Positions 1 to 64,000 of a stretch of 64,000 bases of DNA are shown here, piece by piece. A program made the position numbers and the translations under genes. The DNA lies in the NCBI GenBank assembly GCA_023250955.1, contig JAHEZQ010000006.1, positions 248,001 to 312,000 of the forward strand, read 5' to 3'. Source of the stretch: Melioribacter sp. GTDB lineage: Bacteria; Bacteroidota; Ignavibacteria; Ignavibacteriales; Melioribacteraceae. How positions within the stretch are numbered: the first letter of the stretch is position 1; each line of letters starts with the position of its first letter. The notes below the pieces were generated by a model. The model searched no databases and was not told the origin of the DNA. It saw only the letters and a list, made by a program, of their open reading frames with translations.

Positions 1-1761
1 TTTCTGCGAGGCTATATTTGTCTGTTCAATAGTTGTACCCGGAGCTAATTCTAATGTTACTGCAAATTCTCCGCGGTCGGTTTGAGTCATAAACTCAGCT
101 CCAATAAACCCGAGAGGAATCAACGCAAATGTTGCTATAAAGGCTGCAATGGTTAACAGAGCAACTTTTATTCTATTTTTTAATGACCACTTTAATAGAA
201 CAACATAATTTTCTGTAAGCTGTTTAAATTTCTTTTCGAACCAGACTGCAAAACTTCCAAGCAATGTTCTTGAAGTAAGTCTTTCCAATTTTGCAAATCT
301 TGAAGCAAGCATTGGTGTAACAGTAAACGAAACGAACAAACTCATCAAAGTGGAAATCACTATTACAGCGGAGAACTCGCGTAAGATATTTCCAACCATT
401 CCGCCTACTAGAGTTAGCGGAAGAAAAACCGCTACATCAACAAATGTTATTGCAAGAGCGGCAAAACCGATTTCATTTCTACCGCGTAAAGCTGCAACTC
501 TACTCTCTTCTCCTTTTTCCAAATGGTGATAAATATTTTCCAGAACTACTATCGAGTCATCCACAAGAATCCCCACAACAAGAGAGAGTCCAAGTAAGGT
601 CATCAAGTTTAAAGTAAAACCAAACGCCCAAATAGCAATAAAGGTTGAAATTAGCGAGCATGGAATTGCAACAAGAACAATCAATGAATTTCTTATACTA
701 TGCAAGAACATTAGCATTACAATTGAAACTAACAAAACTGCAAGAGCCAAATCACTCTTTACAGCATCAGCAGCATCTATAGTAAACAGAGATCCGTCCT
801 GTGCAATTTCAAATTTTAGATTATTGTTTTTGTAAACGCTTTCTATTCTCTTAATTTCATTTCTTACAAGCTTTGAAACTTCAACAGAATTGGCATCGGT
901 TTGTTTCTGAAGAACAACACCTATCGTGTTGCGGAAATTTATCCGGGCAATATTTGTATAATCTTTTATTCCATCTTCAATTTCTGCAACCGCTGCAAGT
1001 TTTATCTCTCCGCCTGATCTTGATTCTCCTATTGTAAGATTTTTTAAATCCTCTACAGAAGTTAATTTACCTGCAATGCGAACAATAAACTGACCGTCTT
1101 TATCTTTAATCTTTCCGGTTGGAAAATCCAGATTGGCAGTTTTAATTACCTGTGTTACTTGCGGAATTGATAACCCATACGCACGTAATTTCTGCAAATC
1201 TAAATTGACTTTTATCTCGCGTTCTTCTCCGCCAACAAGTACAATCTGCCCTACTCCCGGTACGCGTGAAAGTAAAGGCTGAATTTTATCTTTGGCAAAT
1301 TGATAAAATTTCTTTGAATCCATATCTGCCGAAATACCCATTCTTAAAATGGGGATTTCATCTAATGCAAACTTAGAAATTGTTGGAGCTTTCGTGCCTG
1401 ACGGAAGTTGTGATGTAATTTGTCCAACTTTTCTTTGAGCATCCTGAAGTGAAAGATCCGTATTAGCTGATTGTAAAAGTTCTATAATAACAAACGATAC
1501 TCCTTCAGAAGATGAGGAACGTACATCCGATACTTTATCCATTCCTGAAACAGCATCTTCAATAGGTTTGGTAACACCGGTTTCAACTTCATTGGGAGAT
1601 GCACCGGGATAAATAGTTGTAATCGTAATAACCGGCGCGGAAATTTTCGGCAGCAATTCATACTTAAGCTGACGGAAGGCAAACAGTCCCAATACAATCA
1701 AAGCAGAGAATACAATGATTACAAGTGACGGCCGTTTTATTGATAATTCTGTAATTGTCAT
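1..1761 (-). CDS. RND (HAE1/AcrB-type) efflux pump inner-membrane subunit, 3' end outside window
   Basis: Missing from the ORF track because it runs off the window, but the frame stays open for all 587 codons from the ATG at 1761. The product starts MTITELSIKRPSLV, with a first membrane helix and then a long periplasmic porter domain. Around residues 398-412 it has GILVDDSIVVLEN, the TM4 motif whose two Asp residues form the proton relay in AcrB-type pumps. Several hydrophobic helices surround it. Only about the first half of a roughly 1000-residue protein is present. It is the last visible gene of a tetR-tolC-MFP-RND operon, 14 bases after the fusion-protein gene. Drug or metabolite proton antiport is the family role; the substrate cannot be read from sequence. 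Confidence 0.95.
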   Translation of the reverse strand, partial: MTITELSIKRPSLVIIVFSALIVLGLFAFRQLKYELLPKISAPVITITTIYPGASPNEVETGVTKPIEDAVSGMDKVSDVRSSSSEGVSFVIIELLQSANTDLSLQDAQRKVGQITSQLPSGTKAPTISKFALDEIPILRMGISADMDSKKFYQFAKDKIQPLLSRVPGVGQIVLVGGEEREIKVNLDLQKLRAYGLSIPQVTQVIKTANLDFPTGKIKDKDGQFIVRIAGKLTSVEDLKNLTIGESRSGGEIKLAAVAEIEDGIKDYTNIARINFRNTIGVVLQKQTDANSVEVSKLVRNEIKRIESVYKNNNLKFEIAQDGSLFTIDAADAVKSDLALAVLLVSIVMLMFLHSIRNSLIVLVAIPCSLISTFIAIWAFGFTLNLMTLLGLSLVVGILVDDSIVVLENIYHHLEKGEESRVAALRGRNEIGFAALAITFVDVAVFLPLTLVGGMVGNILREFSAVIVISTLMSLFVSFTVTPMLASRFAKLERLTSRTLLGSFAVWFEKKFKQLTENYVVLLKWSLKNRIKVALLTIAAFIATFALIPLGFIGAEFMTQTDRGEFAVTLELAPGTTIEQTNIASQK

Positions 1762-1775
1762 TTTTAAAATCCTTT

Positions 1776-2837
1776 TTACTTATTGAGAATCTCAACTTTT
1801 AAATTGTCCACTAAATTATTTTGTCCATTCACAACAATCGTTTCGCCTTCCATTAATCCCTGCAATACTTGAATATAAATTCCTGATTGATTTCCTACAG
1901 TTAAGCTGCGGAGTTTTGCAATTCCGTTTTCAACAACAAATACTTGAGGCTCTTTCACGCTTCCAACTAACGACTCGCGCGGAATTACAATTATGTCTCT
2001 ATTTTTTAATGAAGTAAATTCAACACGTGCAAACATACCGGCTTTTAACGGATGAGTACTTTCATTATTTATTGTAATCTCTATAGGATAAGTGTGCGAT
2101 TCATCGCCTTTAGAACTTATGGATTCGATTCTTCCCTTATAAATTACACCAGGATAGATATCAACTGTAACTGAAACTAGATCTCCTGCTTTTATAAGAA
2201 AGGCATCCCGTTCGGCAAGATTAAGTTTTACTTTTAATCTACCGATATCAACAACGTTAGCAACAAGAGTAGCTTGAGGTGCGCCTTGAACCATAGAACC
2301 TATATCAACGTAACGCGCTGATACATAACCGGAAATTGGAGTTTTAATGTGTGTGTCTTCAAGTTGTCTTTTTGCTACAATATATTGAGCTTCGGCCATT
2401 GCAGCACCAAGTTTAGCCTGATCTAATTGAGAATCGGAAACTGATTTTTGCTGATATAGAGTTTTAAATCTTTCATAATCTTTTTTTGCTTTTTCATAAT
2501 TTGCCTCAGCACTCATAAAAGCGGCCTTCTTTAATTCATCATCAACTTGAAAAAGAACCGAGCCGGCTTGTTTATAATCGCCCACTTTGGTAAACACTGC
2601 TGTTATTTTTCCGGCAGCTTCCGAAATAATATTAACATCATTGTTGGCGGTAATATTTCCAACAAGCGATAAAGTTTCTGAAAGATCTTTCTTTGCAACT
2701 TTATCAACTGAGACGTAATAAACATCTTTTATCCCACCGGCCGTCGTTGCGGCCATTTTTCTTTTGTTCACAAATAGTATGGCAACTATAATTACAAGAA
2801 TCACAATCACCGAAACTATTACTTTCCATTTCTTCAT
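1776..2837 (-). CDS. RND efflux periplasmic adaptor (membrane fusion protein)
   Basis: A 353-aa protein with one N-terminal membrane anchor (about residues 5-25, VIVSVIVILVIIVAILF) and no lipobox. A barrel-sandwich/lipoyl half (around GKITAVFTKVGDYKQAG), a short alpha hairpin (EANYEKAKKDYERF...), the second lipoyl half (IKTPISGYVSARYVDIGSMV) and a beta-barrel region follow in the usual order. Adaptors of this family bridge the inner-membrane RND pump to a TolC-like outer-membrane channel. The gene sits between exactly those two partners with gaps of 27 and 14 bases, which points to one tripartite pump made from one transcript. Confidence 0.94.
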   Translation of the reverse strand: MKKWKVIVSVIVILVIIVAILFVNKRKMAATTAGGIKDVYYVSVDKVAKKDLSETLSLVGNITANNDVNIISEAAGKITAVFTKVGDYKQAGSVLFQVDDELKKAAFMSAEANYEKAKKDYERFKTLYQQKSVSDSQLDQAKLGAAMAEAQYIVAKRQLEDTHIKTPISGYVSARYVDIGSMVQGAPQATLVANVVDIGRLKVKLNLAERDAFLIKAGDLVSVTVDIYPGVIYKGRIESISSKGDESHTYPIEITINNESTHPLKAGMFARVEFTSLKNRDIIVIPRESLVGSVKEPQVFVVENGIAKLRSLTVGNQSGIYIQVLQGLMEGETIVVNGQNNLVDNLKVEILNK

Positions 2838-2864
2838 GATTTATATCTCCAAATAATTAATTTT

Positions 2865-4190
2865 TTATTTACCGATTGATTTTTCAAGTCTAGCTTTGGA
2901 CAATTCATAATCAACTACAGCTGTAGTATTATTTATCTTGGAACCGATTAACGCTGTTTCTGCATCAACCAATTCAGTTGTTGTAGCCAAACCATTTTTG
3001 AATCTATCGTTCGTTACTCTAACATTTTCCGTGGCCTGTTTAACCGAAAGCTCGGCAATTTCAATTTTTCTTTTGGCTTGACTAAAGCTCAAATAATTTT
3101 GAGTTACTTCCAGAGTAATTCCATCTTTAATCATTCCCATTGCATCAACGGCCTGAGAGAGTTGCGCCTCTGCTTGATCAGTTTGATGTTGTGTTGTAAG
3201 CCAATCCCACACATTCAGACTTAGGTTCACTCCAACATCCCATGTTGCATCGAATTGATCTTTAGAAGGCTGTATTCTTTGGTTAGGACGAGAGTAATAG
3301 TAATTTCCGATGACACTTACCTGCGGATACCATGAGGATTTTGCAAGTGTAACTCCAGATTCACTCGCTTTAACTCTCAAATCTGCAGCTTTTATCTCTG
3401 ATCTTTTTGTAATTGCGTCGCCGATCAGTTTGTTTAATTCATCAAACTGTGCGGAGCTCATATTAGCAGATGACAAAATTTCTATCTTAGCTTCAAGCGA
3501 GATACCAAGAGTATTACACAAAGCAACTGCTGCCAGCTTTACTGAATTTTCTGCATCAATTTGTTGGAATAAAGTATTTGAAAGCTGAACCTCGATCTTC
3601 AGAATATCATTTGTTGTCATCATTCCAACTTTCTCAAGATTTTTTGCATCGGTAACGTGGGCATTGATTTGGTCAACTGTTTCATCCATTACTTTCTTAA
3701 ACTGAGTTGCTTTAAACAATCCCCAGTAAGCATTTTTAATATTAAAAATCAATTCGCTCTTATCTTTATTATAATCTTCACTTACAGCATTTGAAAGCTG
3801 TTCGTTCATTTCTGAATTACCCAGCAATCTGAATCCAGTAAAGATTGGTTGAAATAGAGTAAGCTGCGCTGAATAGTTATCAAGAATAACTTGTGAAATA
3901 TTAAATGTACCCATTCCCGGTATAGTAACGGAAAAAGGATCAATCGGGCTTAGTCTTCTGTAACCGGAGCTTAGCTTCAAAGAAGGAAGCCGCATTGCAT
4001 TAACTTCTCTCACTTTTGCTTCGGCATTCTTTACTTTCATAAGAGAAGAGTGAAGCAATTTACTATTCTGTAAGCCGATTTCTATTGCTTGTTCAATTGT
4101 AAGAGAAAGTTTTTCTTGAGCATTAATTTTAAAATTGAACAATAGCAAAACGGCAATCCCAAAAATTACATTACGTTTAGATCTGTACAT
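2865..4190 (-). CDS. TolC family outer-membrane efflux protein
   Basis: A 441-aa protein with a signal peptide (NVIFGIAVLLLFNFKINAQ) followed by two homologous helical repeats typical of the outer-membrane efflux protein family. The motif IEQAIEIGLQNSKLL opens the mature part. The matching second-half motif is ELNKLIGDAITKRSEIKAADLRV. The length fits TolC-like trimeric channels. It lies 25 bases downstream of tetR and just ahead of the adaptor gene, so it is the outer-membrane exit duct of this pump. Confidence 0.93.
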   Translation of the reverse strand: MYRSKRNVIFGIAVLLLFNFKINAQEKLSLTIEQAIEIGLQNSKLLHSSLMKVKNAEAKVREVNAMRLPSLKLSSGYRRLSPIDPFSVTIPGMGTFNISQVILDNYSAQLTLFQPIFTGFRLLGNSEMNEQLSNAVSEDYNKDKSELIFNIKNAYWGLFKATQFKKVMDETVDQINAHVTDAKNLEKVGMMTTNDILKIEVQLSNTLFQQIDAENSVKLAAVALCNTLGISLEAKIEILSSANMSSAQFDELNKLIGDAITKRSEIKAADLRVKASESGVTLAKSSWYPQVSVIGNYYYSRPNQRIQPSKDQFDATWDVGVNLSLNVWDWLTTQHQTDQAEAQLSQAVDAMGMIKDGITLEVTQNYLSFSQAKRKIEIAELSVKQATENVRVTNDRFKNGLATTTELVDAETALIGSKINNTTAVVDYELSKARLEKSIGK

Positions 4191-4215
4191 ATTATTGATT
4201 CTCCATAATTATCTT

Positions 4216-4830
4216 TTATTGAATTTTATTTTTGAATTTTTTCCTGCCTTCAGAGGTAAAAATCCCTTCAAAAAGAACTCTAACAATTATTTTGTATGCT
4301 TCGTCGGCAGTGACTGGTAATTGCGAAAGTGTTTCCAAATTCAGCATGCTGTGGACTGCAGAGAAATAAAGCAAGGTCACTACTTCGCTATTAATATCAT
4401 CTCTAAAGATTCCGCTTTTAACTCCTTGATTTATTAATCTTGTAAAACAATCGTGAGCATTTTTCTTGCGGAACTCCTGAATCTCTTTCCAAACTTCCGG
4501 TTGGTTTTTTACAAGGTCTTGAACAATCGGATTTGATAACCGGGAAAAATGAGAAACTACAAACGCCATAAAATTCTGAAGTTTTGTAATAAATTCTGTT
4601 TCTTTGTCTTCAATCAAATTATCAACATATGTTTCTATTTCACATTTAGCGCTGTTAACAATTTCTTTTAAGATATGCTCTTTGTTAGAGAAATGTTTAT
4701 ACAAAGTTTTTTTGCTGATTCCAAGATCAGCAGCAATTTCTTCCATAGTTACTTTTGAGTAACCGAATTTATAAAACATCTCTTTAGTTGTCTGAAGAAT
4801 TCTTTCTTTTATTTCTATATCTCGAGTCAT
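4216..4830 (-). CDS. TetR/AcrR family transcriptional regulator
   Basis: A 204-aa protein. The N-terminal helix-turn-helix reads VTMEEIAADLGISKKTLYKHFSNKE, a standard TetR DNA-binding domain, followed by a helical ligand-binding domain with no recognisable specificity. It is the first gene of the efflux operon and probably represses its own transcription and the pump genes until an effector binds. It starts at ATG 4830; upstream lie interleaved inverted repeats that could be its operator. The ligand is unknown. Confidence 0.93.
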   Translation of the reverse strand: MTRDIEIKERILQTTKEMFYKFGYSKVTMEEIAADLGISKKTLYKHFSNKEHILKEIVNSAKCEIETYVDNLIEDKETEFITKLQNFMAFVVSHFSRLSNPIVQDLVKNQPEVWKEIQEFRKKNAHDCFTRLINQGVKSGIFRDDINSEVVTLLYFSAVHSMLNLETLSQLPVTADEAYKIIVRVLFEGIFTSEGRKKFKNKIQ

Positions 4831-4875
4831 TTTTTCTCTATTTATTGCCTATGTTCAAAATACCATTTGTCCAAT

Positions 4876-4915
4876 AACGACTCCGATGGAAACATTTATT
4901 GTATAAGTCGTTTCC
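4876..4915 (-). promoter_or_regulatory. Interleaved inverted repeats upstream of tetR, possible operator
   Basis: Two inverted repeats interlock here. AACGACT (4876-4882) pairs with AGTCGTT (4906-4912), and GGAAAC (4888-4893) pairs with GTTTCC (4910-4915). They sit 46-85 bases before the tetR start codon, where a TetR operator overlapping the promoter would be expected. This is position plus symmetry only; no -35/-10 pair is convincing. Confidence 0.35.
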
Positions 4916-4964
4916 AAACTTATAAAAGTTCCGTTTAATAAAAAAATATTTGTAGTAAAAAAGA

Positions 4965-4991
4965 AGCCCAACCTTGTAAAAAAGTTGGGCT
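4965..4991 (-). terminator. Rho-independent terminator after the M16 peptidase pair
   Basis: Read on the minus strand: AGCCCAACTTT, a short loop, AAGGTTGGGCT, then TTCTTTTTT. An 11-bp stem with one wobble is followed by a U-rich tail, 22 bases after the stop codon of the gene ending at 5014. Confidence 0.85.
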
Positions 4992-5013
4992 ATTAATGAT
5001 TGGCTAAAATGTT

Positions 5014-7071
5014 TTATTTTACTTCAAAAAGTGAATCACTTGGGTTTGTATTCACTTCAACAGAACTAGTTATTAAGTCAAGTGTTCCGTTTGGTGTACC
5101 TACGCTCATTTTAAATGCATACTTAACTCCTTGCACATCGCGGTAATCGTCAAAATCAACCGTTTGAACACCACCACCTTGTTCGGAAGTTTGTCTTAAA
5201 AGTAGTCCGGTATTTACATCATAATAATTTGTATTTTTTTTGCCTGAGGGATATGTAAACAAAACTCTGTAACCGTCTTTGTTATTGATCGTCTCCATTC
5301 CGGTTAATTCATATTTAATTCCTTTCTCTTTGTAATCTAACATTGAGTAAAGAGAACCCAACTTCATTTGTTCGGTTTGTTCGGGCGGCATAGCTTGTTC
5401 CTGTCCCATAGCACTCATTTTTCCTTTCTCGCCGTCAAACACCATAGACTGTTGTCCAACTCCAAAATCTACCAGTTGATAAAATTTATTCGGCGATTTC
5501 TGAATTTGCGTCATTGTAATGTTCATACCCTGCATTGCACCTGACATCTTGGTTGTTCTGTCTTTCACCTTCATAATATTTTCTTTACCGCCGATTGCCT
5601 CTACATATTTGTTCAATACTTGATCTACTGTAACTCCTTCTGGTACTTTCTTTACATTTGGATCAACCTTTTCACCAAACACATCATAGTAATCAATTTT
5701 TCCACTGACACTAAATTTGGAAAGGTTCTTGGCGACCTCTTCGCTACTTCCAACAACAAAAACAATTGCATTATTCGGTTTGATATATTTCTTAGCAATC
5801 ATCTGAACATCATCTGCAGTAACTTTATTTAGATTCTTCAAATAATTTTTGTAGTAATCTTTTGGTAAATTATAGAGGGCTGTATTAATAGCAAAACTTG
5901 CAATTGTTGCCGGTTGTTCTAAACTACGTATAAAATTTCCGGATAATAAATTTTTTGCACTCTGAAGTTCTTTTTCCGTGACTTTCTCATTTCTAATTTT
6001 TTTCATCTCGTTGAATATTTCTGTAACAGCGCTATCTGTAACAACATTTCTAACTTTTGCTGATGCACTGAAGCTTCCAACCAGTTTATCAGGATTCAAG
6101 CTTGAATAAGCACCGTAGGTATAAGCTTTACTTTCTCTAAGATTCATAAATAGTCTGGAAGTTGCGCTTCCGCCAAGAATTAAATTTGCCACTTTTGCTT
6201 TCATTGCATCTTCGCTTCCAATTGCTAAATCAACTGGATAACAGATTGATATTACTGATTGAACTGAATTTGATCTATCAACTAAAGCAACTTTATTAAC
6301 GATCGGTGCTTTAGGATTAGTAAATGTGTTTTTAGGAACATCTTTTTTCTCCCACTTGCTAAGATATTTTTCCACTAGCGATTTAGCTTTCGCTTTGTTG
6401 ATGTCGCCAACAATTGCCAAGTAAGAAATATTAGGTCTAAAATATGTTTCATAATATTTTTTGCACATATCAAGTGTTACTGATTTAACACTTTCTTCTG
6501 TTTCAAATTCTCCATAAGGATGTTCTTTACCAAATACTAATGTCTTTTCAACACGGTCAGAAATTGCATCAGGATCATCTTTTGAATAAGCTAATCCCGA
6601 TAAAGCTTCTTTGGTAATCTTATCAAGTTCTTCTTGCTTAAAGTCTGGATTCAAAATTACGTCAGCCATTATATTCATGATCTTATCAGTGTATTTTGAT
6701 AATCCCGAAGTAAAAACGCTTGTCGAAGATGTATTAAAATCTGCACCGAGAAAATCAATTTCTTGCTCAAATTTGTCTTTGGGCCTGTTCTTAGTCCCCT
6801 TGCGTAGCAACTCACCCGCAGCAGTTGTATATCCCGCGTTCTTACCTTCAACTATTGGGTCCCGATCAAGGACAAGACTGAATGTAACTTTAGGAAGTTT
6901 ATGATTTTCAACTACAAATACTTTAAGGCCATTTGGTAACACAAAAGATTCTGCATTGCCTATTTTAACTTCCGGTGCTGGTCCGGCTTGCGGAAATTTT
7001 GTTCTATCAACTTGAGCAAAAGATAGTGCTGTAATGCTCAAGAATAAAAATAATATCAGAATACGTTTCAT
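5014..7071 (-). CDS. M16 family peptidase, non-catalytic-type subunit with C-terminal extra domain
   Basis: A 685-aa secreted protein with a signal peptide (ILILFLFLSITALSFAQ). Residues about 35-450 have the two-lobed M16 (insulinase/processing-protease) fold, including the second-half motif KAYTYGAYSSLNPD. The HxxEH zinc motif is absent from the N-terminal lobe; the equivalent region reads AGYTTAAGELLRKGTKNR. This matches the inactive partner in heterodimeric M16 enzymes. The last roughly 200 residues (from about GVTVDQVLNKYVEAIGG) are a beta-rich extension resembling lipoprotein-carrier-like domains; that comparison is tentative. It lies 59 bases downstream of a catalytic M16 gene and probably forms a complex with it. 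Confidence 0.9.
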   Translation of the reverse strand: MKRILILFLFLSITALSFAQVDRTKFPQAGPAPEVKIGNAESFVLPNGLKVFVVENHKLPKVTFSLVLDRDPIVEGKNAGYTTAAGELLRKGTKNRPKDKFEQEIDFLGADFNTSSTSVFTSGLSKYTDKIMNIMADVILNPDFKQEELDKITKEALSGLAYSKDDPDAISDRVEKTLVFGKEHPYGEFETEESVKSVTLDMCKKYYETYFRPNISYLAIVGDINKAKAKSLVEKYLSKWEKKDVPKNTFTNPKAPIVNKVALVDRSNSVQSVISICYPVDLAIGSEDAMKAKVANLILGGSATSRLFMNLRESKAYTYGAYSSLNPDKLVGSFSASAKVRNVVTDSAVTEIFNEMKKIRNEKVTEKELQSAKNLLSGNFIRSLEQPATIASFAINTALYNLPKDYYKNYLKNLNKVTADDVQMIAKKYIKPNNAIVFVVGSSEEVAKNLSKFSVSGKIDYYDVFGEKVDPNVKKVPEGVTVDQVLNKYVEAIGGKENIMKVKDRTTKMSGAMQGMNITMTQIQKSPNKFYQLVDFGVGQQSMVFDGEKGKMSAMGQEQAMPPEQTEQMKLGSLYSMLDYKEKGIKYELTGMETINNKDGYRVLFTYPSGKKNTNYYDVNTGLLLRQTSEQGGGVQTVDFDDYRDVQGVKYAFKMSVGTPNGTLDLITSSVEVNTNPSDSLFEVK

Positions 7072-7130
7072 TTTAACTCCATTATATTTTCAAATTTTTA
7101 ATTGACTCAGTACTATTTAGAAAAACAGTC

Positions 7131-8456
7131 TTATTTCTTTTCCATTGATTTAGGTAAATAGTAAAGAACGACTCTATTTTCTTTCGTTAAATATTTATTG
7201 GCAACTCGTTTCAAATCTTCGCGTGTAACTTTCATAAAGCGTTGAATTTCCGTATTAATAAGATTTGGATCGCCAAAGTAAACTGAATAATTAGCAAGAC
7301 TTTCTCCGATCCCTGCGACAGTTGAATATCTAGTTATAAAACTACTTTCAATTTGATTTTTTACTTTTTGAAATTCTGTCTCACTAACTAAATCTTTTTT
7401 TACTTTTTCAATTTCATTATCAATTGCAGTTTCCAAATCCTCTGCTTTACCGCCAACATTACATAAGCCAAAAGTTATGAATAGGCCAGGGTTTTCAAGA
7501 GCAAAAGGAACTGATGCTACTTGTAATGCTTTTTGTTGTTTGTCTTTAATTTCCTTTGTTAGTCTTGAACTTTCTCCACCGGATAAAAGAGTAGTAAGCA
7601 TACTTAATGCGTAATAATCCGGGGTGCCTTGTGCCGGCATGTGATAAGCTTGCGCTACTAACTGAAGTTGAACTTTATCATAAACTATTTCCCTAACTTC
7701 TGCAGTTTTCATTGGCTCAACTTCTGTTGGCCGGGTAATTTCTTCTTTCCCTTTAGAAATTTCACTAAAATATTTTTTTATCAATTCTTTTGTTTTGGAA
7801 ATGTCAATATCGCCGGCAATAGTTAAAGTAGCGTTATTCGGTACATAGAATTTTTTATAAAAAGAAATAAACTCATCAATTTTTGCTTGATCAATATATT
7901 GAGCAGAACCAATTGGCATCCATCTATACGGATGGACTTTGTAAGCGTTGCTGAAAATTTTCTCTACCAATGTTCCGTAAGGTCTGTTATCTAACGATTG
8001 TTTTCTTTCTTCTTTAACCACCTTACGTTGTGTTTCTACTCCCGTGCTGTCAATTTTTAATTGAAGCATCCTTTCCGATTCCATATATAAGCCAAGTTCA
8101 AGTTGATTTGATGGAAGAGTTTCAAAATAATATGTACGGTCAAAAGAAGTATTGGCATTTAAATTCCCTCCGGCAGACTCAATTATTTTCATATACTCGC
8201 CACGTTTAATATTCGGAGATCCCTCAAACATTAAATGTTCAAAGAAATGTGCAAAACCCGTTCTTGCAGGGTCTTCATTTTTACTACCAACATGATAGAG
8301 CACTGATACATTTACTATGGGATTTGTGTTATCCTGGTGTAAGATTACGCTTAACCCATTATCTAACTTATACTGTTGGAACTCAATCTTTTTGGCTTGT
8401 GCAGATAGACCGACAAATCCAATAAACATCATGATTATTACGAGTTTGCGTTTCAT
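7131..8456 (-). CDS. M16 family zinc peptidase, catalytic subunit
   Basis: A 441-aa protein with a signal peptide (LVIIMMFIGFVGLSAQA). The inverted zinc motif HxxEH is present as HFFEH in GFAHFFEHLMFEGS near residue 70, with the downstream Glu supplied by the KVVKEERKQS region. The second lobe carries the usual substrate-binding segment. This is a typical 45-kDa bacterial processing-protease-like subunit acting outside the inner membrane. It is first in a two-gene operon with the HxxEH-less M16 gene, a standard alpha/beta arrangement. The substrate is unknown; family members degrade peptides. Confidence 0.94.
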   Translation of the reverse strand: MKRKLVIIMMFIGFVGLSAQAKKIEFQQYKLDNGLSVILHQDNTNPIVNVSVLYHVGSKNEDPARTGFAHFFEHLMFEGSPNIKRGEYMKIIESAGGNLNANTSFDRTYYFETLPSNQLELGLYMESERMLQLKIDSTGVETQRKVVKEERKQSLDNRPYGTLVEKIFSNAYKVHPYRWMPIGSAQYIDQAKIDEFISFYKKFYVPNNATLTIAGDIDISKTKELIKKYFSEISKGKEEITRPTEVEPMKTAEVREIVYDKVQLQLVAQAYHMPAQGTPDYYALSMLTTLLSGGESSRLTKEIKDKQQKALQVASVPFALENPGLFITFGLCNVGGKAEDLETAIDNEIEKVKKDLVSETEFQKVKNQIESSFITRYSTVAGIGESLANYSVYFGDPNLINTEIQRFMKVTREDLKRVANKYLTKENRVVLYYLPKSMEKK

Positions 8457-8545
8457 TAAATCCGCTCCTTATAAATTATTAGAAATGATTTTCCTGGGGT
8501 AATTTGATGAGTCAATATTATGAAATTCTCTCTTTTTATGCGAAT

Positions 8546-8562
8546 ATTAAGACGGTCTTAAT
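8546..8562. promoter_or_regulatory. 17-bp perfect palindrome between divergent genes
   Basis: ATTAAGAC-G-GTCTTAAT is a perfect palindrome with a 1-base centre. It sits 90 bases before the catalytic M16 gene (minus) and 140 bases before the M61-like gene (plus). It has no T-tract, so an operator is more likely than a terminator. No regulator in the window can be assigned to it. Confidence 0.35.
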
Positions 8563-8702
8563 TTCTAAAAGTTATCCGTTTTCTAATTAATCTCATTTAA
8601 TGGATTAAAAATTTTACCAAAGTAACTGTATAAAAAATAGTATTTCAAATCACTATCAGATTTTATTATAATAGGTTTGATTTTGAAGGATAAATAATAG
8701 AT

Positions 8703-10289
8703 TTGAAGAGCTACCGTTTTATAATCTTTGTATTACAGCTTATATTAGTAAATATTCAGTTATACGGACTCACCTCATCAAGGTCTTTGCCGCCAGAGAT
8801 TTCATCCGGATCAGTTAATTTATATGAAAGTGACTCTAAAAAAATATCTCAACAACCTGATATTAATTATTCCATAGAACCATTTTACGATATTGATGCA
8901 TTCAGACTCATAGTTGTTCTTGAATTCTTAGGTGATCGATCGGGAGAAACAAAAATTATTTTACCGAATAATTTTGGAAGTAGTTCTGATATTAACGGAA
9001 TAAAATTTTTAAAACCTCTTTCATCAAATACATATATACAGGATAGCGACAAACCCGAAATAAAAATTGTAAAGTACTCGCCAAATACATCAGTAAGGAT
9101 TTATTATCAAGTTGAAGAAGTTCGTGATGGTGATCTTGAACTTGGCAATCAAAACATGGCAATCATCAATAAACAATATATTCATTTCTTTGGTGAAACA
9201 TTTTTTATAGTTCCTGCATGGGATTCCAGTATAGAATTAAATATTCGCATAGTATGGAATCATATGCCTTCAAACTGGAATATGGCAAACAGCTTTGGTA
9301 TTAATGAAAAATTTCAAGAGGTTAAACTGCCGTTGTGGAAATTTAAACGCTCTCTTTTTGCGGCTGGTGATTTTCGCATCATAAAAAAGATGATTGGAAG
9401 TAATCCTATTTATACAGCTATACGAGATTCCTGGAAATTTTCCGACGACCAATTCGCTGACCTATATTCTACCATAACAAAAACAGAAAGAGACTTTTGG
9501 AACGATAACAATTTTCCGTTTTTCTTAATTACTATACTACCGTTATCAGGAAGTAATGATCAAACAGGAACAGGCAGGACAAATTCTTACGCACTTTTCT
9601 TATCTAAGAACCGAACAATTGATATAAGGATGAAACGGTTACTTGCTCACGAGATTTTTCATATTTGGATTGGTGACAAAATTCAATTTGCTGATCCGGA
9701 ACAGCTTGTCTATTGGTTCAAAGAAGGATTTACGGATTATTATTCTGAACTATTGCTCCTCCGTTCAAAATTAATTTCATTAGAAGAATATGTTGATCAA
9801 TACAATGTAATTCTCGAAACTTATTTCACCTCTCCTATGAGATATGAAAAGAATGAACGCCTCATCAACGAGTTTTGGAATGATAAAAATTTAACACGAT
9901 TACCATATCAGCGCGGAAGAATTTTTGCACAAAATCTTAATTGTACAATTCTGAAAAATTCTAATTGGAAAAAATCTCTCGATGATTTTATGCGCGATTT
10001 AATTTCCCGCTGCCTAAATGAATCTTTAGTTATCTCTAATGGGAGTTTAAGTGCATTGATAAGATATTATGCAGGAGATCAAATTCTTTCCGATATAATG
10101 CGCACTCTTAATTCCGGGGCAGTTCTAAAAACTATTCCCGAAGCACTCGGTCCCTGTTTTAAGATGGATATTGATTCAAAGAAAAAATTAATCATCTTCG
10201 GCGAGCAATATGACATCCCATCATATCAACTGAAAAATGAGAATCAACAAGTTGATAAATCATGTCTCGATTGGTTTGGTGTAAATTAA
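8703..10289 (+). CDS. Secreted M61/M1-like (gluzincin) metallopeptidase
   Basis: A 528-aa protein read from a TTG start. An in-frame TAA lies just upstream at 8691 and no ATG comes before the signal peptide (FIIFVLQLILVNIQLYG). The zinc motif HEIFH is at residues 316-320. A third-ligand-type Glu is at 341 in WFKEGFTDYYSE, in the spacing style of M61 glycyl aminopeptidases and M1 enzymes. The N-terminal 250 residues are beta-rich like the M61 N-domain. It is alone on the plus strand, divergent from the M16 pair. It is probably an extracytoplasmic aminopeptidase or a relative; the exact family was not confirmed by a profile search. Confidence 0.8.
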   Translation: MKSYRFIIFVLQLILVNIQLYGLTSSRSLPPEISSGSVNLYESDSKKISQQPDINYSIEPFYDIDAFRLIVVLEFLGDRSGETKIILPNNFGSSSDINGIKFLKPLSSNTYIQDSDKPEIKIVKYSPNTSVRIYYQVEEVRDGDLELGNQNMAIINKQYIHFFGETFFIVPAWDSSIELNIRIVWNHMPSNWNMANSFGINEKFQEVKLPLWKFKRSLFAAGDFRIIKKMIGSNPIYTAIRDSWKFSDDQFADLYSTITKTERDFWNDNNFPFFLITILPLSGSNDQTGTGRTNSYALFLSKNRTIDIRMKRLLAHEIFHIWIGDKIQFADPEQLVYWFKEGFTDYYSELLLLRSKLISLEEYVDQYNVILETYFTSPMRYEKNERLINEFWNDKNLTRLPYQRGRIFAQNLNCTILKNSNWKKSLDDFMRDLISRCLNESLVISNGSLSALIRYYAGDQILSDIMRTLNSGAVLKTIPEALGPCFKMDIDSKKKLIIFGEQYDIPSYQLKNENQQVDKSCLDWFGVN

Positions 10290-10291
10290 AT

Positions 10292-10315
10292 AGAGACGTC
10301 ATTTATGACGTCTCT
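10292..10315. terminator. Bidirectional hairpin between convergent genes
   Basis: AGAGACGTCAT-TT-ATGACGTCTCT is a perfect 11-bp inverted repeat, 3 bases after the M61-like gene's stop and 8 bases before the stop of the minus-strand lipoprotein gene. The U-tract is poor on both sides, so it may be a mRNA-stabilising hairpin instead. Confidence 0.6.
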
Positions 10316-10322
10316 TAGCAAA

Positions 10323-11318
10323 TTATATTTGTTTCTTCTTAAGCTTTGGGAGTATTAACAAAACAACAACAGCAATTACAATAACTCCGCTTACAATAAA
10401 AGCCCAAACATTCACAGCTCTTGATTGAACAGTCATTGTAAAATCTTCGTAGCAAAATCTATTTTCATTAAATTCCCAGACAACTTTATTCCCCTCAATC
10501 GTTTTAGCATTTGTATTTAAAATTATACCAGGCATGGTTACTTCATTTTTATAAGACCCGTTTGCTGAGCTGAAATGATTCATTTCTTCTAATATTGATT
10601 TAACAATGTTGTCAATCCCATCTCTTAATTTCCAAATGGATTTCGTTCCCAGAACTTTTTCCATATACTTCATTAGTTCTTCTGTTTTATCTCCATATTC
10701 ATCAATGTGCTCTTTAATAATACTTTTCTTAGAAGTGACATATTCCGGGGTTAGATCCGTAATTTTATTTTTCCCGAGCAGCATTATAAGTTTATCAAAG
10801 AAATATTCGAAATAACTTTCTTCAGCATATTTATCCAGTCTTTTCTTTAATGCTTTGGTTGTATCATTTTTTAAATAAAGTTCATACTCATTTGGTGTAA
10901 GAAAGTTTTTTAAAGGAATATTTCTGAATGGAAAGTATGAATGATAGACTTCTTCATAATCAAAGTAAGTGTAAAACCACCTGAACTTTTTATCAAGGTT
11001 AACATGAAGTCCAATTTTTTCTTTGTTCATATATTCATTATTGATGTCATTAACATTATCAAAATGTTTTGTCGCCGTATAAATTGTTTGTGTTGAATCG
11101 TCCTTGGCCTTTGTTCTTTCTATCTTCCAACTTTTATCTATTGGAATTGGAAATACAATACTATCCGGTTCAATTGATGTGTTCTTCACCATCACTGCTC
11201 TTAGGCATGATCCATCGCTATTAATTTTAGTCGATGTTTTATATTCTCTGCATCCTGAAAAGTTTAAGATCATACTCAACACAAACATTAAAAATGTCAA
11301 ATAATATTTCATCTTCAT
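10323..11318 (-). CDS. Putative lipoprotein with C-terminal membrane helix
   Basis: I do not recognise this family. The ORF track starts at 11357, but ATG 11318 is preferred. GAGGCAAG lies just upstream, overlapping the TAA of the anti-sigma gene, and the product then begins MKMKYYLTFLMFVLSMILNFSGC, a lipoprotein-type signal ending in Cys. The remaining protein (331 aa in all) is charged and largely helical. It ends with a hydrophobic segment (VWAFIVSGVIVIAVVVLLIL) and LPKLKKKQI, like some lipoproteins with a membrane-anchored tail. It is third in a sigma/anti-sigma operon and may sense or respond to envelope state; that is inference. Confidence 0.75.
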   Translation of the reverse strand: MKMKYYLTFLMFVLSMILNFSGCREYKTSTKINSDGSCLRAVMVKNTSIEPDSIVFPIPIDKSWKIERTKAKDDSTQTIYTATKHFDNVNDINNEYMNKEKIGLHVNLDKKFRWFYTYFDYEEVYHSYFPFRNIPLKNFLTPNEYELYLKNDTTKALKKRLDKYAEESYFEYFFDKLIMLLGKNKITDLTPEYVTSKKSIIKEHIDEYGDKTEELMKYMEKVLGTKSIWKLRDGIDNIVKSILEEMNHFSSANGSYKNEVTMPGIILNTNAKTIEGNKVVWEFNENRFCYEDFTMTVQSRAVNVWAFIVSGVIVIAVVVLLILPKLKKKQI

Positions 11319-11319
11319 T

Positions 11320-12078
11320 TTACTTGCCTCTGTGTGATTTAATTTTTTGCAGTTCATTATTTAATCTATCAACCTCAAGTTGTAATGTTTTCATCCTGCT
11401 GTTTTCGGTTTCTGAAAAGATTGGATTTTTTTGATTTAACAACTCACTTTGTAATGACTGAATCTTTGCCTTTGTAGGTTCATCTAATTTTTCATAGTCT
11501 AATAATAGATTTCTTAAATCCTCTTTGTTTACCAACAGCCAATCTTTAGATAACTTAACATAAGATGAATTTCCGCGGGCAAATTTATATGCATCATAAA
11601 AGAATTTGAGTACAACATTATCAAAAGAAATAATTTCGGCTTTTGTATTGCTAAGTTGTGCAGTTTTATTCAATTGATTTTCAAGTTGTGTAATATCTTT
11701 TACAGCGGAATATTCTTCGAACATATAAAGTGACATCATTATAAATAAGATTGTCGTTAATGCGTATCGCACCGATTTATGAGAAACAAACAGTAATAGT
11801 TTTTCATAAAAATAATATTCCGTCTCGTGTTTTTGAGTTGGATGCTGTTTGCTTATTTTTTCCATAATTGCATCAACGAAAAATTCCTCATTATCCAAAA
11901 TTGGCTGCACTGTTTTCATTTTTACAATTACATTATCTGCTTTCTGAGTCTCTTTATAAATACTTTTACATTTGTTGCAGGATGAAATATGTTCTTCAAT
12001 TAAACTTCTCTCGGCTGCAGTTAATTCATCAAATAGTTTTGAAGAGATTAATTCTTTTATTTGTCCACAATTCTTCAT
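11320..12078 (-). CDS. Anti-sigma factor with zinc-finger (zf-HC2) domain
   Basis: The N-terminus has a zinc-binding anti-sigma motif (HISSCNKC, an HxxxCxxC), as in the ZAS/RsrA-like family, which binds the cognate ECF sigma factor. One membrane helix follows (YALTTILFIMMSLYMF). A C-terminal extracytoplasmic segment ends in a probable coiled coil (MKTLQLEVDRLNNELQKIK). The track begins at 12090. ATG 12078 is preferred because it forms an ATGA overlap with the sigma stop, has GGGAAAG upstream, and gives MKNCGQIKEL directly before the finger. It should hold the sigma factor inactive at the membrane. Confidence 0.88.
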   Translation of the reverse strand: MKNCGQIKELISSKLFDELTAAERSLIEEHISSCNKCKSIYKETQKADNVIVKMKTVQPILDNEEFFVDAIMEKISKQHPTQKHETEYYFYEKLLLFVSHKSVRYALTTILFIMMSLYMFEEYSAVKDITQLENQLNKTAQLSNTKAEIISFDNVVLKFFYDAYKFARGNSSYVKLSKDWLLVNKEDLRNLLLDYEKLDEPTKAKIQSLQSELLNQKNPIFSETENSRMKTLQLEVDRLNNELQKIKSHRGK

Positions 12079-12647
12079 TTGCTTTCCCATTCGATTATTT
12101 TCATTCTAATACTTTGTCTTGCATAAAAGAGATTCGTTTTAACTGATCCCGACGAGATGTTCATTATTTCCGAAACTTCTTCAATTGATAAATCTTCCAT
12201 ATCTCTAAGAATAAAAACTGTTTTTTGTTTTTCCGACAATCCATTTGCAAAGTGTTTTATCATCGCAGCCAGTTCCTTATTGGTTAAATCTTTTTCTAGA
12301 TTAATTCCGCTCGGAATATTAACATCATAATCTTCATCATAATTCTTAAAAATATTTCTTTTCCTCTTTTGTGATTTCAATCTATCAAAACATAGGTTTA
12401 CAACAATCTTATACATCCATGTAGTAAATTTTATTTTTTTATCATATTCCTTTAAGTGTTTCCAAATTCTAATAAAACATTCTTGAACAACATCTTTTGC
12501 ATCTTCTTCATTGTATAATATTTTGAATGCAACTGCATAACCGAACTTATAATAACTTCTAACAATCGTTTCAAAAGCTTTGGCATCGCCATTACTCGCT
12601 TTAAGAATCAACTCGTTTAGTTGCTCAACATTAATTTGGTTCTGCAT
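12075..12647 (-). CDS. ECF-type RNA polymerase sigma factor
   Basis: A 190-aa protein with sigma region 2 (EDAKDVVQECFIRIWKHLKEYD, then FTTWMYKIVVNLCFDRLK) and region 4 (LSEKQKTVFILRDMEDLSIEEVSEIMNIS with the helix-turn-helix). There is no region 1 or 3, as in ECF/sigma-70 group IV factors. It overlaps the anti-sigma gene by 4 bases and heads a three-gene operon. It probably directs transcription of its own operon plus an envelope regulon not visible here. Confidence 0.94.
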   Translation of the reverse strand: MQNQINVEQLNELILKASNGDAKAFETIVRSYYKFGYAVAFKILYNEEDAKDVVQECFIRIWKHLKEYDKKIKFTTWMYKIVVNLCFDRLKSQKRKRNIFKNYDEDYDVNIPSGINLEKDLTNKELAAMIKHFANGLSEKQKTVFILRDMEDLSIEEVSEIMNISSGSVKTNLFYARQSIRMKIIEWESK

Positions 12648-12732
12648 GCAGAATTTTCTTTTTTCATTAGATGATACGACTGAAAATAGGAAAAGTTAAA
12701 TAGATGGTAAAAATATTTGGAAGGTTAAATTG

Positions 12733-12777
12733 TTGAGACGAGATAAACCTGCCTAAGGAAGGCAGGTTGCGTCTCAA
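12733..12777 (-). terminator. Two-tier hairpin downstream of glyS
   Basis: An outer stem TTGAGACG/CGTCTCAA encloses an inner stem AACCTGCCT/AGGCAGGTT. It starts about 9 bases after the glycyl-tRNA synthetase stop, on the minus strand. The hairpin is strong but no uridine run follows. It may be a terminator, an mRNA-end stabiliser, or a copy of a small genomic repeat. Confidence 0.5.
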
Positions 12778-12785
12778 AAGATAAG

Positions 12786-14243
12786 TTATCTCAACTTCTC
12801 TGATAAATAATTTAGCAATCCGCTAATAGAAATTCTGATCTGTTCCATAGAATCGCGTTCTCTAACCGTGACTGTTTCGTCCTGCAGAGTTTGCGTATCA
12901 ACAGTAATACAGAACGGCGTTCCCACTTCATCCATTCTTCTGTAGCGGCGACCGACTGCACCTTTATCGTCATAGAAAATTCTTAAAAACGGACGAAGAT
13001 CCGCTTCAATCTTACGAGCTATCTCAGGCATTCCATCTTTGTTTACTAACGGAAGAATTGCAGCTTTGATAGGTGCAAGTTTCGGATGAAAACGTAGAAC
13101 ACTGCGTACTTCATCTTTAACTTGTTCTTCGTAATAAGCATCTACCAAAAAGGCCATGAATGAACGGCTTGCCCCGGCTGATGTTTCTATTATGTACGGA
13201 ATAAATTTCTCTTTTGTCTCGTCATCAAAATATTGCTGGGATTTACCTGAGAATTCCTGATGTCTTCCCAAATCAAAATCTGTTCTATTGTGAATCCCTT
13301 CGATCTCTCCCCAACCAAATGGAAATTCGTATTCTATGTCTGTAGCTTCTTTTGCATAGTGTGCAAGTTTATCTTTTGGATGATCATGAAATCGCAATTT
13401 GCTTGCTGTCATTCCAAGAGACTTAAACCAGTTGATTCTTCTTTCTTTCCATTCATCGTAATGCTGTTTGTCTGAACCGGGTTTGCAGAAATATTGCATT
13501 TCCATTTGTTCAAACTCACGTGTGCGGAACAAGAAATTTTTTGTGTTGATTTCATTACGGAATGCTTTTCCAATCTGTGCAATTCCAAAAGGAAGTTTTT
13601 GACGGCTTGAGTTGGCAACATTTAAAAAGTTTACAAAAATTCCCTGAGCTGTTTCCGGACGGAGATAAATAATGTTGGATGAATCATCAACCGGACCAAG
13701 AAAAGTTTTGAACATCAAATTAAATTTACGCGGTTGTGTAAATGTTCCTTTGTTGCCGCATTGCGGACATCCGACCAAATCCAAAAGTTTTGTTGCTAAT
13801 AGTTGATCTTCAAGAATAGAATTAAATTTTTCTTCAAGTGCTCCTTCTTTGGATAGAATTGAAGCATCAAATTCTTTTAAAGCTTTTTCTTTATTCTTAT
13901 CGCTGATTAATTCCGTAAGTGTATCTAATCTGAACCTTGCTTTACATTGTTTACAATCAATCATGGGATCGGTAAAATTCTCAACATGTCCGCTAGCTTC
14001 CCATACGCGTGGATGCATAAGAATCGAAGCATCTAATCCTTCAACATCTTCACGATAGGTCATTGCTTTCCACCATTCTTCTTTTACATTTTTAAGAAGT
14101 TCAACACCAAGGGGACCGTAATCCCAACAGCCGTTTAATCCACCGTAAATTTCCGACGATTGAAATACAAATCCTCTCCGCTTTGCAAGCGATACAATTT
14201 TCTCTATAGTTTCATTCTGATTCTTTGCGATTGCATACCTCAC
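12786..14243 (-). CDS. glyS: Glycyl-tRNA synthetase (dimeric class II)
   Basis: A 485-aa enzyme charging tRNA-Gly. The N-terminus has RGFVFQSSEIYGGLNGCWDYGP, characteristic of the single-chain alpha2-type GlyRS. The class II core contains the motif-2 region (FRNEINTKNFLFRTREFEQMEMQ) and a motif-3-type segment (ETSAGASRSFMAFL). Paired cysteines (CKQC and CPQC) suggest a zinc knuckle. The C-terminal anticodon-binding domain follows (PKLAPIKAAILPLVNKDG). Length matches the bacterial/archaeal dimeric form, not the alpha2beta2 form. Confidence 0.97.
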   Translation of the reverse strand: MRYAIAKNQNETIEKIVSLAKRRGFVFQSSEIYGGLNGCWDYGPLGVELLKNVKEEWWKAMTYREDVEGLDASILMHPRVWEASGHVENFTDPMIDCKQCKARFRLDTLTELISDKNKEKALKEFDASILSKEGALEEKFNSILEDQLLATKLLDLVGCPQCGNKGTFTQPRKFNLMFKTFLGPVDDSSNIIYLRPETAQGIFVNFLNVANSSRQKLPFGIAQIGKAFRNEINTKNFLFRTREFEQMEMQYFCKPGSDKQHYDEWKERRINWFKSLGMTASKLRFHDHPKDKLAHYAKEATDIEYEFPFGWGEIEGIHNRTDFDLGRHQEFSGKSQQYFDDETKEKFIPYIIETSAGASRSFMAFLVDAYYEEQVKDEVRSVLRFHPKLAPIKAAILPLVNKDGMPEIARKIEADLRPFLRIFYDDKGAVGRRYRRMDEVGTPFCITVDTQTLQDETVTVRERDSMEQIRISISGLLNYLSEKLR

Positions 14244-14284
14244 TATTTTATAAATGCGAATATAAAAATTTTTTTAATATTTGG

Positions 14285-14300
14285 AGGAAAGTCGTTTCCT
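14285..14300 (-). terminator. Small hairpin after the cupin gene
   Basis: AGGAAA-CGAC-TTTCCT on the minus strand, 12 bases after the cupin stop. An A/T-rich run comes some 10 bases later. A weak terminator candidate only. Confidence 0.3.
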
Positions 14301-14311
14301 AACCAAGGAAT

Positions 14312-14674
14312 TTATTCATCTCTATGAACAGTCTCAGGTGAAAATGCGGGAAGACAAACCGCAACGTATTCTGCACCATCTGTACCGGGAGAACTATACT
14401 GAACCCATTCACCTTTATTCACAATAATAGCTTGCCCGGCTTCGATATCAATAACAGAATTTTTTGTGGTTACTCTTAACATTCCAGTTAATACTACGGT
14501 GTATTCATCAAACTCAGGCTGCTGCCCGGGTTCAATCCATCCGGCAGGACTTTTCATCCTTGCAATACTAACCGAGTTTGTTTTTGAATTTACATTGCCG
14601 ATAAACTCTTCTATTATCTTCGGTTTATTTCCGGCAGCGGAAATAATTGTTGGAGATTCTATTTTAATTGGCAA
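14312..14674 (-). CDS. Small cupin-domain protein
   Basis: A 120-aa single-domain cupin with beta-barrel motifs GQQPEFDEYTVVLTGMLRV and IEAGQAIIVNKGEWVQYS. The start is TTG at 14674; the next Met (residue 39) would remove the first strands, so TTG is kept. The first cupin motif lacks the usual two His (P-E-F-D-E), so metal binding may be altered or absent. It follows the phosphate transporter gene by 20 bases on the same strand. Small-molecule binding or isomerase roles are possible; none can be assigned. Confidence 0.8.
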   Translation of the reverse strand: MPIKIESPTIISAAGNKPKIIEEFIGNVNSKTNSVSIARMKSPAGWIEPGQQPEFDEYTVVLTGMLRVTTKNSVIDIEAGQAIIVNKGEWVQYSSPGTDGAEYVAVCLPAFSPETVHRDE

Positions 14675-14694
14675 AGTTTAGTCTCTTTTTATTT

Positions 14695-15690
14695 TTAAAA
14701 CAGTTTTATAATAGAATAAGATAAAGCTGAAACTCCGGCAGAAAGTGGAATTGTTAATATCCAAGCCCAAACTATTCTCCCTGCAACTCCCCATTTTACA
14801 TTTTTTAATCCCTTAATAGAACCAACACCCATTATCGAACCTGTGATTGTGTGGGTTGTACTAACCGGAACCCCAAGTCCGGTTGAAATGAATAATGTTG
14901 TTGCTGCACCAAGTTCAGCGCAAAAACCATCAACAGGTCTTAACTTAACAACTTTTTGTCCCATTGTTTTAACTATTCTCCATCCGCCGAACATAGTACC
15001 CAGGGCTATTGCTGTGTGACATGAAAGAACAACCCAAAGCGGAATATCTTCGGGACTATTAAACTTTTGAAGAATTCCGGCGCTGAAAAGAAGTCCGGCA
15101 ATAATACCCATTGTTTTTTGCGCATCATTTCCACCGTGTCCTAAACTGTAAGCCGCGGCAGAAATTAATTGTCCTTTTCTAAAAATATGATCTACTTTCA
15201 TCGGATGACTTTTACGAAATAAATTATAAACTAGTACGCCAATTCCAACACCAAGAAATAAACCCAAGGTTGGTGAAATGAAAATAAAAATTACCGTTTT
15301 AAAAATTCCGCTTCCAACAAGTGAAGCCGGACCCGCTTTAACAAGAGCCGCCCCCATTAAACCTCCTATAAGAGCGTGAGATGAACTTGTAGGTAATCCA
15401 AAGTACCACGTGATTATATTCCAAATACAAGCGCCCATCAACGTTGCAAAAATTATTGATGAGTCAATTACTTTGATATCAACAATTCCTTTGCCGATTG
15501 TCCCCGCTACATGAAGACCAAAAACTAAAAACGCTATGAAATTAAAAAATGCAGCCCACATAACTGCATAACGTGGTGATAACACTCTCGTTGAAACTAT
15601 AGTTGCAACAGAGTTAGCAGCATCATGAAAACCATTTAGAAAATCGAAGAATAATGCAAGAAGTATTAGTAGGATTACAGCAATGGCCAT
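14695..15690 (-). CDS. Inorganic phosphate transporter, Pit family
   Basis: A 331-aa multi-spanning membrane protein. It has the duplicated PHO-4 signatures: near the N-terminus FDFLNGFHDAANSVATIVSTR with LPTSSSHALIGG, and in the second half SLGHGGNDAQKTMG with PVSTTHTITGSIMG. Pit proteins carry metal-phosphate with protons at low affinity. The gene is 2 bases downstream of a DUF47 (Pit accessory) gene, the usual partner. Length is typical for bacterial Pit proteins of the short type. Confidence 0.95.
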   Translation of the reverse strand: MAIAVILLILLALFFDFLNGFHDAANSVATIVSTRVLSPRYAVMWAAFFNFIAFLVFGLHVAGTIGKGIVDIKVIDSSIIFATLMGACIWNIITWYFGLPTSSSHALIGGLMGAALVKAGPASLVGSGIFKTVIFIFISPTLGLFLGVGIGVLVYNLFRKSHPMKVDHIFRKGQLISAAAYSLGHGGNDAQKTMGIIAGLLFSAGILQKFNSPEDIPLWVVLSCHTAIALGTMFGGWRIVKTMGQKVVKLRPVDGFCAELGAATTLFISTGLGVPVSTTHTITGSIMGVGSIKGLKNVKWGVAGRIVWAWILTIPLSAGVSALSYSIIKLF

Positions 15691-15692
15691 AC

Positions 15693-16319
15693 TTAAGCCT
15701 GTTTCACTAGAATGGATTCAACTATTTTGGAAACATCGTCGCACTGATCTAAGACTTTTTCCGAAGTTTGAAAGATGTCTTTCCATTTCATAATGTAAAT
15801 GGCATCGGTCTCTCCGCCAAACAATTCCTCCATAACATCATTCTTAAGTTGATCGCCTTCATCTTCAATTAAATTTACTTCGTTACAATAACGCATTATC
15901 TTTTTTGCATCTTTTATATTACGTAAACCATTCACTGCTTTCGATAATGCTTCTATTGATCTATCTATTAGTTTTACTTCTTCTCTAAATCTTGGATTAA
16001 TATCTGTGATCTTATAAACTTTCATGTGATTGGAAACTTTCAGTATATAATCAATCACGCTATCAAGTTCGTGAGCAAGTTCGTGAATATCTTCCCGGTC
16101 GATCGGGGTAATAAAGGTTTTGTTTAATTTCTCTACAATATTAAATACAATACCGTCTGCCATGCGTTCAATCTCTTTAATCTTTTTTACATCTTCATCA
16201 CTAAAAACCGATTTACTCATGTTCTCTTGAAATTGCTTCGAGGCAGTTACACAATGTGCCGCCAAACTGTCAAACATATCGAAGAATTCATACTCTTTTG
16301 GTAAGAGACTAAAACCCAT
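15693..16319 (-). CDS. DUF47 family (PhoU-like) Pit accessory protein
   Basis: A 208-aa all-helical PhoU-like protein. Typical DUF47 features are the start MGFSLLPKEYEFFDMFDSLAAH and acidic metal-binding-type segments such as PIDREDIHELAHELDSVIDYI. These proteins are encoded next to pit genes and modulate the transporter. It is the first gene of the DUF47-pit pair (2-base gap) and is divergent from phoU with a 194-base shared upstream region. Confidence 0.92.
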   Translation of the reverse strand: MGFSLLPKEYEFFDMFDSLAAHCVTASKQFQENMSKSVFSDEDVKKIKEIERMADGIVFNIVEKLNKTFITPIDREDIHELAHELDSVIDYILKVSNHMKVYKITDINPRFREEVKLIDRSIEALSKAVNGLRNIKDAKKIMRYCNEVNLIEDEGDQLKNDVMEELFGGETDAIYIMKWKDIFQTSEKVLDQCDDVSKIVESILVKQA

Positions 16320-16513
16320 TTTATATTTTCCTTTTAGATTGGTGTTGTAGAAAGAATCAGATATTCTTTTTACTAAATTAACAAAATATTATGCACCCAA
16401 CGAAAACAAAATTTGATGTCAAGTAAGTTAATTAGTTATTAAGTATTTGGAATTATTGAAAACAATAGTTTAATTTAATGTAGTATTTGTCCCGACTATA
16501 AAAGGAAGTAATT

Positions 16514-17194
16514 ATGCAAGAACATTTTACAAAAGAAGTTGAAAATTTAAAAACTAATCTTATTAAAATGGCATCGCTTGTAGATGAACAAGTTGAAAAG
16601 GCTTTTAAGGCATTGGAGACGGGGAATATTGAACTTTGCAAAGGAATAAAATCCAAAGACCTGGAAATTGATGCGTATGATAATCTTATTCTAACCCAGT
16701 GCGAAAATATTCTGGCTTTATTTCAGCCTGTTGCAGTTGACCTACGATTTATAATGTCCGCATTATTAATTAACAATCAACTAGAGCGCTGCGGGGACAT
16801 AGCAGTTAATATTTCACAACGTGTTAAAAAGACGGGTGAACATCATGCGTTAATATTGGAATCACAGATTTTGGAAATGGGAAAGCACGCTCAAGACATG
16901 GTTAAATATGCTATCGATTCATTTGTGAATACAAAAATTGAACAAGCAGAAAAGGTTTTACAAATAGAACAAAGTGTAGATGACCTGAATAAAAGCACAT
17001 TTAAATTTCTTATTGCTAAAATGGAAGCCGAACCGAAATTTGTCGAACCGGGCGCCCATTTAATTGTATTAACAAGAAATATCGAACGTCTTGCAGATCA
17101 TGCTACCAACATTGCAGAGAATCTAATTTTTTACGTTAATGCAGAGATAATTGCACATAAAAGAAAACTTGAGCGGTTTAATAAGGAGATTTAA
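16514..17194 (+). CDS. phoU: Phosphate transport regulator PhoU
   Basis: A 226-aa protein of paired three-helix bundles. It has the PhoU signatures EIDAYDNLILTQCENILALFQPVAVDLRFI in repeat 1 and NIERLADHATNIAENLIFYV in repeat 2. PhoU restrains the Pst transporter and the PhoR kinase when phosphate is plentiful. The start at ATG 16514 has AAAGGAAG upstream. It is not the last gene of the pst operon as in many bacteria. It is on the opposite strand, convergent with pstB, with 7 bases between stop codons and no room for a terminator. Confidence 0.95.
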   Translation: MQEHFTKEVENLKTNLIKMASLVDEQVEKAFKALETGNIELCKGIKSKDLEIDAYDNLILTQCENILALFQPVAVDLRFIMSALLINNQLERCGDIAVNISQRVKKTGEHHALILESQILEMGKHAQDMVKYAIDSFVNTKIEQAEKVLQIEQSVDDLNKSTFKFLIAKMEAEPKFVEPGAHLIVLTRNIERLADHATNIAENLIFYVNAEIIAHKRKLERFNKEI

Positions 17195-17201
17195 TAAGAT
17201 A

Positions 17202-17975
17202 TTACCCGTACTTTCCTGAAATATAATCTTCGGTTAATTTCTTAGATGGCCTGGTAAAAATAATTTTTGTATCACTAAATTCTATCATCTCTCCAAGTAA
17301 CATATATCCCGTATAATCCGATACACGCGATGCCTGCTGCATATTATGCGTAACAATTGTTATAGTGTAATCTTTTTTCAAATCCAACATCAGTTCTTCA
17401 ATTTTCATTGTAGCAATTGGATCCAGCGCAGAACATGGTTCATCCATCAGAATTACCTCAGGCTTTACAGCTAATAAACGGGCTATGCATAAACGCTGTT
17501 GCTGATCTAATGGTAATTCCAAGGCCGAATGATCTAGTTTATCTTTTACTTGATCCCAAAGCCACGCGCCTTTCAAACTTTTCTCCGCAATTTCATCAGA
17601 CTCTTTTTTATTCCGAATACCTGCTACTCTTAGTCCATATACTACATTATCATAAATTGTAAGTGGAAAAGGATTCGGACGCTGAAAAACCATTCCTACT
17701 CTTGTCCTTAGCCCAGTAACTTCCATAGTTGAGTGATAAATATCGGTACCGTCAAGAAGAACCTCGCCCGTAATTTTAACTCCATGAATTAAGTCGTTCA
17801 TTCGATTCAAACATCTAAGTAGTGTTGACTTACCACACCCGGAGGGACCAATCAAAGCTGTGATCATGTTTTGCTGGATAGACATGTTTACAGAAATTAA
17901 TGCTTGGAATTTACCGTAATACAAATCCAAATTACTAACTTCAATTTTATTTCTGACTGTAATCTTACTTTCCAT
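17202..17975 (-). CDS. pstB: PstB-like phosphate ABC transporter ATPase, degenerate signature motif
   Basis: A 257-aa PstB homologue, last gene of the pst operon. Walker A (GPSGCGKST), Q-loop ([12 protein letters not shown]), Walker B with catalytic Glu ([14 protein letters not shown]) and switch His ([14 protein letters not shown]) are intact. The ABC signature is not: where PstB has [10 protein letters not shown] this one reads [10 protein letters not shown], checked against the nucleotide sequence. It follows a second PstB-like gene after 2 bases. In an ABC dimer the signature of one subunit completes the ATP site of the other, so this subunit could complete a site only poorly. It still keeps a full Walker A/B/Q/H set of its own. 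Most probably the two PstBs act as a heterodimer. Confidence 0.93.
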
Positions 17976-17977
17976 TC

Positions 17978-18733
17978 TTATCCAAATCTTCCGGTTATGT
18001 AATCGTTAGTTTCTGTTTTATTTGGAGAAGTAAAAATTTGTCCTGTATTTCCAACTTCTATCAAATCGCCCATTAAAAAAAATGCCGTGTAATCGGATAC
18101 TCTTGCTGCTTGCTTAGTGTTGTTTGTAACGAGAATAATTGTGTATTCTTTTTTCAACTCAGTCAATGCATCTTCAATCTTAGCAGTAGATATCGGATCC
18201 AGCCCGGAACAAGGCTCATCGAGAAGTATAACTTCAGGTTCCATAGCCAATACCCGCGCAAGACAGAGGCGTTGCTGTTGTCCACCAGAAAGTCTCATTG
18301 CGGAAGTTTTCAATCTATCCTTTACTTCATCCCAAAGGTAAGCGGCTGTTAAACTTTTTTCGACTAAAACATCTAGTCTCTTTTTGTCATTAACTCCAGA
18401 TAGTCTTGGACCATAAACAATATTATCATAGATACTCATGGGTAACGGAACAGGCATAGCAAAGACCATCCCGACTCTTTTTCTCAGAGCGACAACATCA
18501 TAATCAGAGCTATAAATATCTTCTCCGTCAAATAGAATTTGTCCTTCGATTCGTGAACCGGATTCTAGATCATTCATACGATTTAATGCTCTTAAGAATG
18601 TTGTCTTTCCTGAACCTGATGGACCGATGATTCCTAAAATTATATTGGCAGGAATTTCAAAGTTAATTAGTTTCAAAACTTTATTGTTATTAAAATAAAA
18701 GTTGAGGTCTTGTATGTGGAATTTTATATTCAT
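17978..18733 (-). CDS. pstB: PstB-like phosphate ABC transporter ATPase, degenerate Q-loop and switch His
   Basis: A 251-aa PstB homologue, fourth in the pst operon and 2 bases ahead of its paralogue. It keeps Walker A (GPSGSGKTT), the ABC signature ([12 protein letters not shown]) and Walker B with Glu ([14 protein letters not shown]). The Q-loop Gln is replaced by Ala ([12 protein letters not shown] instead of VFQKP) and the switch His by Asn ([13 protein letters not shown] instead of VTHN). Both changes were read back from the nucleotides. These are the opposite losses to those in the neighbouring PstB, which supports an asymmetric heterodimer with one consensus site. Alternatively one copy may be dispensable. 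Confidence 0.93.
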
Positions 18734-18748
18734 TAAAAACCAATAAAT

Positions 18749-19585
18749 TTAACTTCTCTTAGCTATAAACCGATTCATTAACCAGTAGGCAGAAAGATTA
18801 ACAATAAGCACGGCGATGATAAGTGTTGCAGCTGTTCCATATGCATTCTCAGCAGATATTCCCTCGCGGGCTAATATATAAAAGTGAACAGCCATTGTAC
18901 GTGTTGAATCAAAGACTGAACTTGGAATTCTTAATGATGAACCCGCTGTGAATATTACTGCAGCAGTTTCGCCTATTGATCTTCCGACGCTCAACATAAT
19001 TCCAGTTACAATTCCCGGAAGTGCATTGGGCAGAATCACTTTCTTTACAGTCTGCCAACTTGTTGCACCCAACGAAAAACTCACTTCACGGTAAGATTTC
19101 GGTACAGATTTAATTGCTTCTTCTGATGTCCTAATTATTGTCGGTAAAATCATTACTGCCAATGTTAACCCGCCGGAAATTATTGACCAGCCAAATCCTA
19201 ATGTGATCACAAAGAAAATGTATCCGAACAGACCGAAGATAATTGATGGTATTCCCGCCAAACAATCTGTACCAAAGCGAATTACTTTAGTCACTTTAGT
19301 TTCTTTAGTATATTCAGAAAGATAAACTGAAGTAAATATTCCCAACGGTGTGGCGATAATAATTGCAAGTAACGGCAATAAAATTGTTCCGATCAATGTT
19401 GGAAAAATTCCGCCTGCGCGCCCCATATCTTCCGGATTACTCGTAAGAAAATTTAGATTTATTACCGGAAGACCTTTCTCCAAAATGAAAAAAATAATGA
19501 AGACTAAAATCATCAGCGTCAAAATAGTTGCACCGCCCAAGACCGCAACAGCACCTCCTTGAGTATACCTTGGATGGATTCTCAT
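18749..19585 (-). CDS. pstA: Phosphate ABC transporter permease PstA
   Basis: A 278-aa membrane protein with about six helices. The PstA-type features include LAGIPSIIFGLFGYIFFV and the coupling-loop region SYREVSFSLGATSWQTVKKVILPNALPGIVTG (EAA-like motif), followed by SVGRSIGETAAVIFTAG. It pairs with PstC to form the phosphate channel. It overlaps pstC by 4 bases (ATGA), meaning translational coupling, and precedes the first pstB by 15 bases. Confidence 0.96.
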   Translation of the reverse strand: MRIHPRYTQGGAVAVLGGATILTLMILVFIIFFILEKGLPVINLNFLTSNPEDMGRAGGIFPTLIGTILLPLLAIIIATPLGIFTSVYLSEYTKETKVTKVIRFGTDCLAGIPSIIFGLFGYIFFVITLGFGWSIISGGLTLAVMILPTIIRTSEEAIKSVPKSYREVSFSLGATSWQTVKKVILPNALPGIVTGIMLSVGRSIGETAAVIFTAGSSLRIPSSVFDSTRTMAVHFYILAREGISAENAYGTAATLIIAVLIVNLSAYWLMNRFIAKRS

Positions 19586-20439
19586 TTCTTCACCATTCTT
19601 TTTCTAATTGCAACACTAGCTATTGAGTTGAGAATAATAATCACTATAAACAAAATTACACCTGTTGCAAAGAGAGCTTGTCTATGAAGACCGGTAGCAT
19701 AGCTCATCTCCAAAGCAATATTAGCAGTTAATGTTCTGACTGAATCTAATGGAGAATGAGGTATGTTCACTGAATTGCCGGCTACCATAATAACAGCCAT
19801 TGTTTCACCAATTGCACGACCCATGCCGAGAATAATACTTGCAATGATTCCAGATTTTGATGCCTTAATCGTTACCATGTGAATTGTCTGCCAAGTCGTA
19901 GCACCAAGAGCTAACGAACCTTCTCGATACGATCTTGGAACAGCTAAAATTGAATCAATGGAGATGCTGATTACAGTTGGAAGAATCATAATTCCAAGAA
20001 TAATCGACCCTGCAAGAAGTGAAAGACCTGGTCCGCCAAAGTTATCCCGGATTATTGGCGCAAGCACCATCACACCAATAAATCCGTACACAACTGATGG
20101 TATTGCAGCTAAGAGTTCAATAGTTGGCTTTATAATATTCATTACTGATTTTGGCACATACTCACTTAGAAACAGAGCTCCGGCAACACCCAGAGGAGCG
20201 CCAACTAACATTGCGCCTAAGGTTACCCACAAGGAAGCAACTATCATTGGATAAATTCCGAACTTACCTAAATGAGGTTGCCAATCGGAAGAGAAAAGAA
20301 ATTCTTTTAAACCATATTTAAAAATAAAAGGAAGCCCTTCATTAATAATAAACAGTGCAATTAACAGCAATGCAGAAATTGCCGAGAACGCAGTTATCAT
20401 TAGAAGTCGTTTAACTCCCTTTTCACTGATTAACTTCAT
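19582..20439 (-). CDS. pstC: Phosphate ABC transporter permease PstC
   Basis: A 285-aa membrane protein with six predicted helices. It contains ELLAAIPSVVYGFIGVMVLAP and the permease coupling loop SYREGSLALGATTWQTIHMV, then GMGRAIGETMAVIMVAGNS, all typical of PstC. It is second in the pst operon, 12 bases after pstS. It partners PstA, and the loop motif should dock onto a PstB subunit. Two different PstB subunits here would suit the non-identical PstA/PstC pair. Confidence 0.96.
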   Translation of the reverse strand: MKLISEKGVKRLLMITAFSAISALLLIALFIINEGLPFIFKYGLKEFLFSSDWQPHLGKFGIYPMIVASLWVTLGAMLVGAPLGVAGALFLSEYVPKSVMNIIKPTIELLAAIPSVVYGFIGVMVLAPIIRDNFGGPGLSLLAGSIILGIMILPTVISISIDSILAVPRSYREGSLALGATTWQTIHMVTIKASKSGIIASIILGMGRAIGETMAVIMVAGNSVNIPHSPLDSVRTLTANIALEMSYATGLHRQALFATGVILFIVIIILNSIASVAIRKRMVKK

Positions 20440-20451
20440 TAAACTCTCTGA

Positions 20452-21246
20452 TTATTTGGCTGGCAAGAGACCATTTGATTTAATCGTCTGCTGTCCTTCA
20501 GATGAAAGTATAAAATCAATGAAATTTTTAATTTCTCCTTCAAGATTTCCTTTTACAAGAAGAAATATTGGTCTCACAAGTTTATATTTTCCGGCTATAA
20601 TAGATTCTGTTGTGCATTCTTGATCATCAACTTTTAGAGGTTTTATTTTTTCATTTATCAACCCATGTGAAAGATAACCAACTGAATTAGCATCGTTCGC
20701 TACAGTCTCACGAATAGTTCCATTGGAATCTTGAATGAGTGCATCTTTTTTAAGATTGATATTTCCTACGATCTGTTCAAATGAAGATCTTGTGCCGGAT
20801 CCTGCTTCGCGGGACACAACTGTTATAGGTGCATCAACACCACCAACTTCTTTCCAGTTGTTAATCTTTCCATTAAAAATATCCCGAACCTGATCAGTTG
20901 TAAGGTTAGTAATTTTGTTTTGTGGATTGACAACTATTGCAATACCATCTTTGGCAACAACAGTAGCAGTTAAAGCCTTAGCTTCTTCAGGTAATTTTAC
21001 AAGATCAGCCATACCAATTTGAGCAGCTCCTGAATTTGCGGATTGAACTCCAACAGCTGAACCTCCACCCTGAACTGTAATTGCAACTTCAGGATGAATT
21101 GCCATATATTGGTCAGCAAGTTTTTCAGCAAACGGTTGGAAAGCTGTTGAACCAGCTAAAGTTATGGATGTTTTTCCCTTGCCGCAGTTCCAAATTATTA
21201 AACTAATTATAAAAACAAAAGACAACAGTAAAATTCTCTTTAGCAT
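20452..21246 (-). CDS. pstS: Phosphate-binding lipoprotein PstS
   Basis: The ORF track extends to 21300, but ATG 21246 is the better start: AAGGAG lies 6 bases upstream and the product then begins with a lipoprotein signal (MLKRILLLSFVFIISLIIWNC). The mature protein has the PstS phosphate-binding signatures ITLAGSTAFQPFAEKL, VQGGGSAVGVQSANSGAAQIG and VVSREAGSGTRSSFEQIVG. It captures phosphate outside the inner membrane and delivers it to PstCA. First gene of the operon; a 426-base regulatory region lies upstream. Confidence 0.95.
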   Translation of the reverse strand: MLKRILLLSFVFIISLIIWNCGKGKTSITLAGSTAFQPFAEKLADQYMAIHPEVAITVQGGGSAVGVQSANSGAAQIGMADLVKLPEEAKALTATVVAKDGIAIVVNPQNKITNLTTDQVRDIFNGKINNWKEVGGVDAPITVVSREAGSGTRSSFEQIVGNINLKKDALIQDSNGTIRETVANDANSVGYLSHGLINEKIKPLKVDDQECTTESIIAGKYKLVRPIFLLVKGNLEGEIKNFIDFILSSEGQQTIKSNGLLPAK

Positions 21247-21672
21247 GATATTCTCCTTAAAGTAAAATTTATAAATTTTATAAATTTGAAAAAATTTCAA
21301 AGGGGATTTACATTTTCTTTAGAAAGCATCGCGGCGTTTGTGCAATTCAATACTAAGTCATTAACATTCTTAGGAATCATCTTCTTTTCATAAAGAATAA
21401 TGATCTTGTCTTATCTAATTTATTAGAATCTTGTACTGAATTTTAAAGAATTTATTTAGCAATTACTAATGACGTCAACATTCTATTTGGTTAAAGAGTC
21501 TTGGCATTTATTTAATCATCCCTCCCCAACTAAATTCAATAAACTGAACCGAAGAATAACTGTCGGAATAATGGTGACTCAGGTTCAAAAATGCGAAAAA
21601 ATATTTTAATTTTTTATCAATAGTGATTAAATAGTTACTGTTTAGAATTTATGAAGGAGAAAAATATAAATG
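21247..21672 (-). promoter_or_regulatory. Upstream region of the pst operon (426 bases without a gene)
   Basis: No ORF, tRNA or other RNA gene is seen. It should hold the pst promoter and the 3' end of the sensor-kinase transcript's neighbourhood. The only structure I can support is an imperfect direct repeat, minus-strand AGAATGTTAATGACTTAGTATTG (within 21343-21372) and AGAATGTTGACGTCATTAGTAATTG (21461-21485), about 115 bases apart. These could be sites for a phosphate-responsive regulator such as PhoB, but they do not match the E. coli Pho box well. Confidence 0.4.
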
Positions 21673-23643
21673 TTATTTCTTTGAGGGAATCGTAAAAATA
21701 AATCTACTTCCTTTACCGGTTTCACTTTCCACCCAAATTGTACCGCCGTTTCTTTCAATAAATTCTTTGCATAAAATCAGTCCTAATCCTGTTCCACGTT
21801 CTCCATCAGTTCCCTTAGATGTTGAAACATTTTCTATTTTAAAAAGTTTTTCTTTGTCTTCATCTGAAATACCAACACCTGTATCTTCAATCGTAATTTC
21901 TTCCGTGCCGTTTATTCTTCTCGTCTTTATAGAAACAATCCCACCTTTTCCTGTAAATTTCAGACCATTTGATACAAGATTTCGAAACACAGTTTTTATC
22001 ATTTCAATATCGCAGAACACTTCTAGTATTTCAGGTGCATTTGTTACTAAAGAAATATTTTTATTTTTTGCCGAAGATTCAAAAACAGCAAAAGTTTGTT
22101 TAATAATTTCTGTTAGATTAATAATTGCAGGACTAAATTCCATTCTGCCCGTTTGTGAAATAGACCAATAGAGCAAATTTTCGAGAAGCTTATATGTATT
22201 TTTACTTGATCTATCGATCTCGTGAATCATTTTTAACTTTTCTTCATCGCTTAAACCATCAAATTCGTTCAATAAAATTTCTGTAAAACCAAAAATTGCA
22301 TTGAATGGGTTTTTTAAATCATGTGCGATTATCCCGAAGAATTTATCTTTCATAGCATTAAGTTCTTGCAATTTAACATTAGCAATCTTTTTAGAATGGT
22401 ACCGGTTATAAGTAATAATTGCCAAAATAATTACAAGCAGAGCTATGATTATAAAATAATTTCGTTGTTTTCTTTCAAGCTCAATATCTTTTATTAAGAT
22501 TGAATTCAGTTTTTCAGCTCTTTCTGTTTTATTAACCGATTCCATCTCGTTTACAAACGCAATATTTTCTTGATTTAAAACAGAATCTCTGAGAACAGTA
22601 TATTTTTTTGTATAAAGAAGTGCATTCTTAAAATCTTTTTTTATTTCATAGTATTGAGTTAGATACTTATAACATGATATTTTATTATATATTTCCTTAG
22701 TACTAACTGCTATTTTAAGTGCCTTCTGAAAACTATCATCAGCTTTAGAAAAATTTCCGAGTTGTGCATTTATTAAACCAAGATAATTAAGACATGTTAT
22801 TTGTCCTTCCAGATAACTTATTTTGCGTGCTAATTCCAGTGCCCGTTGAATATTCGTTTCAGCTTTTAAATATTCTTTTTTAAAATAATATACCCGTCCA
22901 AATCCTGCCCATGTAGCAGCTAGTCCTTTTTTATCATCAACTGCAGTATATTCTTTCTCCACTTCCTTAAAATAATCCAAAGCAAGATCAATCTGTTCTT
23001 GTTCGAAATAAACTTCGGCTATTAAGTTTAGGGCTAATGCTCTTCCGGCTTTATCATTTATTTCATCGCGTAATGTAATTGTTCGATTTAAATACTCTAA
23101 CGCTTTAATATAATTTTGCTGTCTGCTGTAAATTAATCCGATGTTAATAGTACAAAAAGCCATTCCCGCTTTATCGTTTAGCCTTTCAAAAACATTTAAC
23201 GCTTTTAATATATTTTCTAAGGCTAACTTATTATTACCTTCAAGCCTAAATAAACCACCAATATTATTATATGAATATGCAATTTGATTTGAATCATTAA
23301 CTGCTTCAGCTATACGAAGTGCATTTTTATAATAGTTGAGTGATTTATCATAGTTACCAAGATTCCTATATACTACTCCCATCAAGTTTAATGATTTAGC
23401 CTGAAGTTTCTTATTATTAATTGATTGGGCGATCTTAAGTGCTTCTTCACCGGCTTTAAGTGCTAACTGAGGAGTTTTATTACGATTATTCCAACAGAAC
23501 TCATTTAAGATACGCGCTTTTACTGTATCAGGTTTATCTTTATATTTTTCTATGAGGGAGTCAAATTTATTCTGAGATAATAGAAAGCATGGGGGGATGA
23601 ATAAGATTAAAAATGCAAGTACTACTATTTTTTTAGTCTTCAT
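21673..23643 (-). CDS. TPR-containing membrane sensor histidine kinase
   Basis: A 656-aa protein with a signal peptide (IVVLAFLILFIPPCFLLSQ). About eight tetratricopeptide repeats fill residues 40-350 (for example KSLNLMGVVYRNLGNYDKSLNYY). One membrane helix follows (YFIIIALLVIILAIITYN), then a HisKA dimerisation domain with H-box FFGIIAHDLKNPFNAI and an HATPase_c domain (N-box NLVSNGLKFTG, G1 DTGVGISDED, G2 GTGLGL). The TPRs would face the periplasm. No response regulator lies beside it, so its partner is unknown. Its position upstream of pstS does not make it PhoR: it lacks PAS/HAMP and has its own separate transcript. Confidence 0.93.
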   Translation of the reverse strand: MKTKKIVVLAFLILFIPPCFLLSQNKFDSLIEKYKDKPDTVKARILNEFCWNNRNKTPQLALKAGEEALKIAQSINNKKLQAKSLNLMGVVYRNLGNYDKSLNYYKNALRIAEAVNDSNQIAYSYNNIGGLFRLEGNNKLALENILKALNVFERLNDKAGMAFCTINIGLIYSRQQNYIKALEYLNRTITLRDEINDKAGRALALNLIAEVYFEQEQIDLALDYFKEVEKEYTAVDDKKGLAATWAGFGRVYYFKKEYLKAETNIQRALELARKISYLEGQITCLNYLGLINAQLGNFSKADDSFQKALKIAVSTKEIYNKISCYKYLTQYYEIKKDFKNALLYTKKYTVLRDSVLNQENIAFVNEMESVNKTERAEKLNSILIKDIELERKQRNYFIIIALLVIILAIITYNRYHSKKIANVKLQELNAMKDKFFGIIAHDLKNPFNAIFGFTEILLNEFDGLSDEEKLKMIHEIDRSSKNTYKLLENLLYWSISQTGRMEFSPAIINLTEIIKQTFAVFESSAKNKNISLVTNAPEILEVFCDIEMIKTVFRNLVSNGLKFTGKGGIVSIKTRRINGTEEITIEDTGVGISDEDKEKLFKIENVSTSKGTDGERGTGLGLILCKEFIERNGGTIWVESETGKGSRFIFTIPSKK

Positions 23644-23761
23644 TAATAAACAATAAAAAATTGAAATTTACTTCAATCGCTTATTCCATTAATAGTAAAC
23701 TTAGGAATTAATCTAATTCAAATGCAAAATGATTAAATATTTACTATTTAATGATCAAAAA

Positions 23762-24259
23762 TTATTCTTGAGTTGGCATTCCGTATTGCGCCCACTCTTC
23801 TTTTGCTGGTCCGTAAACACCGGGCACTTTTAATCCTGCTTGTCTCATTAGAACTGTCATCTGCCCTCGGTGATGAGCTTGGTGTGTAATCAAACTAGAT
23901 AACACGCTGGCACGTTTCCAAACTTGTCCGTACATATTTATATTATCGTTCAGCATCTCGTCTTTCCAATTTTTTGAGATCAAGTCGATTACAGCTTTAG
24001 ATGATATTTGATAAATATCTTTAATAGTTTCTACTGATGACGGCACGGGAGTATTTTCTTCATAGCTAAATGGTAATCCCAATTTGGAAAGCATTTCCGG
24101 AATTGAGTTTGTAATATGCCATGCAATGAATCCTAATGATCGTCCGGTTGATGTTACCTTTTGATTCAGCGAAGTGTCGGTTAAGTTTTCAAAAACTTTT
24201 AATGTTGCTTCGCTTTCATACTTCCATCCATCTAAAAAATCATTGATCGTTCTAAACAT
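23762..24259 (-). CDS. DinB/YfiT-like four-helix metal-binding protein
   Basis: A 165-aa protein of the DinB superfamily (damage-inducible/YfiT type, not the DNA polymerase). The three-His metal site is probable: His in GFIAWHITNS and two in LITHQAHHRGQMTVLMRQAG. The last motif is characteristic of the family. Members are metal-dependent thiol transferases or hydrolases in several cases, but the substrate here is unknown. It lies 15 bases after the GH127 gene and is probably cotranscribed with it. Confidence 0.85.
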   Translation of the reverse strand: MFRTINDFLDGWKYESEATLKVFENLTDTSLNQKVTSTGRSLGFIAWHITNSIPEMLSKLGLPFSYEENTPVPSSVETIKDIYQISSKAVIDLISKNWKDEMLNDNINMYGQVWKRASVLSSLITHQAHHRGQMTVLMRQAGLKVPGVYGPAKEEWAQYGMPTQE

Positions 24260-24274
24260 TTTTTCTCTCCTATT

Positions 24275-26674
24275 TCATTTTAATTTAATCTCGTGAATTC
24301 CCCCAGCAAAATCTTTTTGAGATTGAATTTCAATTTTAATTGACTGCGTTCTAACTGTTTCAAAAATAACACTATTGTATTTGTCTTTCTCTGTTCCATA
24401 CTTATCAGTCGTATAAACAGCCGGCCATTTTTCACCTTCTTTATAAAATACTTTCCACGTTGTTGGAACTTTACATTCACCGACTCCGGTATCATCAAAC
24501 CAGTAAATGGAAACTTCTGAAACTTCTTCGGGTTTGGTAAAATCTATTTGAACAAATTCCTTTTCTCCTTTACTCGGCCACCAATGAAAATACGGAAGTG
24601 ATTCATCAATCGAACTTTTAGGTTCCATTCGATCTATCATTGCTTGCGGATTTTTTCCATGTGATACTGTTAATTTTGCATTAGTTAACATCGTTGGTCC
24701 TGATAAGGGACGAACTGCAGATTCTTCTCTTGCAAGCCAAACGCTCATTTCACCTTTACCTCTGTGAGCCCAAGAGTAATAAGGAATTGCAGTAAATTCC
24801 TGCTCAGAATGTTTTAATGTGCTTTTATCACCATCTAATTTATATCCTAAGACATTTCCATTTATAATTTCCACGCCGTTTAATAATTCCGGCATATATG
24901 CCGCAGTTAATTTTGCATCGTCAGATATAAGAATATTACGTACGTAACCATCTTTGTTATCAATCCATTCCGCAGCATAAACTATCGGTCCCCGTTGAAT
25001 TGCAACTCTGCCTTTATCGGCTTCAACATTTTCATTTGCCACAATTCTTTTAATTTCCATCGGAAGATTTAATTCAACAACATCACCGACTTTCCAATTT
25101 CTATTAATTACAGCAAATCCATTTTCAATTTTTAGTTCTATAGGTTTTCCATTTACTGTAAGATTAATTTTTTCTTTTGGTTGATCAATAAATTTATAAA
25201 GATCACTGGCTATCGCTTCGTTTTGAGCCCAGCCAGGGATTCGTATGTTAAGTGAAAATTTTTCTTGCTTTAGATTGGGAGAAACAACGATCATAATTTT
25301 TCCATCCCAAGGATAATTTGTTCTTTGCTTCAAATTAACTTTGCCGTTGTTGAGTTTAATTTCAGTTTCATTATTCGTAAAGAGATTAACGAACAACTCA
25401 TTTTCTTTTACAGCGTACATATAATTAGCTACGGAAGAAATGAAACGCGTAACGTTTGTTGGACAGCATGCACAATCAAACCAAGCTGCACGTTCGTGTG
25501 TGCCGAAAGACTCAAGCGGATTAGGATAGAAAAACGAATTCCCTTTCATTGAGATACCTGAAAGAAGAGCGTTGTACAAAGTCCGTTCCATTACATCAAG
25601 ATATTTTGCATTTCCGCTTAAGAGAAACATTCTATGATTCCAAAACACATTTGCAATCGAAGCACAAGTTTCGTTGTAAGCGCTTGCATTTGGAAGATCA
25701 TAATTTTTTCCAAAACCTTCCCACGAACCTGTTGCACCAACTCCTCCCGTTAGATATAATTTTTTCCCTGCTACATTATTCCAGATTTTATCTAATGCTT
25801 TCAAATAATCTTTGTCTCCGGTTAACGCTGCTACATCTGCCATTCCTGAATACATATACCCTGCTCGTACTGCATGACCAACAGCTTCATCTTGCTCAAT
25901 TACCGGTTTGTGATCTTGATTGTATTCTCCCCAGGATTTTCTACCATTAACATAATTTCCGCGCATATCAAGTAAGAACTTTGCGAGCTTTAAATATTTA
26001 TCTTTTCCTGTTACTCTATAAAGTTTTACTAAGCCGATTTCTATTTCCTGGTGGCCTGAAGGCAAACTAATTTTACCCGGACCAAAAACATTACATACAA
26101 GATCAGCGCTTTTGAGTGCAACATTTAAGAGTGTTTTTTTCTTTGTTGCCATAGAATGAGCAACGGCGGCTTCGTAGAGATGACCTAAATTATAAAGTTC
26201 ATGGCTTCCTTCTTCATTCAACCAGCGCGATGGGCCTGTTACCCTTTCAAATTTATGAGAGCCCATTGTTCGTACGGTATAAAGGTAACCATCCTTTTCC
26301 TGAGCTGAGGCAATAAGTGAAATAATTTTATCAAGTTGATTTTCTAATACTTTATCTGGCTTTAACATTAGAGCATAAGATGCGCCCTCTATTACTTTGT
26401 AAACATCGGAATCATCAAAATAATATTTGCTGCAGAAATCACCTTTTTCTGATCCCCCGGCAATTGCAAAATTTTTAATTCTTCCAGTTTCTTCACACAA
26501 TTTAAGTGCATAAGGAATTGTCACTGTCCGGTTGGTTTCCATTCTGTCAAACCAAAATCCTTTTTCAACCTTGACTTGTGTAAATGGAACGGGTTGAATA
26601 GGATAATCTTTTTTCGTTTGTGCTGGTATAATTGAAGCAATAATCACTAAAAAGAAAAATATTCTTGATCTCAT
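24275..26674 (-). CDS. Glycoside hydrolase family 127 (beta-L-arabinofuranosidase-like)
   Basis: A 799-aa secreted protein with a signal peptide (IFFFLVIIASIIPAQ). The alpha/alpha-barrel domain carries the GH127 metal-cysteine centre: Glu and Cys in YNETCASIANVFWNHRM and the Cys pair in WFDCACCPTNVTRF, equivalent to the HypBA1 Glu/Cys/Cys/Cys zinc site with catalytic Cys. Beta-sandwich domains follow. The last roughly 110 residues (from about DESLPYFHWWPSKG) look like an F5/8-type carbohydrate-binding module. It probably releases L-arabinofuranose from plant or glycoprotein glycans outside the inner membrane. A hairpin covers its ribosome binding site. Confidence 0.92.
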   Translation of the reverse strand: MRSRIFFFLVIIASIIPAQTKKDYPIQPVPFTQVKVEKGFWFDRMETNRTVTIPYALKLCEETGRIKNFAIAGGSEKGDFCSKYYFDDSDVYKVIEGASYALMLKPDKVLENQLDKIISLIASAQEKDGYLYTVRTMGSHKFERVTGPSRWLNEEGSHELYNLGHLYEAAVAHSMATKKKTLLNVALKSADLVCNVFGPGKISLPSGHQEIEIGLVKLYRVTGKDKYLKLAKFLLDMRGNYVNGRKSWGEYNQDHKPVIEQDEAVGHAVRAGYMYSGMADVAALTGDKDYLKALDKIWNNVAGKKLYLTGGVGATGSWEGFGKNYDLPNASAYNETCASIANVFWNHRMFLLSGNAKYLDVMERTLYNALLSGISMKGNSFFYPNPLESFGTHERAAWFDCACCPTNVTRFISSVANYMYAVKENELFVNLFTNNETEIKLNNGKVNLKQRTNYPWDGKIMIVVSPNLKQEKFSLNIRIPGWAQNEAIASDLYKFIDQPKEKINLTVNGKPIELKIENGFAVINRNWKVGDVVELNLPMEIKRIVANENVEADKGRVAIQRGPIVYAAEWIDNKDGYVRNILISDDAKLTAAYMPELLNGVEIINGNVLGYKLDGDKSTLKHSEQEFTAIPYYSWAHRGKGEMSVWLAREESAVRPLSGPTMLTNAKLTVSHGKNPQAMIDRMEPKSSIDESLPYFHWWPSKGEKEFVQIDFTKPEEVSEVSIYWFDDTGVGECKVPTTWKVFYKEGEKWPAVYTTDKYGTEKDKYNSVIFETVRTQSIKIEIQSQKDFAGGIHEIKLK

Positions 26675-26675
26675 G

Positions 26676-26695
26676 ATTTATCTCCTGAGATAAAT
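26676..26695 (-). promoter_or_regulatory. Hairpin over the GH127 ribosome binding site
   Basis: On the minus strand: ATTTATCTC-AG-GAGATAAAT, one base, then ATG. The 9-bp inverted repeat is perfect, and the Shine-Dalgarno AGGAG lies in its loop and right arm. The hairpin would hide the ribosome binding site, so control of translation (temperature, a protein or transcript processing) is possible. The stem is A/U-rich and modest in strength. Confidence 0.5.
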
Positions 26696-26826
26696 GCCGT
26701 TAATTATCTTATAATTTTATATTGTTTTTATTTCTCTATATTGAAACTAAATAATTCTATATAGAATAAAAACGGTAATAACTTTTTTATTATTTTCGAC
26801 TAAGATTAATAAATTAAAGTATAAAG

Positions 26827-27729
26827 TTGAATACGAAGACCTTCATAATATTTCTTTCAATCATAAGTTTTTTCTTGCAACCCAGTGCGATAACTGCATC
26901 TAATAAAATTGATTCAACAAAACAACAGAGTAAATCGAAATATGTTACCGGGATTTACCGTGTGCCTTGTGGTGATAGGGAAAATAAAAAAATTTGGATT
27001 GTTGACGGTTTAATTATAAGAAGAGAAATTTACCCTGAGTTTTTATATGGTGGAAATAATGAGAGATATCCGTTCGTTCCCAAAAACGAAATTTGGATTG
27101 ACCATGCAATTTCAGCAGAAGAATACAGTTACACATTAGCACATGAATTACACGAACGGGATTTAATGGCGACTCAAGGAATAAGTTATTCGGACGCCCA
27201 TGATAGTTCTCTCGCTTTTGAAAGACGAATTCGCATAAACGATTTCAAAATAGCTAAAGAACATGAAAAACTTATTCACAAAGTTTCACCAACAGATTGT
27301 GATGGAGTTAAACAAATTGTTGAATTACCGGATTCCATATCAATCAAAAATATTTATCGTCAGAAAATTGGAGTTCGTAACGGTATCTCAATTTGGATTG
27401 TTGATGGTGCAGTCGTTAGAAGAGATATTTACCCCGACTTTGGCCTCAGCGGGAATGATCTTACTTACCATTTTATTCATGCAAAAGAAATTTGGATTGA
27501 TGGAAATATTTCTTGTGAAGAAACCGAGTTTTCAATCTTGTGTGAACTTAAAGAACGTGAATTTCTTGATAAGGGAATGGGGTGTGATGATGCGTACTTA
27601 AAAGCAATAAAAATTGTTTCGGTACAAAGGAATATCGATCATATTATTGCAAAAGAACAACGGCCTATTTTAGTTCCCAATATTTTAGAGCGTGATATCG
27701 GAACCGGAAGCGAAAAAAAATCCCAGTGA
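26827..27729 (+). CDS. Secreted protein of unknown function with two tandem copies of one domain
   Basis: I cannot assign a family with confidence. A 300-aa product is read from TTG 26827 with a signal peptide (FIIFLSIISFFLQPSAITAS). It consists of two repeats of about 105 residues: copy 1 (about 40-150) has KKIWIVDGLIIRREIYPEF...EIWIDHAISAEEYSYTLAHELHERDLM, copy 2 (about 175-285) has ISIWIVDGAVVRRDIYPDF...EIWIDGNISCEETEFSILCELKEREFL. Copy 1 keeps His/Glu residues (AHELHERDLM...SYSDAHD) that could bind metal. In copy 2 these become CELKEREFL, so that site is lost. Its stop codon directly abuts the stop of the convergent hydrolase gene. Confidence 0.8.
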   Translation: MNTKTFIIFLSIISFFLQPSAITASNKIDSTKQQSKSKYVTGIYRVPCGDRENKKIWIVDGLIIRREIYPEFLYGGNNERYPFVPKNEIWIDHAISAEEYSYTLAHELHERDLMATQGISYSDAHDSSLAFERRIRINDFKIAKEHEKLIHKVSPTDCDGVKQIVELPDSISIKNIYRQKIGVRNGISIWIVDGAVVRRDIYPDFGLSGNDLTYHFIHAKEIWIDGNISCEETEFSILCELKEREFLDKGMGCDDAYLKAIKIVSVQRNIDHIIAKEQRPILVPNILERDIGTGSEKKSQ

Positions 27730-28587
27730 TTATTTCTTTGTTAATTCATCAATTGATTCTTGAAGTAGTTGATTAAATTTTGGAGGATTTTCCAGCATTA
27801 CAAAATGTCCTACACCATCCATCATCTTTACGGTAAATGAATCCACATGTTTTTTATTTTCTTTAACAGATACAGGATACATGTCACAATTAATAGAAAT
27901 TATCGGCAGGTGGATTTCTTTTAAGGTTGGAATAGGATCATAGAATAATAAATTTCTCATTGCACTTATACCAACATCCGGCGGTGCAGAAGATACATCG
28001 TTTGCAATTTTATTTACTAAAGTTAAATTAGCTGTTTTAGGAAACATCGTTTTAACAAAATTTTTTGTTGTATTTACAAAATCGGAAGAAAAAGATTTTA
28101 GAAAATTTTCCTTTTGTTCTGCAGTCCAATCATCTTTGAAGCTTTGGTAAGTATCGGCTCCAACCAATCCGATCACTTTATCTTTCAACAATTTTGCCGC
28201 TTCAATTACTACAACACCACCCATTGAGTGGCCGATCAAAATTACCTTATTCAAATGAAGTTTATTTACAACTGCCGCTACATCTTCACCGAATGATTCT
28301 ATAGTATAATTTTTTCTTGTTGTAGCTGATTCACCGTGTCCGGCTAGATCTATTGTAGCAACTTTATACTTAGAAGAAAATGTTTTAACCTGATCATTCC
28401 AATATGATTTATCACAGCTCCAACCATGCACAAAAATAAGTGCGGGTTCGCCTTTTCCAGTAGAAATAAAATTTATTTTTGTGCCGTCTTTTGATAAAAC
28501 ATTCTGGAGCTGTGGTATAGAACTATTAACAAATCCAATCAAGAGAAAGAAAAGTATAAAAATATAAAGTTGATTTTTTTTGATCAT
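27730..28587 (-). CDS. Secreted alpha/beta hydrolase
   Basis: An alpha/beta-fold hydrolase. The track starts at a TTG (28599); ATG 28587 with TTGGAG six bases upstream is preferred and leaves a clean signal peptide (QLYIFILFFLLIGFVNS). The oxyanion-hole segment is FVHGWSCDKSYW, the nucleophile elbow is GHSMGG, and the catalytic His is in GVGHFVMLENP; the Asp is probably in the preceding INCDMYPV region. This is the general esterase/lipase/epoxide-hydrolase-type fold, and the substrate cannot be told. It sits 32 bases downstream of the BNR-repeat gene on the same strand. Confidence 0.9.
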   Translation of the reverse strand: MIKKNQLYIFILFFLLIGFVNSSIPQLQNVLSKDGTKINFISTGKGEPALIFVHGWSCDKSYWNDQVKTFSSKYKVATIDLAGHGESATTRKNYTIESFGEDVAAVVNKLHLNKVILIGHSMGGVVVIEAAKLLKDKVIGLVGADTYQSFKDDWTAEQKENFLKSFSSDFVNTTKNFVKTMFPKTANLTLVNKIANDVSSAPPDVGISAMRNLLFYDPIPTLKEIHLPIISINCDMYPVSVKENKKHVDSFTVKMMDGVGHFVMLENPPKFNQLLQESIDELTKK

Positions 28588-28619
28588 GGTTTTCTCCAAG
28601 ATTCAATTTTATTAATTAA

Positions 28620-31600
28620 TTACCTCTTTCCATCGTCTGTTTGAAGAATTACTGCTGGAACATTAGCTTCTGCAACAAGTTTGTTGAATTTCGGAATTTC
28701 GTTTTCAATAACATCCTTTAATTTTTGCAGCTCCGCATCAATACTTGAGAAAAGCTCTTTCTTAAGTTCTACAGCCTGATCCGTCGGTTTATAATCCCCG
28801 CTTGCAGCAGATTCACCAAGAGAAGAAAGTTTGTCGTTCAAACGGATTGGATAATTAAGCGGGTCTTGCCCACTTTTATTTTTTGTTTGATACAAAATTT
28901 CCTCAATTGCAGTTAACTTTTTATTTATATCATCGGAAGTCTTTTTAACGACCTCAACATTTTTTTGATCTTTACTCCGATCTCCCACATCTTTGATCTG
29001 TTTGCGGATATTTCGTATTTGTTTAATCGCTTTGTGTGTTTCGCTAAGTTTATCCCTAACAGAAATTAAAAAATCAAATTGAGCTTTTAAATCATTACTA
29101 GAAGAAGAGGAACGCGGGTCTTTAACAATTGTAAACGGAACTGTTAAACTATCTTTACCATATTTTAATAACGCTTTGTATTCACCCGGAACCGCAAGCG
29201 GACCGGTTAACCCTCCGCCGCCCCACAATATCATTCCATCAAATCTTTCTGCATCGGGATAGCGCATGTTCCATATAAATCTATTTAACCCTTTTTTAAT
29301 TGGAAGACGTTCGCCCCGCTCTTTTGCTTTGGGTTTATATGTCTTGATTATACTCCCGTTAGAATCTAAAATCCTTAGTTCTGTTGTACTGCTATCCGGC
29401 ATTTCTTTGAAAAAATAATTTAGAATTACTCCGCTCTGTAAATTAATTCCGCTTGTTGTACCATCACCGCGTCCGCCGCCGCCGATTCTAAAAGTTTCGC
29501 GGGGTTGGTAGAACCAAAAATTATTCTTAGTCATGTCGGAGTTAATTTGTCTTAACGGAGAAATATCATCAATCATCCAGAAAGATCTTCCCTGCGTAGC
29601 TACAATTAAATCTTCATTCTTAATTGTTAGATCGGTAATTGGAACGATTGGAAGATTTTGTTGATATGTCTGCCAGTTCTCACCATCATTGAAAGAGATA
29701 TACATTCCTTCTTCAGTTCCAGCAAAGAGTAACCCTGGGCGTCGATTATCTGCACGTACTACACGTGTAAACTGTTTCTCTGCAATTCCGTTTATTATTT
29801 TCTTCCAAGTTTTTCCGAAGTCGGTTGTCTTAAGTAAATAAGGTTTGTAATCATCGGATTTATATTTTGTTGCTGCAACATAAAGACCACCTTCAACAAA
29901 AGGATTAGCTTCAATGCTGTTGATTTGAGACCATTCAGGTAACATGCTAGTTGGTGGAGTTACATTTTTCCAGTCTTTTCCTCCGTTTGTTGTAACATAA
30001 ATTAAACCGTCATCAGAACCAGTCCAGATTATTCCGGGTTTGAGTGAACTTTCAGCAAGAGTAAAAATTGTACAATAGTATTCAACTCCGGTATTATCTT
30101 TTGTTATTTGTCCACCTGAAGATCCAAGTTTAGTTGTATCGTTTCGTGTTAAGTCTCCGCTGATCGCTTGCCAAGTTTGTCCCGCATTAGTTGTTTTAAA
30201 CAAAACATTTCCGCCCGCATATAAAGTATTCGGATCATGTTTTGAAAAAAGCAAAGGAAAATTCCATTGGAAACGGTATTTCCAATCTTTTGCGCCATGC
30301 CCGATCGGTGAATCTGGCCAAACATCAACTGTACGATTTTCTTTTGTACGGTGATTTATCATCGCAATTAAACCGGCATAATTTCCACCGTAAACTATAT
30401 CGTTATCTTTCGGATCAACAGCTATCCATCCGCTTTCAAATCCAGCGGTTGTTTCCCAATCGCGCTCGCCAATACTTCCGCTTTCTGTGCGATGAAAAAT
30501 TCTGACTGTACTGTTATCTTGCTGTGCACCATATATTCTGTAAGGAAAATAATTATCTGTTGTAACTCTATAAAATTGAGCTGTCGGTTGATTGTCCATT
30601 GAGCTCCAACTTTTTGCACCGTCAACAGAAACTTGCGCGCCACCATCATCTCCAATTATCATTGCATCAGAGTTTTCCGGATTAATCCATAAATCATGGT
30701 GATCGCCATGCGGAGTTCCGATTCCTTCAAAACTTTTTCCGCCGTCTTTCGATCTCCAGAAGCCGACATTGAGAACATAAACTTTATCTTTGTCTATAGG
30801 ATCAGCGTAGATTCTACTGTAATACCAAGCACGCTGACGAAGATTTCTATCTTCATTTATTTTTATCCAATTCTCACCGCTGTCATCAGAACGAAATACT
30901 CCGCCTGCTTCTGCTTCTATGATTGCATAAACTCTGCGCGGATCAGCTTTGGAAACAGATACACCAATAATTCCAAGTGTTCCTTTTGGTAATCCTTTAT
31001 TTGAAGAAATATTTTTCCATGTAGTTCCACCGTCAATAGATTTCCACAAACCCGAGCCTTCACCGCCGCTTTCTAAACTGTAAGGTGTCCGTTTAACTTT
31101 CCACATTGAAGCGAAAAGAATCCGTGAGTTCGTAGGATCCATGTTAAGATCAATTGCGCCTACTTCATCATTTACGAATAAAACTTTTTCCCAATTTTTT
31201 CCTCCGTCCTTCGAACGAAAGATTCCGCGCATCGCGTTTGGTCCGTAAAGATGGCCGAGACATGATGCATAAACTAAATCCGGGTTTTTAGGATCTATAG
31301 CGATTCGAGTAATATGACGAGAGTCCTCAAGTCCAATATGTTTCCATGTTTTACCAGCATCTTCACTTCTCCACATACCGTTTCCGCTCGAAACATTTCC
31401 GCGGACAGTTTCTTCGCCTGTTCCAACATAAATTACATTTGGATCCCAAGTACTAACAGCGATTGCCCCAATAGTGCCGCCAAAAAATTTATCTGAAATA
31501 TTTTTCCATGTTGTTCCGGCATTTTCACTTTTCCATACACCACCGCCAGTTGCACCAAAGTAAAATAAATTTGGATTGGATGGAACTCCAACCACCGCAC

Positions 31601-31739
31601 AAGATCTTCCTCCGCGGTAAGGACCGATGCCGCGATAATCTAATCCATTGATATAAGATGTATCTACTTGCGCTAAAATTTCATTGAAGGCTAAAAATGA
31701 TATGAAAAAAAGAAATGCTGTTTTAAAATATAATTTCAT
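28620..31739 (-). CDS. Large secreted BNR/sortilin-like beta-propeller protein
   Basis: A 1039-aa protein with a signal peptide (TAFLFFISFLAFNEILAQ). It is built of many BNR/Asp-box repeats of the form S-x-D-x-G-x-T-W (SENAGTTWKNIS, SEDAGKTWKHIG, SKDGGKNWEKV, TTNGGKDWKNV). These make one or two VPS10/sortilin-like propellers over about residues 30-730. The last 300 residues hold a beta domain and a helical tail (SVRDKLSETHKAIKQIRNIRKQ). Similar proteins are often labelled glycosyl hydrolase, but I see no sialidase Arg-triad evidence, so that name is not supported. It is probably exported and binds or processes extracellular material. Confidence 0.88.
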   Translation of the reverse strand: MKLYFKTAFLFFISFLAFNEILAQVDTSYINGLDYRGIGPYRGGRSCAVVGVPSNPNLFYFGATGGGVWKSENAGTTWKNISDKFFGGTIGAIAVSTWDPNVIYVGTGEETVRGNVSSGNGMWRSEDAGKTWKHIGLEDSRHITRIAIDPKNPDLVYASCLGHLYGPNAMRGIFRSKDGGKNWEKVLFVNDEVGAIDLNMDPTNSRILFASMWKVKRTPYSLESGGEGSGLWKSIDGGTTWKNISSNKGLPKGTLGIIGVSVSKADPRRVYAIIEAEAGGVFRSDDSGENWIKINEDRNLRQRAWYYSRIYADPIDKDKVYVLNVGFWRSKDGGKSFEGIGTPHGDHHDLWINPENSDAMIIGDDGGAQVSVDGAKSWSSMDNQPTAQFYRVTTDNYFPYRIYGAQQDNSTVRIFHRTESGSIGERDWETTAGFESGWIAVDPKDNDIVYGGNYAGLIAMINHRTKENRTVDVWPDSPIGHGAKDWKYRFQWNFPLLFSKHDPNTLYAGGNVLFKTTNAGQTWQAISGDLTRNDTTKLGSSGGQITKDNTGVEYYCTIFTLAESSLKPGIIWTGSDDGLIYVTTNGGKDWKNVTPPTSMLPEWSQINSIEANPFVEGGLYVAATKYKSDDYKPYLLKTTDFGKTWKKIINGIAEKQFTRVVRADNRRPGLLFAGTEEGMYISFNDGENWQTYQQNLPIVPITDLTIKNEDLIVATQGRSFWMIDDISPLRQINSDMTKNNFWFYQPRETFRIGGGGRGDGTTSGINLQSGVILNYFFKEMPDSSTTELRILDSNGSIIKTYKPKAKERGERLPIKKGLNRFIWNMRYPDAERFDGMILWGGGGLTGPLAVPGEYKALLKYGKDSLTVPFTIVKDPRSSSSSNDLKAQFDFLISVRDKLSETHKAIKQIRNIRKQIKDVGDRSKDQKNVEVVKKTSDDINKKLTAIEEILYQTKNKSGQDPLNYPIRLNDKLSSLGESAASGDYKPTDQAVELKKELFSSIDAELQKLKDVIENEIPKFNKLVAEANVPAVILQTDDGKR

Positions 31740-31853
31740 ATGGATTCCTATTGGAATTATTAAACCGGATTAGAATTTATCTTAATTGAAATGTGAATTC
31801 AACAATTTTTATTATGATTTTTTTTGATTTAACAATTTTTAATTTGGATAAGA

Positions 31854-31880
31854 AAAAGCCCTTGTTTTACAAGGGCTTTT
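31854..31880 (-). terminator. Rho-independent terminator after the lipoprotein gene
   Basis: AAAAGCCCTTG-TTTTA-CAAGGGCTTTT, an 11-bp perfect stem whose arms end in A and T runs, so it can act in either direction. It lies 45 bases after the stop of the minus-strand gene at 31925. Confidence 0.88.
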
Positions 31881-31924
31881 ATTAATAAAAAATTTAATGT
31901 TTAATAATTATAGATTAACTTTTT

Positions 31925-32581
31925 TTAGAAAGAAGAATCAACATCTTTTCCCTTTTTACTTTTAGGTAAAATAATTCTATCGCTAATCATTTTGGGTATT
32001 ATCAAAGAGGAAATCTCTTTGCTAAAGTTTTGCGGTAAATCAGAATTAATCGTTTCAGTTAATGCAGACCAGATCATTTTTCCGTCTTTGCTCGGTTCCC
32101 ATACGCTAATTTCTAATTGAGTAATTCGTTCTTTATCAACATAACCAGGTACATACACATGTGAATACCGCCAACCATACCATCTTCTAAATCCCCAAGG
32201 TTCATAATATAATGACCCAGGCACACGATATTTTTTTATTTCCTCACTTACTTTTTGAATCAAAATAATTCCATCAAATTTATTTTTGAACAATTCCGGA
32301 ATATCTTTCTCTGCGAGAGCTTCGTTAGGATAATAGTAATAAGAACCCACGGCTTTAATTCCCCTAGAGGTTAATTCATCAACAAAAGATTTTTCCCATA
32401 TTCTCCGTTTTGTCTTATTGTTGTTAATTGCAATCACAAGAAAATTATCTATAGAACCTCTCTTGAAAGATTGTTCTTTCCAAACATCAATCAGTTTGGA
32501 AGAAGTGCACCCACTAAAAAAGGTAGTTACAAAAAATGTAAGGAATAAATAGCTTAGATGTTTTCTTACATATTTATACAT
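31925..32581 (-). CDS. Putative lipoprotein of unknown function
   Basis: The track start at 32611 is replaced by ATG 32581, which has AAGGA upstream and begins MYKYVRKHLSYLFLTFFVTTFFSGC, a lipoprotein signal with lipid-accepting Cys. The mature part (about 195 aa) has an alpha/beta pattern (IDNFLVIAINNNKTKRRIWEKSFVDELTSRGIKAV) like many small Bacteroidota-type envelope lipoproteins. No catalytic motif is visible. A monocistronic unit with its own terminator. Confidence 0.78.
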   Translation of the reverse strand: MYKYVRKHLSYLFLTFFVTTFFSGCTSSKLIDVWKEQSFKRGSIDNFLVIAINNNKTKRRIWEKSFVDELTSRGIKAVGSYYYYPNEALAEKDIPELFKNKFDGIILIQKVSEEIKKYRVPGSLYYEPWGFRRWYGWRYSHVYVPGYVDKERITQLEISVWEPSKDGKMIWSALTETINSDLPQNFSKEISSLIIPKMISDRIILPKSKKGKDVDSSF

Positions 32582-32682
32582 TTTTGAATCCTTTATAATA
32601 TTATTAACCAATTCTTAGACAACATCAAGTTAATTCCGGTTTACTGTGAAGTACAGAGAAATATTTTTCTCCTTATTATTAA

Positions 32683-33915
32683 TCAAAAATCCTTTTCATC
32701 ATCTTCGAGTTCTAAGTTGGGTATTTGGGTAAATGCAATTCTCATCGGAGCTGAATGTCTTGCATAGTGAGATGTGGCGTAATATGCGGATGTAAATCCA
32801 AATTTTTTATTTAGTCCATCTACAGCTTTGTTAAGAGATTTTATTTTATCATAATCTTCAAAAAAGATTGGTGTGCTCTGATCTTCATCCAGTAACTTAA
32901 ATAGAGTAACTCCAACGGCAAGTGGTTTTTCTTTTCCTGCCGGGTATCTTTCCCAAACTTTCTCCAATGCTTTCATAAGTGTTATAGTATTTTGTGTATG
33001 TGAAAAACTTATTTCTTCTCTCCATTTAGTTCCACCCAAAAATCTTACTCCCATAGACATTGCCCCGGTAGCATATTCAAGATAGCGCATTCTCATTGCC
33101 GCTTTCTGTAACAACCGATTCATCACTGCAAAGGCATCATCTTTATTTCTTTCTTTTGGCGGAAGAACATGGGAGTGACCTATAGTTTGTCGGTGTGTCG
33201 GAGGTCTTTTAACATCTTCGCCACGAAGTTGTGCATATATTCTTTCACCTTCTATTCCTCCCCAAGCTTCTTTTAAACGCGATTTGGGCAAGGTGCAAAG
33301 TGCCTCAACAGTGTAAATTCCATACCGCTTTAAACGAACTTCCATTCTTCTTCCGATACCGGTTAAATCTCTAAGTTTTAGATTGAAAAGACAATGCGGT
33401 AAATCTTTATCTTCGATCACTACTAATCCATCCGGCTTCTGCATATCTGTTGCAGTTTTTGCCAGAAACCTATTAGGGGCCAAACCAATAGAACATTTTA
33501 AATACTCGCCAACTTTTTCCGAAATTGTTTTTTTTATTTGAAGGGCAAGCTCAACGGCATTCTCCCGGATCTTTTGTTTTCCCATAAGCGTGCAGCATAC
33601 TTCATCAATAGACATTTCTTGATCAACATGAACGCACGACTCTATTGCTTCCACTAATTTGTGATGATATTCAATATAAAGTCGGTGATGTGCTTCTACT
33701 AATTTTAGTCCTGGGCAGATTTTTTTTGCATCGGAAACAAGTGTTCCTGTTCTAACACCAAATTTTTTTGCTTCATAACTTGCAGCAATACAGCAAGTAC
33801 TGTCTGCCATCATAGGAACAACTGCGGTTGGTTTATTGCGAAGTTTAGGATTAACCTGCTGTTCAACAGAAGCAAAGTATGAATTGAAATCTAAGAATAA
33901 ATTACGGAGCGGCAT
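32683..33915 (-). CDS. dinB: Y-family (DinB/Pol IV-like) DNA polymerase
   Basis: A 410-aa translesion polymerase homologue. The N-terminal metal motif reads FLDFNSYFASVEQQ, so the first Asp ligand is present; the catalytic Asp-Glu pair is in MSIDEVCCTLMG. The finger/thumb region has CSIGLAPNRFLAKTATDMQKP and a helix-hairpin-helix in LRDLTGIGRRMEVRLKRYGIY. A little-finger domain follows, with no clear C-terminal clamp-binding peptide. The sequence type (DFN rather than DMD, GGTKWREE in the little finger) belongs to a variant group within the Y-family. Its start overlaps the end of a nuclease-like gene by 14 bases, so the two are translated together. Confidence 0.92.
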   Translation of the reverse strand: MPLRNLFLDFNSYFASVEQQVNPKLRNKPTAVVPMMADSTCCIAASYEAKKFGVRTGTLVSDAKKICPGLKLVEAHHRLYIEYHHKLVEAIESCVHVDQEMSIDEVCCTLMGKQKIRENAVELALQIKKTISEKVGEYLKCSIGLAPNRFLAKTATDMQKPDGLVVIEDKDLPHCLFNLKLRDLTGIGRRMEVRLKRYGIYTVEALCTLPKSRLKEAWGGIEGERIYAQLRGEDVKRPPTHRQTIGHSHVLPPKERNKDDAFAVMNRLLQKAAMRMRYLEYATGAMSMGVRFLGGTKWREEISFSHTQNTITLMKALEKVWERYPAGKEKPLAVGVTLFKLLDEDQSTPIFFEDYDKIKSLNKAVDGLNKKFGFTSAYYATSHYARHSAPMRIAFTQIPNLELEDDEKDF

Positions 33916-34519
33916 TTGTATGTTTTTCTGAATAATAAATTCTTGTTGGTGTAATTATGAACACATGTACTAAATTATCTGTTAGATTAAATTCTTTAGC
34001 GATAACAAATTCTTCAAATAACGTAGTCTCGCCAAAGTCTTTATTGATATTAGCCAGAGAATCATCATTTTGATAAAAATAAAGAGCAATACCACAAAAA
34101 TTTAAATCTCCTTTAGTGCTTAGACTCTCTACAAGTTTTTTTATATCGTCTTTGAATTTATTACATCTATCATAAATTTTACTTCCTAGTTTCAGCTCCA
34201 AAGCTACTGTGACTGGTAAATTATAAAAATCAAATCCATTATTTTCTAAATAGACAATATCAAATCGTTTTTTCTTTTTACTAGTCGGGGGATATTCGGC
34301 TTTAATGGGTAGAGAATAAATTGGATTTTTACCTAAATGGTTTTGAAAATCTTTTTTAATTTCAAATTTAACTTTTTCGAAAGATTCTTCAATGAGCTTA
34401 TGAGTTATAAATACTCTCAAATCTTCTTCATAGAAAAAAATAAATGGATTATTATAAAAAGATTTGACTGTATTGAAAATTGCATCCTTAAATTTTTTTA
34501 GAATCTGTTGTCTTTCCAT
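33902..34519 (-). CDS. PD-(D/E)XK nuclease-like protein of unknown role
   Basis: I do not recognise a named family. The product (205 aa from ATG 34519, chosen because AAGGAGG sits 5 bases upstream; the GTG at 34525 overlaps the Shine-Dalgarno) has RFDIVYLENN followed about 15 residues later by VALELKLG. That Asp...Glu-x-Lys arrangement within beta strands is the core of restriction-endonuclease-like folds. Helical segments flank it. It lies 2 bases after the DUF4352 gene and overlaps the Y-family polymerase gene. A role in DNA processing together with the polymerase is a reasonable inference, not shown. Confidence 0.7.
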   Translation of the reverse strand: MERQQILKKFKDAIFNTVKSFYNNPFIFFYEEDLRVFITHKLIEESFEKVKFEIKKDFQNHLGKNPIYSLPIKAEYPPTSKKKKRFDIVYLENNGFDFYNLPVTVALELKLGSKIYDRCNKFKDDIKKLVESLSTKGDLNFCGIALYFYQNDDSLANINKDFGETTLFEEFVIAKEFNLTDNLVHVFIITPTRIYYSEKHTNAAP

Positions 34520-34521
34520 TC

Positions 34522-35460
34522 TCACCTCCTTAAAGATATTTCTTTATACTCATCGCTACCCCATCCTCCCCAAACCTTCAATTTATAATTATCATATGAA
34601 TTTGGTACTTCAAAAGCTACAACAAATTTCTTAGGTATACGTGGTGGTAAATTCTCAAACACTATTGGATTCTTGTTTTCAGTTACTAATACAGCGGCAA
34701 CATTACTTGCAGAACCGTATTCAATTCCGTCACTAGAATAGATTTTAAACATACCATTAGCTATTGTTCTTGTTTCCCGGGATTGATTAATTATAGTTAA
34801 ATATACAATCAAATATACGCCGTCAGCTTGAGCATTTAAATATTGACCACCAACTTGTTTTTTAAATTCAACATCATCTACTCGATATTGAAAATGACCC
34901 AAATTAACAACCGTTCCAATTTTATCGGAAAGTTCAATGTATTTTTGAATTTCTTCATTAAAGACTAGACTTACATTATCTATTTGAAAATAATAATTTT
35001 CAACTATGCTGGGGCAACAATCAGGATCATTCAAACCCCAACGTCTTGCTTTTAAATAAACTTTTCCATCTTTTACATTTTCTAACTGGATTCTAGATAA
35101 GTATCCTGCAAAATTTCTGTAGCCAACAAATGGCTTAACTTTACAATTTACATATCCTGCGTCCCCATTAATCATTACAACAAAGAATTGCAATAAGGGA
35201 TCACGTATTATTTTCTCTGATTGCAAATTAACATTCACAACTAAATCATCTTTATTATCTCCATTAATATCTGCCTTAATTACTTTTTTATCACCAGCAT
35301 ATTTATACACAGGTAATATTTTTCTTCCCTCTTCAATTACAGTCTGAATGATTTCGGCAATTATTTTATCTACCTCATTTTTCTTTCTGGATACCGACTG
35401 TGCCTTAAAATCGACCATATGAATAATTAAAAACAATATAATGATTAGATGCTTTTTCAT
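34522..35460 (-). CDS. Secreted protein with FG-GAP-like segment and DUF4352-like domain
   Basis: A 312-aa protein with a signal peptide (HLIIILFLIIHMVDFKAQ). The N-terminal half has a calcium-loop-type motif, KADINGDNKDDLVV, as in FG-GAP/VCBS-like repeats, within a VCBS-type beta region. The C-terminal half (from about GTVVNLGHFQYRV) resembles DUF4352/telokin-like immunoglobulin-fold domains (VYLIVYLTIINQSRETRTI...MFKIYSSDGIEYG). Probably an envelope or secreted protein of unknown function. Its TGA stop sits inside the Shine-Dalgarno spacer of the next gene, suggesting coupling. Confidence 0.75.
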   Translation of the reverse strand: MKKHLIIILFLIIHMVDFKAQSVSRKKNEVDKIIAEIIQTVIEEGRKILPVYKYAGDKKVIKADINGDNKDDLVVNVNLQSEKIIRDPLLQFFVVMINGDAGYVNCKVKPFVGYRNFAGYLSRIQLENVKDGKVYLKARRWGLNDPDCCPSIVENYYFQIDNVSLVFNEEIQKYIELSDKIGTVVNLGHFQYRVDDVEFKKQVGGQYLNAQADGVYLIVYLTIINQSRETRTIANGMFKIYSSDGIEYGSASNVAAVLVTENKNPIVFENLPPRIPKKFVVAFEVPNSYDNYKLKVWGGWGSDEYKEISLRR

Positions 35461-35500
35461 TTAAACCTCCATAGGACTGACAATAAACACTAATACCTAG

Positions 35501-36319
35501 TTAATTAAATATCACCGCACTTAAATAACCAACAACTTCGGAATTATCGCCGGTAACATCTCCGGAATCGGTACGCGAGAGAATTTTAGATTTATTCTTT
35601 TTTATAAGATCCGCTGTTTTCATCATTGCAACAATAGCTCCGCCGCCGCATGCTTCACATTTTCCGGTTTCTAAATCTTTCTGCAAGTTATCATAATCAA
35701 ATTCTGCTATTCGTTTTTCTACAATGGAATCGAGTTTGTCTGCTTGTTCTTTTGAGTGAAAATGAGAAAGATCCGAACTTGCAACAATTAAAGTTTCGTC
35801 ATCAATAACTTCGGCAAGTTTATTTGCCAGCTCGTCAATAAACATTTTATTCTGATCGCCCATTACAATTGGCACGATAGAAAAATCTTGTAATAACATC
35901 TGAAGAAAAGGAATTTGAACTTCAACAGCATGTTCGGCTCGGTGTCCGTTTATTCCATTAAAAATTATTTTATTATCAAGAATTAATTCATATCTCATTT
36001 CTTTATTTATCGGAACTTCGCCAAGCGGGGTTTTATATGCATCTCCGTTGTAAATAGAAATTCCAGCAAAATATTCACGATGGCTTGGTGAAATAATAAT
36101 TATAGTTTTATAATTTTTTCCCTTAACTGCATTGTAAGCAAACGCCGCCGTTCTTCCTGAATAAGCATATCCTGCATGAGGAGATACAATACCGACAACA
36201 TTTTCAAATTTCTCTCGTGGTTTGTTATCATTCAATAATTGTTGAACTTCATTTTGTAGGTTGGAAGCCGATTCCGGATAAAACATTCCTGCAACTGCCG
36301 GTTCACGAATGTTTTTCAT
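35501..36319 (-). CDS. amrB: AmmeMemoRadiSam system protein B (Memo family)
   Basis: A 272-aa Memo-family protein, related to extradiol-dioxygenase-like folds. Motifs include REPAVAGMFYPESASNLQNEV at the start, VSPHAGYAYSGRTAAFAY, SPSHREYFAGISIYNGD, HRAEHAVEVQIPFLQ and SSDLSHFHSKEQAD. Conserved His (HAGY, SHRE, EHAVE) match the metal-binding positions known in Memo proteins. It overlaps the AMMECR1-like gene by 4 bases (ATGA). The radical SAM member that usually completes this trio is not adjacent. Biochemical role unknown. Confidence 0.94.
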   Translation of the reverse strand: MKNIREPAVAGMFYPESASNLQNEVQQLLNDNKPREKFENVVGIVSPHAGYAYSGRTAAFAYNAVKGKNYKTIIIISPSHREYFAGISIYNGDAYKTPLGEVPINKEMRYELILDNKIIFNGINGHRAEHAVEVQIPFLQMLLQDFSIVPIVMGDQNKMFIDELANKLAEVIDDETLIVASSDLSHFHSKEQADKLDSIVEKRIAEFDYDNLQKDLETGKCEACGGGAIVAMMKTADLIKKNKSKILSRTDSGDVTGDNSEVVGYLSAVIFN

Positions 36320-36897
36320 TTCACCTCCACATTAGATTCTGAGCCTGCCGAAGAATCACAAAAAATAGTTGCTGTGAAAGCACTCAATTGGAGTTGTTTT
36401 GTCTTCCAATAACCGGATGGAAATCCTGACTTCTGACAAATTGCATCAAGATATTGTTCACGGTTCATATGATGTTCTATTGGAACTTGAGGAAGCAAAA
36501 GTCCGCGTCTTCCTTTTTCTTCAAGAATTAATCCGTGCTTACCAATTTCTATTTCATCATAACTGATGAGCGGGAATGGTTCAGATAAAACTGAAATTTC
36601 TATTGAGAGATCTTTAATTTCCGACTGACGGACAGAAGGAAACCGCGGATCATTTTGTGATGCCTGCATTGCTGCATCACAAACTGTTTCGAATAACGGT
36701 CTGTCCGAAATAATATACCCGATACATCCGCGCAGTGAACCGGATTTTGTAAGCGTAACAAAAGCGCCTGCATGCGAATTGAAAACGGGATATTTTTTAT
36801 AATCCGGCTTAGAGAACTTCTCTCCGGTAAAAACAGATTTAATTGAAGTACGAGCAGTATCTAGAAGAATTTTTTTCTCTTCTGATGAAATTTTCAT
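36316..36897 (-). CDS. amrA: AmmeMemoRadiSam system protein A (AMMECR1 family)
   Basis: A 193-aa AMMECR1-domain protein. Conserved segments are HAGAFVTLTKSGSLRGCIGYI (with the family LRGCIG motif), DAAMQASQNDPRFPSV and the EISVLSEPFPL strand. It is the upstream partner of the Memo-family gene and is translationally coupled to it, one base after a DUF4905-like gene. The family is very widely conserved; a role with Memo and a radical SAM enzyme in an RNA or protein modification has been proposed from gene context only. Confidence 0.95.
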   Translation of the reverse strand: MKISSEEKKILLDTARTSIKSVFTGEKFSKPDYKKYPVFNSHAGAFVTLTKSGSLRGCIGYIISDRPLFETVCDAAMQASQNDPRFPSVRQSEIKDLSIEISVLSEPFPLISYDEIEIGKHGLILEEKGRRGLLLPQVPIEHHMNREQYLDAICQKSGFPSGYWKTKQLQLSAFTATIFCDSSAGSESNVEVK

Positions 36898-36898
36898 T

Positions 36899-37714
36899 TT
36901 ATTCTATCTTATAAACTATCACTTCGTCTTTTTCGCATAGAAGAAATAGAAAGTTTTTATAAACGAAAAAGGAATCGGTAAACAACGATTTAGTGCTTGC
37001 ATTAAGAATTTTTGTAAGCACTAGGGATTTGTCCTTAAAATTAATAGCACAAAATATATTCGCGAGTTGCTCTTCTAAAATTCTAGAATGAAAGTTAAAT
37101 AGAAGAAATTCGTTATATAAATTATACTCGATTTCACCGACAACATCCAGTCCTTGTGTTTGTGTTTTAATTAATTCAAATATGTTCTTGTTACTGACTT
37201 CTTCTTTAAGAACTTGCGGATAAATATAATTGGTCCAATCTTTTTCGGTTTCGGATATCTTTTGTAATGCATTTATCTTTTTATGGTCCGGGCCGAAATC
37301 CTCAATTAGTCCGCCACTTAAATAATCTAAAGAGGAAAAATATCTTTCTTCAAACCCTTGTTTGAATCCGTAAACTTTTTCTGCGTTTGCAAATAGAAAA
37401 GAAAATTCATTGTTTGTCCATAAAATATTTTGCGATACAATATCAAATGCAATTATTCCCTTATGGTGAGGCATATCCGGCTTGGGAAAATAATGAAAGA
37501 AAATAATGTCTTTGTAAATTTCCTCTATTCCGATCCAGCATTTTTCATCGAGTTGTAAATCGCAAAAAATATTTTCTCCGTTTTTTAAGTAATAGCAATT
37601 AAAGAAAACTTCTTTTGTGTTAAGATCGCGTGTTTCTAGAATCAGTTTATCGGAATCGGAGATTAGAATTCTCCAAATTTGTTTATCGGATTTATATATG
37701 AAATGTTTTTTCAT
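36899..37714 (-). CDS. DUF4905-like protein
   Basis: A cytoplasmic beta-rich protein (271 aa from ATG 37714, which has AAGGAG 4 bases upstream; the track start 37729 lies before that site). It reads like a small beta-propeller: ILISDSDKLILETRDLN, EVFFNCYYLKNGENIF, GIIAFDIVSQNILWTNNEF, and a C-terminal SFFVYKNFLFLLCEKDEVIVYKIE. This resembles DUF4905 from Bacteroidota-group genomes, from memory and not verified. It is first of an operon with the AMMECR1 and Memo genes. Confidence 0.72.
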   Translation of the reverse strand: MKKHFIYKSDKQIWRILISDSDKLILETRDLNTKEVFFNCYYLKNGENIFCDLQLDEKCWIGIEEIYKDIIFFHYFPKPDMPHHKGIIAFDIVSQNILWTNNEFSFLFANAEKVYGFKQGFEERYFSSLDYLSGGLIEDFGPDHKKINALQKISETEKDWTNYIYPQVLKEEVSNKNIFELIKTQTQGLDVVGEIEYNLYNEFLLFNFHSRILEEQLANIFCAINFKDKSLVLTKILNASTKSLFTDSFFVYKNFLFLLCEKDEVIVYKIE

Positions 37715-37788
37715 CTCTCTCCTTTGCACACTCGCCAGTTAATAATCCTAAGCGTCGAGCGTGCAAATGCATGTAAGTTTACGAAGAA

Positions 37789-39159
37789 TTAAAGAGGTTT
37801 GAATTTAGCTGTGAAGTGTCTAAGCATAGGAGCTTCGTAAACTATTTTGTAACCTTTTATTTTACTTCTATTCTTATAAACCTCGATTAAAACTTCAGCA
37901 ACATAATCAATATGACTTTGTGTATAAACTCTTCTTGGAATTGCAAGCCGAACAAGTTCCATCATCGCCGGAATTAATTTTCCATGTTCATCATATTTTC
38001 CAAACATAATACTACCGATTTCGCACGCACGAATTCCGCCTTCAATATAAATTTCGCACACTATTGACTGCCCTGGATATTGTTCCGGTGGAATGTTAGG
38101 TAGAAATCTTTTGGCATCTATGTAAATTGCATGTCCTCCAGGTGGTTCAATAATTGGAATTCCGGCGCTAAGCATTTTTTCACCGAGATATTCCGTACTG
38201 CGAATTCTGTATTGTAAATAATGTTCGTCAACAATTTCTTCCAAACCTTGAGCAATTGCTTCAAGATCTCGCCCTGCTAATCCGCCGTATGTTGGAAATC
38301 CTTCAGTTACAATTAAAAGATTACGGCATTTCATTGCGAGTACTTCATCGTTGAGTGAGAGCCACCCACCGATATTTACAAGCGCATCTTTCTTTGCACT
38401 CATTGTTGAACCATCTGCGTATGAAAACATCTCTTGGCAAATTTCCAGAACAGATTTATTCTCATAACCCTTTTCCCGAAGTTTGATAAAATAAGCGTTC
38501 TCTGCAAAACGACATGCATCAAGGAATAATGGTAAGTCGTATTTCTTACACACATTTTTTACTTCTCTAATATTTTGCATCGAAACGGGTTGACCGCCAC
38601 CGGAATTGTTTGTTACTGTTAAAACTATGAGAGGAATATTTTCTTTTCCGACTTTTTTGATAAAAACTTCGAGAGCTTCAACATCCATATTACCTTTGAA
38701 TGGTGCGCGCTGTTCGGGATGTTTTCCAATTTCCACCAATAGATCAACTGCTTCTGCACCGGTGAATTCTATGTTAGCACGTGTTGTATCAAAAAATGTA
38801 TTGCTTGCAAAATATTTTCCGGGTCCGCCTAGAATTGAAAATATAATTTTTTCAGCTGCTCTTCCTTGGTGAGTGGGAATGATGAATTCATCGCCTGTAA
38901 TTTTTTTTACTGCTGCTTCAAAATTGTAAAAACTTTTTGCACCCGCATACGATTCATCACCTCGCATTATCCCTGCCCATTGATCAGAACTCATCGCAGA
39001 TGTTCCGCTGTCTGTTAGAAGATCAATCAATACGTCATCAGCATGAATCATAAAAGGATTATAGCCGGCTACTTCTAATATTTTAATTCGCTCTTCTTTT
39101 GTTGTAAATCTAATTGGTTCAACTGACTTGATTTTGAATGGTTCAATAATGGTCTTCAT
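37789..39159 (-). CDS. tnaA: Tryptophanase (tyrosine phenol-lyase family)
   Basis: A PLP-dependent beta-eliminating lyase, 456 aa from ATG 39159, chosen because MKTIIEPFKIKSVEPIRF aligns with the family N-terminus and GAGG precedes it; the track's longer start (39255) adds an unrelated 32-residue leader. PLP-lysine lies in YADGSTMSAKKDA. Tryptophanase and tyrosine phenol-lyase are close. This one has GGIRACEIGSIMFG where tyrosine phenol-lyase has an Arg needed for phenol binding (VRSMERG), and it ends RHFTAKFKPL like E. coli TnaA. It should cleave tryptophan to indole, pyruvate and ammonium. The usual tnaB permease is not adjacent, and no leader-peptide control is evident. Confidence 0.88.
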   Translation of the reverse strand: MKTIIEPFKIKSVEPIRFTTKEERIKILEVAGYNPFMIHADDVLIDLLTDSGTSAMSSDQWAGIMRGDESYAGAKSFYNFEAAVKKITGDEFIIPTHQGRAAEKIIFSILGGPGKYFASNTFFDTTRANIEFTGAEAVDLLVEIGKHPEQRAPFKGNMDVEALEVFIKKVGKENIPLIVLTVTNNSGGGQPVSMQNIREVKNVCKKYDLPLFLDACRFAENAYFIKLREKGYENKSVLEICQEMFSYADGSTMSAKKDALVNIGGWLSLNDEVLAMKCRNLLIVTEGFPTYGGLAGRDLEAIAQGLEEIVDEHYLQYRIRSTEYLGEKMLSAGIPIIEPPGGHAIYIDAKRFLPNIPPEQYPGQSIVCEIYIEGGIRACEIGSIMFGKYDEHGKLIPAMMELVRLAIPRRVYTQSHIDYVAEVLIEVYKNRSKIKGYKIVYEAPMLRHFTAKFKPL

Positions 39160-39279
39160 AAAATCCTCAGTGTGGGATGGAAATTTTTCTTTGAACAAAA
39201 TTACAAATTCCAATTCAAACAACCTTCGAGGTTTCAGTTTTAACTCTGAAGGCAAATACGAAAAATTGCTGAAATGTTG

Positions 39280-39320
39280 TGTAAAGTATACTTGACTTTT
39301 TGTAAAGAATACTATATTTT
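39280..39320 (+). promoter_or_regulatory. Promoter of the membrane-protein/XRE operon with two 21-bp-spaced operator-like repeats
   Basis: TGTAAAGTATACT (39280-39292) and TGTAAAGAATACT (39301-39313) differ in one base and start exactly 21 bp apart, two DNA turns. Between and over them lies a promoter: TTGACT (39292-39297), 17 bases, TATTTT (39315-39320). The arrangement fits autoregulation by the XRE repressor at 40181..40375. The left repeat contains the palindrome AAGTATACTT. Confidence 0.65.
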
Positions 39321-39346
39321 GGTTTTAGAAATTATTTGAGGTTATT

Positions 39347-39772
39347 ATGAAAAACATTCTAAAAAAATTTTCGTTTCCTTATAAGACTCCTGTTTTGATT
39401 TTTTCTGCAGTGTTTATTTTTACCCCTCTTATTTTAATTAATGCAATTAATCCTATAAAGATTGAAGCTACCAATCCTCATTTGTTTAAGCAAATTTTTC
39501 TATCTACTTCTTTGCTTGCTACATTAGGATTTATCTACTGTACTCTCGGCTATCATTTTCAAATTCTGAGAGGTGACGAACTTAAACTAAAGATTCATTT
39601 AGAATCTTTGAACATTGCTTTTACAACAGCACTTGTGTTTTTATTTGTACTGATTTTTGTTTTTGTGAATTTCGTACCTACAATGCTCAATTACATATTG
39701 GTAATTCTTTCAGTGATTGCAATTATAGCTTATGTACTGGGTGCAGAATTTGTAAAAGAGAAATATCAATAA
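39347..39772 (+). CDS. Small four-helix membrane protein (paralogue 1)
   Basis: A 141-aa protein with four predicted membrane helices (TPVLIFSAVFIFTPLILI, IFLSTSLLATLGFIYCTL, LNIAFTTALVFLFVLIFV, MLNYILVILSVIAIIAYV). The central loop YHFQILRGDELKLKIHLESL is shared with the next gene, so they are paralogues. The start has GAGG 5 bases upstream. The arrangement of small membrane proteins with a 65-aa XRE regulator is common in bacteria and archaea and usually uncharacterised. Function unknown. Confidence 0.82.
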   Translation: MKNILKKFSFPYKTPVLIFSAVFIFTPLILINAINPIKIEATNPHLFKQIFLSTSLLATLGFIYCTLGYHFQILRGDELKLKIHLESLNIAFTTALVFLFVLIFVFVNFVPTMLNYILVILSVIAIIAYVLGAEFVKEKYQ

Positions 39773-39797
39773 AAATTAAAATTTTTAGGAGTTAAAG

Positions 39798-40184
39798 ATG
39801 ATAGATAGATTAAGAAAATTTAGTTATCCAGTTCATAATCTTATATTTCTTCTTTCTTTGCTTTTAGGATTTTTTGTAGGCCATGTAGTATCTCAGATCT
39901 GGATGAAAATAATTATTTTTATTCTTTCACTTTGCGGATTTGGTTACACCTTATTAGCAAACCACTTCAAAATGATGAATGGAGACGAACTTGAAAAGAC
40001 AATCAAATTGGAAACTCTTTCTATATCGACGAGTCTTCTTTTGCTATTCATAACCATTCTAATAGTAATTGAAAATACTTTTATAATAAAATTTGGTAAT
40101 GAAAAATTTAGTTACGGTTTTGTTATTCTCTTTTTGGTCATAATGCCGGTTACTGAATATTTTGTGAGAAGAAGTTATAAATGA
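39798..40184 (+). CDS. Small four-helix membrane protein (paralogue 2)
   Basis: A 128-aa protein with four membrane helices and the shared loop NHFKMMNGDELEKTIKLETLS, parallel to HFQILRGDELKLKIHLESL of the preceding gene. It starts 25 bases after that gene, with AGGAG upstream, and ends with a 4-base ATGA overlap with the XRE gene, so all three are coupled. Probably arose by duplication within the operon. Function unknown. Confidence 0.82.
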   Translation: MIDRLRKFSYPVHNLIFLLSLLLGFFVGHVVSQIWMKIIIFILSLCGFGYTLLANHFKMMNGDELEKTIKLETLSISTSLLLLFITILIVIENTFIIKFGNEKFSYGFVILFLVIMPVTEYFVRRSYK

Positions 40185-40375
40185 AAAATGTTTTACATGT
40201 TCTACGTGCTGAACGAAGGTTATCTCAAGACGATCTTGCAAAACTTGTGGATGTCTCGCGTCAGACTATAAACGCAATTGAACGGGAAAAGTACGATCCG
40301 AGCTTGCCGCTGGCGTTAAAAATTGGAAAAGTCTTTAGTAAAAAAGTTGAGGAAATATTCTTTCTTGAAAAATAA
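40181..40375 (+). CDS. Short XRE-family HTH transcriptional regulator
   Basis: A 64-aa protein consisting of essentially one Cro/C1-type helix-turn-helix: RRLSQDDLAKLVDVSRQTINAIEREKYDPSLPLALKIGKVF. This single-domain type (VSRQTINAIEREKYDPSLPLA) typically sits last in small membrane-protein operons. It is translationally coupled to the upstream gene by an ATGA overlap. It likely binds the repeats over its own operon promoter. Confidence 0.93.
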   Translation: MKNVLHVLRAERRLSQDDLAKLVDVSRQTINAIEREKYDPSLPLALKIGKVFSKKVEEIFFLEK

Positions 40376-40477
40376 ACATACAGATTTAACACTTTAATCT
40401 TCCTTTCCATCAATTATTTTTATTAAATTTCATTTGTGTAACCTCACCTAACAATGAAATAAAAGAGGAGAAGTAAT

Positions 40478-41302
40478 ATGGAAGAAATGCAAAACCAAGA
40501 AGCTCCAAAAATGTCCTCTGTTGAACAAGAAGAATTTGAAATTAGTCATACTGATAAGCTGGTCGGTGTATTTTCCGAACCAGGCACTACATTTTCTAAG
40601 ATGTCAAAATTTCCTCCTAAGACGGCTGATTGGGTAATTCCAATTTTAATTGTAATAGTTATAGCTATACTTTCTCAATTTTTAATGGCAAATAATCCTA
40701 CCATAAAAGCAGCATTAGTCGAGAAGCAGATGGCCGCTATCGAAAAATCATTTAATGATGCAGTTGCTAAAGGACAAATGACTCAAGCTCAAGCAGATCA
40801 ACAACTTGAATCAATGAGAGAAAGAATCGAACAAGGTGGTGCTATGCAGATGATTGGTGTTTTTGTAGGAATTCCAATTGCTACATTTATTTTCTTCTTT
40901 GTTGTCTCCGGTGTTTTTTTGTTTCTTGCAAAAATAATTTTGAAAGGTGAGGGAACCTACAAAGAAGCTATGGTTGCTTATGGTTTACCTCATTATATAC
41001 TCGCCATTCAAATGATAATTATGGTTATTGCTGCATTAGCAATGAATAAACTTTTTACCGGAACAAGCGTTGCAGATTTTATCGGAACAGAAAAAAATAC
41101 TATTACAGGATTTTTGCTGGGTAAACTTGATGTCTTTTCAATTTGGTTCTATGTTGTTTTCGGTGTTGGTCTTGCTAAAATGTTTAAGAGTAATAACTCG
41201 CAAAAATATATAATGGGCGTAATTGCCGTCTGGTTAGGATTTAGCCTGATATTCTTTGCATTAGCTAAGTCTGTTTCATTCTTAAGTTTCTTAGCAGCAT
41301 AA
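40478..41302 (+). CDS. Yip1-domain membrane protein
   Basis: A 274-aa protein. An acidic N-terminus leads into the Yip1-type segment TDKLVGVFSEPGTTFSKMSKFPPKTADWVIPI. Five membrane helices follow (WVIPILIVIVIAILSQFLM; GVFVGIPIATFIFFFVVSGVFLFLAKI; HYILAIQMIIMVIAALAM; FSIWFYVVFGVGLAKMF; YIMGVIAVWLGFSLIFFAL). An EAVAKGQMTQAQADQ helix sits in the first loop. Yip1 proteins of bacteria are membrane proteins of unknown role. It has AGAGGAG 8 bases upstream and stands alone. Confidence 0.85.
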   Translation: MEEMQNQEAPKMSSVEQEEFEISHTDKLVGVFSEPGTTFSKMSKFPPKTADWVIPILIVIVIAILSQFLMANNPTIKAALVEKQMAAIEKSFNDAVAKGQMTQAQADQQLESMRERIEQGGAMQMIGVFVGIPIATFIFFFVVSGVFLFLAKIILKGEGTYKEAMVAYGLPHYILAIQMIIMVIAALAMNKLFTGTSVADFIGTEKNTITGFLLGKLDVFSIWFYVVFGVGLAKMFKSNNSQKYIMGVIAVWLGFSLIFFALAKSVSFLSFLAA

Positions 41303-41317
41303 TTTTTTAAGTCATTT

Positions 41318-41347
41318 AAAACCCAACTTTTTTAAAAGTTGGGTTTT
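41318..41347. terminator. Bidirectional terminator between Yip1 and pseudouridine-synthase genes
   Basis: AAAACCCAACTTTT-TT-AAAAGTTGGGTTTT, a perfect 14-bp inverted repeat with A and T runs at both ends. It starts 16 bases after the Yip1 stop and its right end overlaps the last bases of the convergent gene's stop codon at 41346. Confidence 0.88.
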
Positions 41348-41921
41348 ATTTTCTTAAACCGTTTATTTCTTTTTCAAACACCTCTTTTACTCTGCCGATT
41401 TCTAAATTCCCTAATAAAATATTTTTCATCCTAACACGAACAAGCCGAAGAGTTGGATAACCAATTGCCGCCGTCATTCTTCGTACCTGTCTGTTTCTTC
41501 CCTCAATCAATGTTATGCTCAACCAGCTTGTTGGAATATTTTTTCTTTCACGGATTGGCGAAACGCGCGGCGGGAAATTTGGATCATCAATTACTTTAAC
41601 TTTTGCCGGAAGAGTTTTTCCGTCTTTCAAAATAATTCCATCTCGTAGTTTTTGTAATTCTTGTTCTGTAGGAATTCGTTCTACTTGGATAAAGTATTCG
41701 CGTTCATGTTTGTTCTTCGGATTAAGTAGATAATCTGTTAATGTCTTATCGTTCGTTAAAAGCAAAAGTCCTTCACTATCCAGATCTAATCTTCCCACCG
41801 GATAAACATCTTTAGGGAATTCATACAAAGAAGATAAAGTTTTGCGATTCTCTTTATCTGTGAATTGTGGCAATACTCCGTATGGTTTGTTTAGAATAAA
41901 ATATTTCTTATTGGTTGTCAT
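41346..41921 (-). CDS. 23S rRNA pseudouridine synthase, RsuA/RluE family
   Basis: An RluE/RsuA-type pseudouridine synthase without an N-terminal S4 domain. Motifs are YFILNKPYGVLPQFT, the catalytic-Asp motif VGRLDLDSEGLLLLTND, and EGRNRQVRRMTAAIGYPTLRLVRVR. It isomerises a uridine in ribosomal RNA; RluE in E. coli acts on 23S rRNA. Start choice: ATG 41921 gives MTTNKKYFILNKPYG, which fits family N-termini. The longer start at 41933 uses an ATG inside an adjacent repeat element, and the track start (41969) would translate through it. Confidence 0.9.
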   Translation of the reverse strand: MTTNKKYFILNKPYGVLPQFTDKENRKTLSSLYEFPKDVYPVGRLDLDSEGLLLLTNDKTLTDYLLNPKNKHEREYFIQVERIPTEQELQKLRDGIILKDGKTLPAKVKVIDDPNFPPRVSPIRERKNIPTSWLSITLIEGRNRQVRRMTAAIGYPTLRLVRVRMKNILLGNLEIGRVKEVFEKEINGLRK

Positions 41922-41928
41922 TTTTTTC

Positions 41929-42006
41929 GTCATTCTAAATTCCGACGAAGTCGGTATGAAGAATCCCAAGAGCTATTTTAAGATTCCTCGCTTCACTCGG
42001 AATGAC
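41929..42006 (-). repeat. 78-bp dispersed-repeat-like element with GTCATTC/GAATGAC ends
   Basis: It begins GTCATTC and ends GAATGAC, 7-bp terminal inverted repeats. Inside are an arm matching CCGAGTGAAGCGAGGAATCTT and a hairpin CCGAC-TTC-GTCGG preceded by GGGATTCTTC. This is the recognised look of the short intergenic repeats (TGTCATTCCGAGCGAAGCGAGGAATCT type) scattered through many Bacteroidota-group genomes, from memory. It fills the gap between priA (stop 42012) and the pseudouridine synthase gene. No other copy is obvious in this window. Confidence 0.7.
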
Positions 42007-42011
42007 AGCTA

Positions 42012-44474
42012 CTATATTATACTTTGCGGATCAATATCAATTATTAATCTAACATCTTTGAAACGTGATTTTTGATTGAACTCTACAAACGAATTTAAAA
42101 TTGCATTCCGCAATTGTTTGCCGGACGGATCAAATTTTTTGTGGCTCTTGATTAAAATTTGGAAGCGGTACATTCCTTTTATTTTATAAATGATTGCTTC
42201 GGTAGGAGGAATCATTTTCAAACCTTTGCCATACTTTCTTAGATAATCAAAAAATTCGCTGATTGCAGATTTAACCCGGTCCTCTTTTTCATCTTTCATT
42301 TCAATTAAAGCAATGCGCGTGAACGGCGGGTATTCACCTTGTTCCCGCAATAGAATTTCTCTTTCGTAAAATCCTTTGTAATCATTCAACAAAACTTTTT
42401 GCAGAACAAAATGCTTTTGGTTCTGGGTTTGTATAATTACTTCACCTTCTTTTTCGCTCCTTCCGCTTCTGCCTGCAACTTGTGTAAGAAGTTGAAATGT
42501 TCTTTCGTCAGAGCGGAAGTCCGGAATCCATAAAGAAGTTTCAGCAGCAACAACTCCAACTAACGTAACATTTGAAAAGTCCAGACCTTTAGAAACCATT
42601 TGTGTTCCGACAAGAATATCAATCTCGCCTTTTCTAAAACTGTTTAAAATTTCTCCTAGTTTCCCCTTTTTATTTATCGAATCCGAATCAACACGCTCAA
42701 TCTTCGCACCTGTGAAATAATAATCAAGTTCATCTTCAACGCGCTGAGTTCCTGTTCCAAAAAATTTTAAGGCAATGGAGCCGCAATTTGGACAAGCTTT
42801 AGGAACATGTTTAACTATGCCGCAGTAATGACACTGCAAAATATTTTTATTCAGATGATGAACCATCGAGACAGAACAATCAGGACAGGTAACTACTTCT
42901 CCGCAATCGTTACAAAAAACTTGAGTTGCAAATCCTCTCCGATTCTGTAATATTATTACACTTTCTTTTTTCTTCAAACGGTTTCCGATTTCATCAAGGA
43001 ACTCGCGCGAAAAGATGCTCTCCATCTGTTTCTTCTTCTTCTCAATCGTAACATCTACAAGTTTTATTTTGGGAAGTTTCGCATTATCAATCCGTTCAGG
43101 TAATTTTAATAAATTATATTTTCCGCTAAGTGCATTGTACATACTTTCAACAGAAGGCGTAGCCGAGCCAAGCACAACAGGACATTCACTAAACTTAGCT
43201 CTTATAATCGCAGCGTCCCGAGCATGGTATTTCGGTACCTGATCATATTGCTTATAACTCTGGTCGTGTTCTTCATCAACAACAATCAATCCGATGTTTT
43301 GAAGAGGCGCAAACAATGCTGAGCGCGGACCAATTACGACTTTAGATTTTCCCGCAATAATCCTTCGCCATGAATCGTAACGCTCACCTAGTGACATTCT
43401 GCTATGTAGAACTGCGGTTAGGTCGCCGAAGTAATTATAAAAACGTGAAGTGATTTGGGGAGTAAGAGAAATTTCAGGAACAAGTATTATTACGCTTTTT
43501 CCATTTTCAATAACTTTTTTTGCAAGCTCAATATAAACTTGTGTCTTGCCGCTTCCTGTAACCCCATGAAGAAGAAATGTTTCAAAAATATTTTTTTCTA
43601 TAGTATCATTTATTCGGTTTACAATTTTTTCCTGCGGCTCGGTCAAGACTAACTGTTTTGATTCCTCTTTATAGGTTTCCGTATAAACACGATCAATCTC
43701 TTTATCAAAAATTTTTACTAACCCTTTCTTTTCTAAACTATTAACTGTTGATGCTGCGGATTTTGTTTTTCGTAGCAGTTCGCTTAATGCAACCGGCTCT
43801 TTAACTGAAAGTAATTCAAGCAAGAGTACAACTTGTTTGGGGGATTTTTTCTCTATCTCCGGCATTAATTCATAAATCTCATCAATAGATTTTTCAAGAC
43901 CTACAAATTTTACTTTTTTTGCCTTAACTTTTGCCGCACTAGTTTCGTCCAGGAGAGTTACTGCACCTATTTTTTCGAATGAACGGAGTAATGAATAAAT
44001 ATTTTTATTCTTTACTTCTTTTTGCAGCGTAGAAATACTATGAACTTCTTTTTGAGAAAATATCGATAGAAGTTTTGCTCGGAGTGATGTTTTTTTTCTT
44101 TCTTGATTTAAAAGTTTTTCACAAAAATCTTTATCGCTTACTACTCTTCGTTTAGATTCTATCTCTGTTCCATACGGTACAGAATTTTTAAGTGCTTCTC
44201 CTAATGAACTCAGATAATATTCGGAGACCCATTCATAAAACTTAAGCGTAGTTTTATCGAAGATTGGTTTTTCATCAAGTACATCACGTATTGGCTTTAT
44301 CTTTTCTTTTATGTCTGCCGTTTTGGAAATGGCTATTACGAATCCCGTTAGCACACGTTTACCAAACGGAGCAACAACACGTACACCAACTTTAACTGGA
44401 TCAGTTAAATCGTCCGGAATTGAATAAGTGAACGCTTTTCTAAATGGCAATGGAAATACTACCTGGCAAAACAT
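42012..44474 (-). CDS. priA: Primosomal replication restart helicase PriA
   Basis: An 820-aa PriA. The N-terminal 3'-binding domain has FTYSIPDDLTDPVKVGVRVVAPFGKRVLTGFV. Helicase motifs include Walker A LLHGVTGSGKTQVYIEL, DEEH-box VVDEEHDQSYKQ and motif VI QVAGRSGR. The zinc-binding insertion carries paired cysteines (CNDCGEVVTCPDC, CHYCG, CPNCGS). It reloads the replisome at stalled forks. Length is slightly above the E. coli protein, with a central winged-helix-like insertion. A CAGCTTT tandem repeat lies just before its start. Confidence 0.97.
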   Translation of the reverse strand: MFCQVVFPLPFRKAFTYSIPDDLTDPVKVGVRVVAPFGKRVLTGFVIAISKTADIKEKIKPIRDVLDEKPIFDKTTLKFYEWVSEYYLSSLGEALKNSVPYGTEIESKRRVVSDKDFCEKLLNQERKKTSLRAKLLSIFSQKEVHSISTLQKEVKNKNIYSLLRSFEKIGAVTLLDETSAAKVKAKKVKFVGLEKSIDEIYELMPEIEKKSPKQVVLLLELLSVKEPVALSELLRKTKSAASTVNSLEKKGLVKIFDKEIDRVYTETYKEESKQLVLTEPQEKIVNRINDTIEKNIFETFLLHGVTGSGKTQVYIELAKKVIENGKSVIILVPEISLTPQITSRFYNYFGDLTAVLHSRMSLGERYDSWRRIIAGKSKVVIGPRSALFAPLQNIGLIVVDEEHDQSYKQYDQVPKYHARDAAIIRAKFSECPVVLGSATPSVESMYNALSGKYNLLKLPERIDNAKLPKIKLVDVTIEKKKKQMESIFSREFLDEIGNRLKKKESVIILQNRRGFATQVFCNDCGEVVTCPDCSVSMVHHLNKNILQCHYCGIVKHVPKACPNCGSIALKFFGTGTQRVEDELDYYFTGAKIERVDSDSINKKGKLGEILNSFRKGEIDILVGTQMVSKGLDFSNVTLVGVVAAETSLWIPDFRSDERTFQLLTQVAGRSGRSEKEGEVIIQTQNQKHFVLQKVLLNDYKGFYEREILLREQGEYPPFTRIALIEMKDEKEDRVKSAISEFFDYLRKYGKGLKMIPPTEAIIYKIKGMYRFQILIKSHKKFDPSGKQLRNAILNSFVEFNQKSRFKDVRLIIDIDPQSII

Positions 44475-44479
44475 TTTTT

Positions 44480-44547
44480 AGCTCTCAGCTTTCAGCTTTC
44501 AGCTTTCAGCTCAAAAGCTAAACGCTGATGGCTGATTGCTGAATGCT
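44480..44547. repeat. CAGCTTT tandem repeat and flanking imperfect copies
   Basis: CAGCTTT is repeated three full times plus CAGCT at 44486-44511 (7-bp period). It continues into related GCTGATGGCTGATTGCTGAATGCT, which on the other strand reads as further AGCATTCAGC units. It lies 6 bases before the priA start, in its leader. It looks like an intergenic simple repeat of a type common in related genomes; no function is known. Confidence 0.75.
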
Positions 44548-44643
44548 ATTTACTCAAATATAATCAAAGCAAAAGTAGATTGCATAAACGGCGCAGTTCT
44601 TTTAACTTTGCAGCCAACAATAACAAAACATAACGGAGTATTA

Positions 44644-45072
44644 ATGAAAAAGTTAGTTGTTTTTATGCTTCTTCTTTCAATATTAAGTGTTAAAGCTGAA
44701 GAAAAAAAATTGGGTAAGTCAATCACCTTAAAAGAAAAAACTTCCGTTTCAACAATTCTTGCAAATCCGGCAAAGTACGATGGCAAAAAGGTTTTAGTTG
44801 AAGGAAAAATTGTAGATGTCTGTCAAGATATGGGATGCTGGTTAGATGTAGCTGGCACTAAAGAGGGAGAAAAAATCCGTGTTAAGGTTAAAGATGGAGA
44901 AATTGTTTTCCCTAAAGACGGAAAGGGTAAAACTGTTTTGGTTGAAGGAGTAATTTCAAAAGTTGATACAAAAACTGCAACTGAGCATAAAGATAAAAAA
45001 GAAGGTGAAAAAGACGATTGTGCAACAGAAGCAGTTTATCAAATAAAAGGATTGGGTGCGGTAATAAAATAG
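44644..45072 (+). CDS. DUF4920-like secreted OB-fold protein
   Basis: A 142-aa protein. The track start (44536) is replaced by ATG 44644, which follows CGGAG and starts a signal peptide (MKKLVVFMLLLSILSVKAEE). The mature domain has STILANPAKYDGKKVLVEGKIVDVCQDMGCWLDV, a pattern of DUF4920/OB-fold proteins with a C-x4-C pair. A charged linker (KDKKEGEKDDC) follows. Probably periplasmic; a metal or redox role for the Cys pair is possible but unproven. Confidence 0.82.
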   Translation: MKKLVVFMLLLSILSVKAEEKKLGKSITLKEKTSVSTILANPAKYDGKKVLVEGKIVDVCQDMGCWLDVAGTKEGEKIRVKVKDGEIVFPKDGKGKTVLVEGVISKVDTKTATEHKDKKEGEKDDCATEAVYQIKGLGAVIK

Positions 45073-45102
45073 TTGATATTCTTTAGTAAACAGTTTATCA
45101 GT

Positions 45103-45132
45103 AAAAAGCCCTCAACATTGTGAGGGCTTTTT
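45103..45132. terminator. Bidirectional terminator between DUF4920 and trxA genes
   Basis: AAAAAGCCCTCA-ACATTG-TGAGGGCTTTTT, a perfect 12-bp stem with A/T runs on both sides, serving the plus-strand gene ending at 45072 and the minus-strand thioredoxin gene ending at 45136. Confidence 0.9.
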
Positions 45133-45135
45133 ATT

Positions 45136-45471
45136 TTAATTAAGTGCTGAAAGATGTGGATTAATTTTACTAACCAAATGTGATTTTGGCACAGCTCCAA
45201 TAACAGTATCAACTAATTTTCCATCTTTGAAAATTCCTAAAGTTGGAATACTTCTAATTCCATATTGAGCAGATACACCATAATTTTCATCTGTATTTAC
45301 TTTTACTACTTTTAATTTTCCGGCAAGATCATTTGCAATTTCTTCTACTACCGGAGCCACCATTCTGCATGGCCCGCACCATGGTGCCCAGAAATCAACC
45401 AATACAGGTGTGCTTGATTGTAAAACTTCTTGTGCGAAATTTGAATCCGTTCCTTCTATTACGTTCTGCAT
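45136..45471 (-). CDS. trxA: Thioredoxin
   Basis: A 111-aa thioredoxin with the active-site WCGPC in [17 protein letters not shown], the cis-proline segment [14 protein letters not shown], and a buried Asp in the VLVDFWAP strand. It has no signal peptide, so it is cytoplasmic. It reduces protein disulfides with thioredoxin reductase, which is not in the window. Length and motifs are standard. Confidence 0.97.
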
Positions 45472-45552
45472 ATTGTACTCCTTAAAAAAATTTTTATGTT
45501 GATTTGATGCAGAGAATTTAGAAAGGATTCAGGAAAAGTAGAATAAAAGAAA

Positions 45553-45589
45553 GAGTAAGAGAAAGATTACAAAACTCTTCCTCTTACTC
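45553..45589 (-). terminator. Terminator-like AG/CT hairpin after the large M16 peptidase
   Basis: On the minus strand: GAGTAAGAG...CTCTTACTC, a 9-bp perfect stem with a 19-base loop, followed by TTTCTTTTATTC. It starts 16 bases after the stop codon of the M16 gene. The purine-rich arm resembles that of another hairpin at 50931-50980. Confidence 0.65.
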
Positions 45590-45604
45590 ATAATATACAC
45601 TTTG

Positions 45605-48424
45605 TTATTTTACAACTTTTGCATCTTTATCTAATAATATAGGATCACCTAGACCAAGTTCTTTTAGTTTATCAAATTGAGTTGCTTTATCACCGACAAT
45701 TAAATAAATCAGTTTATCGGGATGAATAAAGCTTTGTGAAAGTTTTGTGTGCTCTTCAGGCGTCATTTGTTGTACAATTGCTTCTCGTTGTTTTATATAA
45801 TCGAACGGCAAATTATACATAACTACAGGCGAAAGCATACCTGAAAGTTGCATCAATGTTTCAAATCTTCCTGAATTGCTCTTTAATAATGTGCTCTTTA
45901 CTCCATCCAGGTCTTCTTTCGAAATTCCTTCTGTATATTTTTTGATTTCATCTCTAACTATTTGCGTGGACTCGAATGTTGAGTTAGATTGGACAGAAGA
46001 AGATGCAAGAAATACTCCTGCATAAGTTCCGCTGCTAAATCCGGAGCGAGCTCCGTATGTAAAAGATTTTTTCTCACGTAATATCATATTTAATATTCCG
46101 TTAAAATCACCGCCGAGTCTGTGATTAATTACAACAGCTTTGTAATAATTCGGATTGGTGTAACTGGGTCCTAAATGTCCGGCTAAGACTTGTGATTGTT
46201 TTGCTTTTGGAACATCCACAAAATAAATACCCGGTTTAGCAGGAGTTAGACTTGTGACATTAGGAATTTTTACTTCTTTAGATTTCCAATCTTTCAAACC
46301 GTTAAACAATGTAACTGCTTTTTCTTGTGTAATATCTCCTACAATACTGATTTTACAAACTGATGGTGAAAAATATTGTTCATAATATTTTTTCAGATCA
46401 TCTATAGCAATTTTATCAACTGATTTAAGTGTTCCAGCTGATTCATTTGCCAGAATATTATCCTGACCATAAACTAATTTACTAAATACACTTTGTGCAA
46501 TTGATGCCGGTGACGTTTCTGTTCTTTTCAAACCTTCAATAGTTTGACTTTTTGCAAGATCAAATTCTTTTGTATCCCAGCGCGGTTCAAACAACATTTC
46601 TTTAGCAAGAGCAAATGTTTCATTCAATTTACTGGCAAGGCAACTTCCTGAAATTGTAATTGATTCACTGCCGCCATTAACATTTATATTTGCACCTAAA
46701 TCTTGTATTGCTTCTCTGAGTTCAACAGGTGTTTTTGTTTTAGTTCCTTCATTCATCAATCGTGCTGTTAATGAACCAACTCCAATCATATCGGGATTAT
46801 CAAGTAGCATTCCGCCTTTAAGAATAATTGAGAATTGAACAAGCGGTAATTCACTCTGTTTAATTCCATAAACTGAAATTCCGTTAACGGTTTTGTCCTT
46901 CCATATTTTAGGAATATTTACAACAGGATCTGGACCCTTAACCGGTTCTTTAGTTCTATCAATCTTTGATGGAATTGGTACATAAGGAGCGTTTACAACT
47001 TCTTTCTTCTTTGTTCCTTGTTTTTCTATTGATTCTTCCTGAACAACCCACAATTTAGAATCCGGTGCTGCTAAATCAACTTTACCTTTAGGAACAATGC
47101 TTGTGAGAAGATAATTCTGACCTTTGATATATTTGTTATATACTCTCCATACATCTTCCTTAGTAATGCTCATTCTATCTTTAAGATCTGTCGCAATGTA
47201 ATCAGGTGAACCGTTAAAAATATTATAATCACCAAGACGCATCGCTTTACCTAAAACACTTGCGCTCTGGCTGTAAAAACTATATTCAATTCCGGCTTTT
47301 TGTCTTTCAACATCTTTATCTGTGAATCCGTCTTTCTCGAATCTTTGGAATGCTTCTTTAACTGCAGCTTCAACATCGCCTAATTTTACTGTTGGGAAAG
47401 CAGTAACGGCAATATCAAACGATCCTGCAATTTCGCTGCTGCCTTGACGCGCCATTACTGATGGTGCAAGTTTTTTCTCTTCAACTATAACTTTGTATAA
47501 TGGTGATTTTTTACTTCCTGCAAATATGCGTCCGAAGAATTCCAGTGCATAAGCATCTTTATTAAATTCCTCCACAGTAGGATATTCCATTCCCAATCTA
47601 GGAGCGTTTGCAAGATTATCTTCACAATATGATCTTATTATTTCTTTCAGTGTAACCGGCATTTTGGGAAGTGATGCTGGTGCCGGTCCGGATTTTATTT
47701 CGGCAAAATATTTATCAATCCATTTTTTTATCTGAGCAACATTAATATCACCAGCAACAATTAAAGTTGCATTGCTTGGTGAATAATATTTAGCATGGAA
47801 ATCTATCGCATCCTGAAGTGATGCAGCTGCAAGATCTTCCAACTCGCCAATAACAGTATGACCGTAAGGATGAGTTGCAGGATACATTAACTTAGTGGAC
47901 ATATACTGACTTTGCGAATAAGCTCGATTATCACCCTGTCGTTTTTCATTTTGAACTACATTCTGCTGTGTTACAAATGTTTCCATGTTAACTTTACTTA
48001 AAAGGAAACCCATTCTATCTGCTTCCATCCACAAAGCCATTTCAACTGCATTCTTTGGAATTACTTCAAAATAATTTGTTCTATCTTCGTTTGTAGAGCC
48101 ATTAACATTCGAAGCACCTGCTGTTTGAAGTTTTTTAAACCATTGTCCTTGAGGAATATCTTGAGATTCATTGAACCTAAGATGTTCGAACAAATGAGCA
48201 AATCCTGTTTTGCCTTGAACTTCTCTTGCTGAACCAACATGATAAACTACATAGACCGCAGCGATCGGGTCGGATTTGTCAACATGAAGAATTACATTCA
48301 TCCCGTTAGACAGTTTGTATTTTTCATAAGGGATTTTGAATTCCTTTTTCTTTTCTCCGCCGAATATTGTAATGCTAAAGCAGAGCATAAGAGCAATAAA
48401 AATAAATGATCGTTTGTGTTTCAT
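45605..48424 (-). CDS. Full-length two-half M16 zinc peptidase
   Basis: A 939-aa secreted protein with a signal peptide (IFIALMLCFSITIFGG). It fuses two M16 modules. The first has the zinc motif HLFEH in GFAHLFEHLRFNES near residue 75, plus the downstream QNEKRQGDNRAY Glu segment. The second (from about residue 510) lacks HxxEH and carries KKSFTYGARSGFSSGTY. This is the pitrilysin-like arrangement in one chain, corresponding to the split pair at 5014-8456. Likely an extracytoplasmic peptide-degrading protease. Divergent from the second ECF operon. Confidence 0.94.
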   Translation of the reverse strand: MKHKRSFIFIALMLCFSITIFGGEKKKEFKIPYEKYKLSNGMNVILHVDKSDPIAAVYVVYHVGSAREVQGKTGFAHLFEHLRFNESQDIPQGQWFKKLQTAGASNVNGSTNEDRTNYFEVIPKNAVEMALWMEADRMGFLLSKVNMETFVTQQNVVQNEKRQGDNRAYSQSQYMSTKLMYPATHPYGHTVIGELEDLAAASLQDAIDFHAKYYSPSNATLIVAGDINVAQIKKWIDKYFAEIKSGPAPASLPKMPVTLKEIIRSYCEDNLANAPRLGMEYPTVEEFNKDAYALEFFGRIFAGSKKSPLYKVIVEEKKLAPSVMARQGSSEIAGSFDIAVTAFPTVKLGDVEAAVKEAFQRFEKDGFTDKDVERQKAGIEYSFYSQSASVLGKAMRLGDYNIFNGSPDYIATDLKDRMSITKEDVWRVYNKYIKGQNYLLTSIVPKGKVDLAAPDSKLWVVQEESIEKQGTKKKEVVNAPYVPIPSKIDRTKEPVKGPDPVVNIPKIWKDKTVNGISVYGIKQSELPLVQFSIILKGGMLLDNPDMIGVGSLTARLMNEGTKTKTPVELREAIQDLGANINVNGGSESITISGSCLASKLNETFALAKEMLFEPRWDTKEFDLAKSQTIEGLKRTETSPASIAQSVFSKLVYGQDNILANESAGTLKSVDKIAIDDLKKYYEQYFSPSVCKISIVGDITQEKAVTLFNGLKDWKSKEVKIPNVTSLTPAKPGIYFVDVPKAKQSQVLAGHLGPSYTNPNYYKAVVINHRLGGDFNGILNMILREKKSFTYGARSGFSSGTYAGVFLASSSVQSNSTFESTQIVRDEIKKYTEGISKEDLDGVKSTLLKSNSGRFETLMQLSGMLSPVVMYNLPFDYIKQREAIVQQMTPEEHTKLSQSFIHPDKLIYLIVGDKATQFDKLKELGLGDPILLDKDAKVVK

Positions 48425-48504
48425 TATTCCTCCAAGGAATTATTTGTTGTCTGTATTTTTATTTGGAAAGATATTGCTGACGTCATTAAGAGAGCGTTGT
48501 TTAT

Positions 48505-48595
48505 TTCTATTTAACAATTTAGCTTTTTTAACAATTGAAAAGATAGAGATTTATGTTGTTAACATTTTTTAACAAATTCAGTTAACTTTTATGCA
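48505..48595 (+). promoter_or_regulatory. Cluster of TTAAC motifs upstream of the second ECF operon
   Basis: TTAAC occurs at 48511, 48528, 48559, 48569 and 48582 (four of the five as TTAACA) in the intergenic region shared by the M16 gene (minus) and the sigma-factor gene (plus). The region is A/T-rich, so chance is a real possibility. No clear -35/-10 pair is evident. Confidence 0.3.
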
Positions 48596-48643
48596 ACTTA
48601 AAGTAATAATTAGCATCTGTTTAGTAAGGGCAATTGAGAGAAA

Positions 48644-49156
48644 ATGCAGAAAGACTCGATTATTGATTTTACTCTGACTTACAACAAGTTTAAGAAACCA
48701 CTCTTCAATTATGTATGTAAGGTTATGAAGTCAGATGTGCTTGCTGAAGATATAGCACATAATGTTTTTTTGAAACTGTACGATAATCTAGACCGTATTC
48801 ATCATACCGAGCGTGTTGAGGTATGGATTTTTACAACTGCGCGCAATGAAATATTCAGTCACTTCAGAAAGAACAAAAATAGAATTAATGAGCCTATAGA
48901 ATTCCATGAAGAAAAATTTTCTACAAACAATTTGTATTCGGATTTTGAACAGAAAGAATTAATTGATTTTATTGAAGAAGAACTAAAGGCCATGGATGAA
49001 TCACAAAGCGAGGTTTACTATTTAAAAGAATATTCGGGATTGAGTTACAAAGAAATCGCACAGATAATGAATATAACCGAAGATCTTGTGCGAAGCAGAA
49101 TTTTTAAAGTACGGCAAAAACTTAGAACAGCTATAACAAAACTTGAAAGAGGTTAA
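48644..49156 (+). CDS. ECF-type RNA polymerase sigma factor
   Basis: A 170-aa ECF sigma with region 2 (AEDIAHNVFLKLYDNL, VEVWIFTTARNEIFSHFRK) and region 4 (SEVYYLKEYSGLSYKEIAQIMNITEDLVRSRIFKVRQ). It heads an operon with an anti-sigma factor (next start 1 base after its stop) and a lipoprotein. The same order is seen in the minus-strand ECF operon at 10323-12647. Probably activated by release from the membrane anti-sigma factor. Confidence 0.94.
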   Translation: MQKDSIIDFTLTYNKFKKPLFNYVCKVMKSDVLAEDIAHNVFLKLYDNLDRIHHTERVEVWIFTTARNEIFSHFRKNKNRINEPIEFHEEKFSTNNLYSDFEQKELIDFIEEELKAMDESQSEVYYLKEYSGLSYKEIAQIMNITEDLVRSRIFKVRQKLRTAITKLERG

Positions 49157-49157
49157 T

Positions 49158-49625
49158 ATGAATTGCGATGACATAAAGCTTATGATAAGCGAATATATTG
49201 ATAATGAATTAACAAAAGAGAAAGAAGCATTTTTGTTTACTCATCTTTCCTCTTGCACGGATTGCCGCGAAGAATACAAAATACAAAATTCTATACAGCA
49301 TGAAGTAAAGATAAATCTTAAGGATGTAGGTGAGCGATTTGAACAGAGAGTATTTGACTCGATTCAGAAGAAAGAACTGCCCTTGATAAAGAGATGGATT
49401 ACAAAGCCTACCCCCGCTTATATCAATTATGTTTTAGGATTTGCAATAATTATGATTACTCTTTTTTCGTTTCTTCAATTCAGTTCTCTAAGGGGTGATT
49501 TAAAAGGTTTTCAAGAAAAGTATGAAGCGGCATTCGAGAAAATTCAATTCCAGACACAACAAATAAATTTAATGATGAATAGTATGCCGGCAGTTCAAAT
49601 AATTGGGAATCCCGTAAAGATGTAA
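49158..49625 (+). CDS. Anti-sigma factor with zf-HC2 zinc finger
   Basis: A 155-aa protein from ATG 49158 (GAGG 5 bases upstream; the track's TTG at 49143 is too early). It begins MNCDDIKLMISEYIDNELT and has the zinc-type motif HLSSCTDC (HxxxCxxC). One membrane helix (YINYVLGFAIIMITLFSFL) is followed by a short coiled-coil segment (GDLKGFQEKYEAAFEKIQFQTQQ) outside the inner membrane. It should sequester the sigma factor encoded just upstream. Confidence 0.9.
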   Translation: MNCDDIKLMISEYIDNELTKEKEAFLFTHLSSCTDCREEYKIQNSIQHEVKINLKDVGERFEQRVFDSIQKKELPLIKRWITKPTPAYINYVLGFAIIMITLFSFLQFSSLRGDLKGFQEKYEAAFEKIQFQTQQINLMMNSMPAVQIIGNPVKM

Positions 49626-49641
49626 TTCCGTGGAGGAATCA

Positions 49642-50895
49642 ATGAATAAATTATTATTACTTCTAAGTCTTTCAATAATTTTAAACGGTGGCTGCAAAAA
49701 TAATGTTGATGATAAATCTACTGTGAGAATACAAAAAACGGAAAGTTGGGCTAATTATGATGATCTGCTTGATATAAAATCAGAAGCTACTATTGATACT
49801 GTTTTGTTTCGTCAAGAGATGGATCAAATTTTAACACCAGGGAAAATTTTTGAATTGTTTGGCTCTGGTTATCATAATTTTTATCTCGCACTAACAATTC
49901 CTAAAGAAGGTCAAAATAATTTCACAATAGCTACCGACATTTCTCTTTGGTTATCTCCAGGCTTACAAACAGAAAATATGATTTTCAATGAAGGAACTGA
50001 ATTATCTACAACAAAAAATAAATTTCTGTCAACCGATTATGCTAACAGAAAAGAATTTCGCAATCATGCAATTTTCAATACGCCGTTTTTAGATATAAAA
50101 AACATTTTTAAAACTAAGCCAGGCATTCTCAACAAAAAGACAGTTCGAAGTATCAAGTTATTCGCGATGAATATTACAATTGACAAGAATAAAAAAATCA
50201 TCAGACCTTGGACAATAAAAGAAATTGACATATCAAAATATCGCGAACATTTTCTTAATCCGAAGTTGAATAGATATTATTTTTCAACCGGGTTACCTGC
50301 AGTTAGTATTGACGGCTTTGAATCAATCCGTAAAGCAATCGTTTACCCCGAGGTTGCACTGAAGAATGGTATAACCGGAAGAGTTATTGTAGAAATTTTT
50401 GCTGATGAAGAAGGGAAATATGCGGGTTACCAATTAATAAAAGGTCTTGGTTATGAATGTGATGACGCCGTTGTTGAAGCAATTAAAAATGTAAAATTCC
50501 GCGGCTATCCAACAGGACAAAGAAGTTCAATCATAGTTCCATTTGAATTTGGTCCAGCTAAAACATCTTCTATAGATTTAGCTGTACAAGTGTTTGATTT
50601 TAATGAAGACCCGAACGTTTACAATAATATTAAACTGGGAATCGTAAATAAAAATAAATTAGATAAAAATTTAGAGCAGAATTATTTCATTTATGTTTAT
50701 ATGAATGGCTATTTAATATTCCAAAATTATTGTACTGGAATATCAAAAGCAGAGACGCAGCAATTTTTCTGGTTTCGTTGGCATACAGATAAACCGGGGA
50801 GCTATAATTATACAATCTATATTGATCCTGAAAACAGACTTAATGATTCAAACCGTGAGAATAATACTGTGCGGGGAACTTTAGTTGTAAAATAA
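49642..50895 (+). CDS. Lipoprotein with TonB C-terminal-like and CARDB-like domains
   Basis: A 417-aa lipoprotein from ATG 49642 (GGAGG 5 bases upstream; the track's GTG at 49630 lies before it). The signal ends LNGGC. Residues about 225-315 resemble the TonB C-terminal fold (IRKAIVYPEVALKNGITGRVIVEIFADEEG... GYECDDAVVEAIKNVKF), here not at the protein end. The final 110 residues (DLAVQVFDFNEDPNVYNNIKLG... IDPENRLNDSNRENNTVRG) look like a CARDB-type beta-sandwich, from sequence feel only. Third gene in the ECF operon; it may be a surface sensor or a structural target. No TonB N-terminal helix, so it is not a classical TonB. Confidence 0.78.
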   Translation: MNKLLLLLSLSIILNGGCKNNVDDKSTVRIQKTESWANYDDLLDIKSEATIDTVLFRQEMDQILTPGKIFELFGSGYHNFYLALTIPKEGQNNFTIATDISLWLSPGLQTENMIFNEGTELSTTKNKFLSTDYANRKEFRNHAIFNTPFLDIKNIFKTKPGILNKKTVRSIKLFAMNITIDKNKKIIRPWTIKEIDISKYREHFLNPKLNRYYFSTGLPAVSIDGFESIRKAIVYPEVALKNGITGRVIVEIFADEEGKYAGYQLIKGLGYECDDAVVEAIKNVKFRGYPTGQRSSIIVPFEFGPAKTSSIDLAVQVFDFNEDPNVYNNIKLGIVNKNKLDKNLEQNYFIYVYMNGYLIFQNYCTGISKAETQQFFWFRWHTDKPGSYNYTIYIDPENRLNDSNRENNTVRGTLVVK

Positions 50896-50930
50896 TCTTT
50901 CGATGCAAATATATAAGAGTAAGATTAAGA

Positions 50931-50980
50931 GAAAGAGTAAAAAGATAATGCCTCTATCTTGTTTTTACTATTACTCTTTC
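50931..50980 (+). terminator. Terminator-like bulged hairpin between convergent genes
   Basis: GAAAGAGTAA (50931-50940) pairs perfectly with TTACTCTTTC (50971-50980). An inner AAGATA/TATCTT stem is present, with a bulge on the right arm. A CCTTCTTTTTTATT tract follows on the plus strand. It serves the lipoprotein gene ending at 50895 and overlaps the last codons of the hisN-like gene. Confidence 0.6.
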
Positions 50981-51750
50981 CCTTCTTTTTTATTAAGCAA
51001 CTCAATAACTTCGTTATGAATCTTACCTCCAGTAGCAACAATACTATTTCCCTTCAACGGATCGCTGCCATAATAATCTGTAATCGTTCCGCCCGCGCCT
51101 CGGACTATTGGAATGAGCGCCATCAAATCCCAAGGATTCATAATCGGGTCAATCATAATATCTGCATAACCGGTTGCAAGAAGATAGTAACCATAACAAT
51201 CGCCCCATTGGCGGTAAAGTTTTACTTTGTGAACAAGATTATCAAAATTTTTTATGTTACGATATTTTTCAATGTTAATTTGATCTGTTGTAAGCAAAAC
51301 CGCATCAGAAATATCATTGCATTCTCTAATGTGAACTTGCTTTCCATTTAATTCCGTTGCGTAATTATCACCAATCAGAAATTCATTTAGTATCGGTTGA
51401 TTTATTACGCCAAGAATTGGTTCGCCATTTTTAAGTAGCGCAATCAGGGTTCCAAACGTAACAGTTCCACAGATAAAACTTTTTGTTCCGTCAATCGGAT
51501 CAAGAACCCATTTGTATCCTGCATTAGGATTATGTTCACCAAATTCTTCGCCGAGTATTCCATGATTAGGAAATTTTTTCATAATTGCTTCACGTATAAA
51601 CTCTTCTGTTTTTTTATCTGCAATTGTTACGGGTGAATGATCGGGTTTGTTTTCAACATTAATATCGGTTCGCCAGTAATGTTTAATGATTTTTCCGCTT
51701 TCATCAGCAAGCCATTTACAGAAATGCCGTAATTCATTTAACTCTTGCAT
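50971..51750 (-). CDS. hisN: Inositol-monophosphatase-family histidinol-phosphatase
   Basis: A 259-aa Mg-dependent phosphatase. Metal ligands are present: Glu-Glu in GILGEEFGEHNP, DPIDGTKSFICGT and Asp in MNPWDLMALIPIVRGAGG. The segment KSFICGTVTFGTLIALLKNGEPILGVINQP is typical of the HisN branch, which makes histidinol from histidinol phosphate. No other his genes are adjacent, so another inositol-phosphatase-like substrate is possible. Monocistronic, starting at ATG 51750. Confidence 0.85.
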   Translation of the reverse strand: MQELNELRHFCKWLADESGKIIKHYWRTDINVENKPDHSPVTIADKKTEEFIREAIMKKFPNHGILGEEFGEHNPNAGYKWVLDPIDGTKSFICGTVTFGTLIALLKNGEPILGVINQPILNEFLIGDNYATELNGKQVHIRECNDISDAVLLTTDQINIEKYRNIKNFDNLVHKVKLYRQWGDCYGYYLLATGYADIMIDPIMNPWDLMALIPIVRGAGGTITDYYGSDPLKGNSIVATGGKIHNEVIELLNKKEGKE

Positions 51751-51835
51751 ATTGTTACCATTGTTTAATTGAGCAGATATTTCAAATATATTCGTTTAAC
51801 AATTCGTTCACAAAAGTTATATTTTCGTACTATCA

Positions 51836-52807
51836 ATGAGCTTAGTTAAAGCAAATAGCGAAAGTATTCGGCAAGCAGCCGAAATTATTAAATGCGGTGG
51901 TCTTGTTGCGTTTCCAACTGAAACTGTTTACGGATTAGGTGCCGATGGACTAAATCCGATTGCCGTAGCAAAAATTTTTGAGGCGAAGAGACGCCCATCA
52001 TTCAATCCATTGATACTTCATATTGCCGATAAAGATTCACTTGAAAAATTTTCTCCAACAAAAAGTGAAAAAATTGATCTGTTGATTAGAAAGTTTTGGC
52101 CTGGACCTCTAACCTTAGTTTTACCAAAATCAAAAATTATTCCTGATATTGTTACATCAGGCAATCCGACTGTCGCGGTAAGAATGCCAGATCATCCCGT
52201 TGCATTACAATTAATTAAAGCAAGCGGAACACCGATTGCTGCACCAAGTGCAAATAGATTCGGCCATTTAAGTCCAACCGAAGCAAAACATGTTGAAAAA
52301 TATCTCGGTGATAGAGTTGATATAATTCTAGACGGAGGAAAAAGTTCTGTCGGAGTTGAATCAACTATAATTCAATTTTATGAAAATGGTTTTTATCTTT
52401 TAAGACCGGGTGGTTTATCTAAAGAAGAGATTGAAAATGAAATTGGTAAAATAAAAACCGGCAAAATTGATCCGCACAGACCAAGCTCACCCGGACAGCT
52501 TTCGTTTCATTATTCGCCTAATACACCGCTTAAGTTTTTCAACAAAAAATTTCTTGATAAAAATAAAAAAATCGGTGCACTTTTCTTCCAAGAGAATAAA
52601 ATTGATTTCAAATTTGCTGAGGTAAAATTTCTTTCTGCGACCGGGGACTTAAGAGAAGCTGCCGCTAATCTTTTTTCTCATCTTCACGAACTAGAAAAAA
52701 GCAATCTTGATTTGATCCTAGTTGAACCGATTGAAGAAAAGGGTTTAGGCAGAGCAATTATGGACCGGTTAAAAAAAGCATCAAATAAACTTGAGCAAGA
52801 GAACTAA
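51836..52807 (+). CDS. tsaC: L-threonylcarbamoyladenylate synthase (TsaC/Sua5 long form)
   Basis: A 323-aa Sua5-type enzyme making threonylcarbamoyl-AMP for tRNA t6A37. The YrdC domain (about 1-200) has GGLVAFPTETVYGLGADG, the KRRPSFNPLILHI segment, PLTLVLP and the nucleotide-binding APSANRFGHLSPTEA. The C-terminal Sua5 domain begins after a linker, from about RPSSPGQLSFHYSPN. Long form, unlike the short E. coli TsaC. Confidence 0.93.
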   Translation: MSLVKANSESIRQAAEIIKCGGLVAFPTETVYGLGADGLNPIAVAKIFEAKRRPSFNPLILHIADKDSLEKFSPTKSEKIDLLIRKFWPGPLTLVLPKSKIIPDIVTSGNPTVAVRMPDHPVALQLIKASGTPIAAPSANRFGHLSPTEAKHVEKYLGDRVDIILDGGKSSVGVESTIIQFYENGFYLLRPGGLSKEEIENEIGKIKTGKIDPHRPSSPGQLSFHYSPNTPLKFFNKKFLDKNKKIGALFFQENKIDFKFAEVKFLSATGDLREAAANLFSHLHELEKSNLDLILVEPIEEKGLGRAIMDRLKKASNKLEQEN

Positions 52808-53033
52808 TGTTAATCTACACTCAGCCCAAGCTTGGTTCTTTATAACAAAATAGTGTAGAATAATTTTGGGATGATAAGTCCGCTTCTCTGTTTTGAAAAT
52901 ATTAATAATATGATAGAAATAGTTAATAAAGAAAATATTTCAAATAATAGAAAATCTAAGATTAGTTAATTTTATCTACATTCTGTCAGAAACGATTTCT
53001 ATATTTCAATTAGATTTATAAATTATTTTTTAG
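52808..53033 (+). promoter_or_regulatory. Upstream region of the PAS sensor kinase
   Basis: A 226-base gap. TCTACACT and AGTGTAGA (about 32 bases apart, near 52814-52859) form an imperfectly placed inverted repeat with CCAAGCTTGG between them; a weak terminator for tsaC is possible. Nothing else is evident, and the sensor kinase start has no clear Shine-Dalgarno. Confidence 0.25.
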
Positions 53034-54614
53034 ATGAGCGATAACATCAAAACTGATATGCATAAAACATTTGACAGGCTGATTGAAAAAGCCGGGTCAA
53101 TGGAAGAATTAAAATTAGCCCTCTATGCTTTAAACTCTATTAGCGAATGCATCACAATCACAGATTTGAATGAAAAAATACTTTACGTTAACGATGCATT
53201 TTTAAAAACTTATGGATATCATCTTTCCGAGTTGGTTGGACAAACAATTACGATTATACGTTCAGATAAAAATGATCCTCAAACTATTAACAGCATTCAT
53301 CCATCAACAATTAAGGAAGGTTGGCGCGGTAAATTATGGAATAAACGAAAAGATAATTCAGAATTTCTTATTGAGCTATATACTACTACAGCCCACGACG
53401 AAAGCGGAAATCCGGTTGCGCATGTTGGTGTTGCACGGGATTTAACCGAGGAAATTAAATCGGAAAATATTCTTAAAGATACACAGCTTAGATTTAAGGA
53501 GCTTGTCACTGAACTGAAAGATGCTGCTTATGAAAGTACTCCTGATGGAAAATTTATTTCATTGAACCCAGCAGGTATTGAATTATTTGGTCTTTCTACC
53601 CTTGAAAAAAGTGAACTGAGCAAGCTGGATATAGGTAAAGCATTTTATCTTGATGAGAATGAAAGAAATAAGTTCAAACAGGAATTAGAAAAAAATGGTT
53701 TTGTAAAAGATTATGAAATAAATATTCGGAAGATGAATGGAACTGTTGCAACTGTTCTTGAGACTTCCCTTGCAATAAAAGATAGTAGCAGTAAAATAAT
53801 AGCATATCGAGGACTGCTCCGGGATATTACGGAACAAAAAAAGAATGAAGGAAAGCTCAAACAGTTAATTGAACGGTTGGAATATGTAAATAATCAATTA
53901 AAAATTTCCGAAGAAGAATTAAAAATTACCAATGCTTCTAAAGATAAATTCTTTTCCATTATCGCCCATGACCTGAGAAGTCCGTTTAGTTCTCTATTAA
54001 GTTTCTCGGAATTTCTTATTGATGATATTAATGAACTTTCGAAAGAAGAGATAAAATCATTTGCGGAAAAAATCCACGAATCAGCAAAAAATGTTTTTAC
54101 TCTCCTTGAAAATCTTCTTCAATGGTCGAAAATTCAATCCGGTAAGATTCCATATGAACCATCAAACTTTAATATTTCCTTTAAAATAAATCAGGTTATT
54201 TCTCTTCTTACTGATAACGCAACAAACAAAAAAATTCGTCTTGTTAATGAGACTTCACCGAATGCGGTTGTATTTGCAGATGAAGACATGGTATTTTCAG
54301 TTATTCAGAATCTGCTTTCAAACGCTATAAAATTTACAAATGAAACAGGCTCCGTTGTTTTCAAATCGCTTATCAAAGCAAGCTCAATAGATATTTCCAT
54401 TACAGATACAGGTGTAGGAATCAAAGAAGAAGATTTGCCTAAACTACTTCGAATAGATGTTCATCATTCTACATACGGGACTAAGGATGAAAAAGGAAGC
54501 GGACTAGGATTAATTATCTGTAAAGAAATGATAGAACGAAACCGAGGTAAGATACACATCGAAAGCAAAGTTGGAGTGGGAACAACATTTACATTTACAC
54601 TTCCAAAAGCTTAA
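53034..54614 (+). CDS. Cytoplasmic PAS-domain sensor histidine kinase
   Basis: A 526-aa protein with no membrane segment. Two PAS domains are visible: one from about residue 35 (ECITITDLNEKILYVNDAFLKTYGYH) with PAC motif PVAHVGVARDLTEE, the other from about 165 (LKDAAYESTPDGKFISLNPAGIELFGL) with GLLRDITEQKK. Then come a coiled coil, HisKA (FFSIIAHDLRSPFSSL) and HATPase_c (NLLSNAIKFTNE, DTGVGIKEEDL, GSGLGL). It is probably a soluble sensor of redox, ligand or light, but the cofactor is unknown. No response regulator is adjacent. Confidence 0.94.
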   Translation: MSDNIKTDMHKTFDRLIEKAGSMEELKLALYALNSISECITITDLNEKILYVNDAFLKTYGYHLSELVGQTITIIRSDKNDPQTINSIHPSTIKEGWRGKLWNKRKDNSEFLIELYTTTAHDESGNPVAHVGVARDLTEEIKSENILKDTQLRFKELVTELKDAAYESTPDGKFISLNPAGIELFGLSTLEKSELSKLDIGKAFYLDENERNKFKQELEKNGFVKDYEINIRKMNGTVATVLETSLAIKDSSSKIIAYRGLLRDITEQKKNEGKLKQLIERLEYVNNQLKISEEELKITNASKDKFFSIIAHDLRSPFSSLLSFSEFLIDDINELSKEEIKSFAEKIHESAKNVFTLLENLLQWSKIQSGKIPYEPSNFNISFKINQVISLLTDNATNKKIRLVNETSPNAVVFADEDMVFSVIQNLLSNAIKFTNETGSVVFKSLIKASSIDISITDTGVGIKEEDLPKLLRIDVHHSTYGTKDEKGSGLGLIICKEMIERNRGKIHIESKVGVGTTFTFTLPKA

Positions 54615-54688
54615 TTAGGCAATGGTTATTTAGCTTTAAAAATATTTTTATAAACTAATACTAATTGTTTTTATCGGAGAAATAATTT

Positions 54689-55879
54689 ATGTCAAAAGAA
54701 ATGATTCTCGAAAAGATTGATCAAGCAGCAAAAATTTTAACCGAAAAAAATGTTGATATGTGGATGACATATGTTCGTGAAACCGGAAACATGAAAGATC
54801 CTATGATGGATATGATGGTTGGAACTGGAGCGACGTGGCAATCTGCTTTTATTATAACAAAAAACGGAGACACTCACGCTGTAATCGGATCGCTCGAATT
54901 GGAAAACATGAAAACAATCGGGACTTATAAAAATATTCACAGTTATTTAAAATCGGTAAAAGAAAAACTTATTGAAGTATTAGATTCCATCAAACCTGCA
55001 AAAATCGCTATTAATTATTCACACAACTCCGCACTAGCAGACGGATTAACGCATGGATTGTATCTTGAATTGATGGACCACTTAAAAGACACAAAATATA
55101 TTAACGCGTTTATTTCATCGGAAGAAATTATTGCCTCATTAAAAGGAAGAAAATCTGCCGGTGAACTTGCAAACATGAAGGAAGCAATTAAAGAAACTTT
55201 GAAGATTTTTGATGAAGTAACAAAGTTTTTAAAACCCGGAGTAACTGAAAAACAAGTTGCACAATTTGTTCTAGATCTCTGCAATAAAAAAGGATTAGAA
55301 CTTTCTTGGGACGCAGAACATTGCCCTGCAGTTTTTTCTGGACCAAATACTGCAGGTGCACATTCTGGACCAACTGACCGAGTAATTGAACCTGGTCATG
55401 TTGTTAATATGGATTTTGGTGTTAAGTATAATAGTTATTGTTCCGACCTTCAGAGAACGTGGTACATTTGTTTCCCGCACGAAGATAAAGCCCCTGCAGA
55501 TGTTCAACGTGGTTTTGATGTTATAAAGGAATCAATTACAAGAGCAGCTAATGAATTGAAGCCCGGTAAAAAAGGTTGGGAGATTGATGAAGTTGCACGC
55601 AATTTTATTCAAATAAAAGGTTATGATGAATTCCCACACGGTCTTGGTCATCAGGTTGGTAGATTTGCACACGATGGCGGCGCACTGCTTGGACCTAAAT
55701 GGGAACGATATGGAAATCTACCAATGCTCGAAGTTGAAGAAGGAAATATTTTTACTATTGAACCAAGATTAACAATTCCAAATTACGGTATAGCTACAAT
55801 TGAAGAAGAAGTTTTAATAACTAAAGATGGTTGCGAATTCCTGTCCGAAAGACAGAATGAAATTTATCTAATAAAATAA
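54689..55879 (+). CDS. M24 family metallopeptidase (Xaa-Pro aminopeptidase-like)
   Basis: A 396-aa cytoplasmic protein. An N-terminal creatinase-like domain is followed by the pita-bread peptidase domain with metal ligands in order: Asp residues in VNMDFGVKYNSYCSDLQRTW, His in FPHGLGHQVGRFAHDGG, Glu in FTIEPRL and Glu in ATIEEEVLIT. It should remove N-terminal residues before proline, or act on related dipeptides. A strong terminator follows. The start has GGAG 9 bases upstream. Confidence 0.93.
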   Translation: MSKEMILEKIDQAAKILTEKNVDMWMTYVRETGNMKDPMMDMMVGTGATWQSAFIITKNGDTHAVIGSLELENMKTIGTYKNIHSYLKSVKEKLIEVLDSIKPAKIAINYSHNSALADGLTHGLYLELMDHLKDTKYINAFISSEEIIASLKGRKSAGELANMKEAIKETLKIFDEVTKFLKPGVTEKQVAQFVLDLCNKKGLELSWDAEHCPAVFSGPNTAGAHSGPTDRVIEPGHVVNMDFGVKYNSYCSDLQRTWYICFPHEDKAPADVQRGFDVIKESITRAANELKPGKKGWEIDEVARNFIQIKGYDEFPHGLGHQVGRFAHDGGALLGPKWERYGNLPMLEVEEGNIFTIEPRLTIPNYGIATIEEEVLITKDGCEFLSERQNEIYLIK

Positions 55880-55897
55880 ACACTACCGCTTTTTTTT

Positions 55898-55924
55898 ATC
55901 CTTCACTCAATCGGAGTGAAGGAT
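55898..55924 (+). terminator. Rho-independent terminator after the M24 peptidase
   Basis: ATCCTTCACTC-AATCG-GAGTGAAGGAT followed by TTTATT, a perfect 11-bp stem 18 bases after the stop codon. Confidence 0.9.
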
Positions 55925-56061
55925 TTTATTGTCCTATTCTGTATCACATCAATAAAATTTCTGTTGCACTCTAAAAAAAAATAAATTACTTTGATATCAG
56001 ATACGGCATCTTCTTCTCCCGGTTACAGAAAAACTTTCCTGTTCTGAATCACAAATTTATT

Positions 56062-58707
56062 ATGGGGAAACAAATGAAAAATATATATACACATTTTTTT
56101 AGATCTGTAAAGATCATTTTTGTTCTGTTGTTTTTCTCAACAAGCATTTTTTCCCAATCTAATTTCTCGATTGAGATTGCAAAAGTAAATCCTATGTATT
56201 ATCAACCACTATATACATTAGGATTATTTACTGTAACATATACGCCGGGTGCACAAGGAATGTATTTAAGTATTGGTGCACAAGGAGTTTCAACCGGACC
56301 ATTTGCTATTATAATTTCAAATCTTTATTTGCCAAGTACAACGGAAACGAACTCACCGTCAACATTTTCCAGAGAATTTAATCTAGACGACCTGGCAATA
56401 TCACCCGGAATGTTCCCAAGTCAATTTACTTGTTATGTTCACATACTAACATTACCAGGCTTTTATCCGTTTCCACCATCAACTTTTGTAGATCAAAAAA
56501 CAGTTACACTTACTACAATTATAGATGATGCTATTAATAAAATAATACAACCCGATCCCCCAATTGTAATCACAACCGCATCTCCCCAAGGATTAACCGT
56601 TGGAGATCCCAAAATTAAATACGAGTATAGAAAAGATATTCCAAATATTGATCTTGACAACAGTGTCAATGGAATATCTGCTACTTATGCCGGAGATCTA
56701 AACGCCTGTGTTCCGACAGCAACATCAAACAGTATGAAGTGGATGGAAGCTAAGTATAATGACATCAAACTTCCTGCGGATATGACACATCGTAAAACAT
56801 TAGAAGAACTTAGTAAGATGATGAAAAGACCAAATGGCGATGGGACAACTGATAACGATATGATTCAAGGTAAACTTGATTTTGCGGAAAAATATAATTT
56901 ACCAATGGAGGTTAAGTTTCAATCAATAGATATTACAAATTCTATTGGGATTGGCAGTACTTCAGGAAAATCAATTGCACGCAGTTTTAATAAGAAAGAC
57001 AACACAGGAAAGTTAAAGCCACCTTCATGGGATTTTTTATTAGAACAGATGAAAACCGGTGAGGATGTAGAAATAAATTACACTTGGAAAAACGCTGCCG
57101 ATAATAAATGGTATGCCCATAGTATATGCGTTACTGGTATAACTGAACATCAAAATGGACATAGAGAAATTTCATATAAACACGATCGCACACAAGAAAC
57201 AGCCGGAGGTACACTGGAAGAGTGCCCAGAGGTTACAATTGATGCCAATGGCTGGATACGTTTTGGTCCAGGTAATAAAAATTTTGTAAAAACTATTGTT
57301 GCCGAAAGTCCAATCATTCCCTTCGGAAGGGAAACGGCTGCTTGGTTAAATGAGTTAGTTGTTAATCCAACCAATAACAATAATGTTGTTGGTAAAGTAA
57401 ACGAAACAACTGGAGTTTCGGAATTTATAGAAGTTGCCTTAAACCAAAGTGCAACAGATTTACAAAACTACAAAGTAACTCTTTACAACGGAGTTACCGG
57501 AACGGTATATGCAACATATACATTAGATCAATTTACAGTTGGCAGCATATCCAATGGATTAAAATTTTATTCTTACTCATTTCCAAATGGAGAATTATTA
57601 GCTCCGCCAGCAGGTGTTCTAATTAGCTATTCAGGTTCACCAATTATCGGACAGTTTTGGAGCTACGGCGGAACTTTTACACCTACCGAGGGTGACGGAA
57701 CTTCAATGACAAGTACAAATATGGGCGATGTTGTTACCGGGCAGGGATTTAGTCTTGAGGGCGGTGGAACAAACTACGCCGGCTATTCATGGGAATATTC
57801 ATCATCATTTACCAAGGGAGTGCTAAACCCGGGAGAAGTTTATTCAAATCTTGTTCCCGCAATTCCCATATCAACATCTCCGGCTGATGGAACAAAAAAT
57901 CTTCCTACATCAACAACTTTATCATGGAATATTGTAGCAACAGCTGTTTCATATGATCTGCAAGTTTCTGATGATGTAACTTTTATAACTACTTTAAGTG
58001 TTCAAAACGGATTGACAACTACTTCTAGAGATATAACTGGTTTAGGAGCGGGTAAAAAATTCTATTGGAGAGTTCGTGCTAACAATGTAACTGGAAGCAG
58101 CGGATTTTCTTCAAAATATTCTTTCTCAACAATTCTCCAAACACCAACTACTTTAGCCGCTTCTTCAAGTGCATCAAAAAATAATCTTACATGGATAGAT
58201 AATTCTACGAATGAAACCGGATTTGAAATTGAAAGAAAAAGCGGTGACTCAAATAGCTCCAATGCATTCAGCTCTGTTGCAACTGTTGCGGCTGACATAA
58301 AAACCTACAGTGACCAGAATGTAACTGCGGGATCAACATATACTTATCGAGTTCGTGCAGTAAACTCAAATTCCGAGTCTAACTACAGTAATACCGCAAC
58401 TGTATCAACTACAACTGCTGTTGAAAGGAACGAGCAAATACCTACTGAGTTTAAGCTTGATCAGAACTATCCGAACCCGTTTAATCCAACTACAGTTATT
58501 AGTTACTCAATTCCGGAAAATAGTTTTGTTCAATTAAAAATTTACGACTTACTAGGAAATGTTATTACAACTCTTGTAAGTGAAAATCAAAATGCAGGAA
58601 TTTATAAAATAACATTTGACGGAAGTAATCTAACCAGCGGAATTTATTTCTATCAGTTAATAACGCCAAAATATACAAACACCAAAAAGTTAATGCTGGT
58701 TAAATAG
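56062..58707 (+). CDS. T9SS-secreted protein with C39-like cysteine-peptidase domain
   Basis: An 881-aa extracellular protein. After a signal peptide (IIFVLLFFSTSIFSQ) comes a beta domain, then a papain-like/C39-type region with candidate Cys216 (LNACVPTATSNSMKWME), His353 (WYAHSICVTGI) and Asp375 (SYKHDRTQE). Further beta domains and two fibronectin-III-like modules (TSPADGTKNLPTSTTLSW; TLAASSSASKNNLTWIDNS) follow. It ends with a type IX secretion sorting domain (NYPNPFNPTTVISYSIPENSFVQL ... GIYFYQL). The sorting domain should direct export and cell-surface attachment or release. Activity is inferred from the triad alone; the Cys region could instead be a non-enzymatic C39-like fold. Confidence 0.88.
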   Translation: MGKQMKNIYTHFFRSVKIIFVLLFFSTSIFSQSNFSIEIAKVNPMYYQPLYTLGLFTVTYTPGAQGMYLSIGAQGVSTGPFAIIISNLYLPSTTETNSPSTFSREFNLDDLAISPGMFPSQFTCYVHILTLPGFYPFPPSTFVDQKTVTLTTIIDDAINKIIQPDPPIVITTASPQGLTVGDPKIKYEYRKDIPNIDLDNSVNGISATYAGDLNACVPTATSNSMKWMEAKYNDIKLPADMTHRKTLEELSKMMKRPNGDGTTDNDMIQGKLDFAEKYNLPMEVKFQSIDITNSIGIGSTSGKSIARSFNKKDNTGKLKPPSWDFLLEQMKTGEDVEINYTWKNAADNKWYAHSICVTGITEHQNGHREISYKHDRTQETAGGTLEECPEVTIDANGWIRFGPGNKNFVKTIVAESPIIPFGRETAAWLNELVVNPTNNNNVVGKVNETTGVSEFIEVALNQSATDLQNYKVTLYNGVTGTVYATYTLDQFTVGSISNGLKFYSYSFPNGELLAPPAGVLISYSGSPIIGQFWSYGGTFTPTEGDGTSMTSTNMGDVVTGQGFSLEGGGTNYAGYSWEYSSSFTKGVLNPGEVYSNLVPAIPISTSPADGTKNLPTSTTLSWNIVATAVSYDLQVSDDVTFITTLSVQNGLTTTSRDITGLGAGKKFYWRVRANNVTGSSGFSSKYSFSTILQTPTTLAASSSASKNNLTWIDNSTNETGFEIERKSGDSNSSNAFSSVATVAADIKTYSDQNVTAGSTYTYRVRAVNSNSESNYSNTATVSTTTAVERNEQIPTEFKLDQNYPNPFNPTTVISYSIPENSFVQLKIYDLLGNVITTLVSENQNAGIYKITFDGSNLTSGIYFYQLITPKYTNTKKLMLVK

Positions 58708-58724
58708 TTTTTGCAATTTCATTT

Positions 58725-58755
58725 AAGTCCCTCCTCTTGAATAGATGAGGGACTT
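58725..58755 (+). terminator. Terminator between T9SS-protein and amylase genes
   Basis: AAGTCCCTC...GAGGGACTT, a 9-bp perfect stem with a 13-base loop. The plus-strand side is followed by TATATTATT. The U-tract is better for the plus strand; it may also serve the convergent amylase gene ending at 58760. Confidence 0.7.
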
Positions 58756-58759
58756 TATA

Positions 58760-61147
58760 TTATTCCAACAATAAAAATCTAAATCCCACACCTTTAACTG
58801 TAATCTCTAATTTTCCATTATTAACTTTTATATTCTCTCCACCAACTAAATCTGAAACGGAATTAATTTTATAAATATTTGGTAGTTGCAGTTTTACTTT
58901 TTGTTCGTTTTCATTTTTATTAAGTACAACGAGAATTCTTTCGTTCATGTCCGAACGTATATATGCGAAAATGTTTTCGTCAGCTTCTAGCGTTAGAAAA
59001 TCTCCGTAACGAAGTGCGGGATGATTTTTTCTAACATTTATAATTCTTCTAACATCTTCCAGCATCTTCCTTTCATCCTTACTCAAATCATTTCCGAAGC
59101 GCATCATTCTTCTGTTATCGGGATCGGAGGCGCCTGTCATACCGAATTCACTTCCGTAATAAATAACCGGAAGACCTGGAATTGTATTCATATAAGCATA
59201 ATACAATTTTGCTTTTTCGTAGTTAGCGGGATTATCAACCTTGGGCGGATTATTCCATCCTTCTTCCGTTGCACTCCACTGACTCAATTCTAAATCTCCA
59301 TCTGCAAAAGCCATGAACCGGTTTTTATCATGACTGTCCATAATATTTCCCATTACATTATTTTCTCCATAAACTAAAAATGACTTTTTCATTTCTGCAT
59401 CAAGTGCCTTGAAAGAAATTTTTTTATCAAGAAAAGTCGGAAGAGCTATATCATAAAGATTGAAATTAAATTGCGCTGAAAGCTGTCCATTATTCACATA
59501 AGAACTGATTAATTCATAACTGCCGAAAGTTTCTCCAATCTGATATACAGAAACGTTCATGGGCAATTCAATTTCTTTTTTAATTTTTAAATTGAGTGCG
59601 CGCCAAAATTCATTCGGCATATGTTTCACTGCGTCTTGTCTAAATCCGTCAGCCCCTGTTACCTTCAACCACCATACTGCATTGGATGCTTGAAAATCAA
59701 CCACTTCCTTCGATCCAACAAAATTAAATTTTGGTAAATACGGTTCAAACCATGTTGTTAATCTTTGTTCATCCCATAATCTAAGATTCAATCTTCCGTC
59801 GGGAAGTTTAAGTTTTCCGAACCATTCAGGATGTTGCTTAACTAGCGGATGATTTTCGTGAACATGGTTGGCAACAAAATCCAACAAGGTTTTTATTTTG
59901 TGTTTATGTGCAGTTGAAACTATTTCTTTAAGTTTATTTATCGTACCGAACTTTTCTTCAACACCAAAAGAATTAATTGGCCAATATCCGTGATAACCGG
60001 AAAACCATCTGTGAGGTGCGGGTGATTCTTTATATGCCTGATTAGGATTATCATAAACGGGAGAAATCCAAATTGTGTTGACGCCGAGTGAATCAAAATA
60101 TCCTTCACTAAGTTTATTTAGAATTCCTTGAAAATCACCACCCATGTAATTTGCTTTTCCAAATAGCGAATCTTGAACGATCGGTTCGTTAAGTGATTTA
60201 TCCCCGTCGTTAAATCTATCTATCATTAAAGAATAAATTATTCCATCGTTCCATGTAAAATTATTGTTACTGGCCGGTACACCATCAAAAAGATTAATGG
60301 ATTGAATATTTGTTGATCTGCCGTTTTTATTTACTGCAATTCGGAAAAGATTTTTTCCTTTTAATTGAGATTTCGGAATAGAGGATTCTATTTTGTTTTC
60401 TTCAATTTTAATATACTTTTTATTTAATCTGGTGTTGTTAAGCAAAGCAATAATGTCTTTCGGATCAACATTGTTTCCATCTTTTTCATTTTCATAAATG
60501 AATGAAAATTTTGATTCATTCGTATTTATTTCTTTTCCGGCAACATGAAGGAATAATTTACCTTCATCCGGATTAGCAACGTTGAAAAGTGAATTGAAGT
60601 CACCAAAGCCGTTTGGCTTTTTATCAGGATTTTTAGGATCTACAATTTCTTCTCCGTCTCCCCAAAATTTATATTCATATCTGCCTGGTTCAAGTGGGAC
60701 TTCAGTTTCGAAAACTCCATCTTTGTTTTCGTCTTTCATCGGAAGATTGCCTCTATCCCATCCGTTAAAACTTCCGAAGAGAGTAAGTTTATTATATTTT
60801 TTCCCCGGCTTGTAAGAAAATTTAAATTTTTGCTGAACTCTTGACCGTACTGGAAAGGAGTAAGTGTTTCCCGCCAGTTTGAAATCAACTAAAGTCATCC
60901 CGGCAAAATTCATATCAGCTTTGAAATAAACTTTTTCGGTTCGTTTATTATAATTTACTTTTACTTTTTTATTTTCTTGAAACTTCAGATCATAATTATT
61001 CGAATAGAACATATCACTAATCAAGAGAGAATCTGTTTTACCTGCGGTAAGATTAACCGGTTTAATAATGTCACGTACTCCACTCTGAGCATAGTTGGAA
61101 ACGATAAAGAAAAAAGAAAATAAAATGACCGGCTTTAAAAACTTCAT
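58760..61147 (-). CDS. Secreted GH13 alpha-amylase-family enzyme
   Basis: A 795-aa enzyme from ATG 61147 (GGAG 6 bases upstream; the track's GTG at 61159 is too early), with a signal peptide (PVILFSFFFIVSNYAQ). An N-terminal CBM48/E-set-like domain (KFSYKPGKKYNKLTLFGSFNGWDRG) precedes the TIM barrel. The four GH13 regions are present: DFVANHVHENH, GFRQDAVKH (nucleophile Asp near residue 503), QIGETFG (acid/base Glu near 538) and MDSHDKNRF (Asp near 607). A C-terminal beta domain follows. It probably acts on maltodextrin, pullulan or cyclomaltodextrin-like glucans outside the inner membrane. Confidence 0.94.
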   Translation of the reverse strand: MKFLKPVILFSFFFIVSNYAQSGVRDIIKPVNLTAGKTDSLLISDMFYSNNYDLKFQENKKVKVNYNKRTEKVYFKADMNFAGMTLVDFKLAGNTYSFPVRSRVQQKFKFSYKPGKKYNKLTLFGSFNGWDRGNLPMKDENKDGVFETEVPLEPGRYEYKFWGDGEEIVDPKNPDKKPNGFGDFNSLFNVANPDEGKLFLHVAGKEINTNESKFSFIYENEKDGNNVDPKDIIALLNNTRLNKKYIKIEENKIESSIPKSQLKGKNLFRIAVNKNGRSTNIQSINLFDGVPASNNNFTWNDGIIYSLMIDRFNDGDKSLNEPIVQDSLFGKANYMGGDFQGILNKLSEGYFDSLGVNTIWISPVYDNPNQAYKESPAPHRWFSGYHGYWPINSFGVEEKFGTINKLKEIVSTAHKHKIKTLLDFVANHVHENHPLVKQHPEWFGKLKLPDGRLNLRLWDEQRLTTWFEPYLPKFNFVGSKEVVDFQASNAVWWLKVTGADGFRQDAVKHMPNEFWRALNLKIKKEIELPMNVSVYQIGETFGSYELISSYVNNGQLSAQFNFNLYDIALPTFLDKKISFKALDAEMKKSFLVYGENNVMGNIMDSHDKNRFMAFADGDLELSQWSATEEGWNNPPKVDNPANYEKAKLYYAYMNTIPGLPVIYYGSEFGMTGASDPDNRRMMRFGNDLSKDERKMLEDVRRIINVRKNHPALRYGDFLTLEADENIFAYIRSDMNERILVVLNKNENEQKVKLQLPNIYKINSVSDLVGGENIKVNNGKLEITVKGVGFRFLLLE

Positions 61148-61220
61148 GTTGATCTCCACATGGATTTATTCCATACGTAAAATAAAAAAACTAAAAGTTA
61201 TAAGAGAATTAAAAAGAGGT

Positions 61221-61874
61221 TTAAGCCGGGTGGTATTCAGTTAAAAATTTTTCAAGTCCGTTTAGACATGTAATATAGTGTACATTTTGAAATTGTGATA
61301 GTTCGTCGGCGCGTCCTTCGGCAAGAGCTTGTCCGCCAATAATTATTTCTTGATCGGGAAATTCTTCTTTGATTGATTGAATTAACTTAGTCAATCTAAT
61401 TACATTAATATAAAAGCTGTTCGATATGCCAACCAAATCCGGTTTCTTTTCTCTAATGATGGCTATGATATCCGATTGCGGTGTGTTGGAACCGATAAAA
61501 ATTGTACGCCAGCCATATGCTTCTAAAAATCCGGCAACCATACGCGCACCAAGTTCATGATATTCTTTATCAACACAAGTGATCAGAGCAAGTTTGCCGT
61601 TGTCATCATCGCCTAATGAGCTTGTACTTACTAATTCTATCAACGCTTCAGTAATTTTTGTTGCAATATGTTCACCCGCAACAGAACATTTTTCCCGTTC
61701 CCACATTTGACCGATTCTGTACATCGAACGCTGAAAAAGCTCCATGTATATCGCTTTGATGCTGACTTTTTGCTCAATAAGATTAAGTACAATTTGTGTG
61801 CACAGTTTTTTATCACCATCAAGGAGCGAGTTTAGATAATGCAGATAAACCGCTTCCGGAATTATTTTATTCAT
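61221..61874 (-). CDS. Cobalamin (B12)-binding domain protein
   Basis: A 217-aa protein with two parts. A helical cap (B12-binding-2-like) has YMELFQRSMYRIGQMWEREKCSVAGEHIATKITEALIEL. It leads into a Rossmann-like B12-binding domain with the histidine loop CVDKEYHELGARMVAGFLE (H-x-x-G of the DxHxxG motif near residue 104) and the later GISNSFYINVI and IIIGGQAL motifs. There is no HTH or methyltransferase domain, so it resembles stand-alone AerR/CarH-effector-like or corrinoid proteins. A signalling role in light or B12 sensing is possible, but unproven. Confidence 0.88.
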   Translation of the reverse strand: MNKIIPEAVYLHYLNSLLDGDKKLCTQIVLNLIEQKVSIKAIYMELFQRSMYRIGQMWEREKCSVAGEHIATKITEALIELVSTSSLGDDDNGKLALITCVDKEYHELGARMVAGFLEAYGWRTIFIGSNTPQSDIIAIIREKKPDLVGISNSFYINVIRLTKLIQSIKEEFPDQEIIIGGQALAEGRADELSQFQNVHYITCLNGLEKFLTEYHPA

Positions 61875-61926
61875 TTAATTGCCCTCAATATCAACAAAAC
61901 GATAATTGAAGGGAAATAATTCCAAA

Positions 61927-62571
61927 CTAAGAAGTTTTTTTATTCCTTTTGTTAATTAGACGTGAGATTCTATAACTGGTATAAGCAAAGAATGGAGCCG
62001 CCACAACATCAATTGTGTAATGAACATGTTGAATTAAAACTAAAGCGGCAATTAGAATTGTACAAATTAAAAAAACGGTTTTTAATTTTTTGCTTTTTGC
62101 AGTTAAAAAGAAAAGAAACATTGTTGAAGTATGTCCCGAAAAAAACAAATCACGTAAAAGAGTTGAACCTCCACCGAAAAATTCTACGAACGGATCTTTA
62201 AGAGGTATGATATGAAGCGGTGCGTTTAACGGTAAAAAATAAATTGTAATCAATCGTAATGCTGCAATTAAAGTATATGATTGCAGTGCTAGCAGCATTC
62301 TATCGGGATGAAAGAGTAAAAAAGAGAGAGCAATTATTAATCCAAGATAAATCAAGCCAAAGGTTAACCATGTTACATTAACAGGCTGAAATGTAGCCAG
62401 TAGCGGATCGTTAAATGAAAAACCGGGACGTGCTTCATTATAAGCTAGGAACTTTGCAAGCGAGAAAAGAATTATAGCCAGAAGAAAAAGAGTTATTAGA
62501 AATTTCGTTCTAAACCTTTTATCAAGCAGATACGGCAGCCAAATCGGTTTTATCTCTTTAAGTTTTCTCAA
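61927..62571 (-). CDS. PAP2-family (sphingomyelin-synthase-like) membrane phosphatase
   Basis: A 214-aa protein with about six membrane helices. The C-terminal catalytic region reads LFFSGHTSTMFLFFL...QHVHYTIDVVAAPFFAY, matching the PAP2 superfamily His...His/Asp arrangement (PAP2_C type). It probably dephosphorylates or transfers head groups of lipids. It lies 52 bases after the B12-binding gene's upstream side on the same strand; no operon function is obvious. Confidence 0.86.
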   Translation of the reverse strand: MRKLKEIKPIWLPYLLDKRFRTKFLITLFLLAIILFSLAKFLAYNEARPGFSFNDPLLATFQPVNVTWLTFGLIYLGLIIALSFLLFHPDRMLLALQSYTLIAALRLITIYFLPLNAPLHIIPLKDPFVEFFGGGSTLLRDLFFSGHTSTMFLFFLTAKSKKLKTVFLICTILIAALVLIQHVHYTIDVVAAPFFAYTSYRISRLINKRNKKTS

Positions 62572-62642
62572 TTACTTTTTGTCTTTGTGAAATGAACGCC
62601 GTAAAATAGTTGTGCTGCCGATAAAAGCAAAGCTAAAATATT

Positions 62643-63107
62643 TTATTTTAGTTTGCCGAACAGTTTCATAAAAAAACGCATCATCTTATGAAACGGATCA
62701 ACCTTGCTAATATACATCATCGGGCATCCGCTTCTTATTACAGACAGTCCGTTTTCTTCTCCAAGTTTTGCCGCTTCCTCAGAAAAACTTCCGTTACCCA
62801 TTGAGCGGTGAAACCAAATTGTTTTAACTTCAGCTTCAATACTCTGCTTTACAATTTCGGTTGAGACTGCCGGACTTGTTGCAATAAAAACCGCATCAAC
62901 TTTTTCCGGAATGGATTTTAAATTAGGATAACATGTGTCACCTTCAATCATTTCTGCATGGGGATTAATTGGAAATATGTTGTAACCGCTCTCCTTAAAT
63001 TTTTTGTAGATTGCATTACCAACTGATCCTTGAGGATTGCGTGATACACCGGCAATGGCTATAGTTTTTTGATTAAAAAATTCTGTTATTTTTTGCTCGT
63101 AGTTCAT
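62643..63107 (-). CDS. CoA-binding (CoA_binding_2) domain protein
   Basis: A 154-aa protein with the Rossmann-type CoA-binding domain TIAIAGVSRNPQGSVGNAIYKKFKESGYNIFPINPHA and AVFIATSPAVSTEIVKQSIEAEVKTIWFH, as in YccU-like proteins. The C-terminus (SGCPMMYISKVDPFHKMMRF) is an extension typical of the family. It binds CoA or acyl-CoA and may regulate an unknown partner. No adjacent CoA-synthetase subunit. Confidence 0.9.
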   Translation of the reverse strand: MNYEQKITEFFNQKTIAIAGVSRNPQGSVGNAIYKKFKESGYNIFPINPHAEMIEGDTCYPNLKSIPEKVDAVFIATSPAVSTEIVKQSIEAEVKTIWFHRSMGNGSFSEEAAKLGEENGLSVIRSGCPMMYISKVDPFHKMMRFFMKLFGKLK

Positions 63108-63151
63108 TTCCGTTCTCGTTTGTTTAGATATTTTTTTGTGCTTAAAAATAG

Positions 63152-63183
63152 CAAACCCAAATCCAATTAAGAAATCGGGTTTG
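63152..63183 (-). terminator. Possible terminator after the lamin-tail/FlgD protein gene
   Basis: CAAACCC...GGGTTTG, a 7-bp stem with an 18-base loop, 25 bases after the stop of the gene ending at 63209. TATTTTTAAG follows on the minus strand. Confidence 0.5.
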
Positions 63184-63208
63184 AAAATTTTTACTTTCAG
63201 CAGTTCAA

Positions 63209-64000
63209 CTAGAGTTTTCTAGCAACAACTATTGGAGTTTTCATTACATCTACATTTCCTGATCCTTCTGCAACTGCTTCGATAAGCAAAATATAAATCC
63301 CGATACGGAGCGGTTTTCTATTATCATCAAGTCCGTCAAAGATCACGGAATTTTTTGTTGATGCCAATCTATTCTCTGTAATGTTCCTTACTAATCTTCC
63401 CTGGCTGTCAAAAATTTTTATCCTCACTTGCGAAAGCGGTTGACTCAAATCAAAATTTATTATTGCGTAATCTTCAAAACCGTCGTTATCCGGAGAGAAT
63501 GGATTTGGACTGATCACAACTTTTGATTCGCGAGAAGTATTTTCAGAATAGATCGAGTTTTGTCTGCCGGGAGACCCGCCTTCGTTTACAACCGAAGTAT
63601 TCCAATTAGATCTAACATTAGAACCCAGAAGCGGATTAAGTCTTTCAAGAGATCTGCCTTTTGTTGTAATAATATTTTTATTATGCCATGATGAAGAATA
63701 AACAAGCGAATCTAATGTATCGCTAAAAAAATCTTTTAAGATCAAGGTCGAGCTTTCGTTTGATAAACTGAGCGAAGAACTTCCTGCAATCTTAGTCTTA
63801 TTTTCAAGTTTAAGCCAAGGATAACTTCTATAAATTGATGAATCCGAAGCGAGAACAAAATAATCCCGCGGCGGCAGTTTATAAAACGTATTTGCTAATT
63901 TGAATTTAGTTGACGATCCGATTTTAATTTCCATTCCGCCAAGCTGAATTGAATCGTTTGTTGTATTGTAGAATTCAAGGTACTCTGCACTGCCGGTTGG
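63209..64000 (-). CDS. Lamin-tail-domain and FlgD-like secreted protein, 5' end outside window
   Basis: The frame stays open to the window edge: before the track's Met (63934) the sequence reads AEYLEFYNTTNDSIQLGG, which begins a lamin-tail (LTD) domain of secreted proteins (EYLEFYN...L.G). The true start is therefore beyond 64000 and the visible 264 codons are its C-terminal part. The end has SPNPFSPDNDGFEDYAIINFDLSQPLSQVRIKIFDSQG, a FlgD-like Ig/T9SS-associated module, in line with a surface or exported protein. The 5' part is not seen, so its full role is unknown. Confidence 0.88.
   Translation of the reverse strand, partial: PTGSAEYLEFYNTTNDSIQLGGMEIKIGSSTKFKLANTFYKLPPRDYFVLASDSSIYRSYPWLKLENKTKIAGSSSLSLSNESSTLILKDFFSDTLDSLVYSSSWHNKNIITTKGRSLERLNPLLGSNVRSNWNTSVVNEGGSPGRQNSIYSENTSRESKVVISPNPFSPDNDGFEDYAIINFDLSQPLSQVRIKIFDSQGRLVRNITENRLASTKNSVIFDGLDDNRKPLRIGIYILLIEAVAEGSGNVDVMKTPIVVARKL

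Follow-up and report, generated by a model that had tools for sequence, protein, structure and literature searches.

Nucleases of the PD-(D/E)XK superfamily, which include EcoO109I, NucS/EndoMS, Cdn1/Can2 and the small subunit of R.BspD6I, are built on a core of αβββαβ order, with the aspartate at strand 2 and the ExK motif in strand 3. Y-family polymerases of the Pol IV type (DinB/Dpo4) are characterized by IMS, thumb and C-terminal domains and by a SIDE motif, and in the ImuA-ImuB-DnaE2 mutasome a Y-family-like gene shares its operon with another gene. A further known arrangement is the chromosomal insertion spot with toxin-antitoxin cargo. The locus described here has something of each of these. 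In the window (the whole stretch of 64,000 nucleotides of Melioribacter sp. that was analysed), a gene for a 205-aa protein overlaps a Y-family polymerase gene, and the first-pass annotation had proposed that the two form a repair or damage-tolerance module. We find another reading likely, in which an accessory insertion of ~1.6 kb, consisting of a DUF4352 gene and a stand-alone PD-(D/E)XK-like nuclease gene, lies between a Memo-like gene and the resident polymerase gene, the role of the nuclease being accessory and probably one of defence or conflict. The 205-aa gene belongs to a known superfamily, in which its family is unnamed, and the accessory insertion that contains it is an ordinary one.

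The layout of the locus is given in Table 1. The overlap of 14 bases between the two genes, already reported by the first-pass annotation, is confirmed: the stop codon of the 205-aa gene lies inside the polymerase ORF, and the C-terminal AAP of the 205-aa protein, past the shared ATG bases, is encoded by the polymerase gene's own first bases. An alternative start of the 205-aa gene (GTG at 34525) is found two codons upstream of the ATG, but the AGGAGG ribosome site is placed as expected for the ATG at 34519. The G+C content of the nuclease part is 0.26, the minimum among the 600-base stretches of the window, and that of the polymerase is 0.38.

Table 1. Features of the locus, with positions in the window.
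Feature	Position	Strand	Remarks
Y-family (DinB/Pol IV type) polymerase gene, 410 aa	32683..33915	-	No other IMS-domain gene in the genome; native to this locus within the genus
205-aa PD-(D/E)XK-like protein gene	33902..34519	-	ATG start; predicted active site E31, D87, E108, K110; D33 and E75 also invariant
14-base overlap of the 205-aa gene and the polymerase gene	33902..33915	-	Probable insertion edge; same-genus conservation ends at the polymerase ATG
Inferred inserted segment (DUF4352 gene and 205-aa gene)	33917..35500	-	Missing at the same site in four same-genus genomes
Junction AGGAGGTGAGAATG	34517..34530	-	Ribosome site of the 205-aa gene within the final codons of the DUF4352 gene; stop-to-ATG gap of 2 bases
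312-aa protein gene, likely signal peptide and C-terminal DUF4352 domain	34522..35460	-	Signal peptide judged from sequence
Memo-like gene	35501..36319	-	Conserved; flanks the insertion at the end away from the polymerase

Four genomes of the same genus carry orthologues of the polymerase which adjoin the same Memo gene and are 96, 93, 79 and 78% identical at the protein level (G003, G007, G005 and G010, respectively). In none of the four does the 205-aa gene stand beside the polymerase; it is missing together with the DUF4352 gene, at the same site. In G005 and G007 the Memo-polymerase spacer is empty and measures about 100-130 bases; it contains a YefM antitoxin and YoeB toxin pair in G003, and holds a ParE-type toxin with a small ORF preceding it in G010. 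In this respect the spacer resembles the insertion spots with toxin-antitoxin cargo, but the cargo of the window is different and consists of a secreted DUF4352 protein and a nuclease-like protein. DNA similarity to the relatives sets in again at the ATG of the polymerase and, at the opposite end, close to the stop codon of Memo. Because conservation with the same-genus relatives breaks at the polymerase ATG, the 14-base overlap is best read, on this comparison of sequences, as the edge of the insertion. At the edges of the insertion we found neither a mobility gene nor a target-site repeat or recombination site. The insertion itself is shown by the comparison with the four genomes. We propose that the 205-aa gene, which would encode a stand-alone nuclease of PD-(D/E)XK-like type from a sporadic family, arrived in the spacer with the secreted DUF4352 gene upstream of it, and that its translation would be coupled to that of the DUF4352 gene. 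The overlap with the polymerase would be a by-product of the insertion endpoint and no mark of a shared pathway, and the translation of the polymerase may now be tied to the cassette, in the window strain only. The Memo-polymerase spacer can be described as a small variable spot (window 33917-35500, L004 2765-3267, L007 about 940-1500).

The polymerase itself shows nothing unusual for a Y-family Pol IV enzyme: it shares the IMS, thumb and C-terminal domains, matches Pfam IMS (PF00817) with 125 bits and an E-value of 2.4e-36 for a cut-off of 23.2, keeps the acidic motifs of the family (LDF...SIDE) and has DinB/Dpo4-type enzymes as its PDB relatives. Its best NCBIfam match is of the PRK03103 type and stays below the cut-off of that model. 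A search of the genome gave no second IMS-domain protein, and there is therefore no separate ImuB; of the earlier statement that the proposed module does without the mutasome components, it is the ImuB part only that is borne out. The locus differs from the ImuA-ImuB-DnaE2 mutasome in that the genome has a single IMS-domain gene, whose operon neighbour is nuclease-like and missing in relatives. Within the genus the polymerase is patchy, without a strong orthologue in G001, G002, G004 and G006.

A search for a LexA box upstream of the operon had been suggested as a check, and no convincing one was found. The genome encodes lexA, and the perfect palindrome TAGTGTACGTTTGTACACTA ahead of this gene is a candidate LexA box, but the window contains no match to it within 3 mismatches. 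The core of the palindrome has a two-mismatch match at 33949-33964, which we rejected as a LexA box because it lies within the coding sequence of the nuclease gene and because the genome-wide matches to the short LexA-like form are of chance number (30 vs 30 control matches). Induction by DNA damage cannot be claimed. A scan for sigma-70 promoters reached chance level only. On contig C20 of the same genome (L074), the perfect palindrome TAGTGTAC-GTTT-GTACACTA upstream of the lexA ORF 592-1239 is a candidate LexA box for the lineage.

That the nuclease and the polymerase make up a coupled repair or damage-tolerance module agrees with their overlap on the same strand in a tight operon of the window genome, with the polymerase being the only Y-family enzyme present and with the single weak LexA-like site 33 bases before the polymerase ATG. 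The module is nevertheless very improbable: the LexA-like sites are not above control, the same-genus orthologues of the polymerase occur without the 205-aa gene, and a Y-family polymerase adjoins the homologue gene at 0 of the 12 other loci, within the flanking DNA read, some of the contigs being short. Co-occurrence in relatives was the test that the first-pass annotation had set for its own proposal, and the pair is not conserved, an outcome which goes against the module; on these sequence comparisons the proposal appears largely refuted by the relatives. The coupling that it had noticed is mechanically real as far as the overlap is concerned, but does not stand as a sign of a shared pathway. 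A plausible-looking repair module can thus be struck off, the overlap of two DNA-active genes coming here from insertion and not from a common function.

The accessory reading requires a closer look at the 205-aa protein, in which a restriction-like nuclease core had been recognized from RFDIV (residues 86-90) and VALELKLG (residues 105-112). This part of the annotation is well sustained. Residues E31, D33, E75, D87, I88, E108 and K110 are identical in an alignment of 13 of 13 distinct homologues, and the D...ExK motif is therefore not due to chance. An AlphaFold2 model calculated from the window protein and seven relatives (mean pLDDT 84.3, pTM 0.84) places helices at 31-44 and 119-135 and strands at 72-76, 86-91, 103-112 and 142-149, which corresponds to the αβββαβ order of the superfamily, with the acidic E31 on the first core helix, D87 on the second strand and E108-x-K110 on the third. 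The protein thus very probably has, as judged from the model, a PD-(D/E)XK fold with the full catalytic residue set. Foldseek matches in the PDB are individually weak, with low TM-scores (0.2-0.35); the best of them, EcoO109I (E 1.4e-3, prob 0.72, TM 0.28), is itself weak, and none passes E 0.001. PD-(D/E)XK enzymes nevertheless make up the majority of the 13 best PDB matches, and the top-ranked ones include, in addition to EcoO109I, P. abyssi NucS, Cdn1, HinP1I, R.BspD6I2, CinB and EndoMS. The top match in a viral library is likewise a PD-(D/E)XK nuclease.

Unlike the described members of the superfamily, the 205-aa protein has no significant sequence tie to entries of Pfam, NCBIfam, PADLOC or the PDB, searches of which gave no family, and its short length and the N-terminal motif NPFxYFYEEDxRA are peculiar to it. 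The sole hint from PHROGs was an unnamed family at E 0.0011, and no PADLOC model matched the window protein or any of the five homologues scanned. Fold and catalytic residues are well supported by the model and the alignment, and the protein would act as a cytoplasmic metal-dependent nuclease of DNA (or RNA). One could also think of a PD-(D/E)XK fold devoid of nuclease activity, with a structural or binding role, as the fold matches are weak and the activity is predicted only. We find this hardly credible, for the catalytic positions are all invariant in 13 diverged homologues, unlike those of decayed nucleases.

Homologues of the 205-aa protein are found in 7 of 164 genomes of the order and in 11 of 391 genomes drawn from the class, and in the searches made its relatives were confined to this class (Ignavibacteria-type MAGs and neighbours). 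None appeared in viral contigs or in phage or plasmid records, and a phage or plasmid origin is therefore without support. These homologues define an as yet unnamed family of nuclease-like proteins in this class; its catalytic residues are cleanly conserved, and a secreted DUF4352 protein recurs as its partner. Indeed, the DUF4352 gene is the only partner that is repeated in immediate adjacency among the homologue loci. Genome G705, from a second family of the same order, mirrors the window with a signal-peptide protein carrying a C-terminal DUF4352 domain, a gap of 4 bases and then the nuclease; between the two genomes, identity amounts to 41% for the DUF4352 parts and 38% for the nucleases, which form a pair in the tree (support 0.84). 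Within the order, DUF4352 matches above the cut-off are confined to 13 of the 164 genomes, and for this reason the recurrence of the pair is unlikely to be a matter of chance.

These observations raise the question of whether the DUF4352 protein and the nuclease form a functional two-gene unit that moves as one, such as an envelope component paired with a nuclease effector in the cytoplasm. The two occurrences in different families with conserved DUF4352 domains and gaps of 2 and 4 bases are in agreement with it, as are the ribosome site of the nuclease, which falls within the last part of the DUF4352 gene, and the joint absence of both genes from this site in the sister genomes. We nonetheless hold such a unit to be unlikely, as 11 of the 13 homologue loci have neighbours other than DUF4352, a close DUF4352 relative in G703 lacks an adjoining nuclease, and the N-terminal halves of the DUF4352 proteins of the window and G705 do not align. 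The DUF4352 gene was also considered as an antitoxin and rejected, because its signal peptide would put the product outside the cytoplasm, the compartment in which an antitoxin of the nuclease would be needed. A literature search found no paper treating DUF4352 together with a nuclease.

Some of the remaining homologue loci bear on the role of the nuclease. Conflict-type neighbours are AbiEi/AbiEii, a type IIG restriction enzyme accompanied by a Schlafen-AlbA protein, and an HNH protein, the last of which follows a zinc-ribbon membrane protein in one neighbourhood. Judged from these neighbours, which occur in a minority of loci, the role of the family is most likely defence or genetic conflict; several homologues are located among secreted-protein or housekeeping genes, contrary to this reading. 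Other neighbours comprise an M23 peptidase, a BNR protein, a DnaJ-type zinc membrane protein and an LRR protein. A wider proposal would combine the secreted DUF4352 protein and the cytoplasmic PD-(D/E)XK nuclease in a two-gene unit of conflict or defence that has not been described before, and would see in the nuclease family a common effector with changing partners (DUF4352, LRR, zinc-ribbon membrane proteins, M23 peptidase, type IIG enzyme); it appears to us decidedly unlikely.

The variety of neighbours could also be the work of a small selfish or roaming gene that comes to lie directly after the stop codons of unrelated genes and exploits the transcripts of these, irrespective of what they encode. 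In several loci the gaps to unrelated neighbours are indeed of 2 to 22 bases, including a site with ptsI-like and phosphoglucose-isomerase-like genes. At the window site, however, two genes and not one are missing from the sister genomes, and we consider the roaming gene improbable, while retaining the accessory insertion of both genes. The site just mentioned (L072 3751-7208) has the homologue between a PEP-utilising enzyme gene (ptsI-like) and the phosphoglucose-isomerase-like gene, with gaps of about 5 bases, which suggests an insertion into a housekeeping operon. At L073 (1266-5387) a distant homologue begins 3 bases past the type IIG restriction-methylation gene, and the Schlafen-AlbA gene stands before that enzyme. 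Finally, L020 (1860-4945) and L024 (903-3731) have in common an LRR gene, the nuclease and a WYL regulator in rearranged order; their WYL proteins are 48% identical, and no such LRR and WYL neighbourhood is present at the window.
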